Source: Methylomonas sp. MK1
GTDB lineage: Bacteria; Pseudomonadota; Gammaproteobacteria; Methylococcales; Methylomonadaceae
Direction: 5' to 3'
Length of the DNA: 64,000 nucleotides
NCBI RefSeq assembly: GCF_000365425.1
Contig: NZ_AQOV01000001.1
Location: 3,348,001 to 3,412,000, forward strand
Shown here: piece after piece, positions 1-64,000 of the stretch
Layout of the letters: each line of letters begins with the position of its first letter
How positions within the stretch are numbered: position 1 is the first letter of the stretch
Program-made: the position numbers and the translations under genes
The notes under the pieces: generated by a model
Seen by the model: the letters and a program-made list of their open reading frames with translations, nothing else
Told to the model about the DNA's origin: nothing
The model's database searches: none

Positions 1-217
1 CAGCGTGTTCAGCGTGTCCTTGTAAACAGAAAGTCGGCACTTTCATGGCAACCCCCAAGCCCGCCAAAAAGCCCATCTTCGGGAACGCTTGCCAACTGTC
101 CGACAATTTATCGAATTCCCGACAAAAACGCTCAGAATCACAAGGTCAATCTTAGTGAAAAAATGTCGAAAGCCTGATGCCCTTTTTCATGCTAAGGATC
201 AATAGTTCGTTTTGCGG
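1..217. other. Window edge, no supported gene
   Basis: No gene can be supported here. A reading frame without a start is open on the plus strand from the left edge to about base 174, but its translation resembles nothing I know. On the minus strand an ATG at 44-46 could begin a gene running off the left edge, with only 15 codons visible. The stretch also lies downstream of the reverse gene at 218-619. Confidence 0.4.
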
Positions 218-619
218 CTACCAGCGTCCGCGTTGGTGATTCTCGAATCCCGGCATTTGCTGCGGTTGCGGTGGGTAGACGAACCCCCTTACTGGCGGTA
301 ATCCATAATAATCGGCTGGAGCCTGATAGCCGGTCGGAGGCTGAGGAATATAGCCCCGATAACCACCTCGATAGCCCTGAAAATCGTGGTTGCCTTGATT
401 TCTTTGATAGTCTTGATAATCACGATCACGATCACGATCCTGGTCATCATAGTCATTGCTGTAATAGTCTCGGCGATTGTATTGCCGCTGTTCGGGTTGC
501 TGCCGGTATTGTCGTTGCTGCGGCTGTTGACGAGGCGTGTAGACCCAGTCATCTTGATCACCGAAGGCCGTACCTGACAAAAACCAGCCAAATACTAAAA
601 CTATTGCATGCCTAACCAT
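218..619 (-). CDS. Secreted Gln/Tyr/Arg/Asp-rich low-complexity protein
   Basis: A 133-residue protein of unknown function. Residues 1-20 form a clear signal peptide (hydrophobic core, then GTAFG before DQDD). The mature part is low-complexity: a QQ-rich stretch, an Asp-Arg dipeptide run encoded by tandem GATCAC-type hexamers near base 420-440, Tyr/Gly-rich repeats, and a Pro/Gln-rich tail. No cysteine is present after the signal, so it is probably periplasmic or exported rather than a lipoprotein. An excellent AGGAGG ribosome-binding site lies 5 bases before the ATG, supporting real translation. It stands alone. Similar Tyr/Gln/Arg-rich small secreted proteins are usually called hypothetical; I assign no role. 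Confidence 0.6.
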   Translation of the reverse strand: MVRHAIVLVFGWFLSGTAFGDQDDWVYTPRQQPQQRQYRQQPEQRQYNRRDYYSNDYDDQDRDRDRDYQDYQRNQGNHDFQGYRGGYRGYIPQPPTGYQAPADYYGLPPVRGFVYPPQPQQMPGFENHQRGRW

Positions 620-834
620 AAATCCTCCTAAAGTTGGATTTTAGCGAATAAGAGTCAGTTTACTCGAGGATGGCGTCGAGCTCAGGTATTTAGGTGTTGA
701 GTAAATTTGCGCTCAGGCAGATAAATATCTAAAAATTAAATATACATATGCAATTTAATCATTAATAAGCTGAGTGACTGCGCTGGCATAATGAGGTCAC
801 TTATCGAATATTATGAAGTTTAAGGTGATTGTCT

Positions 835-1647
835 ATGAATTTAATGTATACGGCATCCGGATTTGTCGTGGGTATGCTGGTCGGTGTTACCGGTGTTGGC
901 GGCGGTTCGTTGATGACGCCGCTTCTGGTGTTTTTGTTTGGCTTTAAACCGGCCGTCGCGGTAGGCACGGATTTACTGTATGCGTCGATTACGAAAACCG
1001 CCGGGGTGTTTGTTCATCATGGTAAGCATGGTTCAGTGGACTGGAAAATCGTCGGCTGGTTGGCACTGGGTAGTTTGCCTTTCGCCGGTATCACTTTGTA
1101 TGTGCTGAAAAATCTGATGGAGGTCGGCAAGGAAGTGACCGGCGCAATTACGTTTACTTTGGGTGTGGCCTTGTTGCTGACGGCTCTGGCTTTGCTGGTT
1201 CGCAGTATTCTGTTGCGTAAAGCCGCCAAGACGGGGGCAATCGATGACGAGCATAGCAACCAGGAAAACAGCGGCCGCTTTTCGCCGCGCTGGGAAAAAG
1301 TTGCGACGGTGTTTACCGGTGCGGTACTCGGAGTGTTGGTCACTTTATCCTCGGTTGGCGCCGGCGCTTTAGGAACTGTGGCTTTGTTATTTCTATATCC
1401 CAGAATGACCACGTTGAAAATTGTCGGTACCGATTTGGCGCATGCGATTCCTTTAACCGCAGTGGCCGGTTTGGGGCATTTGAGTCTGGGGAATTTCGAC
1501 CTGGATTTGTTGATCAGTTTGTTGCTGGGGTCGGTGCCGGGAATCTGGATCGGCAGTCATCTGAGTGCCAAGATTCCGGAATATTTTCTGCGTCCGGTAC
1601 TGGCAACCTTGCTGCTGGTGATAGGTGTTAAGTTTGTATTGCAGTAG
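835..1647 (+). CDS. TauE/SafE family sulfite/anion exporter (TSUP)
   Basis: A 270-residue inner-membrane protein of the TauE/SafE (TSUP) family, which exports sulfite, sulfoacetate or related organosulfur anions. It shows the two-fold repeat of the family: an N-terminal half starting with a Gly-rich helix (GVTGVGGGSLMTPLL) and an AVGTDLLYA segment, and a C-terminal half with SSVGAGALGTVAL and IVGTDLAHA. About eight hydrophobic helices are visible, with a charged loop around residues 130-155. The frame also opens at a TTG two codons upstream, but ATG 835 has AAGGTG at a good distance. It is monocistronic and ends at a strong hairpin shared with typA. Its substrate cannot be read from sequence. 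Confidence 0.85.
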   Translation: MNLMYTASGFVVGMLVGVTGVGGGSLMTPLLVFLFGFKPAVAVGTDLLYASITKTAGVFVHHGKHGSVDWKIVGWLALGSLPFAGITLYVLKNLMEVGKEVTGAITFTLGVALLLTALALLVRSILLRKAAKTGAIDDEHSNQENSGRFSPRWEKVATVFTGAVLGVLVTLSSVGAGALGTVALLFLYPRMTTLKIVGTDLAHAIPLTAVAGLGHLSLGNFDLDLLISLLLGSVPGIWIGSHLSAKIPEYFLRPVLATLLLVIGVKFVLQ

Positions 1648-1671
1648 AGTCGGAATGAATGGTTTAGTTTG

Positions 1672-1708
1672 AAAAAGCCGTTCTCGTTAGTAACGAGAAC
1701 GGCTTTTT
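1672..1708. terminator. Bidirectional rho-independent terminator
   Basis: A near-perfect hairpin: arm AAAAAGCCGTTCTCGTTA, one central base, then its complement, so the stem is flanked by A-run on one side and T-run on the other. It sits between the converging exporter gene and typA and can serve both strands. Confidence 0.92.
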
Positions 1709-1715
1709 AGTTTGA

Positions 1716-3524
1716 CTATTTCGGTGCGCGTTTGCGTTCGTTTTCAGTCAATAAGATTTTACGTAGACGAATGGATTTAGGCGTCACTTCGACCAGTTCG
1801 TCATCGCTGATAAACTCCAAAGCTTGTTCCAGCGTCATTTTTTGAATTTTGGCGCAGGTCAAGCTGTCGTCAGTACCCGCGGCACGAATATTGGTTAAAG
1901 GCTTGGGTTTGGTTGGGTTAACCACTAAATCACTACTACGGGAATGGATGCCGACTAATTGTCCTTCGTAGATTTCATCACCATTAACCACCAACAACTC
2001 ACCACGCGCTTGCAGCGGATATAGCGAGTAATCGACCGCTTTACCTTTGGCCATGGAGATCAAGACGCCGCGCACGCGACTGCCGACCGCACCTTCTTTC
2101 ACGGGGCCATAATGGTCGAAGACATGATAGAACAAGCCGGATCCGGAGGTTGCCGTCAAGAACTCGGTCTGGAACCCCAATAAGCCCCGGGAAGGCACGA
2201 CATATTCCAGGCGGATACGACCTTTACCATCGGGCACCATGTCTTTCAGGTCGCCTTTACGCTCGCCCAATTTCTCCATGATGGTGCCTTGATGTTGTTC
2301 TTCTACTTCAATCGTGACGTTTTCAAACGGTTCCGATTTAACGCCATCAATTTCGCGAATGATAACTTGTGGACGCGATACGCCCAGCTCGAAGCCTTCG
2401 CGGCGCATGTTTTCGATCAACACCGATAAATGCAACTCGCCGCGACCCGATACTTTAAATTTGTCCGGATCATCGGTGGTTTCAACACGCAGAGCCACGT
2501 TGTGCTGCAACTCTTTTTGTAAACGATCGTAAATCTGGCGGGTGGTAATGAATTTACCTTCTCTGCCGGCAAACGGCGAATTGTTGACCTGGAAGGTCAT
2601 GCTCACGGTTGGTTCATCGACGGATAGCGGCGGCAAGGCAACTACGTTATTAGGGTCGCACAAGGTTTCCGAGATTTTCAGGTTTTCAATACCGCAGAAA
2701 GCAATGATGTCGCCCGCTTGCGCACTTTCCACTTCGACGCGTTCCAATCCATGGAAACCATACAATTTCAACATCCGACCGCTACGATTTTTACCTTCGT
2801 TATCCACGATGGTTAACGGCATATTGCGCGTTACTTTGCCGTGTTGAATGCGACCGATACCGATAACGCCGACATAGGAGTTGTAATCCAGGCTGATGAC
2901 CTGCATTTGGAAGGGCGCGTCCACTTCAACCGGCGGCGGCGCTACTTTATCGACAATAGTTTGAAACAGCGGTGTCATATCGCCGCCGGATACGTCGGCT
3001 TCCAAACCGGCAAAACCGTTCAACGCGGAGGCGTAAACAATCGGGAAATCCAGCTGCTCATCAGTGGCGCCGAGGTTATCGAACAAATCAAAAGTTTGAT
3101 CGACGACCCAATCAGGGCGGGCGCCCGGGCGATCGACTTTGTTGATGACGACGATGGGTTTTAAACCCAAAGCAAAGGCTTTTTTGGTGACAAAGCGGGT
3201 TTGCGGCATCGGGCCGTCAACGGCATCCACTAGCAATAAAACCGAATCCACCATCGATAAAACCCGTTCGACTTCGCCACCGAAGTCGGCGTGGCCCGGA
3301 GTGTCGACGATATTGATGTGATAGCCGTTCCAGTCGATCGCGGTGTTTTTTGCCAGAATGGTAATGCCACGTTCTTTTTCCAGCGCGTTGGAGTCCATCA
3401 CCCGTTCGTCGACTTTGGTGTGCGCGTCGAAGGTGCCGGACTGTTGCAACAATTGATCGACGAGGGTGGTTTTGCCATGGTCGACGTGAGCGATGATCGC
3501 GATGTTTCTAAGTTTTTCTATCAC
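1716..3524 (-). CDS. typA: Ribosome-associated translational GTPase TypA/BipA
   Basis: A 602-residue full-length TypA/BipA, a ribosome-binding GTPase related to EF-G that acts in 50S assembly and in stress and cold adaptation. G1 AHVDHGKTT is at residues 12-20, the switch RGITI near 52-56, G3 DTPGH at 74-78 and G4 NKVD at 128-131, followed by domain II, the EF-G-like domain III ([20 protein letters not shown]) and the BipA-specific C-terminal domain. The start codon is GTG (3522-3524); no Shine-Dalgarno is evident just upstream, but the first residues match the family exactly. It converges on the exporter gene and is monocistronic or co-read with the rhodanese behind it. Confidence 0.97.
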
Positions 3525-3594
3525 AATAATTTACTAGATGATTTTTAAGGAACAGATAGGCCGAACGGACAAGCCGCCCAGCGGGATTTAGTTT

Positions 3595-3616
3595 TGGTTT
3601 CCGCGCTGGCGCGGAC
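3595..3616 (-). terminator. Possible weak terminator after the rhodanese gene
   Basis: A GC-rich hairpin (about 8 pairs, CCGCG core) lies just downstream of the reverse rhodanese gene and upstream of typA. On the reverse strand it is followed only by an A/C-rich tract, not a T-run, so termination is uncertain and read-through into typA is possible. Confidence 0.35.
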
Positions 3617-3632
3617 CGATTGGCTTGAGGGA

Positions 3633-4025
3633 TTAACTTTGTTGCCAAGGCAAGCCGTGAAAACGCCAGCCGCCAGTATTGCCGCGATGCTTGTTTTCAT
3701 CCAGCGGGCCTTCGAAGCCTTCCAGAATGTTGATCAGGTGCTCGTAGCCCGCAGCTTCCAGGGCTTTGGCAGCGTCTACAGAACGTTGTCCGCTGCGGCA
3801 CAACAGCAGAATCGGCGTGGCTTTATTCGGGGCGTGCTGCCGCACTTGGTCTACGAAACCCGTGTTTAACTGCATGCCCGGAAATTCTTTCCAAGCGACA
3901 TGAATCGCTTGCGGCGGATGGCCGACAAAGCTGTGTTCGATGGCTGTTCTAACGTCGATCAATACCGCTGCCGGATTGGTTTGTAATACAGCCCAGGACT
4001 GTTTGGGGTCGAGATTTTCTATCAT
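3633..4025 (-). CDS. Single-domain rhodanese-like sulfurtransferase
   Basis: A 130-residue cytosolic single rhodanese domain. The active-site loop CRSGQRS begins with Cys76, the residue that carries the persulfide; the N-terminal part has VLIDVRTAIEHSFVGHPPQAIHV, the CH2A-type motif of the family. Its C-terminal segment (residues 100-130, LEGFEGPLDENKHRG) matches the subgroup often annotated as rhodanese-related sulfurtransferase in gammaproteobacteria. It lies 12 bases behind the upstream methyltransferase gene on the same strand, so LysR gene, methyltransferase and rhodanese may be co-transcribed. The physiological sulfur acceptor is unknown. Confidence 0.9.
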   Translation of the reverse strand: MIENLDPKQSWAVLQTNPAAVLIDVRTAIEHSFVGHPPQAIHVAWKEFPGMQLNTGFVDQVRQHAPNKATPILLLCRSGQRSVDAAKALEAAGYEHLINILEGFEGPLDENKHRGNTGGWRFHGLPWQQS

Positions 4026-4037
4026 TAATTTACCGCT

Positions 4038-4607
4038 TCATTTTTGCCCGATAAAACAGGCTTCGTTTCTATTGCCGAATCGCACATCGCCGAGTTTTGC
4101 GTATTCTTGGTAAAAAACCACACTTAAGGGGCTGAATAGCCGCAATAATTCGTTGTTTGCCAGTAAATACTCGGGATTGCTGGGGCCTTGTTGGTCAAGT
4201 TTGTTGCGGGTAAATGTTTGATAAAACAGCAGGCCGCCCGGTTTCAAGGCTGCCATTATCGCATTACACAGGGTTCGGTCAAGAAAACGACAGATGACAA
4301 TCACATCGTAAGCCTGTTGCGCCAGTGTTTCGGCGCTGATATGGCATTGCTGAGTGGCGATTGACAGGCCTTTTTCGGTAGTTTGTTGTTGCAATATTTG
4401 TAAAGCGACCGAGGAAATATCCCAAGCGTCCACATCAAGGCCGGACTCGGCCAGGAGGACGGCGTTGCCGCCCAGGCCGCAGGCCAAGTCCAGCGCTTTG
4501 CCCTGCTTGGGTAGCAAGTACTGGTGTTGGCTCAGCACCTCGGCAGGGAGTGGCGGAGAGCAGGCATTTCGGTAAATGGTATCCCACTTGTCTTGCAATT
4601 CGGTCAT
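4038..4607 (-). CDS. Class I SAM-dependent methyltransferase (TehB-like)
   Basis: A 189-residue cytosolic methyltransferase. Motif I, LDLACGLGGN, is at residues 39-48 and is followed by an acidic residue at the end of strand 2 (DAWDIS); YDVIVICRFLDR is the motif IV region. It resembles the tellurite-resistance TehB / thiopurine-type group. The open frame extends another 100 codons upstream, but that part reads through the regulator gene; ATG 4605-4607 overlaps the stop of the regulator as ATGA, so this is the true start and translation is coupled. Its substrate is unknown. Confidence 0.85.
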   Translation of the reverse strand: MTELQDKWDTIYRNACSPPLPAEVLSQHQYLLPKQGKALDLACGLGGNAVLLAESGLDVDAWDISSVALQILQQQTTEKGLSIATQQCHISAETLAQQAYDVIVICRFLDRTLCNAIMAALKPGGLLFYQTFTRNKLDQQGPSNPEYLLANNELLRLFSPLSVVFYQEYAKLGDVRFGNRNEACFIGQK

Positions 4608-5506
4608 GGGTTCATGCCGATCCGATGCGGTAGCCAGGCTTGAATAAACTCTAAAAACGAACGTACTTTGGCCGACAAATATTTGCGGTGCGGGTACACT
4701 GCATAAATTTCCAGCGGTGCGATACCGTATTGCTCCATCACTACTTGCAGCCGGCCTTGCTCGATGTCGCGGCCGACGATATAGCGCGGCAACATGATCA
4801 GGCCCAAGCCATTCACCGCGGCGTTGCGGATCGGATCGGCCATATTGGCCTGCATCCTGCCCGTGACGGTGACAGTGCGCTCCCCGAGAATGCCCTTGAA
4901 GCGCCATTTGTTCCGCGGCGGGATCGCCCAGTTGATCAAGCAGCTATGGTCTTCCAGGTCTTCCGGGTCTTGCGGAGTGCCATGTGCTTTAAGATATTCC
5001 GGGGACGCGCAAACGACCAGCGAGGAACTGGCCAACTTTCGGGCTACCAGGCTAGTGTCGTTGAGTTGTCCCAAATAAATAGCCAGATCGACGCCCTCAT
5101 CGATTAAATCGACTTGTCCGCCTTTCAGCACCATCTCTACGGAGAGGTCGGGGTAGTTTTTTAGATATTCGGTCAAGCCCGGCGAAATATGGCTGGCGCC
5201 GATGACCGGTGGCGCCAGAATTTTTAGGGTGCCGCGCGGCTCTGTTTGTAGGTGAGTGATCGCCGATTCCATCTCCGCTACGTCCAGTAGAACTTGCTGG
5301 CAACGCTCCAGGTAAGCCTCGCCGGCTTCCGTCAGGCTTAAGCTGCGGGTCGTACGGTTGAACAGGCGCGTGTTCAGTTCGCTTTCCAACTGCATGATAT
5401 GTTTAGTCGCCATAGCCCTGGAAATATCAAGGTCCTTGGCGGCTCCGGCAAAGCTGCCCGCTTTGGCGACGCGGACAAAGACATTCATGCTGGTTAGTTT
5501 GTCCAT
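4604..5506 (-). CDS. LysR-family transcriptional regulator
   Basis: A 300-residue LysR-type regulator. The winged helix-turn-helix covers residues 1-60 (FVRVAKAGSFAGAAKDLDISRAMATKHI region), followed by a linker helix and the effector-binding domain from about residue 88. It belongs to the large subgroup starting MDKLTSMNVFVRVA. A GGAGATACC ribosome-binding site precedes the ATG. The gene is divergent from the small membrane-protein gene, and a perfect 18-bp palindrome lies in the shared spacer, a candidate operator. It is translationally coupled to the methyltransferase downstream, which is therefore under the same promoter. The inducer is unknown. Confidence 0.92.
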   Translation of the reverse strand: MDKLTSMNVFVRVAKAGSFAGAAKDLDISRAMATKHIMQLESELNTRLFNRTTRSLSLTEAGEAYLERCQQVLLDVAEMESAITHLQTEPRGTLKILAPPVIGASHISPGLTEYLKNYPDLSVEMVLKGGQVDLIDEGVDLAIYLGQLNDTSLVARKLASSSLVVCASPEYLKAHGTPQDPEDLEDHSCLINWAIPPRNKWRFKGILGERTVTVTGRMQANMADPIRNAAVNGLGLIMLPRYIVGRDIEQGRLQVVMEQYGIAPLEIYAVYPHRKYLSAKVRSFLEFIQAWLPHRIGMNP

Positions 5507-5543
5507 GGTATCTCCTGGAAAGTAAAAAAATCACCAAAAAGCG

Positions 5544-5580
5544 TTGACATTTCTATTGTTTCTAAATTGTATACAATTTA
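5544..5580. promoter_or_regulatory. Promoter-like TTGACA and perfect 18-bp palindrome
   Basis: TAAATTGTATACAATTTA at 5563-5580 is a perfect palindrome, preceded by TTGACA at 5544-5549 on the plus strand. It lies 57 bases before the LysR start and 117 bases before the small gene at 5697. An ATTGT-N2-ACAAT core is typical of LysR or GntR operators; autoregulation by the adjacent LysR protein is inferred. Confidence 0.6.
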
Positions 5581-5696
5581 TTTAGTAAAAGCCTAATTGT
5601 AAACTTTTTTCTATCCTGTATAGTGCGCTGCAACTGAAGAGCAAGCGCATGAAGTCTTGTCAAGCGCAAGATTTAAAAATAGAGAATTTGAGCACA

Positions 5697-5864
5697 ATGA
5701 ACGACTTTAAAAAAGACATCTTGATCGGCGTTCTTTTTATTGTCGGTGTTTGGAGCTTTATTTCCGGCTTGTTCGTCATCTCCACAATGTTATTCGCTGC
5801 CACTTCCATATTTAGCAATATGTCGACTAAGGCGCTGCTGAATAGCCGATCCAAGAATTTGTAA
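5697..5864 (+). CDS. Small membrane protein, unknown function
   Basis: A predicted 55-residue protein (MNDFKKDILIG start) with one long hydrophobic stretch, residues 8-34, that could form one long or two short membrane helices, and a polar Ser/Asn/Lys tail. The frame is open to an earlier ATG at 5649 giving 71 residues; neither start has a strong ribosome-binding site, so the start is uncertain. The gene is followed by two successive terminator hairpins and is divergent from the LysR gene, sharing the palindromic operator region. No family recognised; it may instead be a transcribed small RNA. Confidence 0.45.
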   Translation: MNDFKKDILIGVLFIVGVWSFISGLFVISTMLFAATSIFSNMSTKALLNSRSKNL

Positions 5865-5888
5865 CTACCTCCTGGTGTTGTAATAACG

Positions 5889-5961
5889 AGCGGAACCTCC
5901 TTCTAAGCACTCCGCTGGTTTTTTTGCCTTCCTCTGCGCAAGCATAGGGAGGCTTTTTTTT
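5889..5961 (+). terminator. Tandem rho-independent terminators
   Basis: Two hairpins in series. The first has arms AGCGGA (5889-5894) and TCCGCT (5911-5916) followed by a 7-T run. The second has an 8-pair stem (5926-5933 with 5946-5953, one G-T pair) followed by eight T. They isolate hisE from upstream transcription. Confidence 0.8.
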
Positions 5962-5976
5962 GCCGATAGATTTTTT

Positions 5977-6003
5977 TTGGCTGTTTCGGCAACGTGCTAT
6001 GAT
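5977..6003 (+). promoter_or_regulatory. Putative promoter of the hisE-tat operon
   Basis: TATGAT at 5998-6003 forms a good -10 element 30 bases before hisE; a TTGGCT at 5977-5982 is a possible -35 with a short 15-base spacer. It starts right after the tandem terminators. Confidence 0.4.
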
Positions 6004-6032
6004 TTTGCAATTTTCAATCTAAACAAAAGCTA

Positions 6033-6353
6033 ATGAGCGAAGTTTTACAGCAATTGGCCCAGGTTCTTGAACAGCGTAAGCTGCAAACTGCCGATCAGTC
6101 CTACGTAGCCAGTTTATACTCCAAGGGATTGGATCATATTTTGAAAAAAATAGGCGAGGAAGCCACCGAAACGGTGATTGCCGCCAAAGACGGCGATAAG
6201 GATAAAATAGTGTATGAAACCGCCGATCTTTGGTTTCACTGCATGGTGATGTTGGCGCATCAGGAACTCGGGCCGGAACATGTGATCAATGAGTTGCAAA
6301 GGCGCTTCGGATTGTCCGGTTTACAGGAAAAAGCGCAGCGCGATGTTTCCTGA
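6033..6353 (+). CDS. hisE: Phosphoribosyl-ATP pyrophosphatase HisE
   Basis: A 106-residue HisE, which hydrolyses phosphoribosyl-ATP to phosphoribosyl-AMP and pyrophosphate, the second step of histidine synthesis. The MazG-like metal-binding helix is visible as [15 protein letters not shown], and [13 protein letters not shown] supplies the second acidic helix. The protein is stand-alone, not fused to HisI. It is the first gene of a hisE-tatABC-yggS run, an order common in gammaproteobacteria; 23 bases separate it from tatA. Confidence 0.95.
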
Positions 6354-6376
6354 TGGTTAAAATTAAGGAGTGAACA

Positions 6377-6592
6377 ATGGGTTTAAGCATCCCTCATTTA
6401 TTAGTAGTGTTAGTTATCGTGATCTTGGTGTTTGGCACCAAGCGTCTGAAGAATATTGGCGCCGATCTCGGCGAGGCGATTAGGGGATTCCGTTCGGCTG
6501 TTAAGGAAGGTAGCGAAGATAAGGCGATTGCAAGTAAGGAAGAAGAGCCTTTGGAAGGCGAAGTGACTAATAAAGAAAAAGATCGGGCTTAG
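6377..6592 (+). CDS. tatA: Twin-arginine translocase subunit TatA
   Basis: A 71-residue TatA. One short membrane helix (residues 4-20, starting just after GLSIPH) is followed by the conserved [20 protein letters not shown] amphipathic helix and a charged tail. TatA oligomers form the pore of the Tat export pathway for folded proteins. An AAGGAG site precedes the ATG. It is 8 bases from tatB. Confidence 0.96.
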
Positions 6593-6600
6593 TCTGCGAT

Positions 6601-6924
6601 ATGTTCGATGTCGGCTTTTCAGAATTGTTGATGGTTGGGTTGGTGGCGCTATTGGTGCTAGGCCCGGAAAAATTGCCGAAAGCGGCCCGCTTGGCTGGGT
6701 TTTGGGTAGGAAAGGCCCGTACTGTGCTGGCGACTGCTAAGGCGGAAATTAAACAGGAATTGCACGCCGAGGAGATGCGCCAGTTAATCCAGCAACAGTC
6801 CATAGCCGGCGAATTGCAGAAAGTGGTGCAGGATACTCAGTCGGCCCTTGACGATATTAACTTCAATGCTCAGGCAGCGACCGAAATCAATCAGGACGAT
6901 GACAAACCAAGCACCGCTGGATAA
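6601..6924 (+). CDS. tatB: Twin-arginine translocase subunit TatB
   Basis: A 107-residue TatB. It starts MFDVGFSELLMVGLVALLVLGPEKLP, the family signature with a glutamate in the membrane helix and the GPEKLP turn, then a long amphipathic helix rich in Glu/Gln/Ala. TatB binds the twin-arginine signal together with TatC. Its 3' end overlaps the start of tatC by 26 bases in another frame, so the two are translationally coupled. Confidence 0.95.
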   Translation: MFDVGFSELLMVGLVALLVLGPEKLPKAARLAGFWVGKARTVLATAKAEIKQELHAEEMRQLIQQQSIAGELQKVVQDTQSALDDINFNAQAATEINQDDDKPSTAG

Positions 6925-7654
6925 CGAGCAGTCTTTTTTTAGCCATTTAGTCGAACTGCGCGACCGTCTGTTAAAGGTGGTGCTATGCGTGCTACTGGTG
7001 TTTGTCGGTACCGCAAGCTACGCCAACGAGATTTATGCCTATCTGGCCGAGCCGCTGTTGCAGCATATGCCGAAAAACAGCACGATGATCGCCATCGATG
7101 TAGCATCGCCGTTTTTCACGCCGTTCAAACTCGCATTCGTAGTTGCGGTGTTTATTTCCATTCCCTTCATTCTTTACCAGTTCTGGGGCTTTGTGGCGCC
7201 TGGCTTATATCGTCATGAAAAGCTGATGGTGGCGCCGTTGCTATTGGCTAGCACGTTGTTGTTTTACAGTGGCGCGGCCTTCGCCTATTTTCTGGTATTC
7301 CCGTTGGTATTCGGCTATCTCACGTCGGCGGCGCCGGCCGGGGTGGCGGTGATGACCGATATAGCCACTTATCTGGATTTTGTTTTGGCGATGTTTTTTG
7401 CCTTCGGATTGTCGTTCGAAATTCCGATTTTCACTATCGTATTGGTCTGGACCGGCATCATCACCCCCGAGACGCTGTCTGAAAAGAGGCCGTATGTCAT
7501 CGTCGGAGTGTTTGTCATCGCGATGTTTTTGACGCCGCCCGACGCTTTGTCGCAAACCCTGTTGGCAGTGCCGATGTGGCTGTTGTTTGAATCCGGATTG
7601 CTGTTTTCGCGCTTATTTGTCAAAAAAGAATCGGCGGCTGAGGATCGTGAATAG
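6899..7654 (+). CDS. tatC: Twin-arginine translocase subunit TatC
   Basis: A 251-residue TatC, the six-helix membrane subunit that recognises the RR signal peptide. The N-terminal signature FFSHLVELRDRLLK and a run of six hydrophobic helices are visible. The frame is open 17 codons further upstream inside tatB, but ATG 6899 gives the expected N-terminus (MTNQAPLDNEQ). Its stop codon is overlapped by the next gene. Confidence 0.95.
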   Translation: MTNQAPLDNEQSFFSHLVELRDRLLKVVLCVLLVFVGTASYANEIYAYLAEPLLQHMPKNSTMIAIDVASPFFTPFKLAFVVAVFISIPFILYQFWGFVAPGLYRHEKLMVAPLLLASTLLFYSGAAFAYFLVFPLVFGYLTSAAPAGVAVMTDIATYLDFVLAMFFAFGLSFEIPIFTIVLVWTGIITPETLSEKRPYVIVGVFVIAMFLTPPDALSQTLLAVPMWLLFESGLLFSRLFVKKESAAEDRE

Positions 7655-8330
7655 TATCGCTCAGCGTTTCGCCAATGTAAGCAAGCAACTCCGCCAGGCC
7701 GAAATCGATTCACAACGTCCGCTTGGTAGTGTGCAACTGTTGGCCGTCAGCAAGACCAAGCCAGCGGCTGATATAGCCGCTGCATACCGGATTGGTCAGC
7801 GCCATTTCGGCGAAAACTATTTGCAGGAAGCGCTGAAAAAGCAACTGGAATTGGCGGCTTTTAACATTAGCTGGCATTTCATCGGGCCGCTTCAATCCAA
7901 TAAAACTAAGGCAATTGCCCAGCACTTTGCCTGGGTGCACAGTGTTGATCGTCTGAAAGTAGCCGAGCGCCTCAGCGAGCAGCGTCCGGACTATTTGCCG
8001 CCGCTGAATATCTGTTTACAAATCAATATCAGCGATGAAGCCAGCAAATCCGGGATTGAGTTGGCCGATTTGCCGGAGCTGATCGAGCAAGTTAGCAAAT
8101 TGCCGAATTTGCGTTTGCGCGGCGTGATGGCGATTCCGGAGCCGCAGCAGGATTATCAGGCGCAATGCCTGCCGTATCGGCAGCTCTATCAGGCAGTGCG
8201 GCAACTTGATCGTAACGATCTCGATACCTTTTCGTTTGGGATGAGTGGTGATTTGCAGGCGGCGGTTGCCGAAGGTTCAACATTGGTGCGGATTGGCACG
8301 GCGCTGTTCGGCGAGCGTCCTAGCCAATAA
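7647..8330 (+). CDS. yggS: PLP homeostasis protein (YggS/PLPBP family)
   Basis: A 227-residue fold-III pyridoxal-phosphate binding protein of the YggS/PROSC family, which buffers cellular PLP and has no known catalytic activity. The PLP lysine sits in LLAVSKTKPA; RHFGENYLQEA and WHFIGPLQSNK are family signatures, and SFGMSGDLQAAVAEGSTLVRIGTALFG forms the phosphate-binding end. GTG 7647 is chosen as start: it overlaps the tatC stop by 8 bases, has TGAGGA just before it, and gives the normal length. The longer frame inside tatC is rejected. Confidence 0.93.
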   Translation: MNSIAQRFANVSKQLRQAEIDSQRPLGSVQLLAVSKTKPAADIAAAYRIGQRHFGENYLQEALKKQLELAAFNISWHFIGPLQSNKTKAIAQHFAWVHSVDRLKVAERLSEQRPDYLPPLNICLQINISDEASKSGIELADLPELIEQVSKLPNLRLRGVMAIPEPQQDYQAQCLPYRQLYQAVRQLDRNDLDTFSFGMSGDLQAAVAEGSTLVRIGTALFGERPSQ

Positions 8331-8387
8331 TTTGTTTTTAATGGATAATGGCGGCTATTTTCCGATAAATCCCCATTTTTCAACGCG

Positions 8388-10145
8388 ATGAAACAAAAGC
8401 TGGAATCCCTGTTACAACAAGCCGTTACAGCCCTTAAAACTCAAGGTATTCTCGAAAACGATTTTATTGCGCAAATCAACTTAGAGCGCACTCGCGATGC
8501 GCAACACGGCGACTTCGCCACCAACCTGGCGATGTTACTGGCCAAGCCGGCCAAACTTAATCCTAGACAACTGGCCGAAAAAATCGTCGAGGCTCTGCCG
8601 AGCGATGCGCTGATCACCAAGGTTGATATCGCCGGCCCCGGATTTATCAATTTCTTCATCAATCCCGACAGCCAGTTCCAGATTGTCAAACAGGTACTCG
8701 ATGCCGGAGCGGAGTTCGGTTTAAGCAAGATTGGTGCGGGCAAACGCGTACAAGTCGAATTCGTTTCCGCCAATCCCACCGGGCCTTTGCATGTTGGCCA
8801 TGGTCGCGGCGCGGCTTACGGTTCGGCTGTGGCGGATTTGCTGGCGGCAGCCGGGTTTCAAGTCGAGCGAGAATACTATGTGAACGATGCCGGCCGGCAG
8901 ATGGATATTCTGGCTACCAGTGTCTGGCTGCGGTATCTGGAAGCCTGCGACGAGGTTCTGCCTTTTCCAAGCAACGGTTATCGCGGCGAATATGTCCGGG
9001 AGATTTCCGCGAATTTGCATAAGAAAGCCGGCGATGCCTACCGCCGAGCCGCCGCGCTAGTGATGGCGGATTTGCCCGCCGACGAGCCGCAAGGCGGCGA
9101 CAAGGAAAAACACATCGATGCGTTGATCGACCGTGCCAAAGCCTTGCTCGGCGACGCTTATAAAGAGGTATTTCAAGCCGGTCTGGACGAAATTCTGGAC
9201 GATATCAAAAACGACTTGGCCGAATTCGGCGTCAGCTATCAACAGTGGTTTTCCGAGCGCTCGCTGATGGACGATCATTCCGTCGAACAAGCCCTAAAGC
9301 GTCTGGATGCGGCCGGGTACCTTTACCAGCAGGAAGGCGCTACTTGGTTTGCCTCCAGTCGCCTGGGCGACGAAAAAGATAGAGTGGTGGTGCGTGATAA
9401 CGGTCAGACCACCTATTTTGCTTCCGATATTGCCTATCACATGAACAAGCTGGATCGCGGCTTCGATCAAATCGTCAACATCTGGGGTGCTGACCACCAC
9501 GGTTATATTCCGCGCGTGAAAGCGGCGATGCAAGCCCTGGGCGCCGACGAATCCAAGTTGAAAGTATTGCTGGTGCAATTTGCGATCTTGTATCGCGGCG
9601 ACGAAAAAGTACAAATGTCGACCCGCTCCGGCGAGTTTGTCACCCTAAGGCAACTGCGCAACGAAGTGGGTAGAGATGCGTGCCGCTTCTTTTACGTGAT
9701 GCGTAAATCCGAGCAACATATGGATTTCGATTTGAAACTAGCCACTTCCAGAAGCAACGAAAACCCGGTTTATTATGTGCAGTATGCGCATGCCAGGGTG
9801 TGTAGCGTGTTGCGCCAGATCGACGAAAAAGGTCGGCAACGCAATCCGCATTTGGGTATGGAGCATCTGAATCTGTTGACCGAAGAGCAGGAAGCCGCGT
9901 TACTGACTACACTTTCCAAATACCCGGAAGCTTTGGAACGTGCTGCTGTGAATTACGAGCCTCATCAATTGATTCATTACTTGCGTGAGCTGGCCAATCA
10001 GTTCCACAGTTATTACAACGCACACCAGTTCCTGGTAGACGACGACAAACTTTGTAATGCCCGCATTAATTTGATTTGTGCCGTCAAGCAAGTATTGGTC
10101 AACGCCCTATCCTTATTGAAAATCAATGCACCTGAAGCGATGTAA
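8388..10145 (+). CDS. argS: Arginyl-tRNA synthetase
   Basis: A 585-residue ArgRS, a class I synthetase charging tRNA-Arg. The N-terminal Add1 domain covers about residues 1-110; the HIGH signature appears as [13 protein letters not shown]; the KMSKS position is degenerate (VQMSTRSG), as is normal for ArgRS; the anticodon-binding domain is at the C-terminus ([16 protein letters not shown]). Its TAA stop overlaps the ATG of the SPOR gene (TAATG), so the two form an operon, a linkage common in gammaproteobacteria. Confidence 0.97.
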
Positions 10146-10786
10146 TGGCCAGAGACTATAAGCACCGCGTTCAAAGCCCCAGTTACACCAACAGTCGCAG
10201 AAAGCCGAAAAAATCGTCGGTTGCGCCTTGGCGTTGGTTGCTGGTCATCGCGCTGATTGTAGCTTTTGGGGTGTTTCTGAATATGATCCGCAAAATGGTG
10301 CCGGAGTTGGTGGCAGGCAAGCAGGAAGCGGAAACACCGCAAATAGTGGAAAAGCTAAAGCAGGAATTACCGGTCAAACCGCAAACTCAAGCGGTCGTCG
10401 AGCCGGAAAAACCGGCGGAGCCGTCACAACCTGCGGAACCGGAAGAGCCGCGTTACGATTTTTATACCATACTGCCACAGGCGGAAGTCGTGGTGCCCGA
10501 TTACGAAATCAAAACCCGGGTACGTGAGCAGCTGGTCGGTAAAACCAAGGCGGCCAAATACATTATGCAGGCGGGTTCCTTCCGGGAGGCCTCGGAAGCC
10601 GAGCGCCACAAGGCTAAGCTGGCATCGCTCGGCATAGAGTCCCGGGTCGAGAAAGCTAAAGTCGGCAATGTTATCTGGCATCGCGTTAAGGTCGGTCCCT
10701 ACGATAATCCCGCCAGCGTTTCCACGATTAAGGAATTGCTGCAGAAAAACGGCATCGGTGTGATTGTTACCGAAAGCGGTCAATAA
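10145..10786 (+). CDS. SPOR-domain membrane protein (FtsN-like)
   Basis: A 213-residue bitopic inner-membrane protein. A basic cytoplasmic tail (RRKPKKSS) precedes one membrane helix at about residues 29-48, then a Pro/Glu-rich periplasmic linker, and a C-terminal SPOR domain (about 136-211, YIMQAGSFREASEAERHKAKL ... RVKVGPY). SPOR domains bind denuded septal glycan, so a role in cell division or as an FtsN-type protein is likely. It is translationally coupled to argS. Only the SPOR fold and topology are secure; essential FtsN motifs cannot be recognised. Confidence 0.9.
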   Translation: MARDYKHRVQSPSYTNSRRKPKKSSVAPWRWLLVIALIVAFGVFLNMIRKMVPELVAGKQEAETPQIVEKLKQELPVKPQTQAVVEPEKPAEPSQPAEPEEPRYDFYTILPQAEVVVPDYEIKTRVREQLVGKTKAAKYIMQAGSFREASEAERHKAKLASLGIESRVEKAKVGNVIWHRVKVGPYDNPASVSTIKELLQKNGIGVIVTESGQ

Positions 10787-10800
10787 GCGTTCGAATAAAT

Positions 10801-10816
10801 CCAGGGTTTTGCCTGG
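10801..10816 (+). terminator. Weak hairpin after the SPOR gene
   Basis: CCAGG-GTTTTG-CCTGG forms a 5-pair hairpin 15 bases after the stop. There is no T-run behind it, so it is at best a weak terminator. Confidence 0.3.
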
Positions 10817-10931
10817 CATCGTTCAAGCAACTCTCCAGCGCAATGCTGTGTATACTGCGGTAGTAAATTAGATTGACTGGCTTGCTGTTTTAAGCTCTGA
10901 TAACTTCAACAATTACGAGAGGAGAGGTCTT

Positions 10932-11492
10932 ATGGTTAACAAAAAGACGATGGTGCTGATGCTGTTGGCGCTGATGATGCTGAACGGTTGCAGCCGAGGG
11001 TTTCGGGCTAGCGAAGTCAAAGATGACGATTTGGTCGAGGTAAGCTTCGAGGCGGTTGATCAGCTGATTCTCGATTTGCGCGAACCTTTACCTAAAGGTA
11101 GTTTGGTGGTTATCAATTCGCTGGTTAATGTCGGCGAACTGGAGCAAACGCTGGCGTTTGGCCGCATTGTCTCCGATCAAATTTCCTCGGCCTTTCATCG
11201 TTCCGGTTACCGGGTGATGGGTATGGAGTTGCCTACCGAAATTTTTGCTAAAAACGAAGCCGGCATTCTGCAACTGCCTGATAAAACCAAGGAAGCTTTA
11301 AATAACGTCGGGGCTAAAGCGGTCGTCGTAGGATCGTTTGCGCCAGGCTACAACAACGTCTACGTTTCGCTAAGGGTTGTGGACATCGCCAGTCAGAACG
11401 TGATTTCCTCCACCGACTATTCTGTGTCGATGGGGCCGGATGCCAAGGTTTTGGTTAAAAAACCGCCAGTACCTGCGCCAGTTAAGCCATAG
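10932..11492 (+). CDS. FlgO-like outer-membrane lipoprotein
   Basis: A 186-residue lipoprotein. The signal ends in the lipobox LNGC (Cys20 becomes the lipidated residue). The mature part, about residues 50-170, has the FlgO-type fold: KGSLVVINSLVNVGELEQTLAFGRIVSDQISSAFHRSGYRVMGMEL, then a segment AVVVGSFAPGYNNVYVSLRVVDIASQNVISSTDYSV. FlgO proteins of Vibrio are flagellar outer-membrane components, but the domain is also found away from flagellar genes, as here. A GGAGAGG site precedes the ATG. It is monocistronic. Role in envelope structure is inferred only. Confidence 0.8.
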   Translation: MVNKKTMVLMLLALMMLNGCSRGFRASEVKDDDLVEVSFEAVDQLILDLREPLPKGSLVVINSLVNVGELEQTLAFGRIVSDQISSAFHRSGYRVMGMELPTEIFAKNEAGILQLPDKTKEALNNVGAKAVVVGSFAPGYNNVYVSLRVVDIASQNVISSTDYSVSMGPDAKVLVKKPPVPAPVKP

Positions 11493-11506
11493 TACCCAAC
11501 TATTCA

Positions 11507-11530
11507 GCGGATTGCCTTTTGGCAATCCGC
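11507..11530. terminator. Hairpin between converging genes
   Basis: GCGGATTGCC-TTTT-GGCAATCCGC is a perfect 10-pair stem between the lipoprotein gene and the converging asparaginase gene. It lacks a T-run on the plus strand, so efficiency is uncertain. Confidence 0.55.
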
Positions 11531-11582
11531 CCCTCGCTACAGTTAAGCCGTCAGGCTCGACGCACTATAAATCCAACCGTAA

Positions 11583-12599
11583 TCACAGCTGTTCGTGGCC
11601 CAAGTTCTGTGCCAAAAACCCAGAAATTGCCTGCGTTGTGTCGAAATTGCCGTAAGCCAATAGTAATTTGGCGTAAGCCGCTTCCAACGACGTATTCCAG
11701 ATCATTTCCGCGCCCACATCCAACAGCTCGCGAGTTGAGGCGTATGCGCTTTCTGAATATAGCGCCGGTGTCAGATATATTTTGACACCCTGTCTGGTGC
11801 AATGTTTGACGAACTCCACCAGGCTGTATTGCTCTCCTGCTGCACTTGACGCGCAAGCCGTCCCGGAATGGTACAGGTCGTGCAGCACTGCATCGACGTT
11901 ATCGAGATTGTAGACAGAGTAATCCAGGCCGGGATAAGGTCTGATCACCAATATTCGCTTGGAAAAGTCGGGTTTAAGCGCAATAGGCGAACGCGTACCT
12001 AGCGCCAAATTTTGCAGAGGCTGGAACCGCCCGTCCTCGAAGCGCATCCAGGCCTGCGACTGCACGCTGATGAAATCGCTACTTAACGGCAGGCAGGACG
12101 ATAGGCGACAGCCGAGATGAATCAGCATCGCTTGTCCCTGATTTCGATACGGCACAAACACGCCGGCTCGGCCAAGTTGGCGTATAAATTCCACCGCACA
12201 CAGAAAGTTGGCCACGCCGTTGGCTTGGGGATTGTCTAGCGGCAGATCGCTGGAAACCAGCAGCAGCGGAATCGACAAACCATTAAAATACAGGCTCAGC
12301 GCAGCGGCGCTAAAGGCCAGGCTGTCGGTGCCGTGGGTGATGATGATGCCGTCGAATTGGCTAATATCTTCGGCTTCAATCGAAGCGATGATCTGCGGCC
12401 AGTGGCTGGGATGTAGGTTTTCGCTGAGAATCTGCAAGGGTTGCAAGCTTTTGAAGCTTACCGAACCCGGCTTGGGGTCTTGTTCTGCAAAGAGTTGCAA
12501 TAACTTATAACCGGCGCTGCCGTCGGTATTGATGGTGTTGCCGCTGAGTTGCGAACCAATGGTGCCGCCCGTAAACACCAGCAGGATGTTTTTCTTCAT
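11583..12599 (-). CDS. ansA: Type I-like L-asparaginase
   Basis: A 338-residue asparaginase/glutaminase-family enzyme without a signal peptide, so cytosolic, hydrolysing asparagine to aspartate and ammonia. The first catalytic threonine lies in TGGTIGS (about residues 10-16), and the second motif is HGTDSLAFSAAALS with Thr/Asp of the catalytic triad. The C-terminal domain contains RPYPGLDYSVYN. It is divergent from folA with a 56-base spacer. Substrate preference within the family (Asn versus Gln) is not readable. Confidence 0.9.
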   Translation of the reverse strand: MKKNILLVFTGGTIGSQLSGNTINTDGSAGYKLLQLFAEQDPKPGSVSFKSLQPLQILSENLHPSHWPQIIASIEAEDISQFDGIIITHGTDSLAFSAAALSLYFNGLSIPLLLVSSDLPLDNPQANGVANFLCAVEFIRQLGRAGVFVPYRNQGQAMLIHLGCRLSSCLPLSSDFISVQSQAWMRFEDGRFQPLQNLALGTRSPIALKPDFSKRILVIRPYPGLDYSVYNLDNVDAVLHDLYHSGTACASSAAGEQYSLVEFVKHCTRQGVKIYLTPALYSESAYASTRELLDVGAEMIWNTSLEAAYAKLLLAYGNFDTTQAISGFLAQNLGHEQL

Positions 12600-12655
12600 A
12601 AACGATGGTTTCTAGTATGATGTTTTGCTTACAAAGCCCATCTTAAACACTCCGC

Positions 12656-13162
12656 ATGAAAATATCACTGATCGTGGCGATGTCCAGTAATCGTGCCATT
12701 GGCCTGAACGGCCAAATGCCTTGGCATCTCTCGGCCGACTTGAAACGCTTCAAGCAAATCACTATGGGTGCGCCAATATTGATGGGCCGTAAAACGTTTG
12801 AGGCTATCGGCCGGCCTTTGCCGGGACGGGAGAACATCATTATCAGCCGCGATCCGAGTTATCAGCAGCCCGGTTGCAGGGTGTTTGGCGACATCGATAG
12901 CGTGTTGCAACGCTATGCCGATAGCCCGGAATTATTCGTGATTGGCGGCGCCACCTTATACGAAGCAATGCTGTCGTATGCCGATTATTTGTACCTGACT
13001 GAAATCCACAATACTTTCGCGGGCGACACTTTTTTCCCGGAGATCGATGCCAGTCAATGGCGGGAAGTTGCCAGGGACGATGTTAAAAACGATCAAGCCG
13101 TTGATTTTAGCTACAGTTTTTTAAAGCTGGAACACATCCGGGTTGGTTCTGGCGGGCGCTAG
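12656..13162 (+). CDS. folA: Dihydrofolate reductase
   Basis: A 168-residue type I DHFR reducing dihydrofolate to tetrahydrofolate with NADPH. Family landmarks are present: AIGLNGQMPWHLSADLKRFK (active-site Trp and the catalytic Asp of ADLKRFK), LMGRKTFEAIGRPLPGR (NADPH pocket), IIISRD, and LFVIGGATLYE. It begins in a short divergent spacer shared with ansA and is followed by the Pho-box region of pstS. Confidence 0.97.
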   Translation: MKISLIVAMSSNRAIGLNGQMPWHLSADLKRFKQITMGAPILMGRKTFEAIGRPLPGRENIIISRDPSYQQPGCRVFGDIDSVLQRYADSPELFVIGGATLYEAMLSYADYLYLTEIHNTFAGDTFFPEIDASQWREVARDDVKNDQAVDFSYSFLKLEHIRVGSGGR

Positions 13163-13192
13163 ATTTTAGCGGTCGGTTAGAATTGGGCATTT

Positions 13193-13251
13193 TTGTCATA
13201 AAACTGTCACATTTGCTTCATACTATTGTCATGCTAGGTTGGCAATATGAA
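13193..13251 (+). promoter_or_regulatory. PhoB box (four 11-bp units) and -10 of pstS
   Basis: Four direct 11-base units start at 13193, 13204, 13215 and 13226: TTGTCATAAAA, CTGTCACATTT, GCTTCATACTA, TTGTCATGCTA. The first two together match the PhoB consensus CTGTCATAWAWCTGTCAY at 17 of 18 positions. TATGAA at 13246-13251 fits the -10 element at the spacing seen in PhoB-activated promoters, where the Pho box replaces the -35. This places pstS under phosphate-starvation control. Confidence 0.9.
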
Positions 13252-13281
13252 TCTTAAGTTTTAAACATTTCGAGAAAATAT

Positions 13282-14271
13282 ATGAAAAATACATTCAAGC
13301 TGAAATCGCTGGTTTTAGGATTTGGTTTTGCATCGACTGCTTTGCTCGGCGGTGAAGCAGTGGCGGCTCCCGCGACATTGGATCCGGCTTTGCCTGAATA
13401 TGCGGCAGCCAGCGGCGTGTCCGGCAACATCTCCAGCGTTGGCTCGGATACTTTGGCTAACTTGATGACCTTGTGGGCCGAAGAATTCGGCAAGATTTAC
13501 CCCAACGTCAACATTCAGATTCAAGCAGCCGGTTCTTCGACCGCTCCACCAGCGTTGACCGAAGGCACCGCTAATCTGGGTCCGATGAGCCGGAAAATGA
13601 AAGATAACGAAATTGACGATTTCGAAAGCAAATACGGTTACAAACCGACCGCGATTCCGGTTGCTATCGATGCGCTGGCGGTTTTCGTCAACAAGGATAA
13701 CCCGGTTAAAGGCTTAAGCATTCCGCAAGTGGATGCGATTTTGTCCTCAACCCGTAAATGTGGTTATGCCACTGATATCACCACTTGGGGCCAAGCCGGC
13801 CTGACTGGCGGTTGGGCAAGCAAACCTATTCAGTTGTATGGCCGTAACTCGGTGTCCGGTACTTACGGTTTCTTTAAAGATGAAGCCTTGTGCAAAGGCG
13901 ATTTCAAAAGCAACGTCAACGAGCAACCTGGTTCCGCTTCGGTTGTGCAATCGGTTACTACATCTGCAAACGGCATCGGCTATTCCGGTATCGGTTACTC
14001 CACCTCGGGTGTAAAAGCCGTGCCACTGGCGCTGAAAGACGGCCAGCCGTTTGTTGAAGCTTCTCCTGAGAACGCCACATCAGGTGCGTACCCGCTGTCA
14101 CGTTTCTTGTATATTTACGTAAACAAAAAACCTAACGAGCCGCTGGCCCCTATGGAAAAAGAGTTTTTCAAAATGGTCTTGTCCAAAACCGGCCAACAAG
14201 TCGTGATCAAGGACGGCTATATTCCGCTGCCAGCCAAGGCAGTCGAAAAAGCTTTGACTCTGATTCAGTAA
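13282..14271 (+). CDS. pstS: Phosphate ABC transporter substrate-binding protein PstS
   Basis: A 329-residue periplasmic phosphate-binding protein. The signal peptide ends at about residue 28 (EAVA before APATLDP). Phosphate-binding segments are visible as [22 protein letters not shown] and the [13 protein letters not shown] loop. It is the first gene of the pst cluster, directly behind a strong Pho box. A terminator separates it from pstC, so the binding protein can be made in excess over the membrane subunits, as is usual. Confidence 0.96.
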
Positions 14272-14394
14272 TTACATCAGCCAAGGATGCCTGATAAAGG
14301 GACAATTCTGCATGGATGCAGCAAGGGATTGGCTAATACCAACAATGTCATTGCCCCTCTCGCCAAGTAATGGCGGATGATCTTGTATAATATC

Positions 14395-14428
14395 AAGCCG
14401 ATAATTCTCCAGTTTTATCGGCTTTTTT
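14395..14428 (+). terminator. Rho-independent terminator between pstS and pstC
   Basis: AAGCCGATAA (14395-14404) pairs perfectly with TTATCGGCTT (14415-14424), loop of 10, followed by further T. It lies 59 bases before pstC. Partial read-through or a separate promoter must feed pstC; a TATAAT at 14386-14391 lies just ahead of it but without a clear -35. Confidence 0.85.
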
Positions 14429-14487
14429 GTCTCTGACCGCGTTGCGATTGTTCGGCGCCGCTTTTTGTTAACCCACGATACCTTGTT

Positions 14488-16767
14488 ATGACTGAAGCCC
14501 ATTCCACTCAAGCGAAAGCCACGCTGTTTCAGACGGCGACTAGTGAGCGCTATCAGCGTTGGCGGCTAGTAAAGGACAAAATGGTGGCTCGCGGCGTCGT
14601 AGCCGGCGGGTTGAGTATTATCCTGGCGGTGGTGTTAATCTTTTTTTATCTGTTGTATGTGGTTTTTCCGATACTGCTGCCCTCTCATGCGGAAGCGATC
14701 GGCCGTTACGACGTACCCGAGCAGGCGTTGGGCAATACCGTTTTTCTGTCGATGGAAGAGCAGAACGAAGTGGCCGTGCGTTTTACCGATACCGGCAAAG
14801 CGATATTTTTTAGCGTCGCCACCGGCCAGCTAATTCGCTCCGAAGCATTGCCGATTCCCGAGCAAGTGCAAATTACCAGCTACGCGCACGGCGGCGTCGA
14901 TAAAGGTGTCATCGCCTTTGGTTTGTCGGATGGCCGTGCCGTGGTGGTTAAACACGATTACAAATTGTCATATCCCAATGGGAAGCGGGCAATTACCCCG
15001 GCTATTCAATATCCGCTAGGCGCCGAACCGCTGGTGGTGGATAAGCAAGGCCAGGCGCTAACCAAGCTGGCGGTGAAGTTAGGCGATAAAAACAGCACTT
15101 TGCTGGCAAAAACCGCTGATAACCGCATGGTCTTGAGCAGTCTCGGCAAAAAAGAATCGCTGTTCGACGATGAAGCCACTTGGGAAGCCACCGATTCGGT
15201 GGTTGAGATGGCCGCGGATGAAGTGGATTTCATCCTGCTGGATAAAGAACTGCGCAACCTATACCTGGCCAGCCGTGCCGGGGATTTGACTGTGGTCGAT
15301 ATTCTCGACAAGAGCAAACCCGAGATCAAACATAAATTGAATGTGCTGCACCAAGGCGTGCAAATCAGCAGCATGGAGTTCTTGAACGGCGATATTTCGC
15401 TGTTGATAGGCGATACCAGCGGTGTGATGGCGCAGTGGTCCATGGTCCGCGACCAGCAAAACCATTTCAGCATTGAAAAATTGCGGGCGTTTAAAGTATC
15501 CGACGCGCCGATTATTACCATTAACCCGGAACAGCGCCGCAAAGGCATGTTGGCAGCCGACGCCAACGGCGAGATCGGGATATACAGTTCCACCGCCGCA
15601 CGGGAATTGATCAAGGAAAAAATCGCCGGCGGAAAGCCTGTTTCCGTCACCTTGTCGCCGCGCGCCAACGCGATGTTACTGCAAACCGAAGACGGCAAAA
15701 TCAATCATTGGACTATCGAAAACGAACATCCGGAAGTGTCGTGGAGTTCGTTATGGAACAAGGTTTGGTACGAAAGTTATCCAAAACCCGATTACATCTG
15801 GCAATCATCGGCGGCCAGTAACGATTTCGAACCGAAAATGAGCTTAACGCCGCTGGTGTTCGGCACCTTAAAAGCTTCGTTCTACGCGATGTTGATGGGC
15901 GTGCCGCTGGCTTTGTTTGGGGCGATTTATACTGGCTATTTCATGGCGCCCAGCGTGCGCCAGTACGTGAAGCCGGGCGTGGAAATCATGGGCGCTTTGC
16001 CGACCGTGATTCTGGGCTTTTTGGCCGGTTTGTGGCTGGCGCCTTTCGTGGAAGCCAATCTGACCGGGATTTTTGCGTTGTTGATGATCGTGCCCTTGTC
16101 GGTGATGATTTTTGCTTATTTTTGGCAATTCGTACCGGAACAAACCCGTCACAAAATTCCCGACGGCTGGGATGCGGTGGTGCTGATCCCGGTGGTCATA
16201 TTCGGCGCCTGGTTGTCTTTTCAGTTAAGTCCGTCCATCGAAGCCTTGTGTTTTCACGGCGATTTGCGCACCTGGATGCGAGAGGAATTCGGCATCGGTT
16301 ACGATCAACGCAATACTCTGGTGGTTGGTTTAGCGATGGGTTTTGCCGTGATTCCGATGATTTTCTCCATTGCCGAAGACGCGATTTTCAGTGTACCCAA
16401 GCATTTGACTACCGGCTCGTTGGCGCTGGGCGCCACGCCTTGGCAGACCATGACCAAAGTCGTGTTACTAACCGCCAGCCCCGGTATTTTTTCGGCGATC
16501 ATGATCGGTTTCGGTCGTGCGGTTGGCGAAACGATGATCGTTTTGATGGCTACCGGCAATACCGCGGTGATGGATTTGAGCATTTTCCAGGGCTTGCGTA
16601 CCCTATCCGCCAATATTGCGGTGGAAATGCCCGAGTCGGAAGTGAATAGTACCCACTATCGCGTGTTGTTCCTGGCCGCGCTGGTGTTGTTCATGTTTAC
16701 TTTCGTAGTCAATACCCTGGCTGAAGTTATTCGCCAAAATCTAAGACAAAAATACAGCTCATTATGA
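14488..16767 (+). CDS. pstC: Phosphate ABC transporter permease PstC, large form
   Basis: A 759-residue permease, about twice the length of E. coli PstC. Membrane helix 1 (about 37-64) is followed by an extracytoplasmic insert of nearly 400 residues (about 65-450) with a repetitive beta-rich pattern like a WD40/propeller, and then the normal permease domain (about 450-759) with the EAA loop SLALGATPWQTMTKVVLLTASPGIFSAI and GRAVGETMIVLMATGN. This long form is known in Pseudomonas and relatives. Its stop codon overlaps pstA (ATGA). Confidence 0.94.
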   Translation: MTEAHSTQAKATLFQTATSERYQRWRLVKDKMVARGVVAGGLSIILAVVLIFFYLLYVVFPILLPSHAEAIGRYDVPEQALGNTVFLSMEEQNEVAVRFTDTGKAIFFSVATGQLIRSEALPIPEQVQITSYAHGGVDKGVIAFGLSDGRAVVVKHDYKLSYPNGKRAITPAIQYPLGAEPLVVDKQGQALTKLAVKLGDKNSTLLAKTADNRMVLSSLGKKESLFDDEATWEATDSVVEMAADEVDFILLDKELRNLYLASRAGDLTVVDILDKSKPEIKHKLNVLHQGVQISSMEFLNGDISLLIGDTSGVMAQWSMVRDQQNHFSIEKLRAFKVSDAPIITINPEQRRKGMLAADANGEIGIYSSTAARELIKEKIAGGKPVSVTLSPRANAMLLQTEDGKINHWTIENEHPEVSWSSLWNKVWYESYPKPDYIWQSSAASNDFEPKMSLTPLVFGTLKASFYAMLMGVPLALFGAIYTGYFMAPSVRQYVKPGVEIMGALPTVILGFLAGLWLAPFVEANLTGIFALLMIVPLSVMIFAYFWQFVPEQTRHKIPDGWDAVVLIPVVIFGAWLSFQLSPSIEALCFHGDLRTWMREEFGIGYDQRNTLVVGLAMGFAVIPMIFSIAEDAIFSVPKHLTTGSLALGATPWQTMTKVVLLTASPGIFSAIMIGFGRAVGETMIVLMATGNTAVMDLSIFQGLRTLSANIAVEMPESEVNSTHYRVLFLAALVLFMFTFVVNTLAEVIRQNLRQKYSSL

Positions 16768-18419
16768 TGAAAGCATGGTTTAAGAGCGGTTCGCCCTGGA
16801 TATGGATGACCGCCGGCGCGGTCAGTTTAAATCTGATACTGGTGGTGGGCTTACTGCTGCTGATTGCGGTGCGGGGGTTGGGGCATTTCTGGCCGGCCGA
16901 CATCATTGAATATCGTTATCAAGATCGCGATGGCCCGGAAAGCTCCATCATCGGTGAAGCGGTGGCGACTTCGTTACTGCCCGCAGCGCAAGCCAGGGCC
17001 GCCGGCCATGAGTTGCTGGATAACGGCGAATACTTGGTGCAGCATCTGGTAAAAACCGGTAACCGCGATATTCTCGGTAGCGATTTTCGCTGGATCCAGC
17101 AGCAATACATTCACAGCCAATCCACGCCGGACGATTTGATCATGGTCGAACGCCGCGAGTGGGGCAATTTCTATGGCCGATTGCTGGCGGTTAAGGAAGA
17201 CGGCGTGGTAATCGCCCAGGGCGAGCAGGCCTGGCAGGTGGCGCAACAGAAACTGGCAACCGTGCTGAATCAGCACGACGAAATCGATAGTTTGCAGGAT
17301 CACGAAGTCGGTGCGATCAACTATGAACTGGAGCGGCTGCGCTTGAAGCAGCGTGGGCTGGAACTGAAAAATGCCTGGAACGATGCTGCTAAGCAGGAGT
17401 TTGCCGCGCAAAAACAGACTTATGAAAAACAATACCAAGTGATCCAGCAACAAATCGGCAAGCTGAGCAAGGAAAGCAAACGCTATAGCTTGGTGGTTGC
17501 GGAAGCCGGAAACAAGGAAATTAGTCTGCCCTTGAATCGGGTGGTGAAAATGACCCGCCCCAACACGATGAGCGTGCTGGACAAATGCGGCGAATATGTC
17601 GCTAATTTCGCCACTTTTGTGAGCGACGAACCGCGTGAAGCCAATACCGAAGGCGGTATTTTCCCGGCTATTTTCGGTACTGTGTTGATGGTGATGCTGA
17701 TGGCGGTCGTCGTCACGCCGTTCGGGGTAATCGCTGCGGTTTACCTACGTGAATACGCCAAGCAGGGCTTTATTACCCGAGTGATCCGAATTGCCGTTAA
17801 TAATCTGGCCGGCGTACCGTCTATCGTTTACGGTGTGTTCGGCTTGGGTTTTTTCGTGTACATCATCGGCGGCAATATCGACCGCTTGTTTTTCCCGGAA
17901 GCCGCGCCCGCCCCGGTCTTCGGTACGCCCGGTTTGCTGTGGGCGTCGTTGACGCTGGCCTTGATGACCTTACCGGTGGTAATCGTGGCTACCGAGGAAG
18001 GTTTGTCGCGGATTCCCAAATCGATTCGAGAAGGCAGTTTGGCGCTGGGCGCCACCAAAGCCGAAACCCTATGGCGCACCGTATTGCCGATGGCTAGCCC
18101 GGCGATCATGACCGGCTTGATTTTAGCGGTGGCGCGTGCAGCCGGCGAAGTAGCACCCTTGATGCTGGTCGGCGTAGTGAAACTGGCGCCGACTTTACCT
18201 TTAGACGGCAATTTTCCTTATTTGCATCTGGATAGAAAGTTTATGCATTTAGGGTTTCATATTTACGACGTCGGCTTCCAGAGTCCGAATGTCGAAGCCG
18301 CCAGACCTTTGGTTTACGCGACGTCATTATTACTGGTGATGGTGATTATTGGTCTGAACATGTTCGCTATCTCGATACGTAACAATCTGCGGGAAAAATA
18401 CCGCGCCCTGGAAAATTAA
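16764..18419 (+). CDS. pstA: Phosphate ABC transporter permease PstA, large form
   Basis: A 551-residue permease. After helix 1 (about 10-32) comes a periplasmic insert of roughly 250 residues, including a coiled-coil segment rich in Gln/Glu/Leu (about 155-235), and then the permease domain (about 290-551) with the EAA loop EGSLALGATKAETLWRTVLP and ARAAGEVAPLMLVG. The extra domain parallels that of PstC, and the two inserts probably meet at the periplasmic face. Start ATG 16764 overlaps the pstC stop; an alternative ATG follows directly at 16767. Confidence 0.94.
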   Translation: MMKAWFKSGSPWIWMTAGAVSLNLILVVGLLLLIAVRGLGHFWPADIIEYRYQDRDGPESSIIGEAVATSLLPAAQARAAGHELLDNGEYLVQHLVKTGNRDILGSDFRWIQQQYIHSQSTPDDLIMVERREWGNFYGRLLAVKEDGVVIAQGEQAWQVAQQKLATVLNQHDEIDSLQDHEVGAINYELERLRLKQRGLELKNAWNDAAKQEFAAQKQTYEKQYQVIQQQIGKLSKESKRYSLVVAEAGNKEISLPLNRVVKMTRPNTMSVLDKCGEYVANFATFVSDEPREANTEGGIFPAIFGTVLMVMLMAVVVTPFGVIAAVYLREYAKQGFITRVIRIAVNNLAGVPSIVYGVFGLGFFVYIIGGNIDRLFFPEAAPAPVFGTPGLLWASLTLALMTLPVVIVATEEGLSRIPKSIREGSLALGATKAETLWRTVLPMASPAIMTGLILAVARAAGEVAPLMLVGVVKLAPTLPLDGNFPYLHLDRKFMHLGFHIYDVGFQSPNVEAARPLVYATSLLLVMVIIGLNMFAISIRNNLREKYRALEN

Positions 18420-18455
18420 ATTCGCATATCCATCCGGAAGACTGGACCCCATACC

Positions 18456-19289
18456 ATGACAACAGCCCAAAAGAATACCCACGCCATTGACATTAGTGCG
18501 TTGAAAAGGGAAGACAGAAAAAGCGCCGAACAGCTAGAAACCTGCATCAAAGTCGAAAACCTGGACTTGTTCTACGGCCAGAAGCAGGCTTTGCATAGCG
18601 TGAATATGGAAATGCCGCACAAGAAAGTGACTGCCTATATCGGTCCCAGCGGCTGCGGGAAATCGACGCTGTTGCGCTGTATCAACCGGATGAACGATCT
18701 GGTCGACGGCGTCACCATCAAAGGCAAGATTCTACTGGATGGCGAGGATATTTACGATAAATCGGTCAATGTCGCGGCTCTGCGCCGGCGAGTGGGCATG
18801 GTGTTTCAAAAGCCCAATCCGTTTCCGAAAACCATTTACGAAAATGTCGCCTACGGCCTAAGGATTCAAGGCATCAATGACCGACGTATACTCGACGAAG
18901 TGGTGGAAAAATCCTTGCGCGGCGCGGCTTTATGGGATGAGATGAAAGACCGGTTGAACGACAATGCCTTGGGGATGTCCGGCGGTCAGCAGCAAAGATT
19001 GGTGATTGCCCGGGCGATTGCCATTGAGCCGGAAGTGATTCTGTTGGACGAACCAGCCTCGGCGCTGGATCCGATCTCCACCCTGAAAATCGAAGAATTG
19101 ATTAACGAATTGAAAGAAAAATATACGATAGTGATCGTCACCCATAATATGCAGCAGGCGGCGCGGGTATCCGATTTCACCGCTTTTATGTACATGGGCG
19201 AATTAATCGAATTTGGTGAAACCAGCGAGTTGTTTACCAATCCGGCGAAAAAACAAACAGAAGATTACATTACCGGCAGGTACGGCTAG
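18456..19289 (+). CDS. pstB: Phosphate ABC transporter ATPase PstB
   Basis: A 277-residue ATPase driving phosphate import. Walker [10 protein letters not shown] is at residues 63-71, the Q-loop in VFQKPNPFP, the signature MSGGQ (Met in place of the usual Leu) at 174-178 and Walker B ILLDEP at 195-200; H-loop [13 protein letters not shown] follows. An N-terminal extension of about 30 polar residues precedes the usual start of the fold. The stop codon overlaps the AGGAGG site of phoU. Confidence 0.97.
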
Positions 19290-19299
19290 GAGGTAGACA

Positions 19300-20019
19300 A
19301 TGGATAACAGCAAAATCAAACAGCACATTTCCCGTCAATTCAACGAGGAGATGGAAGATATTCGCAACAAAGTGCTGACCATGGGCGGCCTGGTTGAGCA
19401 GCAAGTCGATTTGGCGACCAAGGCTTTCATGAGTAACGACATGGAGAATGCCGAAAAAGTGGTGCAGCAAGACCAGTACGTCAACGAGATGGAAAAAGAC
19501 ATCGACCATGAGTGCACCGAAATCATGGCCAAGCGCCAGCCGGCGGCTTTTGATTTACGGATGTTGATCGCGACGATCAAGATCATCACCGACTTGGAGC
19601 GGATTGGCGACGAAGCGGCGCGTATCGCCAAAATGACCATGCGTCTGGAAGGTGCAGATTATTATCAGGACAAATATTACGAAATTGAACATCTGCTGAA
19701 TTTGGTCAAGGATATGCTGAACGGCGCATTGGATGCTTATGCCCGAAACGATGTTGAGGAAGTGATTGCCATCACTGAACAGGACGCCAAGGTAGACCGG
19801 GAATACACCAGCATCACCCGGCAGTTGATCACGCAGATGATGGAAAACCCGCGTAACATCACCAGAGCCTTGGATATGTTGTGGGCAGCCAGGGCTTTGG
19901 AGCGGATAGGCGACCACTCCTGCAATGTCTGCGAGCAGGTAATATACATGGTGAAAGGCAAGGATGTGCGCCATCTCAGCCGCGAAGAACTGGAACGTAC
20001 CGTTAATTCGGTTCGCTAG
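19300..20019 (+). CDS. phoU: Phosphate signalling protein PhoU
   Basis: A 239-residue all-helical protein with two PhoU repeats; the conserved metal-cluster motifs appear as ITDLERIGDEAARIAK and AARALERIGDHSCNVCE. PhoU connects PstB to the PhoR sensor and represses the Pho regulon when phosphate is plentiful. AGGAGG lies 7 bases before the ATG. It is the last gene of the pst cluster; no phoB/phoR pair is visible in the window. Confidence 0.96.
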   Translation: MDNSKIKQHISRQFNEEMEDIRNKVLTMGGLVEQQVDLATKAFMSNDMENAEKVVQQDQYVNEMEKDIDHECTEIMAKRQPAAFDLRMLIATIKIITDLERIGDEAARIAKMTMRLEGADYYQDKYYEIEHLLNLVKDMLNGALDAYARNDVEEVIAITEQDAKVDREYTSITRQLITQMMENPRNITRALDMLWAARALERIGDHSCNVCEQVIYMVKGKDVRHLSREELERTVNSVR

Positions 20020-20037
20020 TTATAAGGCCAATTTGAT

Positions 20038-20066
20038 TCAGGGTAACGGTTAATCCTGTACCCTGA
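20038..20066 (+). terminator. Possible terminator after phoU
   Basis: TCAGGGTA (20038-20045) pairs perfectly with TACCCTGA (20059-20066) across a 13-base loop, followed by TTTA only. Weak terminator in the converging spacer between phoU and the YfiR gene. Confidence 0.45.
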
Positions 20067-20229
20067 TTTACGTGCTCAGATATTTGGGGCGTGCCGCCCA
20101 TTGGTTGCAAAATCATACGCCCATTCGACGGCCTCGATCCAGACCAATCCGCAACCGTTCTCTACGGTTAGTGCTCTAATTTCTTGAGCCGCGGCCAAAA
20201 TTATCCAGAGAGTTGCTGCTTATCGGCAG

Positions 20230-20796
20230 CTACTCAATCATCCGCGAACTGCGCAATAGCTTGGAACTAATCGCCAGCCCGGTTCGCGTCACATTTTTTA
20301 GTTGTATAACCGGTTGAACCCGAAGGCCGTCGTTAGCCAGACGGATCATGCCGCCTCGGTGTTCGAAATCGGCGATATCGCTGACCGTCAACACCGGAAA
20401 TGGTCTGACAAACTCTAGGGTCGCGGCGAGAATTCTTTCCTGTTGCGCCGGAATATAAATCACTTGGCATTCGTGCAATTGTTCGGGTATTGGGTCGATA
20501 ATCAGCTGAATCGGTAAGTCGTTTACCCGCTCGCCTTCGATCAGTTTTGCCAGTATGCCGGTGACCGGCGAATTGGCGTAACTGCAAAACTGAAACGCCT
20601 TATTGGCTGTCGGCCAAGTAACGAAGTAGGCAAAGTTGTATAAATACGCTGCTTTAAGTTCTGTCTCGTTAAAGCGCGGCTCGTCCGCTCTGCCCGACTG
20701 CGGCGATGGTAAACAGCTTAGCAACAGCATTAACACACACCGCCGCGCAACTGCGCCGGTGTTTGCCAAGAACCTGTGTAGGCTCGTATACCGCAT
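20230..20796 (-). CDS. YfiR-family periplasmic protein
   Basis: A 188-residue secreted protein with a YfiR (DUF4154) domain. A signal region covers about residues 1-37; the hallmark KAAYLYNFAYFVTWP starts the domain, a middle segment has CQVIYIPAQQ, and GGMIRLANDGLRVQPVIQLKNVTRTGLAISSKLLR is the typical end. In Pseudomonas YfiR is a periplasmic repressor of the YfiN diguanylate cyclase. Its ATG follows the stop of the TonB receptor with no gap, so the pair is coupled. No cyclase or sensor gene follows, since phoU converges from the other side. Confidence 0.9.
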   Translation of the reverse strand: MRYTSLHRFLANTGAVARRCVLMLLLSCLPSPQSGRADEPRFNETELKAAYLYNFAYFVTWPTANKAFQFCSYANSPVTGILAKLIEGERVNDLPIQLIIDPIPEQLHECQVIYIPAQQERILAATLEFVRPFPVLTVSDIADFEHRGGMIRLANDGLRVQPVIQLKNVTRTGLAISSKLLRSSRMIE

Positions 20797-22797
20797 TTAG
20801 TAGCGTACCGTCGCTTTAAGGTAATAATTGCGTTCGAATTCGCTACTGATCACCGCGTTATCTATATTAGGGCTGAATTCCAGATGCCTATTGTCCAGCA
20901 AATTCTGCGCACCGACAGCCAATTCAAAATGCAGATTCGGCTGCCAGCCCAAGCGCAAGTCCAGACGATGATAGGCCGGCACCTGATTGATCAGGTGATC
21001 GGTGTAATACCAATGCGCATCGAATTCCAGTTGATACGGCAGATTGAAGTAGGAGCTGAGGTTGAAACGGTTGCGGGCGCTATTGCCTTCAGCCACCGTC
21101 GCGGCGCTATCCAGGCTACCGTCGCGCTGGTGCAAGGCAATCGCAAACAGGCTGTAACTACCTTGTAATCGCCAGCGTTCGGAAACCCGCCAATTCAGCG
21201 CTGTTTCCCAGCCGTAGGCTTCACCGTTTGCCTTGTTGGCAATTAGAAATGGGATAGTGATGTTGTCGCCGTTGATAAGCGGCGTTTGCGGTTCGGTGGT
21301 GCTTAGCCGGCCGTAATCGCTATAAAACAGCGTAGTATCCAGGTTAAAGATGTCGTTGGGGAAAAAGCGGTAGCCCAATTCGTAAGCGATTGCGCTCTCC
21401 GAGTCGAAATTATCGTCGCCCATAATGTTGGCTGTGGTTCCGGGGGCTACGTTGAACAAGACATTGACGTCGTGATCTGCCCTGGCCGGCACGCGAACTG
21501 CTCTGGATACCGCGCCCCACAGGCTGTGTTGTTGACTGGGCACCCACAACAGCCGGGCGGAAGGCTGGATCTCAAAGCCGGTAAAATCGTTATGCTCGAC
21601 TTTACTGCCGTATATCAAGCGCAGTTCGTCTGCCAGAAATCGCCATTCGTCTTGAGCAAAGACGTTGAACAAGTGCACATCGCGCTCGGATGGATCGAAG
21701 TGTAACAACGCCTGTTTTTGCTGAAGTTGATCGCTATTGAAGCGATAACCGGCACCCCACGTTACGTGATGAGCGTGCCAATTGAAATCATGCTGTAAAT
21801 CCAGGTCGAAGGTGCTGCGCCGATAATCCAGTCGGCTTTGGTTACGGACGGCATGATCGAAATAACTGCGGATTTGTAGGCGGCTATCGTTTTCCAGGGT
21901 TTGTTGCCAACGTAACAGCAGGTTGCCGCCATATTTTTTGGTGCTGTCGGGGCTAATGGGCGAAACCGGGTCGAGGCTATTCAGCGACTGCTGCATGTCG
22001 CCATTGAAATAGTCGCCCTGCACAATCAGGTTTTTGCGGGCGTCCGGGGTCCAATCGCTACGAAAACCGGCGCGGCCCATGTCAAGGCTGTCATTGGCTT
22101 TTTCGCCGTTGCCAAAATGAAAATCCTCGCGATGGTTGTACTTACCGTAGACTCGATAATTGAAGTCCGGATTGAGTTGGCCTCCGTAACGAAACGTACC
22201 GAATCCGGGCTCTTCCTTGCTGGTGCCGCCTGACAGCAATACGCCCTGCGATTCCTGAGCGGAACGCGTAATGATATTGATGACACCGTTGACGGCGTTG
22301 GAGCCCCACAGCGTTGCCCCGGGGCCGCGAATCACTTCGATACGGTCTATGTCTTCCAGCGGGTAGTCCTGCTCGTTCCAGTAAACGCCGGAGTTCAGTG
22401 GGTCGTAAACGGTGCGGCCGTCCATCATCACCAACAGCTTGTTGGCATTTATCCCGTTAAAGCCGCGGCTACTGATCGCCCATTGATTGCCATCCACCCG
22501 CGCGACTTCCAGGCCTGGCACCTTGCGCAGCAGTTCCGGAATCGACTGCATCCCGGAGCGTCTGATTTCTTCGTGGCTGATGACGAATACCGCCGACGGG
22601 GTTTCGCTGATAGGTTGTTGGTTTTTCGAGGCGATGGAAACGGTGGACGCACTCAGCTCTTGGAGAGATAAGGTTTTTAAATGGGATAGAGTATCGTCCG
22701 CCCCGGCAGGCGCGGCAGTCCGCAGGGCAATACAGAAAAGCGCCAAACGCTTATTTTTGCTCGCCAATTTTAACTTGTTTGCCATAATTTCCGTCAT
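20797..22797 (-). CDS. TonB-dependent receptor paired with YfiR
   Basis: A 666-residue outer-membrane receptor without an N-terminal STN signalling domain. After a signal region (to about residue 33, PAGA before DD) come a TonB-box-like segment (SASTVSIASK), the plug (about 55-175, ETPSAVFVISHEEIRRSG, VIRGPGATLWGSNAVNGVINIIT) and the 22-strand barrel ending in Tyr (KATVRY), the outer-membrane insertion signal. The class with SRGFNGINANKLLVMMDGRTVYDPLNSGVYW is repeatedly found beside YfiR genes. The start could also be the internal ATG at 22785. The ligand is unknown. Confidence 0.92.
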   Translation of the reverse strand: MTEIMANKLKLASKNKRLALFCIALRTAAPAGADDTLSHLKTLSLQELSASTVSIASKNQQPISETPSAVFVISHEEIRRSGMQSIPELLRKVPGLEVARVDGNQWAISSRGFNGINANKLLVMMDGRTVYDPLNSGVYWNEQDYPLEDIDRIEVIRGPGATLWGSNAVNGVINIITRSAQESQGVLLSGGTSKEEPGFGTFRYGGQLNPDFNYRVYGKYNHREDFHFGNGEKANDSLDMGRAGFRSDWTPDARKNLIVQGDYFNGDMQQSLNSLDPVSPISPDSTKKYGGNLLLRWQQTLENDSRLQIRSYFDHAVRNQSRLDYRRSTFDLDLQHDFNWHAHHVTWGAGYRFNSDQLQQKQALLHFDPSERDVHLFNVFAQDEWRFLADELRLIYGSKVEHNDFTGFEIQPSARLLWVPSQQHSLWGAVSRAVRVPARADHDVNVLFNVAPGTTANIMGDDNFDSESAIAYELGYRFFPNDIFNLDTTLFYSDYGRLSTTEPQTPLINGDNITIPFLIANKANGEAYGWETALNWRVSERWRLQGSYSLFAIALHQRDGSLDSAATVAEGNSARNRFNLSSYFNLPYQLEFDAHWYYTDHLINQVPAYHRLDLRLGWQPNLHFELAVGAQNLLDNRHLEFSPNIDNAVISSEFERNYYLKATVRY

Positions 22798-22846
22798 TTA
22801 CGCCCAATTAAGCACGCGTGCATTGTAGACGGAGGCGATTAAATAG

Positions 22847-22872
22847 TAAAAACCGCCCGAATGAGCGGCTTT
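22847..22872 (-). terminator. Terminator after the methyltransferase gene
   Basis: On the minus strand a stem of about 7 pairs (AAGCCGC with GCGGTTT, one bulge) is followed by TTTTACTATTT. It separates the methyltransferase from the receptor gene. Confidence 0.55.
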
Positions 22873-22883
22873 GCGAAGAAGAT

Positions 22884-23501
22884 TTATTTGATGGCGCGGA
22901 TCAGTTTGATCATGTCGCTGCTGGCGGGATCGACGAATATTTTTTGGAACGGGCAAGCTTGCACGCTTTTTAACGTCTGCCGGTTAATATTGGCGCCGAA
23001 AGTATTCAAAATCAGCGGGTTGAACAAATTCATCATCATCGCCAAAGCTTTGTTGGAGCTTAATACGTGTTCCAACAACAGCACTTGACCGCCAGGTTTG
23101 CAAACGCGATAGAGCTCTTTCAGGCCTTTTCTGGGTTTCGGTACCGAACAAAACACAAAACTGGCAATGACCGTGTCGAAGCTGTTATCGGCATAATCCA
23201 GAGCCTGCACATCCATCAAAGCCAGATCGACAACAATCTGTTTACGCTGTTGTTTGCGGCGGGCCATTTCCAGCATTTTCGGGCTGAAGTCGATAGCGGT
23301 GATCCGGCCATCATCAGGGTAAAACGGGAAGTTCTTCCCCGTTCCGACCCCGACTTCCAATATGTGGGCGCCGCTAGCCTGCGACCAGAGCTTTTTACGT
23401 AAACGGCGAAACAGCAAGCCTTCCAGAAAGCCTTCCAGGCCATCGAAATAAGGCGCAAGCCTATCGTAGCGCTGTCTGACTTTAGTGCTGTCCGCCGTCA
23501 T
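22884..23501 (-). CDS. Class I SAM-dependent methyltransferase (UbiE/PmtA-like)
   Basis: A 205-residue methyltransferase. Motif I, ILEVGVGTGKN, is at about residues 47-57; ITAIDFSPKML is motif post-I; DTVIASFVFCSVPKPRKGLKELYRVCKPGGQVLLLEHV gives motifs II and III. The small size and the sequence around YDRLAPYFDGLEGFLE resemble phosphatidylethanolamine or menaquinone/ubiquinone type methyltransferases. It lies 6 bases behind the Tim44-like gene, so both are likely co-transcribed. Substrate unknown. Confidence 0.88.
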   Translation of the reverse strand: MTADSTKVRQRYDRLAPYFDGLEGFLEGLLFRRLRKKLWSQASGAHILEVGVGTGKNFPFYPDDGRITAIDFSPKMLEMARRKQQRKQIVVDLALMDVQALDYADNSFDTVIASFVFCSVPKPRKGLKELYRVCKPGGQVLLLEHVLSSNKALAMMMNLFNPLILNTFGANINRQTLKSVQACPFQKIFVDPASSDMIKLIRAIK

Positions 23502-23507
23502 GCCGGA

Positions 23508-24479
23508 TTATTCTGCAAATTGCTGAATGCCGTCCAGGAACCAGCGGGTTTGATTGCTGTTTATGGGTTTGACGAAATGCCATACTTCTTTGATCGGTTC
23601 GGCTTTCGCGCCATCTTCGCTGATCAATGCGTCGAATAACACTACCGCTTCCAACTCCGAGCCGGCTTCGCGGACATCAATTAATTCAGCGTTGAGTTTC
23701 AGAACCTCAGTTTTGTTGCTGGCGCTGGATGCTTGCAATTGCTCTTGAATTTCCACAAATACCTTGTCCGTGGTTAAGCCGCGGATTTCCGCCAAGTCGC
23801 GACTATCCCAAGCTGCTTGCAGGTAGCGGTACGCACTTTCTGCGCCGCTCAAAAAGGCGCGCTGATCGAATCCGGCCGGCAGCTTGTTTGCATCGAAACT
23901 AGCGGCTTGTTGATATTCATTGTTGCTTAATCCTGCTGTTCTGCCTTTTTTGAACAGCACATCGGTATCGAAGCCGGAGCCGCCAGCTGCCGGTTGTTGA
24001 GTTTCGCGATAATAATTTTGCGATTCCGCTGGTTGTGAGTGAGCTGGTCCGTAACCGGTCGGTGCGGCGGGTTGCTGACGTGATCTGGCCGCAAACAAGC
24101 GATACAGCAGATAGGCGACGCCGGCAAACAGCAGCATGTCCATCAGATTGATGTTTTCGAATGCGCCACCGAAGAACAATGAGCCCAATAGTCCGCCTAA
24201 AGCCAAGCCACCCAGCATACCCATCAGGCCGCCGCGACCGGCCCAATTTTGTCTGGCTGTTTGATTTTGTGCGGCGGCTTGTTGCTGGCTAGCCGAGCGG
24301 GTAGGCTGGCTGCTGGCTCCACTGGGAGAGGTGGAGCGTTGAAACGGTGTGCTATAGCTCGGTTTGCTGCCGAAAGACTTTCCGCCGCCCATGCGTTTCG
24401 CCTGCGCTTCCTGGACACTGCCTAGCAGTAAGGCCAGCGCAATGAATAATGTTGCCAAGGTACCGATCTTTCTGTTCAT
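23508..24479 (-). CDS. Tim44-domain membrane protein
   Basis: A 323-residue protein with a signal peptide (AQA before KRMGGGKSFG at residue 27), a Ser/Gln-rich linker, two short hydrophobic helices with Gly-rich sequence (about 84-131) and a C-terminal Tim44-like domain (about 185-322, FLSGAESAYRYLQAAWDSRDLAEIRGLTTDKVFVEIQEQL). Bacterial Tim44-domain proteins share the NTF2-like fold of the mitochondrial import factor; their function is unsettled. Divergent from the metal-efflux operon. Confidence 0.87.
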   Translation of the reverse strand: MNRKIGTLATLFIALALLLGSVQEAQAKRMGGGKSFGSKPSYSTPFQRSTSPSGASSQPTRSASQQQAAAQNQTARQNWAGRGGLMGMLGGLALGGLLGSLFFGGAFENINLMDMLLFAGVAYLLYRLFAARSRQQPAAPTGYGPAHSQPAESQNYYRETQQPAAGGSGFDTDVLFKKGRTAGLSNNEYQQAASFDANKLPAGFDQRAFLSGAESAYRYLQAAWDSRDLAEIRGLTTDKVFVEIQEQLQASSASNKTEVLKLNAELIDVREAGSELEAVVLFDALISEDGAKAEPIKEVWHFVKPINSNQTRWFLDGIQQFAE

Positions 24480-24619
24480 AGGTGTTTGCCTAAAGTGAAT
24501 AAATGTATTCCGATATTCGGGGTAAAATCGCGTAATTCAAGTAGAATAGCCTTTCGCATGGTCCTATACAACCGCCGTCTACTGATTAACGACATCCAAC
24601 AGACATTCTGAAAACATAA

Positions 24620-25015
24620 ATGGTTGCATATTTGCGTCAATTTCTAGTTATGTTTTTGCTGCTTTTGCAAGTGGCAGCGCCGCTGGTGCATGCCCATGTC
24701 GGTAGAGAAGCCATGCAGGGCGGCCTGCATTTGCACGAATTCGAGTCGCTGCATATCGACCATGATGGCGACCCCGCCTTGATGGCTGTCGATCACGACC
24801 TGCAAATTCAAAATAGTATTGTCAATCTGGGCTCCGCTATCAAGCAGCAGCAATGGCTGGACAGGCTGATGCCGGTTTTCTATCTGCTGGTTAGCTTAGT
24901 TCCCGATTTGGCAATTATTCGGCAAATCGATACCGTTAATTTTTTCCCTTATATTCCGCTGTTCGCGTCGGATCCCTTACTCAGCCACAATCCATCCCGC
25001 GCGCCGCCGCTCTGA
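24620..25015 (+). CDS. His-rich secreted protein leading the metal-efflux operon
   Basis: A 131-residue protein with a signal peptide (about residues 1-25, VHA before HVGRE) and a histidine/acid-rich N-terminal mature segment containing HAHV, HLHEFESLHIDHDGD and VDHDL, a likely metal-binding stretch. A hydrophobic segment follows at about residues 83-98. It lies directly upstream of the efflux genes in the same direction, a position often taken by small periplasmic metal-binding proteins in such operons. No named family is recognised; a role as periplasmic metal sponge or chaperone is inferred. Confidence 0.65.
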   Translation: MVAYLRQFLVMFLLLLQVAAPLVHAHVGREAMQGGLHLHEFESLHIDHDGDPALMAVDHDLQIQNSIVNLGSAIKQQQWLDRLMPVFYLLVSLVPDLAIIRQIDTVNFFPYIPLFASDPLLSHNPSRAPPL

Positions 25016-25142
25016 AAGGGGTTGGCTTCGCTGTTGAAGTACGCTTATTTAACACGTAACAGCCCCGCGTTCTAAAAATGGTCAAATGCCCATTAGGCCT
25101 TTGGCTGCTCAGCCCTATTCAATTATTGCTTTGGAGTGCTCC

Positions 25143-26453
25143 ATGAATGGATACCGTTATCTGAAATGCGGTTTACCTGTTTTACTGCTGCTTACGGCGC
25201 CTTGCCTTGCCGAAATAAATTCTGTCGGAGAGAGCTTGGCGGCGACTCGCGGCGAAATGTTTTCGGAAAATTTGATTGTCGAGCACATGGATCCTATCGA
25301 AACCGATCAATCGCTGAGCTTGTCGCAATTAGTCGAAATAACCTTGGAAAAATATCCGGATCGCCTGGTTGGCGAAGCCTTGGCCCAGGAAGCCAACGCC
25401 TTGGCCGAACGCAGTGATGCTTGGGTGGCCGGCTCCACGGCTGTTGGTTTAAATTACATGGATGATCGAATTGCCGACGACCTGGGTTCGCGTGAGGCCT
25501 CGGCCCAAGTCGAAATCACTACCTGGAAATGGGGGCAGCGCGATGCCGGCCAGGCCGTGGCGGAGCGGGCCGGCGTTTCCGCGCAAAAGCAATCGGCGGC
25601 GGTTAAGCTGGAAGTCACACGCTTGATCAGAGATGCCTTGTGGAATATGGAAATCGCCAATATCGGTTTGCAACAGGCGCAAAATGCTTTGTCGATTTCC
25701 GAGCAATTGATGAAGAAAGTCGAACGCCGGGTGGAACTGGGCGATTTGCCGCGCGCGGATTTGTTGCTGGCCAAGGGTGAATATCTGCAAAACCGGGCGT
25801 TGGTAACCCAAGCTGAGGCGGAGGTAATGCATAGCCGTAAAGCCTATGCCAGTTTGACTACGTTGTCGCGGGTGCCGGGCAATTATCAGGAAAAACTCAG
25901 CGATATTACCTCCGTGACCAGCAACCACCCGATGTTGGAAGCTATCAATGCCATCATTGACCGCAAACAAGCAGAAATTGAATGGACCAAAACCACCGAT
26001 CCTATCAATCAACCCAAGCTCAGTGTAGGCGCGAAAAGCCAACGGGATGGCCGCAGCGGGCAAGACATCGAGAGTGTCGGCGTCGGCGTGGTGATGCTAT
26101 TCGGCGGAGAGGCCTATAACGCGCCGGAAATCGCGAAGGTGAATCTGGAGCTGAACAATGCCAAGGCGCAACGCGAACATCTTTACCGGCAGTTGGAGAA
26201 AAATCTGCACGAAGCCGAGCATGCTCTGGAAGTGACGCGGGCGGAGCTGGCAATAGCCAACGAGTTGAAACAAATCGCCGAAACCCATCTGAAAATGACC
26301 GAAGTCAGCTTCTCGGCCGGCGAAATCAACCTGTTGGATCTCTTAAAAATCCAGGCTCGCAGTCTGGAAGCGATTCGCAATGCCAAATTGCAGGAGGTTA
26401 AATTACAGCGCAACATCGCTTTCTACAATCAAGCGGTAGGCATACAGCCATGA
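25143..26453 (+). CDS. CzcC/CusC-type outer-membrane efflux protein (TolC family)
   Basis: A 436-residue outer-membrane channel of the TolC family. After a signal peptide (about 1-20, PCLA before EINS) it shows long amphipathic helices with the duplicated pattern of TolC: QAQNALSISEQLMKKVERRVELGDLPRADLLLAKGEYLQ and the matching LKMTEVSFSAGEINLLDLLKIQARSLEAI. ATG 25143 is preferred over the upstream frame start at 25086, because GGAG lies 7 bases before it and a signal peptide follows. Its stop codon overlaps the adaptor gene (ATGA). Confidence 0.9.
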   Translation: MNGYRYLKCGLPVLLLLTAPCLAEINSVGESLAATRGEMFSENLIVEHMDPIETDQSLSLSQLVEITLEKYPDRLVGEALAQEANALAERSDAWVAGSTAVGLNYMDDRIADDLGSREASAQVEITTWKWGQRDAGQAVAERAGVSAQKQSAAVKLEVTRLIRDALWNMEIANIGLQQAQNALSISEQLMKKVERRVELGDLPRADLLLAKGEYLQNRALVTQAEAEVMHSRKAYASLTTLSRVPGNYQEKLSDITSVTSNHPMLEAINAIIDRKQAEIEWTKTTDPINQPKLSVGAKSQRDGRSGQDIESVGVGVVMLFGGEAYNAPEIAKVNLELNNAKAQREHLYRQLEKNLHEAEHALEVTRAELAIANELKQIAETHLKMTEVSFSAGEINLLDLLKIQARSLEAIRNAKLQEVKLQRNIAFYNQAVGIQP

Positions 26454-27541
26454 GGCGGTTAATCTTCGGCCTGTTATTGACGCAGGCGTTAAGCGTGTTT
26501 GCTCAAGATACGCAGATCAAAATTACTCAGCAGCAGATCGACAATTTGGATATAAAAGTTGCGCAGCTTAGCGCTAGTCAACAGATTCCGTTGTTTTACG
26601 CGCCGGGCAAAGTGGTGGTTCCGGCAGACCGGGAGGTGTTGATCAGTAGCAGCCAACCCGGTTTGGTCACCCAATTGCCGGTCAATATCGGCGACAAGGT
26701 ACGCAAAGGCCAACTGTTGGCACAGTTGAACAGCCCGGAACTCGTCGGGTTACAACAAGCATTTTTAACCGCTGCCAGCGAACTGAATTTATCCGGCCAA
26801 GAGCGCAGCCGCGATCAAAAATTATTGCAGGAAGGTGTGATTGCGCAGCGGCGCTGGCAGGAAACCCAAATGCTGTACAGCAGCAAATCGGCCAAGGCCG
26901 ATGAGGCCCGGCAGTTGTTACTGTTGGCCGGCATGTCGGCCGCCGAGATTAAAAGTTTGGGTCAAAACCACAAGCTGGACAATCGTTTGACTATTCGGGC
27001 GCCCATCGACGGGGTGGTGCTGGAGCGTCTGACCACTTTGGGTGCCCGCTTGGATATGCAGGCGCCGCTGTATCGGATTGCCGATTTGTCTGAACTGTGG
27101 CTGGAAATCAATATTCCGCAGGAGCGCTTGAGCGGGATTCGGCTCGGCGATTCGGTGCGTCTGAAAGGCAGCGAGATCACTGCCAAAATTAGCTTGCTGG
27201 GTCAAAGTGTCGATCGCGATAACCAAACGGTATTGGCCAGGGCGGTGATTGACGGCAAAGCCGAGGGTTTACGCGTGGGACAGAACGTCAATGCGCAGAT
27301 CATGCAAAACAGCTTTGAGACCGGCTTCCTTGTACCTAATACCGCCATTGCGCAGAACGAAGGGCGCGCTTATGTATTTGTGCGCAATCAAGACGGATTT
27401 GCCGTGACTGAAGTGACGGTTACCGGTAAGCAGGACGCCAATTCCTTGATCAGCGGACCTTTGTCCGGCAACGAGCAAATCGCCATAAAAGGCGCGGTGG
27501 CCTTGAAAGCCAATTGGTTAGGTTTGGGAGGCGGCGAATAA
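26450..27541 (+). CDS. CzcB/CusB-type periplasmic adaptor of RND efflux
   Basis: A 363-residue membrane-fusion protein linking the RND pump to the outer-membrane channel. The signal peptide ends at VFA-QDT (about residue 18). The lipoyl/barrel-sandwich halves are at about 60-90 (SSQPGLVTQLPVNIGDKVRKGQLLAQLNSPEL) and 170-200 (IRAPIDGVVLERLTTLGARLDMQAPLYRIADLSELWLE). It is shorter than CzcB and lacks a long His-rich N-terminal domain. Its stop overlaps the start of the pump gene (TAATG). Confidence 0.92.
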   Translation: MRRLIFGLLLTQALSVFAQDTQIKITQQQIDNLDIKVAQLSASQQIPLFYAPGKVVVPADREVLISSSQPGLVTQLPVNIGDKVRKGQLLAQLNSPELVGLQQAFLTAASELNLSGQERSRDQKLLQEGVIAQRRWQETQMLYSSKSAKADEARQLLLLAGMSAAEIKSLGQNHKLDNRLTIRAPIDGVVLERLTTLGARLDMQAPLYRIADLSELWLEINIPQERLSGIRLGDSVRLKGSEITAKISLLGQSVDRDNQTVLARAVIDGKAEGLRVGQNVNAQIMQNSFETGFLVPNTAIAQNEGRAYVFVRNQDGFAVTEVTVTGKQDANSLISGPLSGNEQIAIKGAVALKANWLGLGGGE

Positions 27542-30500
27542 TGGCTGGGTTAATTCGCTTTGCGTTGACCCAGCGGCTGTTGATTTTACTCGGCGTACTG
27601 TTGCTGGTGGGCGGCGGTTATTATGCGGTCAAGCATATTCCCATCGATGCCTTTCCCGAGGTGTCGCCTACGCAGGTCAAGATCATCGTTAAAGCCAACG
27701 GCATGACGCCGGAAGAAGTGGAAGCACGGATTACCGCGCCGATTGAAGTTGAGTTGCTGGGCATTCCGCACCAAACCATGCTGCGCTCGTTGGCTAAATA
27801 TGCGATTACCGATATTACGCTGGATTTTGAAGAAGGCACCGATATTTACTGGGCCCGACAACAGGTCGCCGAACGGCTAAACACCTTGTGGGGCAATCTG
27901 CCGGAAGGCGTGCAAGGCGGCATCGCGCCGATGACCACGCCGCTGGGAGAGATGTTCATGTTCGCCATCGAGGGTGGCGATCTCACTTTGATGCAACGGC
28001 GAGAGCTATTGGATTGGACCATCCGCCCTGCTCTTCGTACCGTAAGCGGTGTCGCGGATGTGAACGCGCTTGGCGGCTTGGTGCGTAGTTTCGAAGTGGT
28101 GCCAGACAATGTCCGCATGGCGTCTCGAAATATCGATATGCAGCAATTGATGGCAGCCTTGCAAAACAATAACCGCAATGACGGAGCCGGTCGGCTTACT
28201 GAGGGTGAGGAAGCGCTGATAGTGCGCGCCGAAGGCAGGATCAAAAATGAACAGGACGTTAAGGCCATTGTTGTGGCACAGCACGAGGGTTTGCCGATCC
28301 GCGTGGAAGATATTGCCGAAGTGCGCATCGGTGCGCTGACTCGTTACGGTGCGGTCAGCAAGGACGGTAACGGCGAAGCGGTCACGGCGGTCGTGCTTAG
28401 TTTGCGGGGTGCCAATGCCCGGCAAACCATCGAGCAGCTGGAAAGTAAGTTAGCGGAATTGCAACCGGGCTTGCCGGAAGGCGTGCGTTTGAATGTGTTC
28501 TATAACCGTGGCGTGTTGGTCGGAAAAGCGGTAAATACCGTGTCCAAGGCTTTGCTGGAAGCTATTGTGCTGGTGGTGGTATTACTGATTCTGTTTCTCG
28601 GCGATCTACGGGCGGCATTGACCGTGGCATTGGCCTTACCGCTCGCGGCTTTGGTGACCTTCATCTTGATGCACGCGTTTGGCATGTCTGCGAACCTGAT
28701 GAGTCTGGGCGGTCTGGCGATAGCTATCGGGATGTTGGTGGACGGTGCGGTGGTGGTCGTGGAAAACGTGATTACCCAATTGGCCGATCATCACAAGGCG
28801 GAACGCTTACCGCGCCTGCACCTGATTTACCGGGCTACCCGCGAAGTGGCGGTGCCTGTGACGTCGGGCATTTTGATCATCATCATCGTGTTCTTACCGT
28901 TGCTGACCTTGCAGGGTCTGGAAGGCAAGCTGTTCGGGCCGGTGGCGATGACTATTGTATTTGCCTTAAGCGGATCCTTGATATTGTCATTAACCGTTAT
29001 TCCGGTGCTGGCGTCGCTGTTGCTGAAACAGGTATCCCATGAAGAACCCTGGTTGCCGCGCAAACTGTTGCAGTGGTATCAGCCTGTACTGGTTTGGTGT
29101 TTGGCTAACAGCAAAAAAGTCTTTATCGGCGCCGGCGCCATGCTGGTGGCAAGCGTATTGGTATTCACCCAGATCGGCAGTACCTTCATGCCGACCATGG
29201 ATGAAGGCGACATTATCGTGCAGCTGGAAAAATTGCCGTCTATTACGTTGCTGGATTCGGTGGCCTTGGACGGTAGAGTGCAGAAAAACATTCTCGAGCA
29301 TATCCCGGAAGTACAAACCGTGGTGTCCAGGGTTGGCACCGACGAGTTGGGTTTGGACCCGATGAGTTTGAACGATACCGACACTTTTCTGATTCTGAAG
29401 CCCAAAGCGGAATGGCGCATGGAAACCAAGGAAGAGTTGATCGAGGAAATCCGGAAAATTATGGATCACACGCCAGGGATTGCATTCGGATTTACACAGC
29501 CTATCGAAATGAGGGTCTCGGAAATGTTGACCGGGACTCGCGGCGACGTGGCGATCAAATTGTTTGGTGCGGATCTGGATACTTTGAATCATAAAGCGGA
29601 GCAGATCGAGGCGGTGCTGAAGACCATTCCTGGCGCCAGTGACGTGTTTACCCGTAAAAATGAGGGTATGCAGTTCCTGCAGCTGAGTATCGACCGAGAA
29701 GCTGCCGGCCGTTTTGGGTTGGATAGCAATAGTATCGAAGACATGTTGCGTGCCCAGATTGAAGGTGTACAGCAGGGTATCGTGCAAGAAGGCGTTAAGC
29801 GCACCCCATTGTTGCTACGCGGAGAAAGCAACACCGCCAACTTCGATAATTTGCAGATCAGTTTGCCTAATGGCGGTCATGTGCCGATTACCGCAGTCGC
29901 AAAGATTCAAGCGGTGGAAGGGGTGGTGTCGATAGATCGGGAAAAAGGCCAGCGTTTTGTGGTGATCCGCTGCAACGTGGAAGGCCGCGATCTGGTCGGT
30001 TTTGTCGACGAAGCACGCAAGGCGGTGAGCGAGAGGGTCAAATTGCCCAACGGTTTTCACGTGGCTTTCGGCGGTCAGTTTGAAAATCAACAACGCGCTT
30101 CGGCGCGGTTGTCTCTGGTGATTCCATTGTCGCTGGGGTTGATTTTTTTACTGCTGTTTTCGACATTCGGCTCGGTGCGGCAGGCCGTGCTAGTGTTGTC
30201 CAATATCCCGCTAGCCATGATAGGCGGCGTGTTTGCCTTGTGGCTGTCCGGCGAATATTTGTCGGTACCGGCGTCTGTTGGTTTCATCGCCCTGCTCGGC
30301 ATCGCGGTATTGAACGGGGTGGTGATGGTCAGTTATTTCAACCAGCTCTGCGCGACCGGTATGGAGGTATCCCGCGTGGTGATTATTGGCTCCGGTCGGC
30401 GGTTGCGGCCAGTGTTGATGACGGCCAGTATCGCCGCGTTCGGTTTGATTCCACTGCTGTTTGCGTCGGGACCCGGCTCGGAAATTCAGCGGCCGCTGGC

Positions 30501-30600
30501 TATCGTGGTCACCGGTGGTTTGCTGTCTTCGACCTTGTTAACCCTAATCTTGTTGCCAATACTCTATCGATTATATGGCCGTAACCCGGAGGCTTGTTAA
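27541..30600 (+). CDS. CzcA/CusA-type heavy-metal RND efflux pump
   Basis: A 1019-residue inner-membrane proton-driven RND pump of the heavy-metal (HME) family, shown by the N-terminus (IPIDAFPEVSPTQVKIIVKANGMTPEEVEARITAPIE) and large periplasmic loops after helices 1 and 7. Helix 4 reads GGLAIAIGMLVDGAVVVVEN: it keeps the Asp of the DG pair and the EN but has AIG where classical CzcA has DFG, so the ion set may differ from Zn/Co/Cd; the metal cannot be named from sequence. ATG 27541 overlaps the adaptor stop and gives the expected N-terminus. Confidence 0.93.
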   Translation: MAGLIRFALTQRLLILLGVLLLVGGGYYAVKHIPIDAFPEVSPTQVKIIVKANGMTPEEVEARITAPIEVELLGIPHQTMLRSLAKYAITDITLDFEEGTDIYWARQQVAERLNTLWGNLPEGVQGGIAPMTTPLGEMFMFAIEGGDLTLMQRRELLDWTIRPALRTVSGVADVNALGGLVRSFEVVPDNVRMASRNIDMQQLMAALQNNNRNDGAGRLTEGEEALIVRAEGRIKNEQDVKAIVVAQHEGLPIRVEDIAEVRIGALTRYGAVSKDGNGEAVTAVVLSLRGANARQTIEQLESKLAELQPGLPEGVRLNVFYNRGVLVGKAVNTVSKALLEAIVLVVVLLILFLGDLRAALTVALALPLAALVTFILMHAFGMSANLMSLGGLAIAIGMLVDGAVVVVENVITQLADHHKAERLPRLHLIYRATREVAVPVTSGILIIIIVFLPLLTLQGLEGKLFGPVAMTIVFALSGSLILSLTVIPVLASLLLKQVSHEEPWLPRKLLQWYQPVLVWCLANSKKVFIGAGAMLVASVLVFTQIGSTFMPTMDEGDIIVQLEKLPSITLLDSVALDGRVQKNILEHIPEVQTVVSRVGTDELGLDPMSLNDTDTFLILKPKAEWRMETKEELIEEIRKIMDHTPGIAFGFTQPIEMRVSEMLTGTRGDVAIKLFGADLDTLNHKAEQIEAVLKTIPGASDVFTRKNEGMQFLQLSIDREAAGRFGLDSNSIEDMLRAQIEGVQQGIVQEGVKRTPLLLRGESNTANFDNLQISLPNGGHVPITAVAKIQAVEGVVSIDREKGQRFVVIRCNVEGRDLVGFVDEARKAVSERVKLPNGFHVAFGGQFENQQRASARLSLVIPLSLGLIFLLLFSTFGSVRQAVLVLSNIPLAMIGGVFALWLSGEYLSVPASVGFIALLGIAVLNGVVMVSYFNQLCATGMEVSRVVIIGSGRRLRPVLMTASIAAFGLIPLLFASGPGSEIQRPLAIVVTGGLLSSTLLTLILLPILYRLYGRNPEAC

Positions 30601-30905
30601 TGAGTCACGAAGCATTTTTATTGACGGTGAATTCGCCGCCGAGTCTGGAAGAGGCGCTGGTAGATTGTCTGTTGTCATTGGAATGGCGGCAGGGATTTAC
30701 CAGTTTTCCGGCCAATGTTCACGACCATAATCAGCAGGGCTTGTCCTTGGCAGAACAGGTCGCGGGACATCAACGCAAAATTCGTTTTCAAATGTATGTG
30801 GAAAGACAAAACATTTCCGCATTATTGACTAAGCTAAAGGCGGATTTTAACGGTTCCGGACTTCATTATTGGCTGGTGCCGGCTATCGAACAAGGCATCA
30901 TCTAA
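30600..30905 (+). CDS. DUF3240-family protein of the metal-efflux operon
   Basis: A 101-residue soluble protein matching the DUF3240 family, which is regularly found directly after CzcA-type pumps. The ending ISALLTKLKADFNGSGLHYWLVPAIEQGII is the most conserved part. The fold is, as far as I recall, ferredoxin-like and related to PII/CutA proteins, which suggests a trimeric sensor or modulator, but no function is established. ATG 30600 overlaps the pump stop (TAATG), so production is coupled to the pump. A related domain recurs in the next gene. Confidence 0.82.
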   Translation: MSHEAFLLTVNSPPSLEEALVDCLLSLEWRQGFTSFPANVHDHNQQGLSLAEQVAGHQRKIRFQMYVERQNISALLTKLKADFNGSGLHYWLVPAIEQGII

Positions 30906-31003
30906 GCATAAAGCATGCAGAAAACGACTGGGGATGCTACAGTTCGGACAAACAGCAGTTAAACATTTTTGAATGAGCTATTTTTCTTGCCACACATAGC
31001 CCT

Positions 31004-31717
31004 ATGAACATCTTTTTGCGACGCATTCCTGCTAATACCAGGCATACTGAAATTTCCGAGTTTGTGGCCCCTGCTTTGAAAAGCGGCTTATTCAGAAAAT
31101 CCGGCCGTATAGTCGATGTGGAGATTCTGGCCTTACAGGATACCCGCATAGGTACTATCGAATATCACGGTGTGGTAACGCTGGATTCCGAGCTTTCCGT
31201 GCAAAGAGTTGTTAAAGGTTTAAAAAATCGCCGGTTTAACGGCAGAATGGTGGTGGTTAGGCCTTATTACCATCGTAGCTGGTACAACGACCCTCGCCAA
31301 AATCAGACGCCTGTGTCTGCCGATATTATCGAAAAGCGCAAGGGTGATCGCAGGCGCGGTAAGTATCTACAAGTAATCAAAAATGCGTCTGATCGTTTTA
31401 ACAGTGAAGATGATTTTTTCCGAACCGTGCATCATCAACAGTTCTCCATTTCATTTATCGTGCCACCTGTCATGGAGGGGCCGATGATGGAGTGCCTGAT
31501 CAGTTTTGAGGAAGAGCTGCTCAATAGTGATACCGGCGAGCATAAAATCACCAAATTTCTCACCGAAGCCGACGATGCCGATCAGCAAACCGCGCGCTTT
31601 CAGATTTACGCCGAGAAAATGGCTATTTCCGCCTTGCTGGAAAAATTGAAGTCCGAATTTGCCGGCTCCGGTATCCATTACTGGATCATGCCGGTGGTTG
31701 AGAAGGGTGAAATCTAG
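31004..31717 (+). CDS. RRM-like domain fused to a DUF3240-like domain
   Basis: A 237-residue protein with two parts. Residues 1-92 follow the RNA-recognition-motif plan: strand 1/RNP2 NIFLRRIP, helix 1 around 14-30, strand 2 RIVDVEILAL, strand 3/RNP1 IEYHGVVTL (52-60), helix 2 around 64-74, strand 4 RMVVVRPYY. A basic linker (93-140, with EKRKGDRRRGK) leads to residues 145-237, which align with the preceding DUF3240 protein, ending ISALLEKLKSEFAGSGIHYWIMPVVEKGEI against ISALLTKLKADFNGSGLHYW. It lies 98 bases after that gene on the same strand. The combination suggests coupling of metal or ligand sensing to RNA binding; this is inference. Confidence 0.75.
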   Translation: MNIFLRRIPANTRHTEISEFVAPALKSGLFRKSGRIVDVEILALQDTRIGTIEYHGVVTLDSELSVQRVVKGLKNRRFNGRMVVVRPYYHRSWYNDPRQNQTPVSADIIEKRKGDRRRGKYLQVIKNASDRFNSEDDFFRTVHHQQFSISFIVPPVMEGPMMECLISFEEELLNSDTGEHKITKFLTEADDADQQTARFQIYAEKMAISALLEKLKSEFAGSGIHYWIMPVVEKGEI

Positions 31718-31746
31718 TTACTAAGCGGGTGCTTTAGCGATGGTTT

Positions 31747-31783
31747 GAACCAATACCCTTCTGGTTGGGAAGAGCATTGGTTC
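31747..31783. terminator. Possible terminator between converging genes
   Basis: GAACCAAT (31747-31754) and ATTGGTTC (31776-31783) form an inverted repeat with a long 21-base loop between the fusion gene and the converging ferredoxin gene. No T-run; weak evidence. Confidence 0.3.
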
Positions 31784-31809
31784 GGTATTGCATTAGATAA
31801 TGACAGTTC

Positions 31810-32133
31810 TTACTTTTCCAACAACGCAAGTTTGCCGGGTTTGCCGTTCCACTCGTCGGCGTCCGGCAAAGAGTCTTTCACTTCCGTAATGATAGGCCAT
31901 TGTTTGGCCAGTTCCGCGTTCAGTGCCGCGAAGTGCTCTTGACCTTCCGGCAGCTCGTCTTCGGCGTGGATGGCGTTGGCTGGGCATTCAGGTTCGCACA
32001 AGGTGCAATCGATACATTCGTCGGGGTCTATAACCAGAAAATTGGGACCTTCATGAAAGCAATCGACGGGGCATACGTCAACACAGTCGGTAAATTTGCA
32101 TTTGATGCAGTTTTCGGTGATTACAAAAGCCAT
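31810..32133 (-). CDS. fdxA: 7Fe ferredoxin FdxA
   Basis: A 107-residue ferredoxin with one [3Fe-4S] and one [4Fe-4S] cluster, close in layout to Azotobacter FdI-type proteins. Cluster ligands lie in [17 protein letters not shown] and [12 protein letters not shown]. The C-terminal half ([25 protein letters not shown]) is the FdxA-specific extension. It is a cytosolic electron carrier; its partner is unknown. Monocistronic, with a hairpin between it and fusA. Confidence 0.96.
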
Positions 32134-32193
32134 ATTGTTCTTCCAAGGTTAGGTAAATGAACAAGTGTCCGTGCATAGCGGATACTGTATGGT

Positions 32194-32225
32194 AAAAATG
32201 CACCTGCCGCTTAACGCGGCAGGTG
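32194..32225 (-). terminator. Rho-independent terminator after fusA-type gene
   Basis: CACCTGCCGC (32201-32210), loop TTAAC, GCGGCAGGTG (32216-32225): a perfect 10-pair stem that on the minus strand is followed by CATTTTTACC. It terminates the EF-G gene ahead of fdxA. Confidence 0.85.
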
Positions 32226-32281
32226 GCTGATCGGCAATACTAAGCAGGGTAAAGGGCCGACAAGGGCAGCCCCTATGATGC

Positions 32282-34387
32282 TTATTTGTCTTTGTTACGT
32301 TCCTTAACTTCTTTGATCACTTCTTCCGCGACGTTACGAGGGCAGGCGGTGTAGTGCGAGAACTCCATGGAGAATTGACCGCGACCTGAGGTCATGGTAC
32401 GCAAATCGCCAATGTAACCGAACATGTCGCTCAGCGGTACATCGGCTTTGATACGCACACCGGTAATGCCTGCGTCTTGCGATTTGATCATGCCGCGGCG
32501 ACGGTTCAAGTCGCCGATCACGTCACCGACGTGCGCATCCGGGGTGAATACGTCAACTTTCATGATTGGTTCCAGCAATTGCGGATTACCTTTCGGGATC
32601 GATTGACGATACGCGGCGCGAGCAGCGATTTCGAAAGCGATGGACGAGGAGTCAACTGCGTGGAAGCCACCGTCAGTCAGAATGACTTTGAAATCCAAGC
32701 AAGGGAAGCCTGCCAACACACCTTTGTCGATACTGGCTTTAAAGCCTTTTTCAACAGCAGGCCAGTATTCGCGAGGTACGTTACCGCCGGTAACTTGTGA
32801 TTCGAAAACAAAACCGCTGCCTGGCTCGCCTGGCTCGATGACGTAATCGATTTTCGCGTATTGACCTGAACCACCCGATTGTTTTTTGTGGGTGTAGCTG
32901 TCTTCGATACGTTGGGTAATGGTTTCGCGGTAAGCAACTTGTGGCTTACCCACGTTGACGTCTACACCATGGGTACGGCGCAAAATGTCGACTTTGATGT
33001 CAAGATGCAACTCGCCCATGCCTTTGATGATGGTTTCGCCGCTTTCTTGGTCGGTTTCGACGCGGAAAGACGGGTCTTCCTGCACCATTTTGCCGATCGC
33101 GATGCCCATTTTCTCGTTGCTGCCTTTGTCTTTTGGAGAAATGGCAATCGAGATAACAGGATCTGGGAATACCATCGGTTCCAGCGTAGCCGGTTGATCC
33201 GGGTCGCACAAGGTATGGCCGGTTTGCACGTTTTTCAGGCCAATCAATGCCACGATGTCGCCGGCTTGCGCGGTTTCGATCTCGTTGCGGTCGTCGGCGT
33301 GCATTTCCACCATACGGCCGATACGCTCGGTTTTACCGGTAAAGGTGTTCAGCAGGGTGTCGCCTTTTTTGATGCGGCCGGAGTAGATACGGACAAAGTT
33401 CAAGGCGCCGAAACGGTCGTCCATGATTTTGAACACCAGTGCGCGCAATGGGCGGTCGGCATCGACGATCGCGTGCTCGCCGGTTGGGACGCCTTCCAGG
33501 TCGGTTTCAGGCTGTGGATTAACTTCGGTTGGGTTCGGCAAATACTCGATAACGCCGTCCAGCACCAATTGCACGCCTTTGTTTTTGAAAGACGAGCCGC
33601 AGAAAGTCGGGAAGAAATCCATCGCGATGGTACCTTTACGGATGCAACGTTTGATTTCTTCGATGGTTGGCTCTTCACCTTCCAGATATTTTTCCATGAT
33701 GTCGTCGTCTTGATCAGCCACTTGGTCGATCAATTTCGCGCGCCATTCTTCGACTTGCTCTGCCATATCAGCAGGGACGTCTTGAATTTCGTATTTCAAT
33801 GGGTCACCGGAGTTATCCCACACCCAGGCTTTACGGGTCAGCAAATCGACCACGCCGACAAAGTTTTCTTCTTCGCCGATAGGCAGGGTCATTACAACCG
33901 GTTTCGCGCCCAATACTTGTTCGACCTGTTTAACGACGCGATAGAAGTCCGCGCCCAATCTGTCCAGTTTGTTGACGTAGATGACGCGAGAGACTTTGGA
34001 GTCGTTCGCATAACGCCAGTTGGTTTCGGATTGTGGCTCAACGCCGCCGGAACCGCAGAATACACCGACGCCGCCGTCCAACACTTTCAAGGAACGATAA
34101 ACTTCGATAGTAAAGTCAACGTGCCCAGGGGTGTCGATGATATTGAAACGGTGCGGTTGAAATTGGTTGGTACTGCCCGGCCAAAAACAGGTGGTGGCAG
34201 CCGATTGAATGGTGATGCCGCGTTCTTGCTCCTGCACCATGAAGTCTGTAGTCGCCGCGCCATCGTGCACTTCGCCGATTTTGTGGATTTTTCCGGTCAG
34301 CTTCAAAATCCGCTCGGTGGTAGTGGTTTTACCGGCATCGACGTGAGCGAAGATGCCGATGTTTCTGTAAAGCGATAGATCAGTCAT
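32282..34387 (-). CDS. fusA: Elongation factor G, stand-alone copy
   Basis: A 701-residue EF-G, the translocation and ribosome-recycling GTPase. G1 AHVDAGKTT is at residues 14-22, RGITI near 56-60, G3 DTPGH at 85-89 and G4 NKLD at 139-142; domains II to V follow to the end. The G4 region reads [14 protein letters not shown], where main EF-Gs have NKMDR, and [10 protein letters not shown] replaces the usual AVGGVQPQSE, so this belongs to a distinct EF-G subgroup. It is not in an rpsL-rpsG-tuf operon, so a second fusA is expected elsewhere in the genome. Confidence 0.92.
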
Positions 34388-34607
34388 GGTTATACTCTAA
34401 AAATGGACATAAAAACTTTTAAACCCCAGCACCATTGCCACGGTTGGTTGTGGATCACATAGCTGCTAGTCTAGCGAAATATGCGGCCGGTCTTCGCTTT
34501 GCAAGGGTCTGAGGCGAAATTCACACGGCTTCTTCAAAGACAAGGTCAATGAAAATCTTCACATTCTAACCGAAAAATAACAAAAAGCAGAATGTCAATT
34601 GTGTGAA

Positions 34608-35546
34608 TTAGTTAAGAAGGCTATTGGAACGGATTTGCAGCTCCCGGAGTTGCATCAATACATAAAGCGATTGTAGGCAGGGGCAGTCTACACCTTGCCG
34701 CTGGGCGGCGCGCACCGCGTTACCGAGAATGGCTTCGGTTTCCATCGTATGTCCACGTTCAAAATCCAGCAGCATGCTGGTTTTGTACGGCGGCATATCG
34801 CGGGTCAGGGCAATGTGATTTTCGACAATATTGGCCGGTAGCGGATGGCCGCAAGCCTCGGCAATAGTACAGACTTCCTGCATGACCCGGCGCACAAAAT
34901 TTTCCTGATTCTGCAATATCGCCTGAGTTGCCAGTCCGCCGGATAATACCGATAGCGGATTGAACGGCGCATTCCAGACGCACTTTTGCCAGCGGCTGGC
35001 GACAATATCTGCACTAACCAAACATTCGATGCCAGCCCGCAGGAACAAGTCGCGCAAATACTGCGTTTTCGGCTCATCAATCTCCGACAGATTGCCCAGG
35101 ATCAGTTTGCCGTAGGCCAAATGGCTAATCTCACCGGGAGCCAGTCGGTTGCAGCAGATAAACGCCAAGCCGCTGATTAACAGATTGTCCGGAAACGCCA
35201 GTTGTATTTCTTGTTCAATCTCGACGCCGTTCTGAATCAGCACAATCGTCGTGTGCGGCGTTACTGCATCGCGAATCAGCGCAACTCGGTCAATGTCCGG
35301 GGTGACCTTGGTGCATAGAATCAAGTAATCCGGTTGACCTTGATACTCCGACGCCTGGCGTAAAACCTGGTTTGGCATGAATTGCCAACTACCCAAGGCA
35401 TGGCTTTCGATACGGTAACCCTGCTGTTTGACAATAGCATAGTCGGAGCGGCACACCACCGAGACATCGGCACCAGCCTTAGCCAGCAAGCCGCCATAAA
35501 AACCGCCTATGGCGCCGGCGCCGACGATCAATACCTTGTTGTTCAT
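34608..35546 (-). CDS. panE: 2-dehydropantoate 2-reductase-like protein
   Basis: A 312-residue protein of the ketopantoate-reductase family, which reduces 2-dehydropantoate with NADPH in pantothenate (CoA) synthesis. The Rossmann motif GAGAIGGFYGG is at residues 7-17; the catalytic-lysine helix appears as ASRWQKCVWNAPFNPLSVLSGG, and the C-terminal domain has KTSMLLDFERGHTMETEAILGNAVRAAQRQGVDCP. The start overlaps the stop of hda (ATGA). Family members with other substrates exist, so PanE is likely rather than certain. Confidence 0.85.
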   Translation of the reverse strand: MNNKVLIVGAGAIGGFYGGLLAKAGADVSVVCRSDYAIVKQQGYRIESHALGSWQFMPNQVLRQASEYQGQPDYLILCTKVTPDIDRVALIRDAVTPHTTIVLIQNGVEIEQEIQLAFPDNLLISGLAFICCNRLAPGEISHLAYGKLILGNLSEIDEPKTQYLRDLFLRAGIECLVSADIVASRWQKCVWNAPFNPLSVLSGGLATQAILQNQENFVRRVMQEVCTIAEACGHPLPANIVENHIALTRDMPPYKTSMLLDFERGHTMETEAILGNAVRAAQRQGVDCPCLQSLYVLMQLRELQIRSNSLLN

Positions 35547-36235
35547 GTTTCGTCAGCCAGAATCTGCTTTAAAAACGGAATGGTTAATTTGCGTTGCGCG
35601 GCCAAGGTGGCGCGGTCGATTTTTTCCAGGAGCAACCATAGCGCCGCCAAATCGTGAACGTAATGATTCAACAAAAACCGCCCAACTGTCGGCGGAATGT
35701 CAAAGCCCAGAAAATGGGCTTTATAAGTCAGTGCCTCGATTAACTGATCATCGCGCAAGGGCTGAATTTTTAAGGTCAGCCCCCAAGCCATCCGGGTTTT
35801 CAAGTCGGGCAAGGCAAAGCTTAAAAACTTCGGCGGGCAATCGGCGGCCAGCAGCAGTTTATGGTTGTTTTGCCGATGGGTGTTGTAAAACGCGAATAGC
35901 GCGTGCTCCCAATCACTATGGTCGGCAAGCAATTGAATATTGTCGAAACAGACCAACTCCAGGTCTTCCAAGCCTTCCAGCAAGGTCGGTGCCGGCAGTT
36001 TGTCAGCGTTAAAAGCCAGATAAAACGGATCTTTCCCCGCCAGCTTGGCTTGCTGACAACAGGCCTGTAATAAATGGCTCTTACCGCTACCGGCATCGCC
36101 CCAAACAAAAATCTGTTGCTCCTGGCCGTTTGTGGCCAAGGCCTGCAACTGAGTGACGATTTCGGTGTTATTGCCGGGAAAAAAACTGGCAAAGGTCTGA
36201 TCGTTCTGAAACTCGAATTGTAAGGGGACTTGCAT
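35543..36235 (-). CDS. hda: DnaA regulatory inactivator Hda
   Basis: A 230-residue AAA+ protein homologous to DnaA domain III. With the beta clamp it stimulates hydrolysis of ATP bound to DnaA and so limits re-initiation. Walker A GDAGSGKS is at about residues 46-53; the N-terminal PLQFEF segment sits where Hda carries its clamp-binding motif. ATG 36235 is used: the open frame extends 56 codons upstream, but that part overlaps the next gene in another frame and looks unlike Hda. Coupled to the panE-type gene by ATGA overlap. Confidence 0.92.
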   Translation of the reverse strand: MQVPLQFEFQNDQTFASFFPGNNTEIVTQLQALATNGQEQQIFVWGDAGSGKSHLLQACCQQAKLAGKDPFYLAFNADKLPAPTLLEGLEDLELVCFDNIQLLADHSDWEHALFAFYNTHRQNNHKLLLAADCPPKFLSFALPDLKTRMAWGLTLKIQPLRDDQLIEALTYKAHFLGFDIPPTVGRFLLNHYVHDLAALWLLLEKIDRATLAAQRKLTIPFLKQILADET

Positions 36236-36246
36236 GCCGATTATGC

Positions 36247-36591
36247 TCAGGCTTTTTCCGCTTTGTAGACATACATGCCGGCGCCGAAGCACAGCAGTAG
36301 GCTGAACAACACTTCCAGCAGCGCATAAGGTCGTTCGATTTGACTGACATAAGCTTCGGCGACGCCATGCGCAAAATACGGCAGGCTTAAATAAGTCATC
36401 CAAGTACAGCTTTTCAGGTCGCGGTTCAATAAACCTTTAAATGGCAGCAATAGCGGTCCGACTGAGATTAACAATAGCAATGCGGTTGGTAACTGGTTGG
36501 ATGGGAACAATAGCGTGTGCCAAGCCATCATTAACAAAAACAGGCCGAAAAAGCCGATCAAGGCCGCGTAATAGTAATAGATTCGTTGCAT
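36247..36591 (-). CDS. DUF2069-family membrane protein
   Basis: A 114-residue inner-membrane protein with four hydrophobic segments, matching the DUF2069 family of unknown function. The start is taken at MQRIYYYYAALIG (36591); 21 further upstream codons are open but polar and unlike the family. It lies 11 bases before hda; DUF2069 genes are frequent neighbours of hda in gammaproteobacteria. No function can be given. Confidence 0.82.
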   Translation of the reverse strand: MQRIYYYYAALIGFFGLFLLMMAWHTLLFPSNQLPTALLLLISVGPLLLPFKGLLNRDLKSCTWMTYLSLPYFAHGVAEAYVSQIERPYALLEVLFSLLLCFGAGMYVYKAEKA

Positions 36592-36697
36592 GAGAGCGGC
36601 AAATGGCCAGAGTGATGGAGTTAAAGCTGATCTATTATCACAAAGTCTCTGCAATAATGCAGTGCCACTGGTGTTTTAACCCACAAAGGAGATGATC

Positions 36698-37264
36698 ATG
36701 ATTAGAAAACTAAGCACCGCAACCGCCGCCTGTCTGTTAAGTTTTAGCGTGCTGGCCGCCGATAGTTATACCATCGATAGCCATCACACCTTTCCCAGCT
36801 TCGAAATCAGCCATTTGGGTTTTTCCACGCAGCGGGGTCGGTTTAACGAAACCATAGGCAAAGTGACATTGGATGCCGCGGCGGGTAAAGGCAGCATAGA
36901 CATCAGCGTCAACACCGCGTCTATCAGTACCGGTTTGGCGGAGTTGGAAGAGCATCTGCGTGGCAAGGACTTTTTTGACACTGCGCAATATCCGGTGATG
37001 AGCTTCAAATCCGACAAGCTCAGTTTTCAAGGCGAGAAACTGGTCGGAGCGGACGGCATCTTGACCTTGCACGGCATCAGCAAGCCCGTGCATCTGAATG
37101 TTGAACACTTTTACTGCGGGATGAATGTCATCAGATTAAAGTACACCTGTGGCGCCGATGCGCTTGGCACGATAAAACGCTCGGAGTTTGGCATCGACAA
37201 ATATGTGCCGGCGGTGGGCGATGAGGTCAAGGTACTTATCCAGGTTGAAGCAGTTAAGGACTAA
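36698..37264 (+). CDS. YceI-family periplasmic protein
   Basis: A 188-residue secreted lipocalin-like protein of the YceI family, which binds polyisoprenoids in a long hydrophobic barrel. The signal peptide ends at VLA-ADSYTID (about residue 21); the family core is SYTIDSHHTFPSFEISHLGFSTQRGRFNE, and GTIKRSEFGIDKYVPAVGDEVKVLIQVEA forms the end. The second ATG (36698) is preferred over 36692 because AGGAG lies 6 bases before it. Monocistronic. Confidence 0.92.
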   Translation: MIRKLSTATAACLLSFSVLAADSYTIDSHHTFPSFEISHLGFSTQRGRFNETIGKVTLDAAAGKGSIDISVNTASISTGLAELEEHLRGKDFFDTAQYPVMSFKSDKLSFQGEKLVGADGILTLHGISKPVHLNVEHFYCGMNVIRLKYTCGADALGTIKRSEFGIDKYVPAVGDEVKVLIQVEAVKD

Positions 37265-37356
37265 GTTGCCAAGTGGTTTGAGCTATGCGGAAACAACTCT
37301 TTACCAACTTGCCAAACAGTGCGCTTTAAACCCTTGGTCGGTCACGGGAGATAGAA

Positions 37357-37800
37357 GTGGAAATAAGCCTGGCCAGCCCTGCCGACATCCCGGCGCTTTG
37401 TCATTTACTGAGCGAACTATTCAGTCAAGAAGCAGAATTCCAGCCTGATTATGTGGCTCAGAGTCGGGGATTGACGCGCATCATAGCCGACCCGAACATC
37501 GGCCATATTTTTGTCGCGCGACATGACAGCCAAATTGTCGGCATGGTTAATCTGCTTTACACAGTCTCCACCGCGCTGGGCGAGCGGGTGGCCTGGCTGG
37601 AAGACATGGTCGTGTTAAGTGATGTCCGCGGGCAAGGCGTGGGTAGCCTGTTGTTGGAGCACGCAGTGGAGTTTGCCCGGCAAAATGGTTGTCGCCGGCT
37701 TAGCTTGTTGACCGATGCCGATAACCTGCATGCTCAGCAATTTTACCGGCGACAGGGCTTTCGGGTGTCGGAGATGGTGCCGATGCGCTTGGTTTTTTGA
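37357..37800 (+). CDS. GNAT-family N-acetyltransferase
   Basis: A 147-residue acetyltransferase of the GNAT fold. The acetyl-CoA motif A appears as VVLSDVRGQGVGSLLLEHAVEFAR, with the Q/R-x-x-G-x-G/A pattern, followed by motif B LSLLTDADNLHAQQFYRRQGF. The start is GTG 37357 behind GGGAG. No neighbour hints at the substrate. Confidence 0.9.
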   Translation: MEISLASPADIPALCHLLSELFSQEAEFQPDYVAQSRGLTRIIADPNIGHIFVARHDSQIVGMVNLLYTVSTALGERVAWLEDMVVLSDVRGQGVGSLLLEHAVEFARQNGCRRLSLLTDADNLHAQQFYRRQGFRVSEMVPMRLVF

Positions 37801-37978
37801 ATGTCAGTGCCATATTGCGCAAAAGAAGTACGCCTGATGGTCGAGGTCAATGTGAGGATGGGCAAGGATTATATTTATCCCGATATGTCCGTGGATTGCA
37901 GGAAAACGGCCAGCGATGTTTTTTCGGGCGATGCGGGGTTTTTGAGTCCATCGTCGGCGTGGGAATGATGATACGTAG

Positions 37979-38009
37979 GTCGGGTTAGTGCGATAGCGCG
38001 TAACCCGAC
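37979..38009. repeat. REP-like inverted repeat
   Basis: GTCGGGTTA (37979-37987) and TAACCCGAC (38001-38009) are perfect complements around a 13-base centre with CGATAGCGCG. The spacer 37801-38069 holds no gene; after it comes a related stretch GACCTATAGGGTTACGCTAGCG. This form, a hairpin with GGGTTACGC-type sequence, is typical of dispersed intergenic repeats in proteobacteria. Confidence 0.55.
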
Positions 38010-38069
38010 AAATCGATGTCGACCTATAGGGTTACGCTAGCGCCAAACCCAGTCTACGTGGCTCGTGTT

Positions 38070-40427
38070 TTAGAACTCATATTTCAACGAACCCAATACG
38101 CTGATAGGTGAGCCGGGAATGCTGGTGTGACGTCCACCGGAGGTATTTGCGTAATAGTCCTTGTCCAACAGGTTGTTGATGTTCAATTGCAGCGTCAGCT
38201 TGTGCTGCCCGATACGGGGACTGTAAGCCGCCATCGCATCCAGTCGCGCATACCCGGGCAAGGAGCAGGTATTGGCGGTATCGCATGGACGGCTACCGAC
38301 CGCAACCGCACCTAAACCCGCTTTAAAGGCATCGTTAAATTGCCAAGTTCCCCAGAGGCTGCCTTGATGTTCGGGCACATTCTCCAAACGATTGCCTTTC
38401 AAGCCGCTAAAACTTTGCACATAATTAACTTGCGTATAAGCATAAGTGCCTAACAAATGCAGCTGATCGGTAATTTGCCCCGCGAGATCCAGTTCTATGC
38501 CTTTACTCCTGATCTTTCCAGCCAGAATTTGATAGTCGGGATTGGCTTGGTTGGGGTCGTCGGTAAGCAGATTACCTTTAGTTAAATGGAAAAACGCCAG
38601 GGTCGATGAAAAGCGTTTGTCATGCGACTCTGTCTTAAGGCCTATTTCGTATTGCTTGCCTATCTGCGGCTCAAAACTCGTACCTCCGACACTCACGCCG
38701 TTGTTGGCACTGAAAGACTTGGTGTAACTGCCGTAAACCGACAGCCAATCCTGGACTTGGTAAAGAATACCTGCTCGCGGACTAAAAGCATTGTCCTCCC
38801 GTTCTATGCGTGCCGCTTTGGCCGCATCCAGGGAGGCCGTCGAGGCGATAGCACCGGTGGTGACGTTATCGTAGCGGCCCCCCAGCAAAATATGCAGCTT
38901 ATCAAACAGTGTTATCTGATCCTGAGCGTACGCGCCCACCCAGGATTCCTCGCGATAAAAGAATCTGTTGTAGGTGGACAAGGCGGCAAAATCTACTCGC
39001 CCATAAACCGGATTGTATATATCGATAGAAGCTGCTGAACCGTTTGCGGACGGGGCCTCGGTCGTGGCATGGAAGCCGTCGACACCGACCAACAGATTAT
39101 GCTTGCTGCCCAATATTTCGAATTTGCCGTTCAAATCGATATTGCCGGAATGCGTCATCACATCTTGTACACCCACCGAGGCCGAACGATTCAGTATGCG
39201 GTTGTTAGCCTGTAAGCCACCATTAAAAATGGCTGGGCCGCTCAGCGACCAATCTTTAAACAAGTAGCGCTGGGTAATTTTCCAATCGTCGTTAAAGTGG
39301 TAAGTCCAGTCGAAGCCGACCAGGGTACTTTCCACCGTTTGGCGCTGAAAACCGTCCTTTAGACTACGCGTGATTGGAATAGGTGCTGGGCGGTCGCCAA
39401 TGGCGGGAATGCCAAAATCGGCGTTAAAGTTATCATGCTTGTATTCCAGTTCGAGATTGGTCTCGAACTTTTCATTCGGTCGCCAAGTAACAACCGGCGC
39501 GACAAATACCCTTTCGTTGCCGACAAAATCCCTGAATGACTGATTGTCCGTGTAAGAGCCATTGAATCGATAGAGCAGCGTCTTGTCGTCATTAATCGGC
39601 CCGGTGGCATCAAGCAAGGTGCGATATTGATCGTAACTTCCGAACTGTTGCTGTAGAGAATAGTACGGTGTATCGCGCGGTTTCTTGGTCACATAGTTCA
39701 CCAAGCCGCCTGGCTCGATTCTGCCATACAGCACTGCGGCTGGGCCTTTTAGTATCTCGACTTGCTCGATGTTCGCGATGTCGTAAATATCCTGACGATT
39801 GAACAAACCATTGCGATAGGCATCGCCAAAGCCGGATCCTGCCAAGCCACGAATGATAAAATTGTCATACAGAAATCCGCCACCCGTGCGGCCCAACACG
39901 CCGCTGACATGGCCGTTGACCGCATCCGGTAACGTCATCACCTGTTTGTCCGCCAGCACAGCTTTAGGTACCACCTGAATCGAAACCGGCGTTTCCATGA
40001 TCGGCGTATCGGTCTTGGTGGCGGTCGTGGCGTTGGGGCGGTTGTAATCGGTATTGTAGGGATCGGTGGCGTCGTAAACCGTCTGACCGATAACGTTCAC
40101 CGGTTGTAACATCGTCGCGTCCTTGCTCGCCGCCTTGATCGATACCGAACCGTCGCCGGCAATCGCAAAACTCAGGCCGCTGGCCGACAGCAGTTTACTC
40201 AGCGCCTCGTTTAGTGTCATCGTGCCTCGTAACGCCGGTCCGTTGCGACCAGCCACGCTATCGTGAGCGTAAAAAATTTGTATGCCGGATTGCGCCGCCA
40301 GTTTTGGGAGCGCCACCGCCAATTCCTGGGCCGGGATGTCAAAGCTGTAGGTGGTTTCGGTTGCCCGCACTTCGCAGGCTGAAGCCAACAAGGCGCCGAA
40401 CAATAGCGGTTGGGTTAAACACTTCAT
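38070..40427 (-). CDS. TonB-dependent siderophore-type receptor 1 with STN domain
   Basis: A 785-residue outer-membrane receptor and signal transducer. A signal peptide (to about residue 23) is followed by the STN domain (about 28-78, YSFDIPAQELAVALPKLAAQSGIQIFYAH), which contacts the FecR protein in the periplasm, a TonB-box-like LQPVNVIG, the plug (about 130-255, ETPVSIQVVPKAVL, EILKGPAAVLYGRIEPGGLVNYVTKKP) and the barrel ending in Phe. AAGGAG lies 7 bases before the ATG. It follows fecR by 98 bases and ends set 1 (fecI-fecR-receptor). The ligand, probably a ferric siderophore or other metal chelate, is unknown. Confidence 0.94.
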   Translation of the reverse strand: MKCLTQPLLFGALLASACEVRATETTYSFDIPAQELAVALPKLAAQSGIQIFYAHDSVAGRNGPALRGTMTLNEALSKLLSASGLSFAIAGDGSVSIKAASKDATMLQPVNVIGQTVYDATDPYNTDYNRPNATTATKTDTPIMETPVSIQVVPKAVLADKQVMTLPDAVNGHVSGVLGRTGGGFLYDNFIIRGLAGSGFGDAYRNGLFNRQDIYDIANIEQVEILKGPAAVLYGRIEPGGLVNYVTKKPRDTPYYSLQQQFGSYDQYRTLLDATGPINDDKTLLYRFNGSYTDNQSFRDFVGNERVFVAPVVTWRPNEKFETNLELEYKHDNFNADFGIPAIGDRPAPIPITRSLKDGFQRQTVESTLVGFDWTYHFNDDWKITQRYLFKDWSLSGPAIFNGGLQANNRILNRSASVGVQDVMTHSGNIDLNGKFEILGSKHNLLVGVDGFHATTEAPSANGSAASIDIYNPVYGRVDFAALSTYNRFFYREESWVGAYAQDQITLFDKLHILLGGRYDNVTTGAIASTASLDAAKAARIEREDNAFSPRAGILYQVQDWLSVYGSYTKSFSANNGVSVGGTSFEPQIGKQYEIGLKTESHDKRFSSTLAFFHLTKGNLLTDDPNQANPDYQILAGKIRSKGIELDLAGQITDQLHLLGTYAYTQVNYVQSFSGLKGNRLENVPEHQGSLWGTWQFNDAFKAGLGAVAVGSRPCDTANTCSLPGYARLDAMAAYSPRIGQHKLTLQLNINNLLDKDYYANTSGGRHTSIPGSPISVLGSLKYEF

Positions 40428-40525
40428 CCATCTTCTCCTTTTGCGTGGGTTTTCAGAATGAAACGCACCAAGCCGAAAAAGACGCCAAAATTTATTCGGG
40501 AAGACGAGCGGGGTGCTATCGGAGG

Positions 40526-41521
40526 TCAGCGTCGTACCAATAGCGCTTGCCCCGGCGCGGGACGTTGAATATTGACCGGCAGGGTCATCGCGATCACATT
40601 CAGCGCGCCATCAAGGTTACCGATATGGAAGGTACCACTGACCTTCAGCTTGGCCAGGCTGGGGTCGGCCAGGGTCAAGCGCGTGTCGTGAAAGCGTTCC
40701 AGTTCGTTTAGTACTTCGTCCAAGCGGCGGTTTTCGAATACCAGTTGGCCGCGCAGCCAGGCAGTGAGATTGGCCGAACTGTCCGGGCTGTCCTGAAAAT
40801 TGCCTTGTGAATCGTAGTTGAGTACTTGGTTGGCCTTGATTTCCCGGCTGCCGTTGGTTTCTACTTTAACAACGCCTTCCAACACCGCAACGGCTACCTG
40901 CCGGTTTTGCACCTTTACGTCGAATTGTGTGCCGATATCGACAATGGTGCCATTGCCGGCTTTGACTTCGAAGGGTTGTTGCGGATTGTGAGCCACGCTA
41001 AAAAATGCCTCGCCCTTAATCAGTTCGACCGAGCGCCGCCAACGGTTGACCCGCAGATTCAACTCGGTATCACCGCTCAGGTCCAGGCGCGAGCCATCGG
41101 CCAGTTGCACGGTCTGGCGGTCGCCGCGTTCGGTGACATAGTGGCTGCGATGACCGTACCAGCCCTGTTCGGAGAAAGTACCCACGCCCAAACCCAGCAA
41201 CAAACAAGCGGCCAGTGCGAGTTCGGTAAAACGGCGCAGACGCTTGCGCGGGGGGCGGTAACTTAAGGCTTGCCGGCGCACCGGAAAATCTCCGCCCTTG
41301 AAACGATCCAGCTTGCGCCATTTGTCGGCTAATTGCCGGTAAATGCGTTGCCGGTCCTCGCCTTGCGCCAGCCATTCCCGGAAGGCTTGGCGCTCTTCAG
41401 GCGTGCAGGCAGCCGAATCCAGCCGCAGAATCCACTCTATGGCTTGCTGTTGCAGATCGGGCGAGGCTTCGGTTTTGGGCATGTTAAACAGGGGGCGATG
41501 GGTTGCGCTAAGCACAGGCAT
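40526..41521 (-). CDS. FecR-family anti-sigma regulator 1
   Basis: A 331-residue bitopic inner-membrane regulator that passes the receptor signal to its ECF sigma factor. The cytoplasmic N-terminal helical domain (about 25-75, AIEWILRLDSAACTPEERQAFREWL) binds sigma; one membrane helix lies at about 98-115; the FecR domain (YVTERGDRQTVQLADGSRLDLSGDTELNL) and the C-terminal STN-contact domain (FENRRLDEVLNELERFHDTRLTL) are periplasmic. ATG 41521 is used because AAAGGA lies just before it; the frame continues upstream into a repeat-like region and those codons are rejected. It is separated from its fecI by an unusual 354 bases. Confidence 0.9.
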   Translation of the reverse strand: MPVLSATHRPLFNMPKTEASPDLQQQAIEWILRLDSAACTPEERQAFREWLAQGEDRQRIYRQLADKWRKLDRFKGGDFPVRRQALSYRPPRKRLRRFTELALAACLLLGLGVGTFSEQGWYGHRSHYVTERGDRQTVQLADGSRLDLSGDTELNLRVNRWRRSVELIKGEAFFSVAHNPQQPFEVKAGNGTIVDIGTQFDVKVQNRQVAVAVLEGVVKVETNGSREIKANQVLNYDSQGNFQDSPDSSANLTAWLRGQLVFENRRLDEVLNELERFHDTRLTLADPSLAKLKVSGTFHIGNLDGALNVIAMTLPVNIQRPAPGQALLVRR

Positions 41522-41875
41522 TCTATCCTTTAGCCGCCCGACATTCGCTGAAAATCTTGGAAACGGAGCGTTAGCGAAGTGAAGATTTTTAGTCCCCGAT
41601 AGCCGTAGCGCCGGGCGGGTTTTCGCAGCGAAGCGGAGAAAACCTGCAAGGCATCGCGACACGGCGTTAAGTCATGCGAGAGCCTATGTTTCGACCCCTT
41701 GTTGGGTCGAAACGAGGTGACGCGGACGAATCGGGGCGCCGCAGGCATAAGCGGTCGCGTAATTTTTGCCGATTTTTTCCTGCTGGGAAGCTCGAAAAAA
41801 TCTTTCGGCAAAAATAGCGACTCCCCGGTAAAATCCGGTATCAGAAACGATGAAAAAAACCCTCCAGCCACTGGC
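41522..41875. repeat. Repeat-like insert between fecI 1 and fecR 1
   Basis: A 354-base non-coding stretch where the other two fecI-fecR pairs in this window have 44 and 72 bases. It contains a perfect hairpin (GTTTCGACCC 41688-41697, GGGTCGAAAC 41704-41713), a second imperfect inverted repeat (41763-41779 with 41794-41814, T-rich against A-rich arms around GCCGA/CGGC), and a reading frame (41530-41910, minus) of basic low-quality sequence that looks like an artefact. It has the appearance of a dispersed intergenic element, inserted in the operon. That it recurs in the genome is inference. Confidence 0.5.
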
Positions 41876-42397
41876 TTAGTCATCCGTAGAGTCGAAACGC
41901 AGCAGCACATGCTGCGCGGCGAAGCCGACTAGTCTTACGGAATTGCGTTCGGAAATTCCCAGCCGACGACCGATTTCCTTATGTGACAGCCCTTCCAGCC
42001 GGTACAGCACGAAGGCGTTGCGGGTAGTCTCCGGCAGTTCCAATAAAATCCGATTCAAGGATTGCAGCTCCTGTTCGGAAGCCAATTGATCCTCGGGCAG
42101 CGGCTCGGCGGCGGTTATGTCATGCAGTGCCTGGTCGTCGCCGGTTTCGACATGAAAACGCTCCCGAACACTCTGGCGGCGGTGTTGATCGACACTGAGA
42201 TTCGCAATCGTGCGGTACAGAAAGGCCCTGGCATTGTCGATTGATTCCGGCTCGGGATGTTGCATCAAGCGCAAATACGCTTCCTGCACCAAATCCTCGG
42301 CCAACTCATTGCCGCCGCGCAGGCCGGCAAAGGCCCGGAGCTCCTGGCTATGCCGCTGAAACAGCCGATCGAACAGCGATGGTTTGGATTTAGGCAC
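41876..42397 (-). CDS. FecI-family ECF sigma factor 1
   Basis: A 173-residue ECF sigma factor. Region 2 is at about residues 10-75 (LAEDLVQEAYLRLMQHPEPESIDNARAFLYRTIANLSVDQHRR), region 4 at 110-165 (LPETTRNAFVLYRLEGLSHKEIGRRLGISE). The start is taken as GTG 42397 with GGGA 7 bases before it; the frame also opens at TTG 42403. The last turn of region 4, ERNSVRLVGFAAQHVLLRF, deviates from the usual VEKH-type recognition helix. It should direct transcription of the receptor 1 gene. Confidence 0.88.
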   Translation of the reverse strand: MPKSKPSLFDRLFQRHSQELRAFAGLRGGNELAEDLVQEAYLRLMQHPEPESIDNARAFLYRTIANLSVDQHRRQSVRERFHVETGDDQALHDITAAEPLPEDQLASEQELQSLNRILLELPETTRNAFVLYRLEGLSHKEIGRRLGISERNSVRLVGFAAQHVLLRFDSTDD

Positions 42398-42403
42398 TAA
42401 CAA

Positions 42404-43040
42404 GTCCCGATGGCGAAAAAGTTAATGGTTAAGCAACGTACCAAGCGTAGTCAGGCCAACTTCGGCTTGGCGGTGTTGACCGAACGAAATGGTCAGCAAA
42501 AAATATTCCATCCGGCCGAATTCAGGCATCCTGACGAGCCTGGTGCGCTACAAAGTCTATTTAAAACAAGGCTGTAGTTGTTTGAAAGTGATGATTGCCA
42601 ATCATGAGCGGAAAACACTGCCACGGAATCGAATGCGGCAAATCACCTAAATTGGGTTTGAAAATGGGCTGAATCACTAGGCCGGTCCCGTACTATGTAA
42701 TTCGCGTCGAACTAAAAGGTTTCGCCCAAAAACCGGAAGATCTCTTTGGTAGGGGAGTATGAAGAAATTCGGAAAAATCCCGTGAGATATGGCGATAGCC
42801 GTAGAGTAAGCCTGTAACTCGCCGCCGGGTTAAGGCCAGTACCGATAATTCAAACTAATCTAGCCATTTGCGATGGTCTTAAATTAAGGCTATGTTTGCG
42901 TTAATAGTTGCCGTTGCTCCGCTAGGGGTGGCCGGAGTCCAGCGGCTATGGATGGCGGGGTTTCTTCATGTCCTTGTGAACCGGATCCCGGCAATCCCTG
43001 CCGGGATGGAGACACATACGTTGAGCCTGATGGTGTAAGC
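42404..43040. other. Long spacer upstream of fecI 1
   Basis: 637 bases without a convincing gene. It contains an inverted repeat ATGATTG-C-CAATCAT (42591-42605) with the 7-1-7 geometry of Fur-type sites but a poor consensus match, TGCGGCAAAT at 42634-42643 (similar to sequence before the other two fecI genes), and a hairpin at 42985-43007 behind receptor 2. The segment 42780-42840 shares CGATAGCCGTAG with the insert between fecI 1 and fecR 1. The promoter of set 1 must lie here. Confidence 0.5.
42985..43007 (-). repeat. Perfect hairpin behind receptor 2
   Basis: ATCCCGGCA (42985-42993), loop ATCCC, TGCCGGGAT (42999-43007). It lies 34 bases beyond the stop of receptor 2 on the minus strand and lacks a T-run; it could be a weak terminator or a REP-type repeat. 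Confidence 0.5.
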
Positions 43041-45422
43041 CTAAAACTCCACCTTAACCGAGCCCAAGAAAGTCCGTGGTGCACCGGGCATGGTTTGGAA
43101 AATAAAATTACCGTAACCGTTGCTGGATGCGATGTATTCCTTATTCAACAGATTTTCTATATTGAATTGCCAAGTTATACGGGAAGGTCCGGCTTTGTGC
43201 TGGTACTTCAACATCGTATCGAGGCGGGTATAGCCGGGTATTTCGAAGCTGTTATCGACATCCCCCGAGCGCTTGTCGACCACGTAAACGCCTGCGCCAG
43301 CACTGAAGCCCTGTGCCCCCAGACCTGAAAAATCATAGGTGGACCATAAACTGGCGGTATTTCTGGGGATATTCTCCAGGCGATTGCCTGCTTTGCCCAC
43401 GCCGCTGAACGGCGACTCGTTGCCGCTGGTGACGACCGCGCCTATGTAGGTGTAAGTTCCAATGATGTTCCAGTAATTGGTCAACTGCCCTTGCAAGTCT
43501 AACTCGATGCCTCGACTGCGTGCCGCGCCGATTGTGGCGTAAAAGCTGTTGTTAGGGGCCGGTAGTTGCGATTTAATATTGGTTTTGGTTAATTCGAAGA
43601 AAGCCAGATTGGCGCGCAGTTGTCCATCCAACCATTCGCCTTTCAAGCCAAACTCCATTTCCTTGGATTTTTCCGGGGCGAAGGCGGAGCCGTCGATAGG
43701 CCGTCCTGCATTGAAGGCGTTGAAACCATTAACATAATTAACATAGGCACCTAGCCACGGCACGGGGTGGTACAACAAACCTATGCGGGGACTAAAGTTG
43801 TCGTCGTCGGTGTGATTGGTGGAAACGCCTTGCGCATCATAGTTGCTGTGCATGGCATTGTCGAACCGCCCGCCCAGCAATAAATGCCATTGATTCCACA
43901 ACGAGATTTGGTCCTGAATGTAAATGCCATACCACTCATTGACGGTATCGTTCTGTCCTCCCAGCGGCAGGTCCAGCAACTCGGTAAATCCGTATTGTGG
44001 GTTGAAGACATTGATATTGGGAGCGGTCGTATAAGCGCTAAACAGATTTCTGTTCTTGGAATGGTAGTAATCCGCACCCAGCAAAACAGCATGTTTCAAC
44101 GGTCCCGTCTCGAAATGACCGGTTATGTCCACGGTGCCATATTGATTTTGAAAATCGTCGCTGGTCTTGATAAAACCTCTAGCCAAATTACCCAGAAGAT
44201 CGACGTTTTCATTCGAAGAAGTCTGTGCGGTTAAAAATGTTTGGTTATGGGTTGAATATTTTGCCCGCACTTTCCAGTCTTGATTAAACTCGTGGGTCAG
44301 GGTTAAGCCGCCGGTATAAGCCTCTTTGTCTGCAAAGTCGGTCGGTTCGTTGCCGGAAAAATGCAATGGAATTTTGCCAGGAATCGCTCCGGACTGTTGT
44401 AAGCTGTAAGGGATCCCGGAATCGGCGACATCTTTGATGTTCTGATACATAAAATCCAGATCCAATCGGGTTTTGTCGCTAATGTTCCAAGTCAGGCTCG
44501 GCGCCACAAAGTCGCGAGTGACCGGATGGTTATCCCTGAACGTCGCGCTGTCCAAATGTTCGTAATTCAGACGATAGGCCAATGCACCGTCTTCGGTGAT
44601 TTTATTGGTGGCATCCAGCAAAGTGCGGTAAGTATCGAAAGAACCAAATTGCTGTTGTAGCGAATAATAGGCATCTGTTCGCGGTCGTTTAGTAACGATA
44701 TTGACTAGACCGCCAGGTTGGGCACGACCGTAGAGCATGGCCGAAGGCCCTTTCAACACCTCAATACGCTCGGCATTAGCCAGTGAAATGGGCGTATTGG
44801 GTGTTAATACGCCGTCACGATAAATATTATTGGTATTGGTGAAGCCGCGAATGTAGAGATTCTCGTCTTTATCGTTACCAAATCCCCAGCCCTTGGCAAC
44901 GCCGCTGACGTTTTTCAGGGCATTTTCCAACCCGATGGCTTGCTGGTCGTCGATGATGGCTTTGGGTAGCACTTGCACGGAAATGGGGGTGTCGAACAAA
45001 GGCGTATCGGTTTTGGTGCCGGTCACGGCGTTGGAGACTGCGTAATCTTTATTGTAAGGATCGCTGGGATCGCGCGTGCCTTTGACCAACACGGCCCCTA
45101 ACATCGTCGCATCGTTGCTGGAGGATGTCGGCTTTAGTGTTACGGTGCCATCGTTATCTATGCTGTAAGTTAGACCGCTACCGTTTAACAGCTTACGAAC
45201 GGCTTCCTCGATAGTGTACTCGCCTTGCAACGTCGGACTGGTTTTGCCGGCAGTAGATCGTTCCGCATACAGCATCGCCGTGCCCGATTGCGCGGATAGT
45301 TGTTGCAGGGCTGCGGCCAGGGGTTGGGCCGGAATATCGAAATGGTGTTTGCTGTCGTCGGCGTAGGCTTGCGCCGAGATCAGCGCGATGGCTACGCCGA
45401 GGCGCTTGATGGTCAGTGTCAT
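43041..45422 (-). CDS. TonB-dependent siderophore-type receptor 2 with STN domain
   Basis: A 793-residue outer-membrane receptor. Signal peptide to about residue 21 (AYA before DDSK), STN domain (about 25-75, FDIPAQPLAAALQQLSAQSGTAMLYAERSTAGK), TonB-box-like LGAVLVKG, plug (DTPISVQVLPKAIIDDQQA, EVLKGPSAMLYGRAQPGGLVNIVTKRP) and a barrel ending in Phe (GSVKVEF). The start MTLTIKRLGV is preceded by AAGGAG at 9 bases; the 21 upstream codons of the open frame are rejected. It follows fecR 2 by 106 bases and completes set 2. Shares the DPYN-x-DY / TKTDTP linker before the plug with the three other receptors of the cluster. Ligand unknown. Confidence 0.94.
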   Translation of the reverse strand: MTLTIKRLGVAIALISAQAYADDSKHHFDIPAQPLAAALQQLSAQSGTAMLYAERSTAGKTSPTLQGEYTIEEAVRKLLNGSGLTYSIDNDGTVTLKPTSSSNDATMLGAVLVKGTRDPSDPYNKDYAVSNAVTGTKTDTPLFDTPISVQVLPKAIIDDQQAIGLENALKNVSGVAKGWGFGNDKDENLYIRGFTNTNNIYRDGVLTPNTPISLANAERIEVLKGPSAMLYGRAQPGGLVNIVTKRPRTDAYYSLQQQFGSFDTYRTLLDATNKITEDGALAYRLNYEHLDSATFRDNHPVTRDFVAPSLTWNISDKTRLDLDFMYQNIKDVADSGIPYSLQQSGAIPGKIPLHFSGNEPTDFADKEAYTGGLTLTHEFNQDWKVRAKYSTHNQTFLTAQTSSNENVDLLGNLARGFIKTSDDFQNQYGTVDITGHFETGPLKHAVLLGADYYHSKNRNLFSAYTTAPNINVFNPQYGFTELLDLPLGGQNDTVNEWYGIYIQDQISLWNQWHLLLGGRFDNAMHSNYDAQGVSTNHTDDDNFSPRIGLLYHPVPWLGAYVNYVNGFNAFNAGRPIDGSAFAPEKSKEMEFGLKGEWLDGQLRANLAFFELTKTNIKSQLPAPNNSFYATIGAARSRGIELDLQGQLTNYWNIIGTYTYIGAVVTSGNESPFSGVGKAGNRLENIPRNTASLWSTYDFSGLGAQGFSAGAGVYVVDKRSGDVDNSFEIPGYTRLDTMLKYQHKAGPSRITWQFNIENLLNKEYIASSNGYGNFIFQTMPGAPRTFLGSVKVEF

Positions 45423-45528
45423 ACTCCATGTCTCCTTTATTTGGGGTTCATGGGCATAGACGCGGAGGAGAAAAAAAACCGCCAAGCAACTTCAATTAAT
45501 TTATTGAATTGAATGGAGGTAGAACGTT

Positions 45529-46539
45529 TTAATGCTTGCCCGCAATCGCTTCCAACACAATCTCACGCTCACCGATGCGTTTAATGTTGACCGGTAGTAG
45601 CGTGGCCACCGCATTCAACATCCCGTCCAGTTGCTCGGTGCGGAAACTGCCGTTGACGCGTAGCTCGGCCAGTTTCGGATCGGGTAGACGAATCAGCACG
45701 TCGTGATAACGGCCGATTTCCGCCAATACCTCGACCAACCGCCGACCGTTAAAAATCAATTGCCCTTGGCGCCAGGCCGTCGCGGCGGCAATATCGCTTG
45801 CGATGACCGGCACGAAGCGATGATCGTCGCTATACGCCAGTTGTTGTCCCGCATGCAATTCGCGATGTTCGCTCTGAACGGACATTTCCACCACACCTTC
45901 TTGCACCGCGACACTAACCCGGTCGGCTTGCTTGTACACATCAAAAGCCGTGCCTATGTCGCGCACGCTAAGATTGCCCGCCTGCACACTAAACGGCCTG
46001 TCGGCATTGTGAATGACTTTAAAGAACGCTTCGCCGCGTATCAACTCAACGCGGCGTTGGGCATGATTGAAATGCACCCGCACTTCGGTATCGGTATTCA
46101 ATTCCAGCTCGCTACCGTCGGATAAGGCCACCACCTGTCGTTGCCCCTTAGCCGTGTTGTAGCTATGCGGCAGGCCGTACCAGCCTTGCGGCGAAAATAT
46201 TGCCAAGCCGACGCCGAATAGTAGTGCCGCCGCTGCGCTGTATGCCGGCCATTGTCGCCAAGTGGAATGGTGAGTTTGCGGTCGATAGCGCAAGGCTTCG
46301 TCACGGGCACGAAACGCCTGATCTTTAAGCGGCTCCAGCCAAGCCCAGTGCGCTTGCACCTGCCGGTACGCCGCTTGATGAGTGGGATCGACCGCCAACC
46401 AGTCCGCGAAAGTACGCTGGAGTTGCGCGTCCGCGGGCGCATCGCGCAATCGCAGTAGCCAAGCTATTGCTTGGTCGCGCGCAGTTTGGCTAATGGAGTC
46501 GATGTCTGACACGCTGAGTGATTGAAATGTGGTTATCAA
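45529..46539 (-). CDS. FecR-family anti-sigma regulator 2
   Basis: A 336-residue FecR-type regulator. N-terminal sigma-binding helices at about 18-75 (ARDQAIAWLLRLRDAPADAQLQRTFADWLAVDPTHQAAYRQVQ), one membrane helix at about 97-113 (YSAAAALLFGVGLAIF), FecR domain (QRQVVALSDGSELELNTDTEVRVHFN, GEAFFKVIHN) and a C-terminal secretin/STN-like domain (FNGRRLVEVLAEIGRYHDVLIRLPDPKLAELRVNGSF). It lies 44 bases after fecI 2. Confidence 0.93.
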   Translation of the reverse strand: MITTFQSLSVSDIDSISQTARDQAIAWLLRLRDAPADAQLQRTFADWLAVDPTHQAAYRQVQAHWAWLEPLKDQAFRARDEALRYRPQTHHSTWRQWPAYSAAAALLFGVGLAIFSPQGWYGLPHSYNTAKGQRQVVALSDGSELELNTDTEVRVHFNHAQRRVELIRGEAFFKVIHNADRPFSVQAGNLSVRDIGTAFDVYKQADRVSVAVQEGVVEMSVQSEHRELHAGQQLAYSDDHRFVPVIASDIAAATAWRQGQLIFNGRRLVEVLAEIGRYHDVLIRLPDPKLAELRVNGSFRTEQLDGMLNAVATLLPVNIKRIGEREIVLEAIAGKH

Positions 46540-46583
46540 AGGGACAGTTTACCGGACTTTGTAATGGGCGGGCCAGGCGGCAA

Positions 46584-47120
46584 TCACCGCCAATCATGAT
46601 CCGATTCTGCGCTGAGCTTGGCGCTGATATGTTGCATCGCCAGCATCACATAGCGTTCAGAGCAACGTACTGAAATGCCCAAGCGCTTGGCTATTTCGGC
46701 ATGCGAGCAGCCTTCTATGCGGTATAACACAAAGGCATGGCGGCGCAATTCCGGCAATTCGTCCAGCCAGATGGAGAATTTCTCCAATTGTTGATGAGTT
46801 TGCCAATAATGCTCGGGCGAAAGGCGCTGGTCGGCAACATGCTCGATGTCTGCGTCGGGTTCATCGAAGCGTGCGCGCGTTTCGCGGCGGCGATGTCGGT
46901 CAACCGTTAGATTGGCGGCGGTCTGAAATAAAAACGCCCTGGGGTTTTGAATGGTTTGCGGCTCGGGATATTGCGATAGGCGCAGAAAAGCTTCCTGCAC
47001 AATATCGTTTATATCGGGTTCTCGCGGCCAACGGCCGCGTAAAAAGCTGCCGATTTCGTGCGCGTGTTGCAGAAACAGCGTGTGCAGAAATCCTGGTGAT
47101 TCTTTGGACATTGAAGGCAT
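46584..47120 (-). CDS. FecI-family ECF sigma factor 2
   Basis: A 178-residue ECF sigma factor. Region 2 contains INDIVQEAFLRLSQYPEPQTIQNPRAFLFQTAANLTVDRHRR and region 4 LPELRRHAFVLYRIEGCSHAEIAKRLGISVRCSERYVMLAM. The open frame reaches a TTG at 47162; ATG 47120 (MPSMSKESPGF) or ATG 47111 fits the family better, though no strong ribosome-binding site is seen at either. It heads set 2 and should direct receptor 2. Confidence 0.88.
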   Translation of the reverse strand: MPSMSKESPGFLHTLFLQHAHEIGSFLRGRWPREPDINDIVQEAFLRLSQYPEPQTIQNPRAFLFQTAANLTVDRHRRRETRARFDEPDADIEHVADQRLSPEHYWQTHQQLEKFSIWLDELPELRRHAFVLYRIEGCSHAEIAKRLGISVRCSERYVMLAMQHISAKLSAESDHDWR

Positions 47121-47191
47121 TCGTGGCCGGGGCAAGTAAAGATGCTTTTCAGCAATAACCAAGCCAAGCCAGCCGTGTTGTCATTAGATAC

Positions 47192-47210
47192 CGCGCGTTA
47201 GCGCGACTAT
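47192..47210. repeat. REP-like hairpin, copy 1
   Basis: CGCGC-GTTA-GCGCG followed by ACTATG. A second copy with CGCGGTTAACCGCG followed by ACTATG lies at 55985-56004. Shared loop GTTA and 3' flank suggest the same short repeat family. Confidence 0.45.
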
Positions 47211-47284
47211 GCCGTCGGTAGTAATGTTTTGGCGGCGCTTAAAAACAAAGTAGATACGTGATATGACCTGTTTTAAGCGGGAAT

Positions 47285-47300
47285 TGCGGCATATGCCGCA
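47285..47300. promoter_or_regulatory. Perfect 16-bp palindrome upstream of fecI 2
   Basis: TGCGGCATATGCCGCA is a perfect palindrome 165 bases ahead of the fecI 2 start. TGCGGCATAT recurs at 53205-53214 ahead of fecI 3, and TGCGGCAAAT at 42634 ahead of fecI 1. Candidate operator; binding protein unknown. Confidence 0.45.
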
Positions 47301-47352
47301 GTCTTTGGCAGAGTCCTTGCCTTAAGTGAGCTGGTGACAAGTAATCGTGACC

Positions 47353-47462
47353 ATTAACCCGGCCCTTAAATATCGTCGCTCCCGCGAAGGCGGGAGCCCC
47401 GCGGCTATATTGGATTCTCTGCGCGGTTTAACGGCTTCAGGGAATTTAAGGGCTGGGTTAAT
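47353..47462. mobile_element. Candidate MITE-like element, 110 bp, 19-bp inverted ends
   Basis: ATTAACCCGGCCCTTAAAT (47353-47371) is repeated in inverse orientation at 47444-47462 with one mismatch. The centre contains a second perfect hairpin, GCTCCCGC-GAAG-GCGGGAGC (47378-47397). There is no coding capacity and no clear target-site duplication. Size and structure fit a miniature inverted-repeat element, or alternatively a strong terminator/attenuator between the sialidase-fold gene and fecI 2. Confidence 0.55.
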
Positions 47463-47483
47463 AATTACCTTCGATCTCTTGTC

Positions 47484-48698
47484 TTAGTCGATGGTTAAAG
47501 AGACTAGCCGCACTTTCTTTTGCATCGGATCGGTCCAGGCGACAAAAGCTTGCTTGCCGACGCGGGCCATCGCCAGGTATTTGCTGGGCCATTTCGGGAA
47601 GCTGCCGCGATACACCGTGGTTTGCCGGCTGACTTTGCCGTTGGTCGTCACTTTGGCGACTCGTAACTCATCTTCTGGCCCATTGCGGCCGCGCCAGCTG
47701 ACCAAGGCTGAACCGTCGTCCAGCAGTAAGGCGTTGGTATAGCCGCTGGCGTCGGCATCCAGCTCGATAGGTGAATTAAAATGCGCGCCGTTGTCAGTGG
47801 AGAAGGCCAGTTTCACCCGGCCTTTACCGTCGGCGGCGGTGAACCAAGCGGCCACGCCTGCGTTGGGAGCCAGGTCAATGGATGGCCCATTGCTGGGGCA
47901 ACCGCCGATCACCCAGCCGTCCGCATGAACGCTAGCGATTTTCGGATCACCGCCGGCTTGCCAGCGCACGGCGCTAATATCGCGAATTTCGCCGACAGCA
48001 TGGTCGCGATAAACGGTGACCAATTGTTCGCCCAGCGCGTCGGTAAAACTGCGGCAGCAGGAGCAAACATCGTCATCCAGCGTTAGCTCCGGGCTGGCGC
48101 GCCAATTTTTGTCGATTACGCTCGCCATCAGTTGGTAGCGGTTGGTTTTCTTATCGGCCGCCGGGTCGTGGCTGGCGTTGCGCATGTCGGTCCAGACCAG
48201 CGCCAGTCGTGCATCGGGAAGTGCGGCCAAAGACATTTGCGCATCGTAGATACGTGCTTCGTCGCCATACGGCTTTAACGGCGGCGACCACGTCAAGCCG
48301 CCATCAATCGAGCGCGCCAGATAAATATCCGCCGCGTATCGGCTGGCCGCACCTTGGGTATAGGGCATCCAGGCAGCGGCCAGGCTGCCGTCGCTCAGGC
48401 CCAGCACTACCGGCGGGTCGGCCAGTTTGCCATCGACTTTGACCACGGTTAACGGCATACTCCAACCTTGTTCTTCCAGCACGGCAAATTTCGCCTTACT
48501 GGTCCCCACATCGGTTTCCACCCAACTGAGCAGTAACTGCCCATCCGCCGTTTTTTCAAGGTGATGCTGCTGGCTAAAGCCCGACACCGGCAACTCCAGC
48601 TCGCGTAACGGCAACGGCTTTGCCGACACACCCTGGCAGATGCCGCAATACAGTAAAAAGCCGGCGACGGACTTTAAAATTAGCGTGATTTTGGACAT
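47484..48698 (-). CDS. Secreted sialidase-fold (BNR) protein with CxCC motif
   Basis: A 404-residue secreted protein. Signal peptide to about residue 26 (VSA before KPLP). The body is a beta-propeller with an Asp-box SIDGGLTW (130-137) and a related STDNGAHF. A CSCC motif (Cys212, 214, 215) and GGCPSNGP (Cys267) are conserved features of a widespread uncharacterised exo-sialidase-like family; catalytic residues of true sialidases are not recognisable. It lies 52 bases after receptor 3 on the same strand, so it belongs to the FecI/FecR-controlled set 3. A metal, haem or ligand-binding role next to the receptor is inferred. ATG 48698 is preferred over the frame start at 48734. Confidence 0.8.
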   Translation of the reverse strand: MSKITLILKSVAGFLLYCGICQGVSAKPLPLRELELPVSGFSQQHHLEKTADGQLLLSWVETDVGTSKAKFAVLEEQGWSMPLTVVKVDGKLADPPVVLGLSDGSLAAAWMPYTQGAASRYAADIYLARSIDGGLTWSPPLKPYGDEARIYDAQMSLAALPDARLALVWTDMRNASHDPAADKKTNRYQLMASVIDKNWRASPELTLDDDVCSCCRSFTDALGEQLVTVYRDHAVGEIRDISAVRWQAGGDPKIASVHADGWVIGGCPSNGPSIDLAPNAGVAAWFTAADGKGRVKLAFSTDNGAHFNSPIELDADASGYTNALLLDDGSALVSWRGRNGPEDELRVAKVTTNGKVSRQTTVYRGSFPKWPSKYLAMARVGKQAFVAWTDPMQKKVRLVSLTID

Positions 48699-48750
48699 GG
48701 CAGGCTTCTCGACAACGATGACATAGCTGAGCAATTTAGCGGGTTTGAGC

Positions 48751-51258
48751 TCAATATTCCACTCGAATCGAGCCGATAGCGGTCAGCGGCGCTCCCGGAT
48801 AAACACCCAAACCCGGCGCGACGTTGGAATCGGGATCGGTGGATTCGTAGTAGCGCTTGTCGAGTAGGTTACGAATATTAAACTGCGCGCTTATTCGCGA
48901 GCCGCCGACTTTTTGTTTATACGCGACGAAGGCGTCCATCCTGACATAACCGGGCATTTGGAAGCTATTGGCGTTATCGCCTTCGCGCGTGCCGGCGGCC
49001 ACACCGCCCAGACCGACACTAAAGCCATCCCGCGCCGCATAGCCGTTCATGTCGTACTTAAGCCATAGGCTGCCGGAATGTTCGGGGACATTGTTCAAGC
49101 GGTTGCCCTGGGTGCCGCCGTTGTAGTCCTTGATGATGCGGGCATCGGTAAAGGCGTAGCTGCCGATCAGGCTGAAGTTATTGCTCAGATACCCGGTCAT
49201 GTCTAACTCGATTCCTTGGCTGCGTTGTAGATTGGCAATTTTGTCGTAGAGATTGGCCGTGCTCAGGTCGTTGACCAGGATGTTATCCTTGGTCAAATGG
49301 TAGTACGCCAAGGTTGCCAGCAGGCGTTGATCAAACAATTGGGTCTTTATGCCTGCTTCGAATTGCTCGCCGATTTGCGGATCGAAGCGGTTTCCGTTCG
49401 AAGCCGGCGCATTATTGGCGCCGAGCGAAGTTATCCAATTGCCGTATACGCTCAATTGATCAAATGCTTCGTAGAGTATACCGACTCGCGGGCTAAACCC
49501 CTCGTCTTTGCGGGTGTTAGGCTTCACCAGTGCGTCGGCGTCCGCAAAGCTGGCGGCATTGCCGCGTCCGGTTTCCGCCCAGTCGTAACGGCCACCGCCC
49601 ATGATATGCAGTCTGTCCCAAAGCGTGATTTGGTCTTGGAAATAAGCACCGTACCAATTGTTGTATATCACGCTGCGATTCAAACCCGGCTCGGAATCGC
49701 TCAAGTAAGCAGCGTCGAATGTCGCCGGCGAGATGCCGTAACTGGGAAATGGGTTATTGATGTCGATTGCCAGGGCCGGATTCGCGTCAACCCATTGTCC
49801 TGAAGTGCCGTATCGGTTAAAGGTGCGGTAAAAATCGAAACCGAACAATACGTCGTGTTTGGTTTCGCTGATCGCGAACTTGCCGGTAACATCCAGGTTA
49901 GTCGCGTAATGTTCTTGCTCTGAAGTTTGCCGAAAGATGTTGCGTTGCAGAATGCCGGTGGCTTGATTCAACGCTAAGCCAGGATCGAAAGCCGGCGCGG
50001 GGTTGACGAAGCTAGTCGTGCTGTCGGATAGGCTGGCCAGGAAACGGTTATGTATCGCCCAATCATCGTTAAAGCGATGGTTAATTTCGCTGCCGACTTT
50101 GGTGCTGGATTGATCTCCTATCCGTGTATTCGGATCACCCAAGTTGCGACTGATCGGGATGTTGGCCGGACGTTTGCCTAGCGCGGGAATCCCGAAATCC
50201 GCCGGTGCGTTTTTTTCGCTGCCTTCAATATCGACGGTAATGTCGGTAGTGTCGCTGGGGCGCCAGGTGATGCTGGGATTGAACAGCATTCGGTCCACGG
50301 ATACAAAGTCGCGGAACGAGCCGTTGCTTTGGTACGCGCCGGAAAAGCGGTACAGCAGCGATTTATCGCCATTAATCGGCCCACTGGCATCCCATTGGGT
50401 GCGATATAAATCGTAGGAGCCAAACTGTTGTTCCAAGGAGTAATAGGGGTGGTCCAAGGGTTTCTTGGTAGTCAGGTTGATCATGCCGCCCGGTTCGGTC
50501 CGACCGTAGAGTTGCGACGGGCCTTTAATGACCTCGATGTTCTCCAAATTACCGGAGTCCATGTCGCCGAAATAGCCCCCGTCTTGTAACAGGCCGTTCC
50601 GATAGATGTTATTAGTATTAAAACCGCGCACAATGAAACCGACACCACCGCCTAATGACGGCTGGGGACGCACGCCGCTAACGTTTTCCAACACCTCTTT
50701 AACCTTGCCCGATTTTTGGTCGTCCATCACCGATCTCGGTACGACCTGAATTGAAATAGGCGTTTCTACCAGCGGGGTGTCGGTCTTGGTGGCGGCAAAG
50801 GCGTTGGTTACTGCGTAATCCTGGCTGTAAGGGTCGGCTGCGTTGGCATACTGGCGATTGCCGGACACCGTGACCGCTGACAACGTTGAAACGTCATTGT
50901 GTGAATCCGGCGCTTTTTGTAGCGTAATAGTGCCGTTACCGGTGGTACCGGCTACCACGCCGGTGCCGGCCAGTAGTTTTTGTAAAGCTTGCCGGGCCGT
51001 CAATTGGCCGCTGACACCGGACGATTTCAAGCCTGCCGTCATTTCCGCCGGATAACTAAGCTGTACGTTGGCGGTGTCGGCAAATGCATTTAATGCGCTG
51101 CTTAAGCTTTGCGCGGGAATGTCGAAAGCGATGTTTTGTTCGGCGGCAATCGCGGTCGGGGTGCTCAGAGCGGCGGCGATTGTCAGAGACAAAGGCCAAA
51201 GGTTGTATTGGGTCGGCTTGCCCATGCAAGGGGCTTTGCGGAACGGATAAGATGCCAT
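48751..51258 (-). CDS. TonB-dependent siderophore-type receptor 3 with STN domain
   Basis: An 835-residue outer-membrane receptor. Long signal region to about residue 39 (AIA before AEQN), STN domain (about 42-95, FDIPAQSLSSALNAFADTANVQLSYP), TonB-box-like LSAVTVSG, plug (ETPISIQVVPRSVMDDQKS, EVIKGPSQLYGRTEPGGMINLTTKKP) and barrel ending in Tyr. The KGP-S-Q-LYGR segment is one residue shorter than in the other receptors. GGGAG lies 6 bases before ATG 51258. It forms set 3 with fecI 3, fecR 3 and the sialidase-fold gene. Ligand unknown. Confidence 0.94.
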   Translation of the reverse strand: MASYPFRKAPCMGKPTQYNLWPLSLTIAAALSTPTAIAAEQNIAFDIPAQSLSSALNAFADTANVQLSYPAEMTAGLKSSGVSGQLTARQALQKLLAGTGVVAGTTGNGTITLQKAPDSHNDVSTLSAVTVSGNRQYANAADPYSQDYAVTNAFAATKTDTPLVETPISIQVVPRSVMDDQKSGKVKEVLENVSGVRPQPSLGGGVGFIVRGFNTNNIYRNGLLQDGGYFGDMDSGNLENIEVIKGPSQLYGRTEPGGMINLTTKKPLDHPYYSLEQQFGSYDLYRTQWDASGPINGDKSLLYRFSGAYQSNGSFRDFVSVDRMLFNPSITWRPSDTTDITVDIEGSEKNAPADFGIPALGKRPANIPISRNLGDPNTRIGDQSSTKVGSEINHRFNDDWAIHNRFLASLSDSTTSFVNPAPAFDPGLALNQATGILQRNIFRQTSEQEHYATNLDVTGKFAISETKHDVLFGFDFYRTFNRYGTSGQWVDANPALAIDINNPFPSYGISPATFDAAYLSDSEPGLNRSVIYNNWYGAYFQDQITLWDRLHIMGGGRYDWAETGRGNAASFADADALVKPNTRKDEGFSPRVGILYEAFDQLSVYGNWITSLGANNAPASNGNRFDPQIGEQFEAGIKTQLFDQRLLATLAYYHLTKDNILVNDLSTANLYDKIANLQRSQGIELDMTGYLSNNFSLIGSYAFTDARIIKDYNGGTQGNRLNNVPEHSGSLWLKYDMNGYAARDGFSVGLGGVAAGTREGDNANSFQMPGYVRMDAFVAYKQKVGGSRISAQFNIRNLLDKRYYESTDPDSNVAPGLGVYPGAPLTAIGSIRVEY

Positions 51259-51434
51259 TAGATTCTCCCTAAGCGAATGAATTGATCCCCCGAACGATTG
51301 GGGGTGCAATGGAGACGGGCGAAATGAGTTTTCCCTCAGCTTGAGGTAAAACTATTTTTTGAGTCAAACACGGTAAGGCTGAATGACGGCGGGCTTTGTC
51401 GGGTGTTTTGGCTAGGCGATAAGCTTTGCGACGC

Positions 51435-52427
51435 TCAAGCGATCAGTACCAGCCATGGCGTTAATCGATAAATTCGTATCGGCAGTGTTTGCTGTAAAGA
51501 CTCCAATGCCTTATCAGTATCGCGAATATCGAAACGGCCGCTGACTTTCAGGTTCTGCAATGCCTGATTGCGGATTATCAGGCTACCACGCCGATAGCGG
51601 CCAATTTCCGCAATCACCTCCTTGAGCGGAGCGTTGTCGAACGAGGCGCTGCCTTTTAACCACGCCGTGGCGTTGCCGGTTGGCTGGTGGCTGACTTCGC
51701 CTTGGTGACGAGCGTCGACCGCGATGCTGTCATTGGCATTTAAGGTGGCCGGATTTTGCCGATCCCGGCTGACTTCCACCACCCCGCTCACCACGCTGAC
51801 AATGTCGCTGTCGGCGTTTTCTCTAACCACGAAACGCGTACCCAATACCCGCGTGTTGCTGTAGCCGCCATCCACCTGAAAAGGATGTTGGGGGTCGTGT
51901 TGCACTTCAAAAAACGCTTCGCCCCGGGCTAGCTGGACATGGCGCTGACCATTACGCATGTTAACGTTAAGAGCGGTGTCGGAATTTAAAGTGACTTGGC
52001 TGCCGTCGCTGAGTTGTACGGTTTTTATTTCGCCGACGGCGGTGCAGTAGTCCGCCTTCCAGCAGCTTAAAGCCGGCCGATAAATAATCGCGGCGATGAC
52101 CAGGCTGGCGGCTGCGGCTAACAACGGTTTGGCACCGGGGGCGATGACTAAACGCCGCCATGGGCTTTTGGCCGGTTTATTACATCGCAAAATTTGCGGC
52201 GACAATGTTGTGGCGTCTAGCGTTGCGTGGAAATCGGCATCCTCCCAAAATGCAGCGATTTCGGCATAGGCCTCGCGGTGAGCCGGGTCGGCTTGATGCC
52301 AGATTCGAAATTGTCTGCGCTCATCCACCGTTACCGACTCGGCGCGCAGTCGCACAAACCACGTCGTCGCCTGCTCGCTAATGGCATCGGGGTTATCAGA
52401 GTCTGCGGGCGGTTGGTTTTCGGTCAT
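51435..52427 (-). CDS. FecR-family anti-sigma regulator 3
   Basis: A 330-residue FecR-type regulator. N-terminal domain ISEQATTWFVRLRAESVTVDERRQFRIWHQADPAHREAYAEIAAFW; one membrane helix around residues 100-118 (LLAAAASLVIAAIIYRPAL); FecR domain (GEIKTVQLSDGSQVTLNSDTALNVNM, GEAFFEVQHDPQHPF) and a C-terminal STN-contact domain (FDNAPLKEVIAEIGRYRRGSLII). It lies 72 bases after fecI 3 and ahead of receptor 3. Confidence 0.93.
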   Translation of the reverse strand: MTENQPPADSDNPDAISEQATTWFVRLRAESVTVDERRQFRIWHQADPAHREAYAEIAAFWEDADFHATLDATTLSPQILRCNKPAKSPWRRLVIAPGAKPLLAAAASLVIAAIIYRPALSCWKADYCTAVGEIKTVQLSDGSQVTLNSDTALNVNMRNGQRHVQLARGEAFFEVQHDPQHPFQVDGGYSNTRVLGTRFVVRENADSDIVSVVSGVVEVSRDRQNPATLNANDSIAVDARHQGEVSHQPTGNATAWLKGSASFDNAPLKEVIAEIGRYRRGSLIIRNQALQNLKVSGRFDIRDTDKALESLQQTLPIRIYRLTPWLVLIA

Positions 52428-52499
52428 GGCTGCATTATACGGCGCTGGGGTAGGCGTATGCCTTGGAATAACGGTAAGACGGTTAAGGCGGCAAAAACC

Positions 52500-53015
52500 T
52501 CAGTCGGTCCGATAGGGGCGGCCAAAATGATTGCCTAGCTGTTTGCGGCAATACATCAAGCCTTTGACGATGTGTTTCTCCACGGCGCTCTCGGAAATAT
52601 CCAGAACACTAGCCACTTCCCGATAACTCAATCCATGAATTTTATGCAGGATAAATGCATTGCGGCAGCGCGGCGGCAATTCGTAGATGGTTTGGTGCAA
52701 CAGGGTGCGCCATTGCTGATCGGCTAATTCGCTTTCCACTCCGGCCAGTTGCAGCTCATCCAGATGCCGCGTCGCTTCCTGATGACGCTCGATGACTTTA
52801 TGGTGGCGCAGGTGATCCATCGCCAGATTGCTGGCGGTGCGGTATAAAAATCCGCGCGGGTGGTCTATGGGCGTATCGTTGGCGGTGCGGGCCAAGATCA
52901 GATAGCTTTCTTGCAGCAAATCTTCCGCGGTTTCCGGGCATTTGACTATCCGCAGCAAATGGTGCAGCAGCTCCTTGCAATGCAGTCGATACAGCGAGCT
53001 GATGTCCGGGGTCAT
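52500..53015 (-). CDS. FecI-family ECF sigma factor 3
   Basis: A 171-residue ECF sigma factor, the most canonical of the three: region 2 with ETAEDLLQESYLILARTANDTPIDHPRGFLYRTASNLAMDHLRH, region 4 with LPPRCRNAFILHKIHGLSYREVASVLDISESAVEKHIVKGLMYCRKQL. It heads set 3 on the reverse strand and is divergent from receptor 4, so it is the obvious candidate to control both receptors. Confidence 0.93.
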   Translation of the reverse strand: MTPDISSLYRLHCKELLHHLLRIVKCPETAEDLLQESYLILARTANDTPIDHPRGFLYRTASNLAMDHLRHHKVIERHQEATRHLDELQLAGVESELADQQWRTLLHQTIYELPPRCRNAFILHKIHGLSYREVASVLDISESAVEKHIVKGLMYCRKQLGNHFGRPYRTD

Positions 53016-53440
53016 GAGGCGGGGCTGGGCTTTAGTCGTTTGAGAAGCTCTGTCCTATGCCTGATTCGTGCCAGTAATGATTCAAATGCCGACCAAGGCG
53101 CCGAATATCCTGCCTTTGCTGGTCTGGAGTCAAACTTGGCGGCTCGCATTCACACTATCCGAACAAATTTTACCGGTGTTGAATGGGCTATATAGCGCAC
53201 TTGGTGCGGCATATACCCTATTTTTGACGGTGACCGGTACGTTACCGATACCGGAAAGTGAAATATGGGTACTGATTTGCGGATTAGCGAAATGCCGAGT
53301 AAAGCGCTGGAGGAGCCGGCGCCTGCAATGTAAGCATCAGTCGATTAGTTGCAATGAATTTTCATCTCTTACCTCCTGTTTTATGCCTGTCGTGCGTCAA
53401 AACAACGATAGTCATCATTTAACAACAGCGAGGGAAATTC
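53016..53440. other. Divergent control region of fecI 3 and receptor 4
   Basis: 425 bases without a gene, between divergent starts. It contains GCTATATAGC (53187-53196, palindrome), TGCGGCATAT (53205-53214), TTTTTGACGG around 53221-53230 (possible -35) and an inverted repeat CCGGTA (53234-53239) / TACCGG (53249-53254). AGGGA (53431-53435) is the ribosome-binding site of receptor 4. No full Fur box is recognisable. Confidence 0.5.
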
Positions 53441-55894
53441 ATGACGTTGAAACAAACATTTAGCGGCGGCCTGTTTGGACATGCTTCGGCACTGGTTTTA
53501 GGGGCTGCGTTGGCGGTTTCCGGCACCGCAGTTGCAGAAAGCGCCAGTCGGGCTTTCAGTATCCCCGCAGGCTCTCTGTCTACCGCGCTGAATCGCTTGG
53601 CGGAATCCGGCGGCTTGCAACTGGTCTACGACACGGCAATCACTGAGGGTTTGCAAAGCAAGGGCCTTAGCGGCAATTACACCCCGGAAGCCGCGTTGCA
53701 ACATCTGCTGGGAGGTAGCGGTTTGAGTTACCGCATCGCGGAAAACGGCAATATTTTGATCGAAAGACCGGCTTTGAATTACAAACAGGACCCTACGGCG
53801 TTGCCGGCGGTGAATGTGGTGGGCAAAGCCAGCAGTAGCTTTGACGGCGAAGACCCCTACAACACCGATTACATGAGGCCGAACGCTATAACGGCCACCA
53901 AAACCGACACCCCGCTGATGCAAACACCGATGTCGGTGAAAGTGGTTCCACAACAGGTTTTAAAGGATCAACAAGTCATCACCGTTGACCAAGCGCTGAG
54001 TAATGTCAGTGGTGCGACCAGCGGTGCCGGCGGCACCGGAACGTTTTTTTTACGTGGCTTCGGTAACTACAATATTTATCGCGATGGCTTTTTGAATCAA
54101 AGCCAATGGTCTCACACCGAAGACTTGGCCAACGTCGAGCGGGTCGAAGTATTGAAGGGGCCGGGTTCCATACTCTACGGACGTTCGGAACCAGGCGGAT
54201 TGGTCAACTTTGTTACCAAGCAGCCACTGGATACGCCATATTACAGCCTACGCCAACAATTCGGTTCGTTTGATCATTACCGTACCAATATTGATGCCAG
54301 CGGACCACTGACCGCTAACAAAGATTTGGCTTACCGTTTTAATTTAGGCTATCAATCCAATCATTCCTTCCAGGAATTCGGCGGCAACGAGCGCCTATTC
54401 GTGGCACCTAGCTTGCGCTGGAATATCTCTGACAAGACTGTTTCAACCTTTAAACTGGAATATAGCGACATTAAGGAGACAGGTAACGGAACAGTGCCTT
54501 TGATGGGCAATCGTCCAGCACCTATCCCGCGCTCAAGAAATCTTGGCGATTCGTGGAATCTTCAGGAAGATGAATATGTAATGCTGTCGTTTAACACTGA
54601 ACATGCTTTCAATGACAACTGGAAGTTGCGCCATCGTTTCAACTTCAGCAACCATCAATTGACGATGTCCGGACAATTTCCCGATGGCAACTGGGCACCC
54701 GTTGCTGCGAACGGCGATATAACGCGCAGCTTCTGGGCGCAAAACCTGGATGGCAAAGATTATCAACATAACTTTTTCAATGCGCTGGAACTCACCGGAA
54801 AATTCAATACCGGCGTTCTGAAGCATACTTTGCTGGTTGGCGGTGACTACTACCGTGCCGATGCCAGAGCAACGATGCACGGGTTTAGCGGTTTTAGCAC
54901 CGATACCACCAATATCTATAACCCGGTTCATTTGGCTAACGCTTGGACAGTCCCACCAGAGCAAGTAAATACCCAAAACTACACATTGCCTTGGTTTGGA
55001 CTGTACGCACAAGATCAAGTCGAATTACCTCATAACGTTCACCTGATGGGAGGCTTACGTTATGACAGCGCCGAAATTTCAACCTCTGGGGGAACGCCTG
55101 ATTCCATTGTGTACAGCCCGACAACGAGTGAAGACCGTGTGTCACCTCGAGGGGGTGTAGTATGGCAGCCAATACCCGAAGTATCAGTTTATGGCAGCTA
55201 TACCGAAAATTTTGGTGCTGCAAACACTTTGAATCAAGGGATTCCATTACCACCGCAAACCGCTCAACAGTGGGAAACAGGTATTAAGACTGAGCTCTTC
55301 GATGGTCGATTTATGGCAACACTGGCCTATTTTGACCTGAAAAAACAAAATTTACCGATGCAAACTTCGCCACTTACCACCAAAGCTATCGGCTCGGCGG
55401 AAAGTAGAGGCATTGAGTTCGATTTTAGTGGAGAGATATTGCCGGGATGGAATGTGATTGGCGCCTACGCCTACACCCCATTTGCTAAAACCACTAAGGA
55501 TGCGGCTACGGCATATGACGCTGATTTTAATGCTGTCGGGATTAACGCCGGAAACACCGGGCTACGTTTGAACAACGCCCCCAAGCATAACGGTAGTTTA
55601 TGGACGACTTACGAGTTACAAACCGGTGCGTTGCAAGGTCTGAAATTTGGTGCAGGCATGAAAGCTCTTAGTCAGCGGGAAATTGGGTATAACGAAAGTG
55701 CTCAGGCTCCAGGATATGCAACGGTCAATTTGATGGCAAGTCAAGCCTGGCAGGTTAGCAAGTCAAAAATTACAGCGCAATTGAATGTCGACAATCTGCT
55801 CGATAAAACCTATACGGCGTCCATTTACAGCTACGGACCTACCTATTACGGCGCTCCACGTACTTTTATGGGTGCTATCAAAATAGAGTACTAA
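53441..55894 (+). CDS. TonB-dependent siderophore-type receptor 4 with STN domain
   Basis: An 817-residue outer-membrane receptor on the opposite strand from the other three. Signal peptide to about residue 32 (AVA before ESAS), STN domain (about 36-88, FSIPAGSLSTALNRLAESGGLQLVYDTAITEG), TonB-box-like LPAVNVVG, plug (QTPMSVKVVPQQVLKDQQV, EVLKGPGSILYGRSEPGGLVNFVTKQP) and barrel ending in Tyr (GAIKIEY). The STN domain implies a FecR partner, but no pair lies downstream; the divergent set 3 is the nearest. Codon use becomes more A/T-rich in the second half (about 54470-55890) than in its neighbours, a possible sign of recombination. Ligand unknown. Confidence 0.94.
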   Translation: MTLKQTFSGGLFGHASALVLGAALAVSGTAVAESASRAFSIPAGSLSTALNRLAESGGLQLVYDTAITEGLQSKGLSGNYTPEAALQHLLGGSGLSYRIAENGNILIERPALNYKQDPTALPAVNVVGKASSSFDGEDPYNTDYMRPNAITATKTDTPLMQTPMSVKVVPQQVLKDQQVITVDQALSNVSGATSGAGGTGTFFLRGFGNYNIYRDGFLNQSQWSHTEDLANVERVEVLKGPGSILYGRSEPGGLVNFVTKQPLDTPYYSLRQQFGSFDHYRTNIDASGPLTANKDLAYRFNLGYQSNHSFQEFGGNERLFVAPSLRWNISDKTVSTFKLEYSDIKETGNGTVPLMGNRPAPIPRSRNLGDSWNLQEDEYVMLSFNTEHAFNDNWKLRHRFNFSNHQLTMSGQFPDGNWAPVAANGDITRSFWAQNLDGKDYQHNFFNALELTGKFNTGVLKHTLLVGGDYYRADARATMHGFSGFSTDTTNIYNPVHLANAWTVPPEQVNTQNYTLPWFGLYAQDQVELPHNVHLMGGLRYDSAEISTSGGTPDSIVYSPTTSEDRVSPRGGVVWQPIPEVSVYGSYTENFGAANTLNQGIPLPPQTAQQWETGIKTELFDGRFMATLAYFDLKKQNLPMQTSPLTTKAIGSAESRGIEFDFSGEILPGWNVIGAYAYTPFAKTTKDAATAYDADFNAVGINAGNTGLRLNNAPKHNGSLWTTYELQTGALQGLKFGAGMKALSQREIGYNESAQAPGYATVNLMASQAWQVSKSKITAQLNVDNLLDKTYTASIYSYGPTYYGAPRTFMGAIKIEY

Positions 55895-55984
55895 GTTCAG
55901 AAGTTGAGCCGGGTTGGGCTTTTCGGCCCGGCTTGATATTTCAAACTTGCCTTGTCGCTGACAAAATCCAGTCCAGTAGCGTAT

Positions 55985-56004
55985 CGCGGTTAACCGCGAC
56001 TATG
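55985..56004. repeat. REP-like hairpin, copy 2
   Basis: CGCGGTTAACCGCG is a perfect 14-bp palindrome followed by ACTATG, matching the layout of the copy at 47192-47210 (CGCGC-GTTA-GCGCG-ACTATG). Confidence 0.45.
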
Positions 56005-56138
56005 TCGAGACGCTGTTGTGGGAGATTAAAATACGAATCGGGCCTGTAAAGGACTGTGGCGGAAGGATAACGAATTGGTTTTTGCGCGGGCCGGAGAGAA
56101 GCGGGGGTCTCATTGGAAGGGGCTTCGAATCATCCCTG

Positions 56139-56174
56139 CCTGGATAAAAGCGTTTTTCCGCGCTTTTATCCAGG
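56139..56174. terminator. Strong 14-pair hairpin
   Basis: CCTGGATAAAAGCG (56139-56152), loop TTTTTCCG, CGCTTTTATCCAGG (56161-56174); all 14 pairs match. It lies 245 bases after receptor 4 and lacks a following T-run, so it may be a repeat or RNA-stabilising structure rather than a classical terminator. Confidence 0.45.
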
Positions 56175-56443
56175 TATCCCTGGCGTCTTGTTTTCCATGT
56201 TCACGGGGGAGAGAACTTAAACATCCTTGACACCGGTGTTTATGTAACAATATCTATGCCAAATATTGCAGGTCTTATGGTTTAAGGGGTTTTCGATAGA
56301 ATCGATGGTCGTCATCTTAATTTCTATGTTATTTGCCGCAATTAAGGTCTTGCTTTGCGGCATTTCCCGCAAAAACCGGAGTTGGTCAATTCCGGGTTCA
56401 ATCATGGATAATAAACGTCTCAGTCACAACGCTCGAATCGCCC

Positions 56444-57184
56444 GTGAAGCATTTCCGCCATCCGGCCCGCTATCGCCAATTTTGGCGCCAACCCAAAGCG
56501 GCGCTTTCTTTGTCGCAACGTTGCAAGCGCGGACTGGTTTATGCGGCGCTGTTTTTTGTACTCAGTTCGCTGGTGCTGGTAGGCGTATTGCGGTACCTGC
56601 CCGCGCCGACGTCGGCATTCATGCTGCATCAGCATGTTGACGATCTGGCCGAAGGCCGGCGCTATAAGGGTATTGATCAACGCTGGGTCAGTCGCCGGCA
56701 TATTTCGCCGCACGCCTTTGCTGCGGTGATCGCATCCGAAGATCAATTGTTCTATCAGCATAACGGCTTCGATGTTGACGCCATCTCCAAGGCTTTTAAC
56801 CAATATTTGCGCGGCGGTAAACTGCGTGGGGCCAGTACGATCAGCCAGCAAGTCGCGAAGAATTTGTTTTTAAGTCCGGCCAAAAACTTCGGCCGCAAGG
56901 CCTTGGAGATTTGGTTTACGTTGTTGATCGAGGCGATCTGGGATAAGCCGCGGATTCTGGAAATGTATTTGAATATTGCCGAGTTCGGCGACCATTTATT
57001 TGGCATAGAAGCCGCAAGTCGTCGTTATTTCGGTATTTCCGCCCAGCAACTATCTGCCAATCAGGCCGCGCTGTTGGCCGCTACGTTGCCGAACCCGATA
57101 TTGCTAAAAGCCGATCAGCCCAGCGCTTATTTACATAAACGCCAGAGCTGGATATTGGGTCAGATGCGGGCTTTGGGGAATTGA
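56444..57184 (+). CDS. mtgA: Monofunctional peptidoglycan glycosyltransferase MtgA
   Basis: A GT51 transglycosylase that polymerises lipid II into glycan strands, without a transpeptidase domain. One membrane helix (about residues 30-50, LVYAALFFVLSSLVLVGVL) anchors it; the catalytic Glu lies in ASEDQLFYQHNGFD, and GASTISQQVAKNLFLSPAKN and EMYLNIAEFGDHLFGIEAASRRYFG are the other GT51 motifs. The frame is open from TTG 56333, but upstream residues are unlike MtgA; GTG 56444 gives 246 residues, the family length, though its ribosome-binding site is weak. Confidence 0.92.
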   Translation: MKHFRHPARYRQFWRQPKAALSLSQRCKRGLVYAALFFVLSSLVLVGVLRYLPAPTSAFMLHQHVDDLAEGRRYKGIDQRWVSRRHISPHAFAAVIASEDQLFYQHNGFDVDAISKAFNQYLRGGKLRGASTISQQVAKNLFLSPAKNFGRKALEIWFTLLIEAIWDKPRILEMYLNIAEFGDHLFGIEAASRRYFGISAQQLSANQAALLAATLPNPILLKADQPSAYLHKRQSWILGQMRALGN

Positions 57185-57201
57185 TTTCGTGTTGCTTGTG
57201 T

Positions 57202-57840
57202 TTAATTCTCTGCATCTTCATTGTCCTGCGCGTCTTCTTCAATGGACGGCAGGCCGGATGCATCGGCAATCAGTTCTTTCAGATACTTGTATAACAAGCG
57301 CGCCGACTTGGGCGGTTTGGCTTCCTTGGCTTCTTTCTGTGCGTTGCGCTGCAACTGGCGTAGGTGCTGACTATCCGCAGTAGGAAATTCTTCAATAAAT
57401 AGGGTCAGCTGTTGATTGCCATTGGCTGCCAGCAGCTGGTCGCGCCAGCGCTCGGCCTGATGATGTTCTCTGACCGCATGGGCGCTGCGATTTTTCATCC
57501 TAGCCAATTTTTCATGAATTGCGGCAGTATCCAGCTTTCTCAGTTGCGCGGTGATGTATTTCAACAAGCGCTTTCTGGCGGAGTTATGTCCCATTTTCCC
57601 GGCATCGCGCATGGCTTGTTCTATGCTCTCGGGTAATTCGAATTCGGCAATGTGCGCAGGGGATAGCGCGCAAATTTCTTCAGCCATCGCAAAAACTTCA
57701 GCTATTTCCTTTTTGATGCGGGTCTTGTTGGGGCGTATCGCGTAATGATCACCTTCATCATCTTCGCTTTCGCCGTCGTCATCGGGTTCGTCGTAATAAT
57801 CTTCTTCTTCGAATTCTTCTTGGTAATCTTCGTCGTTCAT
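57202..57840 (-). CDS. darP: Ribosome biogenesis factor DarP (YjgA/DUF615)
   Basis: A 212-residue member of the YjgA/DarP family, which associates with the late pre-50S subunit. An acidic N-terminal extension (about residues 1-32, runs of Glu/Asp/Tyr) precedes the family core: RPNKTRIKKEIAEVFAMAEEICALSPAHIAEFELPESIEQAMRDAGKMGHNSARKRLLKYITAQLRKLD, then ERWRDQLLAANGNQQLTLFIEEFP. The acidic head makes it longer than the E. coli protein. It lies one base after the small membrane-protein gene and converges on mtgA. Confidence 0.93.
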   Translation of the reverse strand: MNDEDYQEEFEEEDYYDEPDDDGESEDDEGDHYAIRPNKTRIKKEIAEVFAMAEEICALSPAHIAEFELPESIEQAMRDAGKMGHNSARKRLLKYITAQLRKLDTAAIHEKLARMKNRSAHAVREHHQAERWRDQLLAANGNQQLTLFIEEFPTADSQHLRQLQRNAQKEAKEAKPPKSARLLYKYLKELIADASGLPSIEEDAQDNEDAEN

Positions 57841-57841
57841 G

Positions 57842-58024
57842 TCAAACCATTGCTATTAAGAAAAGCACGAACATCACTACCATCAACAGGGGCACAATAA
57901 CGCTGGGCCAATCGGAGGGTGTTTGTTTGCTGCGCGCGATTGCGGCTTTGATGCCGGGCTGCATCCAGAACAAAAGCAGCAGCGCCAGAGCGCCGAGTAT
58001 CAGGTTTTCCCAGGTTGACAGCAT
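57842..58024 (-). CDS. Small two-helix membrane protein
   Basis: A predicted 60-residue protein with two hydrophobic segments, about residues 8-25 and 43-59, around a polar loop (KAAIARSKQTPSDWP). It ends one base before the darP start, so the two are probably co-transcribed and translationally linked. No family recognised; conservation in related genomes would decide whether it is real. Confidence 0.55.
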   Translation of the reverse strand: MLSTWENLILGALALLLLFWMQPGIKAAIARSKQTPSDWPSVIVPLLMVVMFVLFLIAMV

Positions 58025-58172
58025 GATGTGACCGCTTTGTTATGAGTGAGGGACTTGCTACTCGTCATTCTAACAAACCTTGCCATGCAATAAGGCATTG
58101 CTTGCTGCGACAAATTAAAAGTTGTTTCTCTGGATTTATCGCTAAGCGATTATTGCGGCTGGGTAAATTCAG

Positions 58173-58195
58173 TTATTCACAGAAGCTGTGGATAA
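58173..58195. promoter_or_regulatory. Two inverted DnaA-box-like nonamers
   Basis: TTATTCACA (58173-58181, TTATNCACA form) and, after five bases, TGTGGATAA (58187-58195), the exact complement of the consensus TTATCCACA. Function is unknown; possibilities are DnaA titration or DnaA control of a neighbouring gene. Confidence 0.5.
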
Positions 58196-58398
58196 CTCTG
58201 TGTATTAAATGTCGAAAGCCTTTGCTGTTCCCCGGTAGTACTGGGCTGCGGTCAAATTGTACAGCATTAAGTCACTATGATTAATAGATAATAATCAATA
58301 GCTTACAAATGATGCTTTGTATTTCAACGGGTTATTTTGTCAAGCGTTTTATGGTCTTGCCGTAAACAGTTTAATGTGCATAACTTGTTTACATGCTA

Positions 58399-58474
58399 AG
58401 CAAATTTGCTGCCAAACTGCATTTTTTGGCTAGGCTTTAAGCGGGTCAGCTTATATGGTCTGCGCAAATTTGCG
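58399..58474 (+). promoter_or_regulatory. Paired GCAAATTTGC palindromes at the rdgC promoter
   Basis: AGCAAATTTGCT (58399-58410) and CGCAAATTTGCG (58463-58474) are two perfect 12-bp palindromes sharing a 10-bp core, spaced 64 bases, close to six helical turns. The second abuts GATAAT. The layout suggests a dimeric regulator binding two sites. Confidence 0.55.
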
Positions 58475-58506
58475 ATAATGGCCGGTTTTTAAAAAAGAGT
58501 CATTTC

Positions 58507-59415
58507 ATGTGGTTTAAAAATCTTGCCGTCTACCGTTTTACCGAGCCATTTACTTTGGATGCTGTTGCTTTGGAGCAAAAACTGCAACAACAGCCGTTCC
58601 GATCTTGTGGTAGCCATGATGAGTTCAGTTTTGGCTGGACTGCGCCGCTAGGCAGGGCCTCGGACGCACTGGTGCATGCCAATAACGGTTTCTTGATGTT
58701 ATGCGGCAAGAAGGAAGAAAAGGTCGTGCCGGCATCGGTGATCAACGAAATGCTGCAAGAACGCATCAACGAAATCGAAGAACGCGAGGCCCGCAAATTA
58801 CCAGCGAAAGAGCGTAGTCGGATCAAGGACGAATTGATATTTGAACTGTTGCCGCGGGCGTTTTCGTTTTCACGGAAAACCTATGCTTATATCGATAGCC
58901 AGGGCAGCTGGCTGGTCGTGGATGCGGCATCGGCTAAAAAAGCCGAAGACATGCTCAGCCAGTTGCGTAAATGCTTGGGGTCTCTGCCCATAGTGCCGCT
59001 CACCGCCACCGCCAAGCCGGCTAGCGTGATGACGCAATGGTTGATCGACAACACATCGCCGAAAGATATTTTGATCGAAGACGAGTGCGAGCTGCGTTCG
59101 CCGGAAGAAGAAGGCTCGATTATTCGTTGCAAACGCCACGACTTGGCGTTGCCGGAAATCAAGAATCATCTGGATAGCGGCAAGCAAGTGATTAAGTTGG
59201 CGATGAGCTGGGCCGAACGCATTTCGTTTGTATTGGACGAGAGCTTGGCTGTCAAGCGGCTAAAGTTTCTTGATCTTATTCAGGAGCAAGCCGCCGATAT
59301 CGAGGCATTCGACGAAGTCGAACAGTTTGATGCCGATTTTTCTATTATGACTGCGGAACTTGCTCAGTTTTTGCCGCGTCTGCTTGAATTATTTACTGCT
59401 GAAGGTAACGCCTAA
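58507..59415 (+). CDS. rdgC: Recombination-associated protein RdgC
   Basis: A 302-residue RdgC, a ring-shaped DNA-binding protein that modulates RecA-dependent recombination. The N-terminus MWFKNLAVYRF, the GWTAPLGRASDALVHANNGFLMLCGKKEEKVVPASVINE segment and RKTYAYIDSQGSWLVVDAAS are diagnostic. Length equals that of E. coli RdgC. AAGAG precedes the ATG. Its TAA overlaps the ATG of the L,D-transpeptidase gene (TAATG), so both share the promoter with the paired palindromes. Confidence 0.96.
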   Translation: MWFKNLAVYRFTEPFTLDAVALEQKLQQQPFRSCGSHDEFSFGWTAPLGRASDALVHANNGFLMLCGKKEEKVVPASVINEMLQERINEIEEREARKLPAKERSRIKDELIFELLPRAFSFSRKTYAYIDSQGSWLVVDAASAKKAEDMLSQLRKCLGSLPIVPLTATAKPASVMTQWLIDNTSPKDILIEDECELRSPEEEGSIIRCKRHDLALPEIKNHLDSGKQVIKLAMSWAERISFVLDESLAVKRLKFLDLIQEQAADIEAFDEVEQFDADFSIMTAELAQFLPRLLELFTAEGNA

Positions 59416-60377
59416 TGAAAACCCGTTTGTTATTCAGTTTGCTGCTGACAGCCAGTACGGCGGCGTCGGCGCTAACGCTGCCGGCACCGGATAGGCCGGG
59501 TGACAGCCTGATAGGCAATCCGCCGCATGAAGTTAAATATGTCGCGGCGAAGCATGAAGACACTCTGATCGATATCGCGGTAAATTTTCGGCTTGGGCAA
59601 GATCATATCGTATTGGCCAACCCCTATGTGGACCGCTGGTTGCCCCGCGAAGGTACGCAGGTGCGCATCCCCAGCAGCTTTTTGTTGCCGAATGCACCAA
59701 GAGAAGGGATCGTGGTTAATTTGCCGGAAATGCGGATTTACTATTACGCGGATGCCGGCCGGGTTGTGACTTATGCAATCGGTATCGGCCGGGAAGATAA
59801 CTGGAAAACGCCGCTGGGTAAAACGAAAATTACCGGCAAAACCGACAAGCCTTCCTGGACGCCGCCGCCATCCATTATTGCCGAGCATTTGGCTGATGGC
59901 GATGTGCTGGATCCTTATTACCCGCCTGGTCCGAATAATCCCTTGGGTTTGTATGCGTTTAAGTTAGGGATACCCGGCTATCTGATTCACAGTACTAATG
60001 TTGTTAATGGCATTGGCATGCGGGTGAGTCATGGTTGCATGCGGATGTATCCTGCTGACATTGAGCAGTTTTTTCCAATGGTTAAAGTGGGCACCACGGT
60101 CAATATTGTTAATCAATCGATCAAGGTGGGCTGGTATCACGATACCTTGTACATGGAAGTGTATCCAGAGTTGGAAGAAACGCCGGCAACCTATGAGCAG
60201 CGCTTGCATACGGCATTGAATTTGATAGAGCAAGCTAATGGCGGGAAAATGCCGGTAATCAAAGGTTCTGTTTTAAAAGCGGCAGTAGAAAAAGCGACTG
60301 GTATTCCGGTGGCTATTTATGAGCGTCCTACCCAGACGCCTCCTGTGGTTCAAAGCCAAGCGGCACCTGCGAAATAG
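59415..60377 (+). CDS. LysM/YkuD L,D-transpeptidase (ErfK/YbiS type)
   Basis: A 320-residue periplasmic L,D-transpeptidase. Signal peptide to about residue 19, LysM-like glycan-binding domain at about 39-87, catalytic YkuD domain at about 97-232 with the motif SHGCMR (205-210; Cys208 nucleophile) and His192. This LysM-YkuD order and size are those of the E. coli enzymes that attach Braun lipoprotein to peptidoglycan. A lysine-ended lipoprotein gene lies 66 bases away on the opposite strand. Translationally coupled to rdgC. Confidence 0.93.
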   Translation: MKTRLLFSLLLTASTAASALTLPAPDRPGDSLIGNPPHEVKYVAAKHEDTLIDIAVNFRLGQDHIVLANPYVDRWLPREGTQVRIPSSFLLPNAPREGIVVNLPEMRIYYYADAGRVVTYAIGIGREDNWKTPLGKTKITGKTDKPSWTPPPSIIAEHLADGDVLDPYYPPGPNNPLGLYAFKLGIPGYLIHSTNVVNGIGMRVSHGCMRMYPADIEQFFPMVKVGTTVNIVNQSIKVGWYHDTLYMEVYPELEETPATYEQRLHTALNLIEQANGGKMPVIKGSVLKAAVEKATGIPVAIYERPTQTPPVVQSQAAPAK

Positions 60378-60384
60378 AGGCAAT

Positions 60385-60420
60385 AAAAAAGCCCGTGGCC
60401 TTGCGGCTCACGGGCTTTTT
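60385..60420. terminator. Bidirectional rho-independent terminator
   Basis: A-run, GCCCGTGGCC (60391-60400), loop TTGC, then GGCTCACGGGC and a T-run to 60420; one bulged base. It serves both the L,D-transpeptidase gene and the converging lipoprotein gene. Confidence 0.9.
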
Positions 60421-60443
60421 AAAATCAACAACAGCAATAAAGC

Positions 60444-60722
60444 TTATTTGTGTTGTGATTTTTTGAACATACGGTCCAATTTGCTGTTGGTATCTTGAGC
60501 ATATTGGGCAGCACGGTTAGCAGCAGCTTCAGCAGCAGCAGCTTTTGCAGCAGCTTCAGCAGCAGCGGCTTTAGCAGAAGCAGCGTCAGCAGATGCAGTA
60601 GAAACTTTGCCTTCCAAAGTGCCTACTCTTGCGTCCAAAGCTTCCAGGTCTGAAGTGCTTGCGCAACCGGTTGCCAAAGCTGCAATTGCAACAACTGCTG
60701 ATAATGTAATAGCTCTCATCAT
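60444..60722 (-). CDS. Alanine-zipper outer-membrane lipoprotein (Lpp/OprI-like)
   Basis: A 92-residue lipoprotein. The signal ends in the lipobox LATGC (Cys20). The mature 73 residues start with a coiled-coil stretch (DLEALDARVGTLEGKV), followed by an alanine zipper (about 44-75, repeated AEAAAKAAAAEAAA) and a basic tail ending in Lys92, the position through which Braun lipoprotein is linked to peptidoglycan. The DNA shows a GCA/GCT codon run at about 60520-60592 and strongly biased codons, typical of an abundant protein. Two L,D-transpeptidase genes flank it. Start could also be the second ATG. Confidence 0.88.
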   Translation of the reverse strand: MMRAITLSAVVAIAALATGCASTSDLEALDARVGTLEGKVSTASADAASAKAAAAEAAAKAAAAEAAANRAAQYAQDTNSKLDRMFKKSQHK

Positions 60723-60806
60723 GGTTTTCCCCTTGATTGTGGTTTCAAAAAATAATAAATGAAAAACGGTGGTAATTGTCCAACATTTTTTTGGATTTTA
60801 CCAACA

Positions 60807-61361
60807 TTATTTCACCGTTACGAGTGTCCCTTTTTCTACCCATTGACTTAACTGATCGATTTGATCGTTAGTCAACGCGATACATCCGTGTGTCCAATTC
60901 ATGGATCTGTGGATGGACAGACTACCGCTGCCCAAACCATGAATACCGATTTGCCCACCGAGATCGGTATTTTGCGGCGGAATTTGTCCGGCAGAATGCG
61001 CTCTGGCAATAGCTTCGTAAGTGTCGAGATCGATTTTGCCTTTTTTCAAGGCATTATCGGCATTGTCTACATTGGGATAGGTCAAGCCGAAGAACTTACG
61101 GAAGGCGCTTCTTTCGTTGATCCAGCCGATCCGATAGTTACCGAGCGGCGTGATGTCATCGCCGCGATGATTTTTTTCGCCCGCGCCATTGCGGCCAATG
61201 GCGATATTTTCCAGCACGGCAACCGTCTTGTCGCCCTTCCTGACTTCCATGCTTTGCGTCTGCGTATCGACCAGCAACCAAACATCCTCGCCAGCGAAAC
61301 TGCGCGCCGATACGGTACAGCCCATCACAATCAAAACACCTAATAATTTTTTCTTTATCAT
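60807..61361 (-). CDS. YkuD-domain L,D-transpeptidase
   Basis: A 184-residue secreted protein with a YkuD domain and no LysM. Signal peptide to about residue 23 (SFA before GEDVW); catalytic motif HGC at 158-160 (Cys160), with IGIHG at 138-142 supplying the histidine. This short form resembles proteins annotated as murein L,D-transpeptidase of the ErfK/SrfK type. ATG 61361 is used; the frame extends upstream but those residues are unlike a signal peptide and overlap the pgm start. It is on the same strand as the lipoprotein gene, 84 bases upstream. Confidence 0.9.
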   Translation of the reverse strand: MIKKKLLGVLIVMGCTVSARSFAGEDVWLLVDTQTQSMEVRKGDKTVAVLENIAIGRNGAGEKNHRGDDITPLGNYRIGWINERSAFRKFFGLTYPNVDNADNALKKGKIDLDTYEAIARAHSAGQIPPQNTDLGGQIGIHGLGSGSLSIHRSMNWTHGCIALTNDQIDQLSQWVEKGTLVTVK

Positions 61362-61430
61362 GGCAATCTGTAAATAATCAAAGTTTTGGTGTAATTTAAC
61401 CCTTTCGAAACGAGGTATTACAAAGGGTAG

Positions 61431-63068
<1,638 letters not shown>

Positions 63069-63088
63069 TCGATCCCGGCGGAATAAAA

Positions 63089-63120
63089 CGTTAGGTCTGG
63101 CTTAACTGCCTAGCCTAACG
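63089..63120. terminator. Possible bidirectional terminator after pgm
   Basis: CGTTAGG (63089-63095) pairs with CCTAACG (63114-63120), with an inner GGC/GCC pairing. It overlaps the stop codon of the converging SpoIID-type gene and lacks a T-run; evidence is modest. Confidence 0.4.
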
Positions 63121-64000
63121 GCTCTGTCCGTACGCATCGCGCAAAATCTGTTCTGCGTCACGACCTGCCTCCGCCAAAGCTTGAGCTCTGGCGATGGATA
63201 AGCCCAGGCCGTGCCCGGCGCCTATGCCTACAAATTGCCAAGTCTGGTCATCGGCAGCTGTTACCGAATCAGGACAAGAAGGTAGCTTCAGGGTATTGCG
63301 AAAAATCTCGCAACTGAGCAGCTCTTCGCTGGTCGGATAAAATAATCTGATAAACAACTCGCCATCTTTGTGCCGTTCGCGGCGAATATCCAGAATTTGA
63401 TTTTCCGTAAACACCCGGCGTAACTCCTCGCTTGAGAGCTGCCTTTGCCAGCGCTGATCGCCGCCGTTAGCAAACGGCAACCAGTTCAATCCGGATTTGG
63501 TCGCCAACTGGTCCAAAAGCTGCATTAACACAATATCGATATGGCTGCTGCTACGACGTGGTTTGTCCTCATGCAACTCGCCGAGATAGACCATGCAATG
63601 CGTGGTATCGCAAAGCGAGCTTGATTCATTGTGCCTATGGTTACCGTGACTGCCATTCCAGGCAATCACTGCCCGCATCGCTTCGCGGGCACTGCCAACC
63701 AGATTTTGGGCCTCGGCAGCCAACACGCCATCGACATAACTATCGACATCGGTTTCCAGCACCGTTGGCCCATGTTCGTCTGTTTGTCGCAGAACACCTT
63801 TCACCACCCGCTCGGATCGGCTGCCACGTGCGCTGGAAACGATCCTGATTTGCCCGCAAACCGTAAAGCGCCCGTGCTGTTTAGCCACTAACGGACAGTC
63901 CGGCTCCGCACTCCAACTATCTGGATCGGTAGGCGTTAACAAACTAACCCTAACCGCAGCAAAACGGGCCGGATAGTCGTGCTGCCAGTTTCTTAACAAA
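63115..64000 (-). CDS. SpoIID/LytB-domain protein, 5' part outside window
   Basis: The C-terminal 294 residues of a SpoIID-type protein; the true start lies beyond base 64000, since the first available codon (TTG at the edge) is not a family N-terminus. Diagnostic segments are DVDSYVDGVLAAEAQ, AREAMRAVIAW, SSLCDTTHCMVYLG and the C-terminal GIGAGHGLGLSIARAQALAEAGRDAEQILRDAYG. In sporulating firmicutes SpoIID is a lytic transglycosylase; gammaproteobacterial members have no established role but may act on peptidoglycan. Converges on pgm. Confidence 0.85.
   Translation of the reverse strand, partial: LLRNWQHDYPARFAAVRVSLLTPTDPDSWSAEPDCPLVAKQHGRFTVCGQIRIVSSARGSRSERVVKGVLRQTDEHGPTVLETDVDSYVDGVLAAEAQNLVGSAREAMRAVIAWNGSHGNHRHNESSSLCDTTHCMVYLGELHEDKPRRSSSHIDIVLMQLLDQLATKSGLNWLPFANGGDQRWQRQLSSEELRRVFTENQILDIRRERHKDGELFIRLFYPTSEELLSCEIFRNTLKLPSCPDSVTAADDQTWQFVGIGAGHGLGLSIARAQALAEAGRDAEQILRDAYGQSR

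Follow-up and report, generated by a model that had tools for sequence, protein, structure and literature searches.

A conserved fusion of an RNA recognition motif to a DUF3240/PII-like domain behind CzcA-type efflux operons of Methylomonas

Behind a heavy-metal efflux operon of Methylomonas sp. MK1 lies a gene whose predicted product couples an RNA recognition motif (RRM) to a DUF3240-like domain; an intact DUF3240 protein is encoded just upstream. Is this product a true protein, how did it arise, and what could an RRM do beside a metal pump? These questions were addressed in a stretch of 64,000 nucleotides (the window, meaning that whole stretch) and in related genomes. The gene is a real, conserved, single-origin domain fusion within a known operon type. 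Our preferred reading, held at a probability of roughly 40%, is that its product serves the DUF3240 partner of the CzcA-type pump as an RNA-binding accessory subunit. The RRM is the commonest RNA-binding domain of eukaryotes, bacterial RRMs have been little studied, and docking is a known means by which PII-like proteins regulate transporters. With a conserved, selected join of an RRM and a PII-like domain behind a metal pump, and an unfused version in sister genera, a link between transport status and the handling of mRNA would become testable; the join would also offer the first functional handle on the unexplained DUF3240 family.

Table 1. Features of the efflux locus (window positions; residue numbers are those of the fusion protein unless a length is given)
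Feature	Positions	Strand	Basis or remark
TolC/CzcC-type outer-membrane efflux protein	25086..26453	+	profile and sequence matches
CzcB/CusB-type periplasmic adaptor	26450..27541	+	profile and sequence matches
CzcA/CusA-type heavy-metal RND pump	27514..30600	+	TIGR00914, 1039.9 bits
Intact stand-alone DUF3240 protein, 101 aa, ATG at 30600	30600..30905	+	E 3.3e-16
Two-box element GCAGAA-N12-TGCTACAGT before the fusion gene	30917..30943	+	candidate promoter or regulator site
RRM-DUF3240 fusion gene, 237 aa	31004..31717	+	ORF, domain and homologue matches
RRM domain, residues 1-92	31004..31279	+	fold and family-profile matches
Arg-rich tail of the RRM family, residues 93-142 (W93, N95 D96, R98, R112, R116-118)	31280..31429	+	also present in stand-alone RRM proteins
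Fused DUF3240/PII-like domain, residues 143-237	31430..31714	+	scaffold kept, signature residues lost

The czcA stop codon and the start of the intact DUF3240 gene share one base, and the fusion gene follows 98 nt downstream of the latter. The start listed for the pump ORF is a TTG (27514); an in-frame ATG is also present at 27541. On the 3′ side of the fusion gene, a ferredoxin-like gene and then an EF-G-like gene (names assigned by eye) lie on the opposite strand. Just 5′ of the operon, window positions 24620-25015 encode a small protein, rich in His and hydrophobic at its start, whose weak match to DUF2946 (E 0.017) was under the cut-off.

The full-length fusion was found in 28 of 37 Methylomonas genomes, several of which are near-copies of each other, and its reading frame is unbroken in all 28. 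The origin of the window in Methylomonas agrees with whole-protein matches of 98-100% identity in Methylomonas WSC-7, M. methanica R-45363, M. fluvii EbB and strain LW13, and of 96% in M. methanica NCIMB 11130. The placement behind a CzcA-type operon noted in the first-pass annotation holds for nearly all copies: 27 of the 28 fusions directly follow czcA-duf3240 on the same strand, at gaps of 86-314 nt. Both the fusion and its operon linkage are kept in relatives. In the one exception (G162; L076 6323-7039), neither czcA nor duf3240 adjoins the fusion, and a DUF3240 match lies on another contig. Nine of the 37 genomes, some of them incomplete, contain no fusion; four of these nine have a pump-DUF3240 locus without it (L074, L075, L077, L078), which may reflect loss or a state older than the fusion, and three fusion-less genomes (G126, G167, G172) are ca. 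99% complete, with duf3240 present and no RRM match. Among the fusion matches listed (100 of 100; best 120 of 127), all were named Methylomonas or unassigned, apart from one named Methylococcaceae.

In a sample of 151 genomes of the bacterial family, the RRM family occurred in 68 and DUF3240 in 134. Fifty-seven of the RRM-bearing genomes are not Methylomonas; in six of these (G043, G111, G122, G090, G053, G029), an intact czcA-duf3240-rrm order was found, with 54-234 nt between duf3240 and the start of the RRM match. A seventh such locus, in G046 (L066 6759-7120), has an RRM gene broken in the assembly and intact copies in related genomes. By our estimate, chance would give such linkage in far fewer than one genome in 57; the seven linked genomes are not independent, because they come from only three genera. 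In the other 50 of the 57 (drafts, some with short contigs), the RRM is not directly behind duf3240: in G129 the two are 3.6 kb apart, and in the remaining 49 no DUF3240 match was found near the RRM, although draft contig ends may hide some. In several methanotroph genera, a stand-alone RRM gene faces a gmk-like gene (named by eye): at L081, L082, L083, L084 (piece only), L085 and L091; at L063 and L067 both gmk and czc-duf3240 are close to the RRM gene. Since they co-occur there, gmk may be the old neighbor of the RRM. With the RRM mostly not behind duf3240 and several copies facing gmk, the linkage to the pump may have come later. In the genome of the window itself, an RRM paralogue (L080 5192-5548; near 2952191) is convergent with a gene for a His-rich membrane protein (L080 5731-6606) that by eye resembles ZIP-type metal transporters. 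In a sample of 369 genomes of the class, the RRM family was found in 18 (two of them in the bacterial family of Methylomonas) and DUF3240 in 85; outside the bacterial family, both occurred in G252, G300, G379, G475 and G481, and in none of these were they adjacent. At most 10-12 candidates per genome were scored in the class sample, so absence there is not proof.

Selection was estimated from dN/dS by the method of Nei and Gojobori for 13 chosen pairs of Methylomonas loci, using unsaturated dS only. The values were 0.01-0.12 for the RRM, 0.01-0.21 for the tail, 0.03-0.11 for the C-terminal domain and 0.05-0.09 for the upstream DUF3240 protein, and they are rough because many dS values exceed 1. 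Mean pN/pS over 136 pairs from 17 loci was 0.20, 0.28, 0.35 and 0.27, respectively; being near saturation, these means are usable as a rank only. A chance ORF is ruled out by the presence of the gene in so many genomes and by the low dN/dS of both halves. Decay of the fused C-terminal domain to a remnant is ruled out for its scaffold by dN/dS where computable; its signature residues are gone.

The predicted fold of the N-terminal half (β-α-β-β-α-β) matched solved RRMs, and a search of the PDB with the family profile led to RRM structures. The RRM originally proposed for residues 1-92 was thus borne out by structure prediction and profile searches, neither of which pointed to a different fold. 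The Pfam RRM score of the window's own sequence was 14.6 bits, below the cut-off of 20.7; matches at E ≤ 0.1 were obtained for 25 of 49 fusion members, the best at 6.3e-4. What follows the RRM had been described as a basic linker and is instead part of the RRM family, as the same Arg-rich tail occurs in stand-alone RRM proteins. Its W93 was found in all 24 rows of the RRM set and in 41 of the 49 fusions. A predicted protein of 168 aa (P0057) has its first 139 residues identical to those of the window's fusion and differs thereafter; it is a truncated or frameshifted version in which the RRM is retained and the DUF3240 domain is gone.

That the C-terminal half is DUF3240-like was confirmed by its Pfam score and by Foldseek. 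The gathering score of PF11582 was passed by the window's fusion (21.7 bits versus 21), with a best stretch covering only profile positions 63-101 of 102, and all 49 fusion members matched at E ≤ 0.1. Foldseek placed 3ce8 at rank 2 (probability 1.00, TM 0.69 by target length), and PstA, CutA1, SbtB and PII entries at lower ranks; as modeled, the domain has a DUF3240/PII-like fold. For comparison, 19 fused rows were set against 49 unfused DUF3240 rows, of which 22 belong to Methylomonas and 27 to the bacterial family's other genera, with residues H41 to G56 numbered as in the window's intact DUF3240 protein. In the unfused rows, E17, V21, D22, L24, L25, F33, H41, S49, E52, V54, G56, F63 and Y90 are the same in every row, and Q53 stands at 98%. 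In the fused rows, H41, S49, Q53, V54, V21, L25 and F33 are all at 0%, D22 and G56 at 5%, and E52 at 79%, so the conserved set H41, S49 and E52-Q-V-x-G56, of which the EQVxG part also aligns in 3ce8, is not preserved there. F63, Q64, F83, Y90, W91, P94, G99 and I101 are at 95-100% in the fused rows; Y90, P94 and G99 are at 100% in these and at 96-100% in the unfused rows.

In PII proteins, the T-loop sits between strands 2 and 3. Mapped onto the modeled fusion, the lost segment would lie at this same position, and we infer from the alignment that the two are equivalent. The fused copy has thus retained its scaffold and lost a segment that is probably the active loop. The first-pass annotation had called this domain sensor-like, a description that the comparison does not support: H41, S49, Q53, V54 and G56, conserved at 98-100% in the unfused rows, are absent, and the intact DUF3240 protein is still encoded next door in 27 of the 28 genomes. 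With these residues lost, it is unlikely that the fused domain senses on its own. The same loss would fit equally well with a fused domain that is no longer at the pump.

The phylogenies trace the fusion to a single event. In trees of 19 fused rows, the fused RRMs formed one clade (support 100/100), as did the fused C-terminal domains (99/98); the fusion is thereby shown, at the level of sequence, to have arisen once, in the Methylomonas lineage. At seven of the 28 fusion loci (L021, L048, L050, L051, L052, L053, L055), a stand-alone RRM gene lies 21-26 nt downstream. This distal gene is found in L048; six of the nine rows of the second subclade have it, whereas all eight of the window's subclade are without it. 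The fused RRMs and the seven distal RRMs are placed between two starred branches of the tree, and bootstrap support for the distal RRMs as a group of their own was only 47%. The order duf3240-[RRM.DUF3240]-rrm fits the product expected from a tandem duplication of duf3240-rrm in which the middle two genes were fused, and the RRM family of the fusion does occur unfused behind czcA-duf3240 in three other genera. A clade uniting the fused and the other Methylomonas DUF3240 domains is possible, as it was not rejected (p-AU 0.457); the fused DUF3240 rows are long branches.

Docking on the pump is a natural guess for DUF3240, since it is PII-like and is encoded directly behind a pump of a trimeric family, RND pumps being trimers. 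By analogy with GlnK on AmtB and SbtB on SbtA, PII-like trimers of DUF3240 would bind the pump from its cytosolic side. Passages of PMC8352866 describe the SbtB trimer as sitting on the SbtA trimer with its T-loop inserted, and PMC8395244 deals with GlnK T-loops and Amt. The fused subunit, having lost its loop and kept its scaffold, would enter mixed DUF3240 trimers and so add an RRM. Intact DUF3240 subunits would sense the loading of the pump or its ligand state, and the state sensed would decide where or whether the RRM holds RNA. Candidate RNAs would be the message of the efflux operon, the leader of the fusion gene itself, or transcripts for other membrane proteins. In its most specific form, which we regard as rather unlikely, mixed trimers of DUF3240 and RRM-DUF3240 keep the RRM on the cytosolic face of the pump, where mRNA is let go or taken up as the state of the pump changes, and the unfused czcA-duf3240-rrm operons are the two-protein version of the same device.

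A possible, if doubtful, alternative is that the fusion is a general RNA-binding protein, in which the DUF3240 scaffold only oligomerises, avidity for single-stranded RNA comes from several RRMs with their Arg-rich tails, and the pump link is a relic of where the fusion was formed. Methanotrophs, like cyanobacteria, possess internal membranes. The job of the protein would then be mRNA handling or the localisation of messages for membrane proteins, in line with proposals for cyanobacterial RRM proteins, to which passages of PMC12475003 ascribe the transport or localisation of certain mRNAs in connection with internal membranes. The distribution of conserved residues agrees with this alternative: of the 25 columns that are invariant in the fusion alignment, 21 fall within residues 8-122, and the C-terminal domain retains core positions only. 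So do the stand-alone relatives, which are found at many loci (a single genome has as many as six RRM-family matches), and the one fusion (L076) away from czc. However, the other 27 fusions are still directly behind CzcA-DUF3240, and the C-terminal domain is under selection too, whereas any oligomeriser would be enough if avidity alone counted.

That the RRM binds RNA at all has to be weighed against an improbable reading in which it is a protein-contact domain without RNA binding, and the fusion acts within the DUF3240 trimer as a dominant-negative or buffering subunit. A canonical RRM has three RNA-stacking aromatics across RNP1 and RNP2. In the fusion, the RNP2-like stretch is I3-I8 and the RNP1-like stretch E53-L60, where H55 and V57 replace aromatics; position 3 of RNP1 is His in all 49 fusions and all 24 rows of the RRM set, and position 5 is L, V or M in 49 of 49. 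Two of the three aromatics are thus replaced family-wide, so that the canonical trio is incomplete throughout, and the fused DUF3240 domain is without the residues that would act, both of which would suit a protein-contact role. Against it, the RNP2 aromatic F4 is present in 48 of the 49 fusions, the invariant H55 could stack, and the net charge is +13 over residues 1-127 (-9 over residues 143-237). Eight Arg, Asn or Asp positions between 91 and 118 (R91, N95, D96, R98, R112, R116, R117, R118) are moreover invariant in the fusions and in the RRM set alike. According to passages of PMC9313427, AB-Elavl binds AU-rich RNA though its RNP1 and RNP2 differ from the canonical ones; a non-canonical RNP1 is therefore compatible with RNA binding. 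Judged from its sequence, RNA binding by the fusion's RRM is plausible, although RNP1 is without its two aromatics.

Control of the fusion gene itself was sought in its leader. TGCTA occurs 57-73 nt upstream of the ATG in 24 of 28 loci, and in the 16 loci aligned (near-copies were omitted, as were loci in which the box is missing from its usual position), GCA and TGCTA are invariant and their spacing is fixed. Of 13 genomes searched, four have a single copy of the exact two-box pattern, placed before the fusion gene; two others of the 13 (G158, G159) have the fusion without it. The element resembles an extended -10 promoter, in which case it would be the fusion gene's own, and may equally be the site of a regulator. 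The fusion gene may be transcribed together with the operon, across the 98 nt gap, or from this element. Simple scans of the + strand of 30590-31860 returned no promoter-like or terminator-like site, which says little because chance gives 1.8 and 1.4 such sites, respectively, per region (both strands). With GGAG, GAGG or AGGA taken as the Shine-Dalgarno motif, none was found before the fusion gene (window 30986-31000) in any of the 28 loci. The motif was present before 24 of 27 upstream DUF3240 genes, three of 21 downstream ferredoxin genes and two of seven distal RRM genes; its lack is not unique to the fusion, as the ferredoxin and distal RRM genes are mostly without it.

A missing Shine-Dalgarno motif would allow translational control. 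An Rfam scan of 24500-32300 gave no match at E ≤ 1. A candidate hairpin before the fusion gene, in seven rows of one subclade picked by eye, has six pairs and no two-sided change, and single-row shuffles gave z from -1.4 to +0.2; five further leaders ranged from -1.7 (L048) to +2.3 (that of the window). Leader folding and shuffle tests thus gave no clear RNA structure 5′ of the fusion gene. The first-pass annotation's model, in which one protein senses metal or ligand through its own DUF3240 domain and switches its binding to the efflux operon mRNA, draws on the domain order, the operon position and the motif-less leader, but is very unlikely given the lost near-invariant residues and the lack of any Rfam family or structured element nearby.

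The RRM-DUF3240 architecture is new and matches no described RNA-metal system that was found: the earlier statement that no system of this kind has been described agrees with a search of the open-licence PMC literature, in which none was found. The same literature yielded no description of DUF3240 docking on CzcA, nothing on a PII-like protein tied to CzcA heavy-metal efflux, and nothing on an RNA recognition motif in Methylomonas. The one paper there that deals with DUF3240 concerns H. pylori islands, where a DUF3240 protein was modeled on 3CE8 and docked as an antitoxin.

Among known proteins, the closest to the C-terminal domain is DUF3240 (PF11582) behind CzcA, represented by PDB 3ce8 from Shewanella baltica (labelled a putative PII-like nitrogen regulatory protein). 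The fold is the same, as are the C-terminal FQ...F...YWxxPxxxxG pattern and the position behind CzcA; unlike DUF3240 proteins, the fusion has lost H41, S49 and QVxG, carries an RRM in front, and still adjoins an intact gene. Its N-terminal domain resembles the single β-α-β-β-α-β RRMs of the cyanobacterial proteins Rbp1-3, A. baumannii AB-Elavl (7qzp) and PG1 (7jly), which we take to be from P. gingivalis. The RNP1 of the fusion family is EYHGLVTL (EYHGVVTL in the window), as against the bacterial consensus (K/R)GF(G/A)FVEM given in passages of PMC9313427, and the fusion differs further from these bacterial single-RRM proteins in its Arg-rich tail, its PII-like domain and its locus behind a metal pump. 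Stand-alone methanotroph RRM proteins (ca. 140 aa, e.g. P0098, annotated at NCBI as "RNA recognition motif domain-containing protein") have the same Arg-rich tail and are 36-58% identical to residues 1-142 of the fusion; they contain no DUF3240 domain, and most are encoded at other loci, several facing gmk. The GlnK-AmtB and SbtB-SbtA systems, from which the suggested working model is drawn by analogy, share the PII-like fold of the fusion's C-terminal domain. The genes of GlnK and SbtB likewise adjoin those of their transporters; unlike the fusion, neither system includes an RRM.
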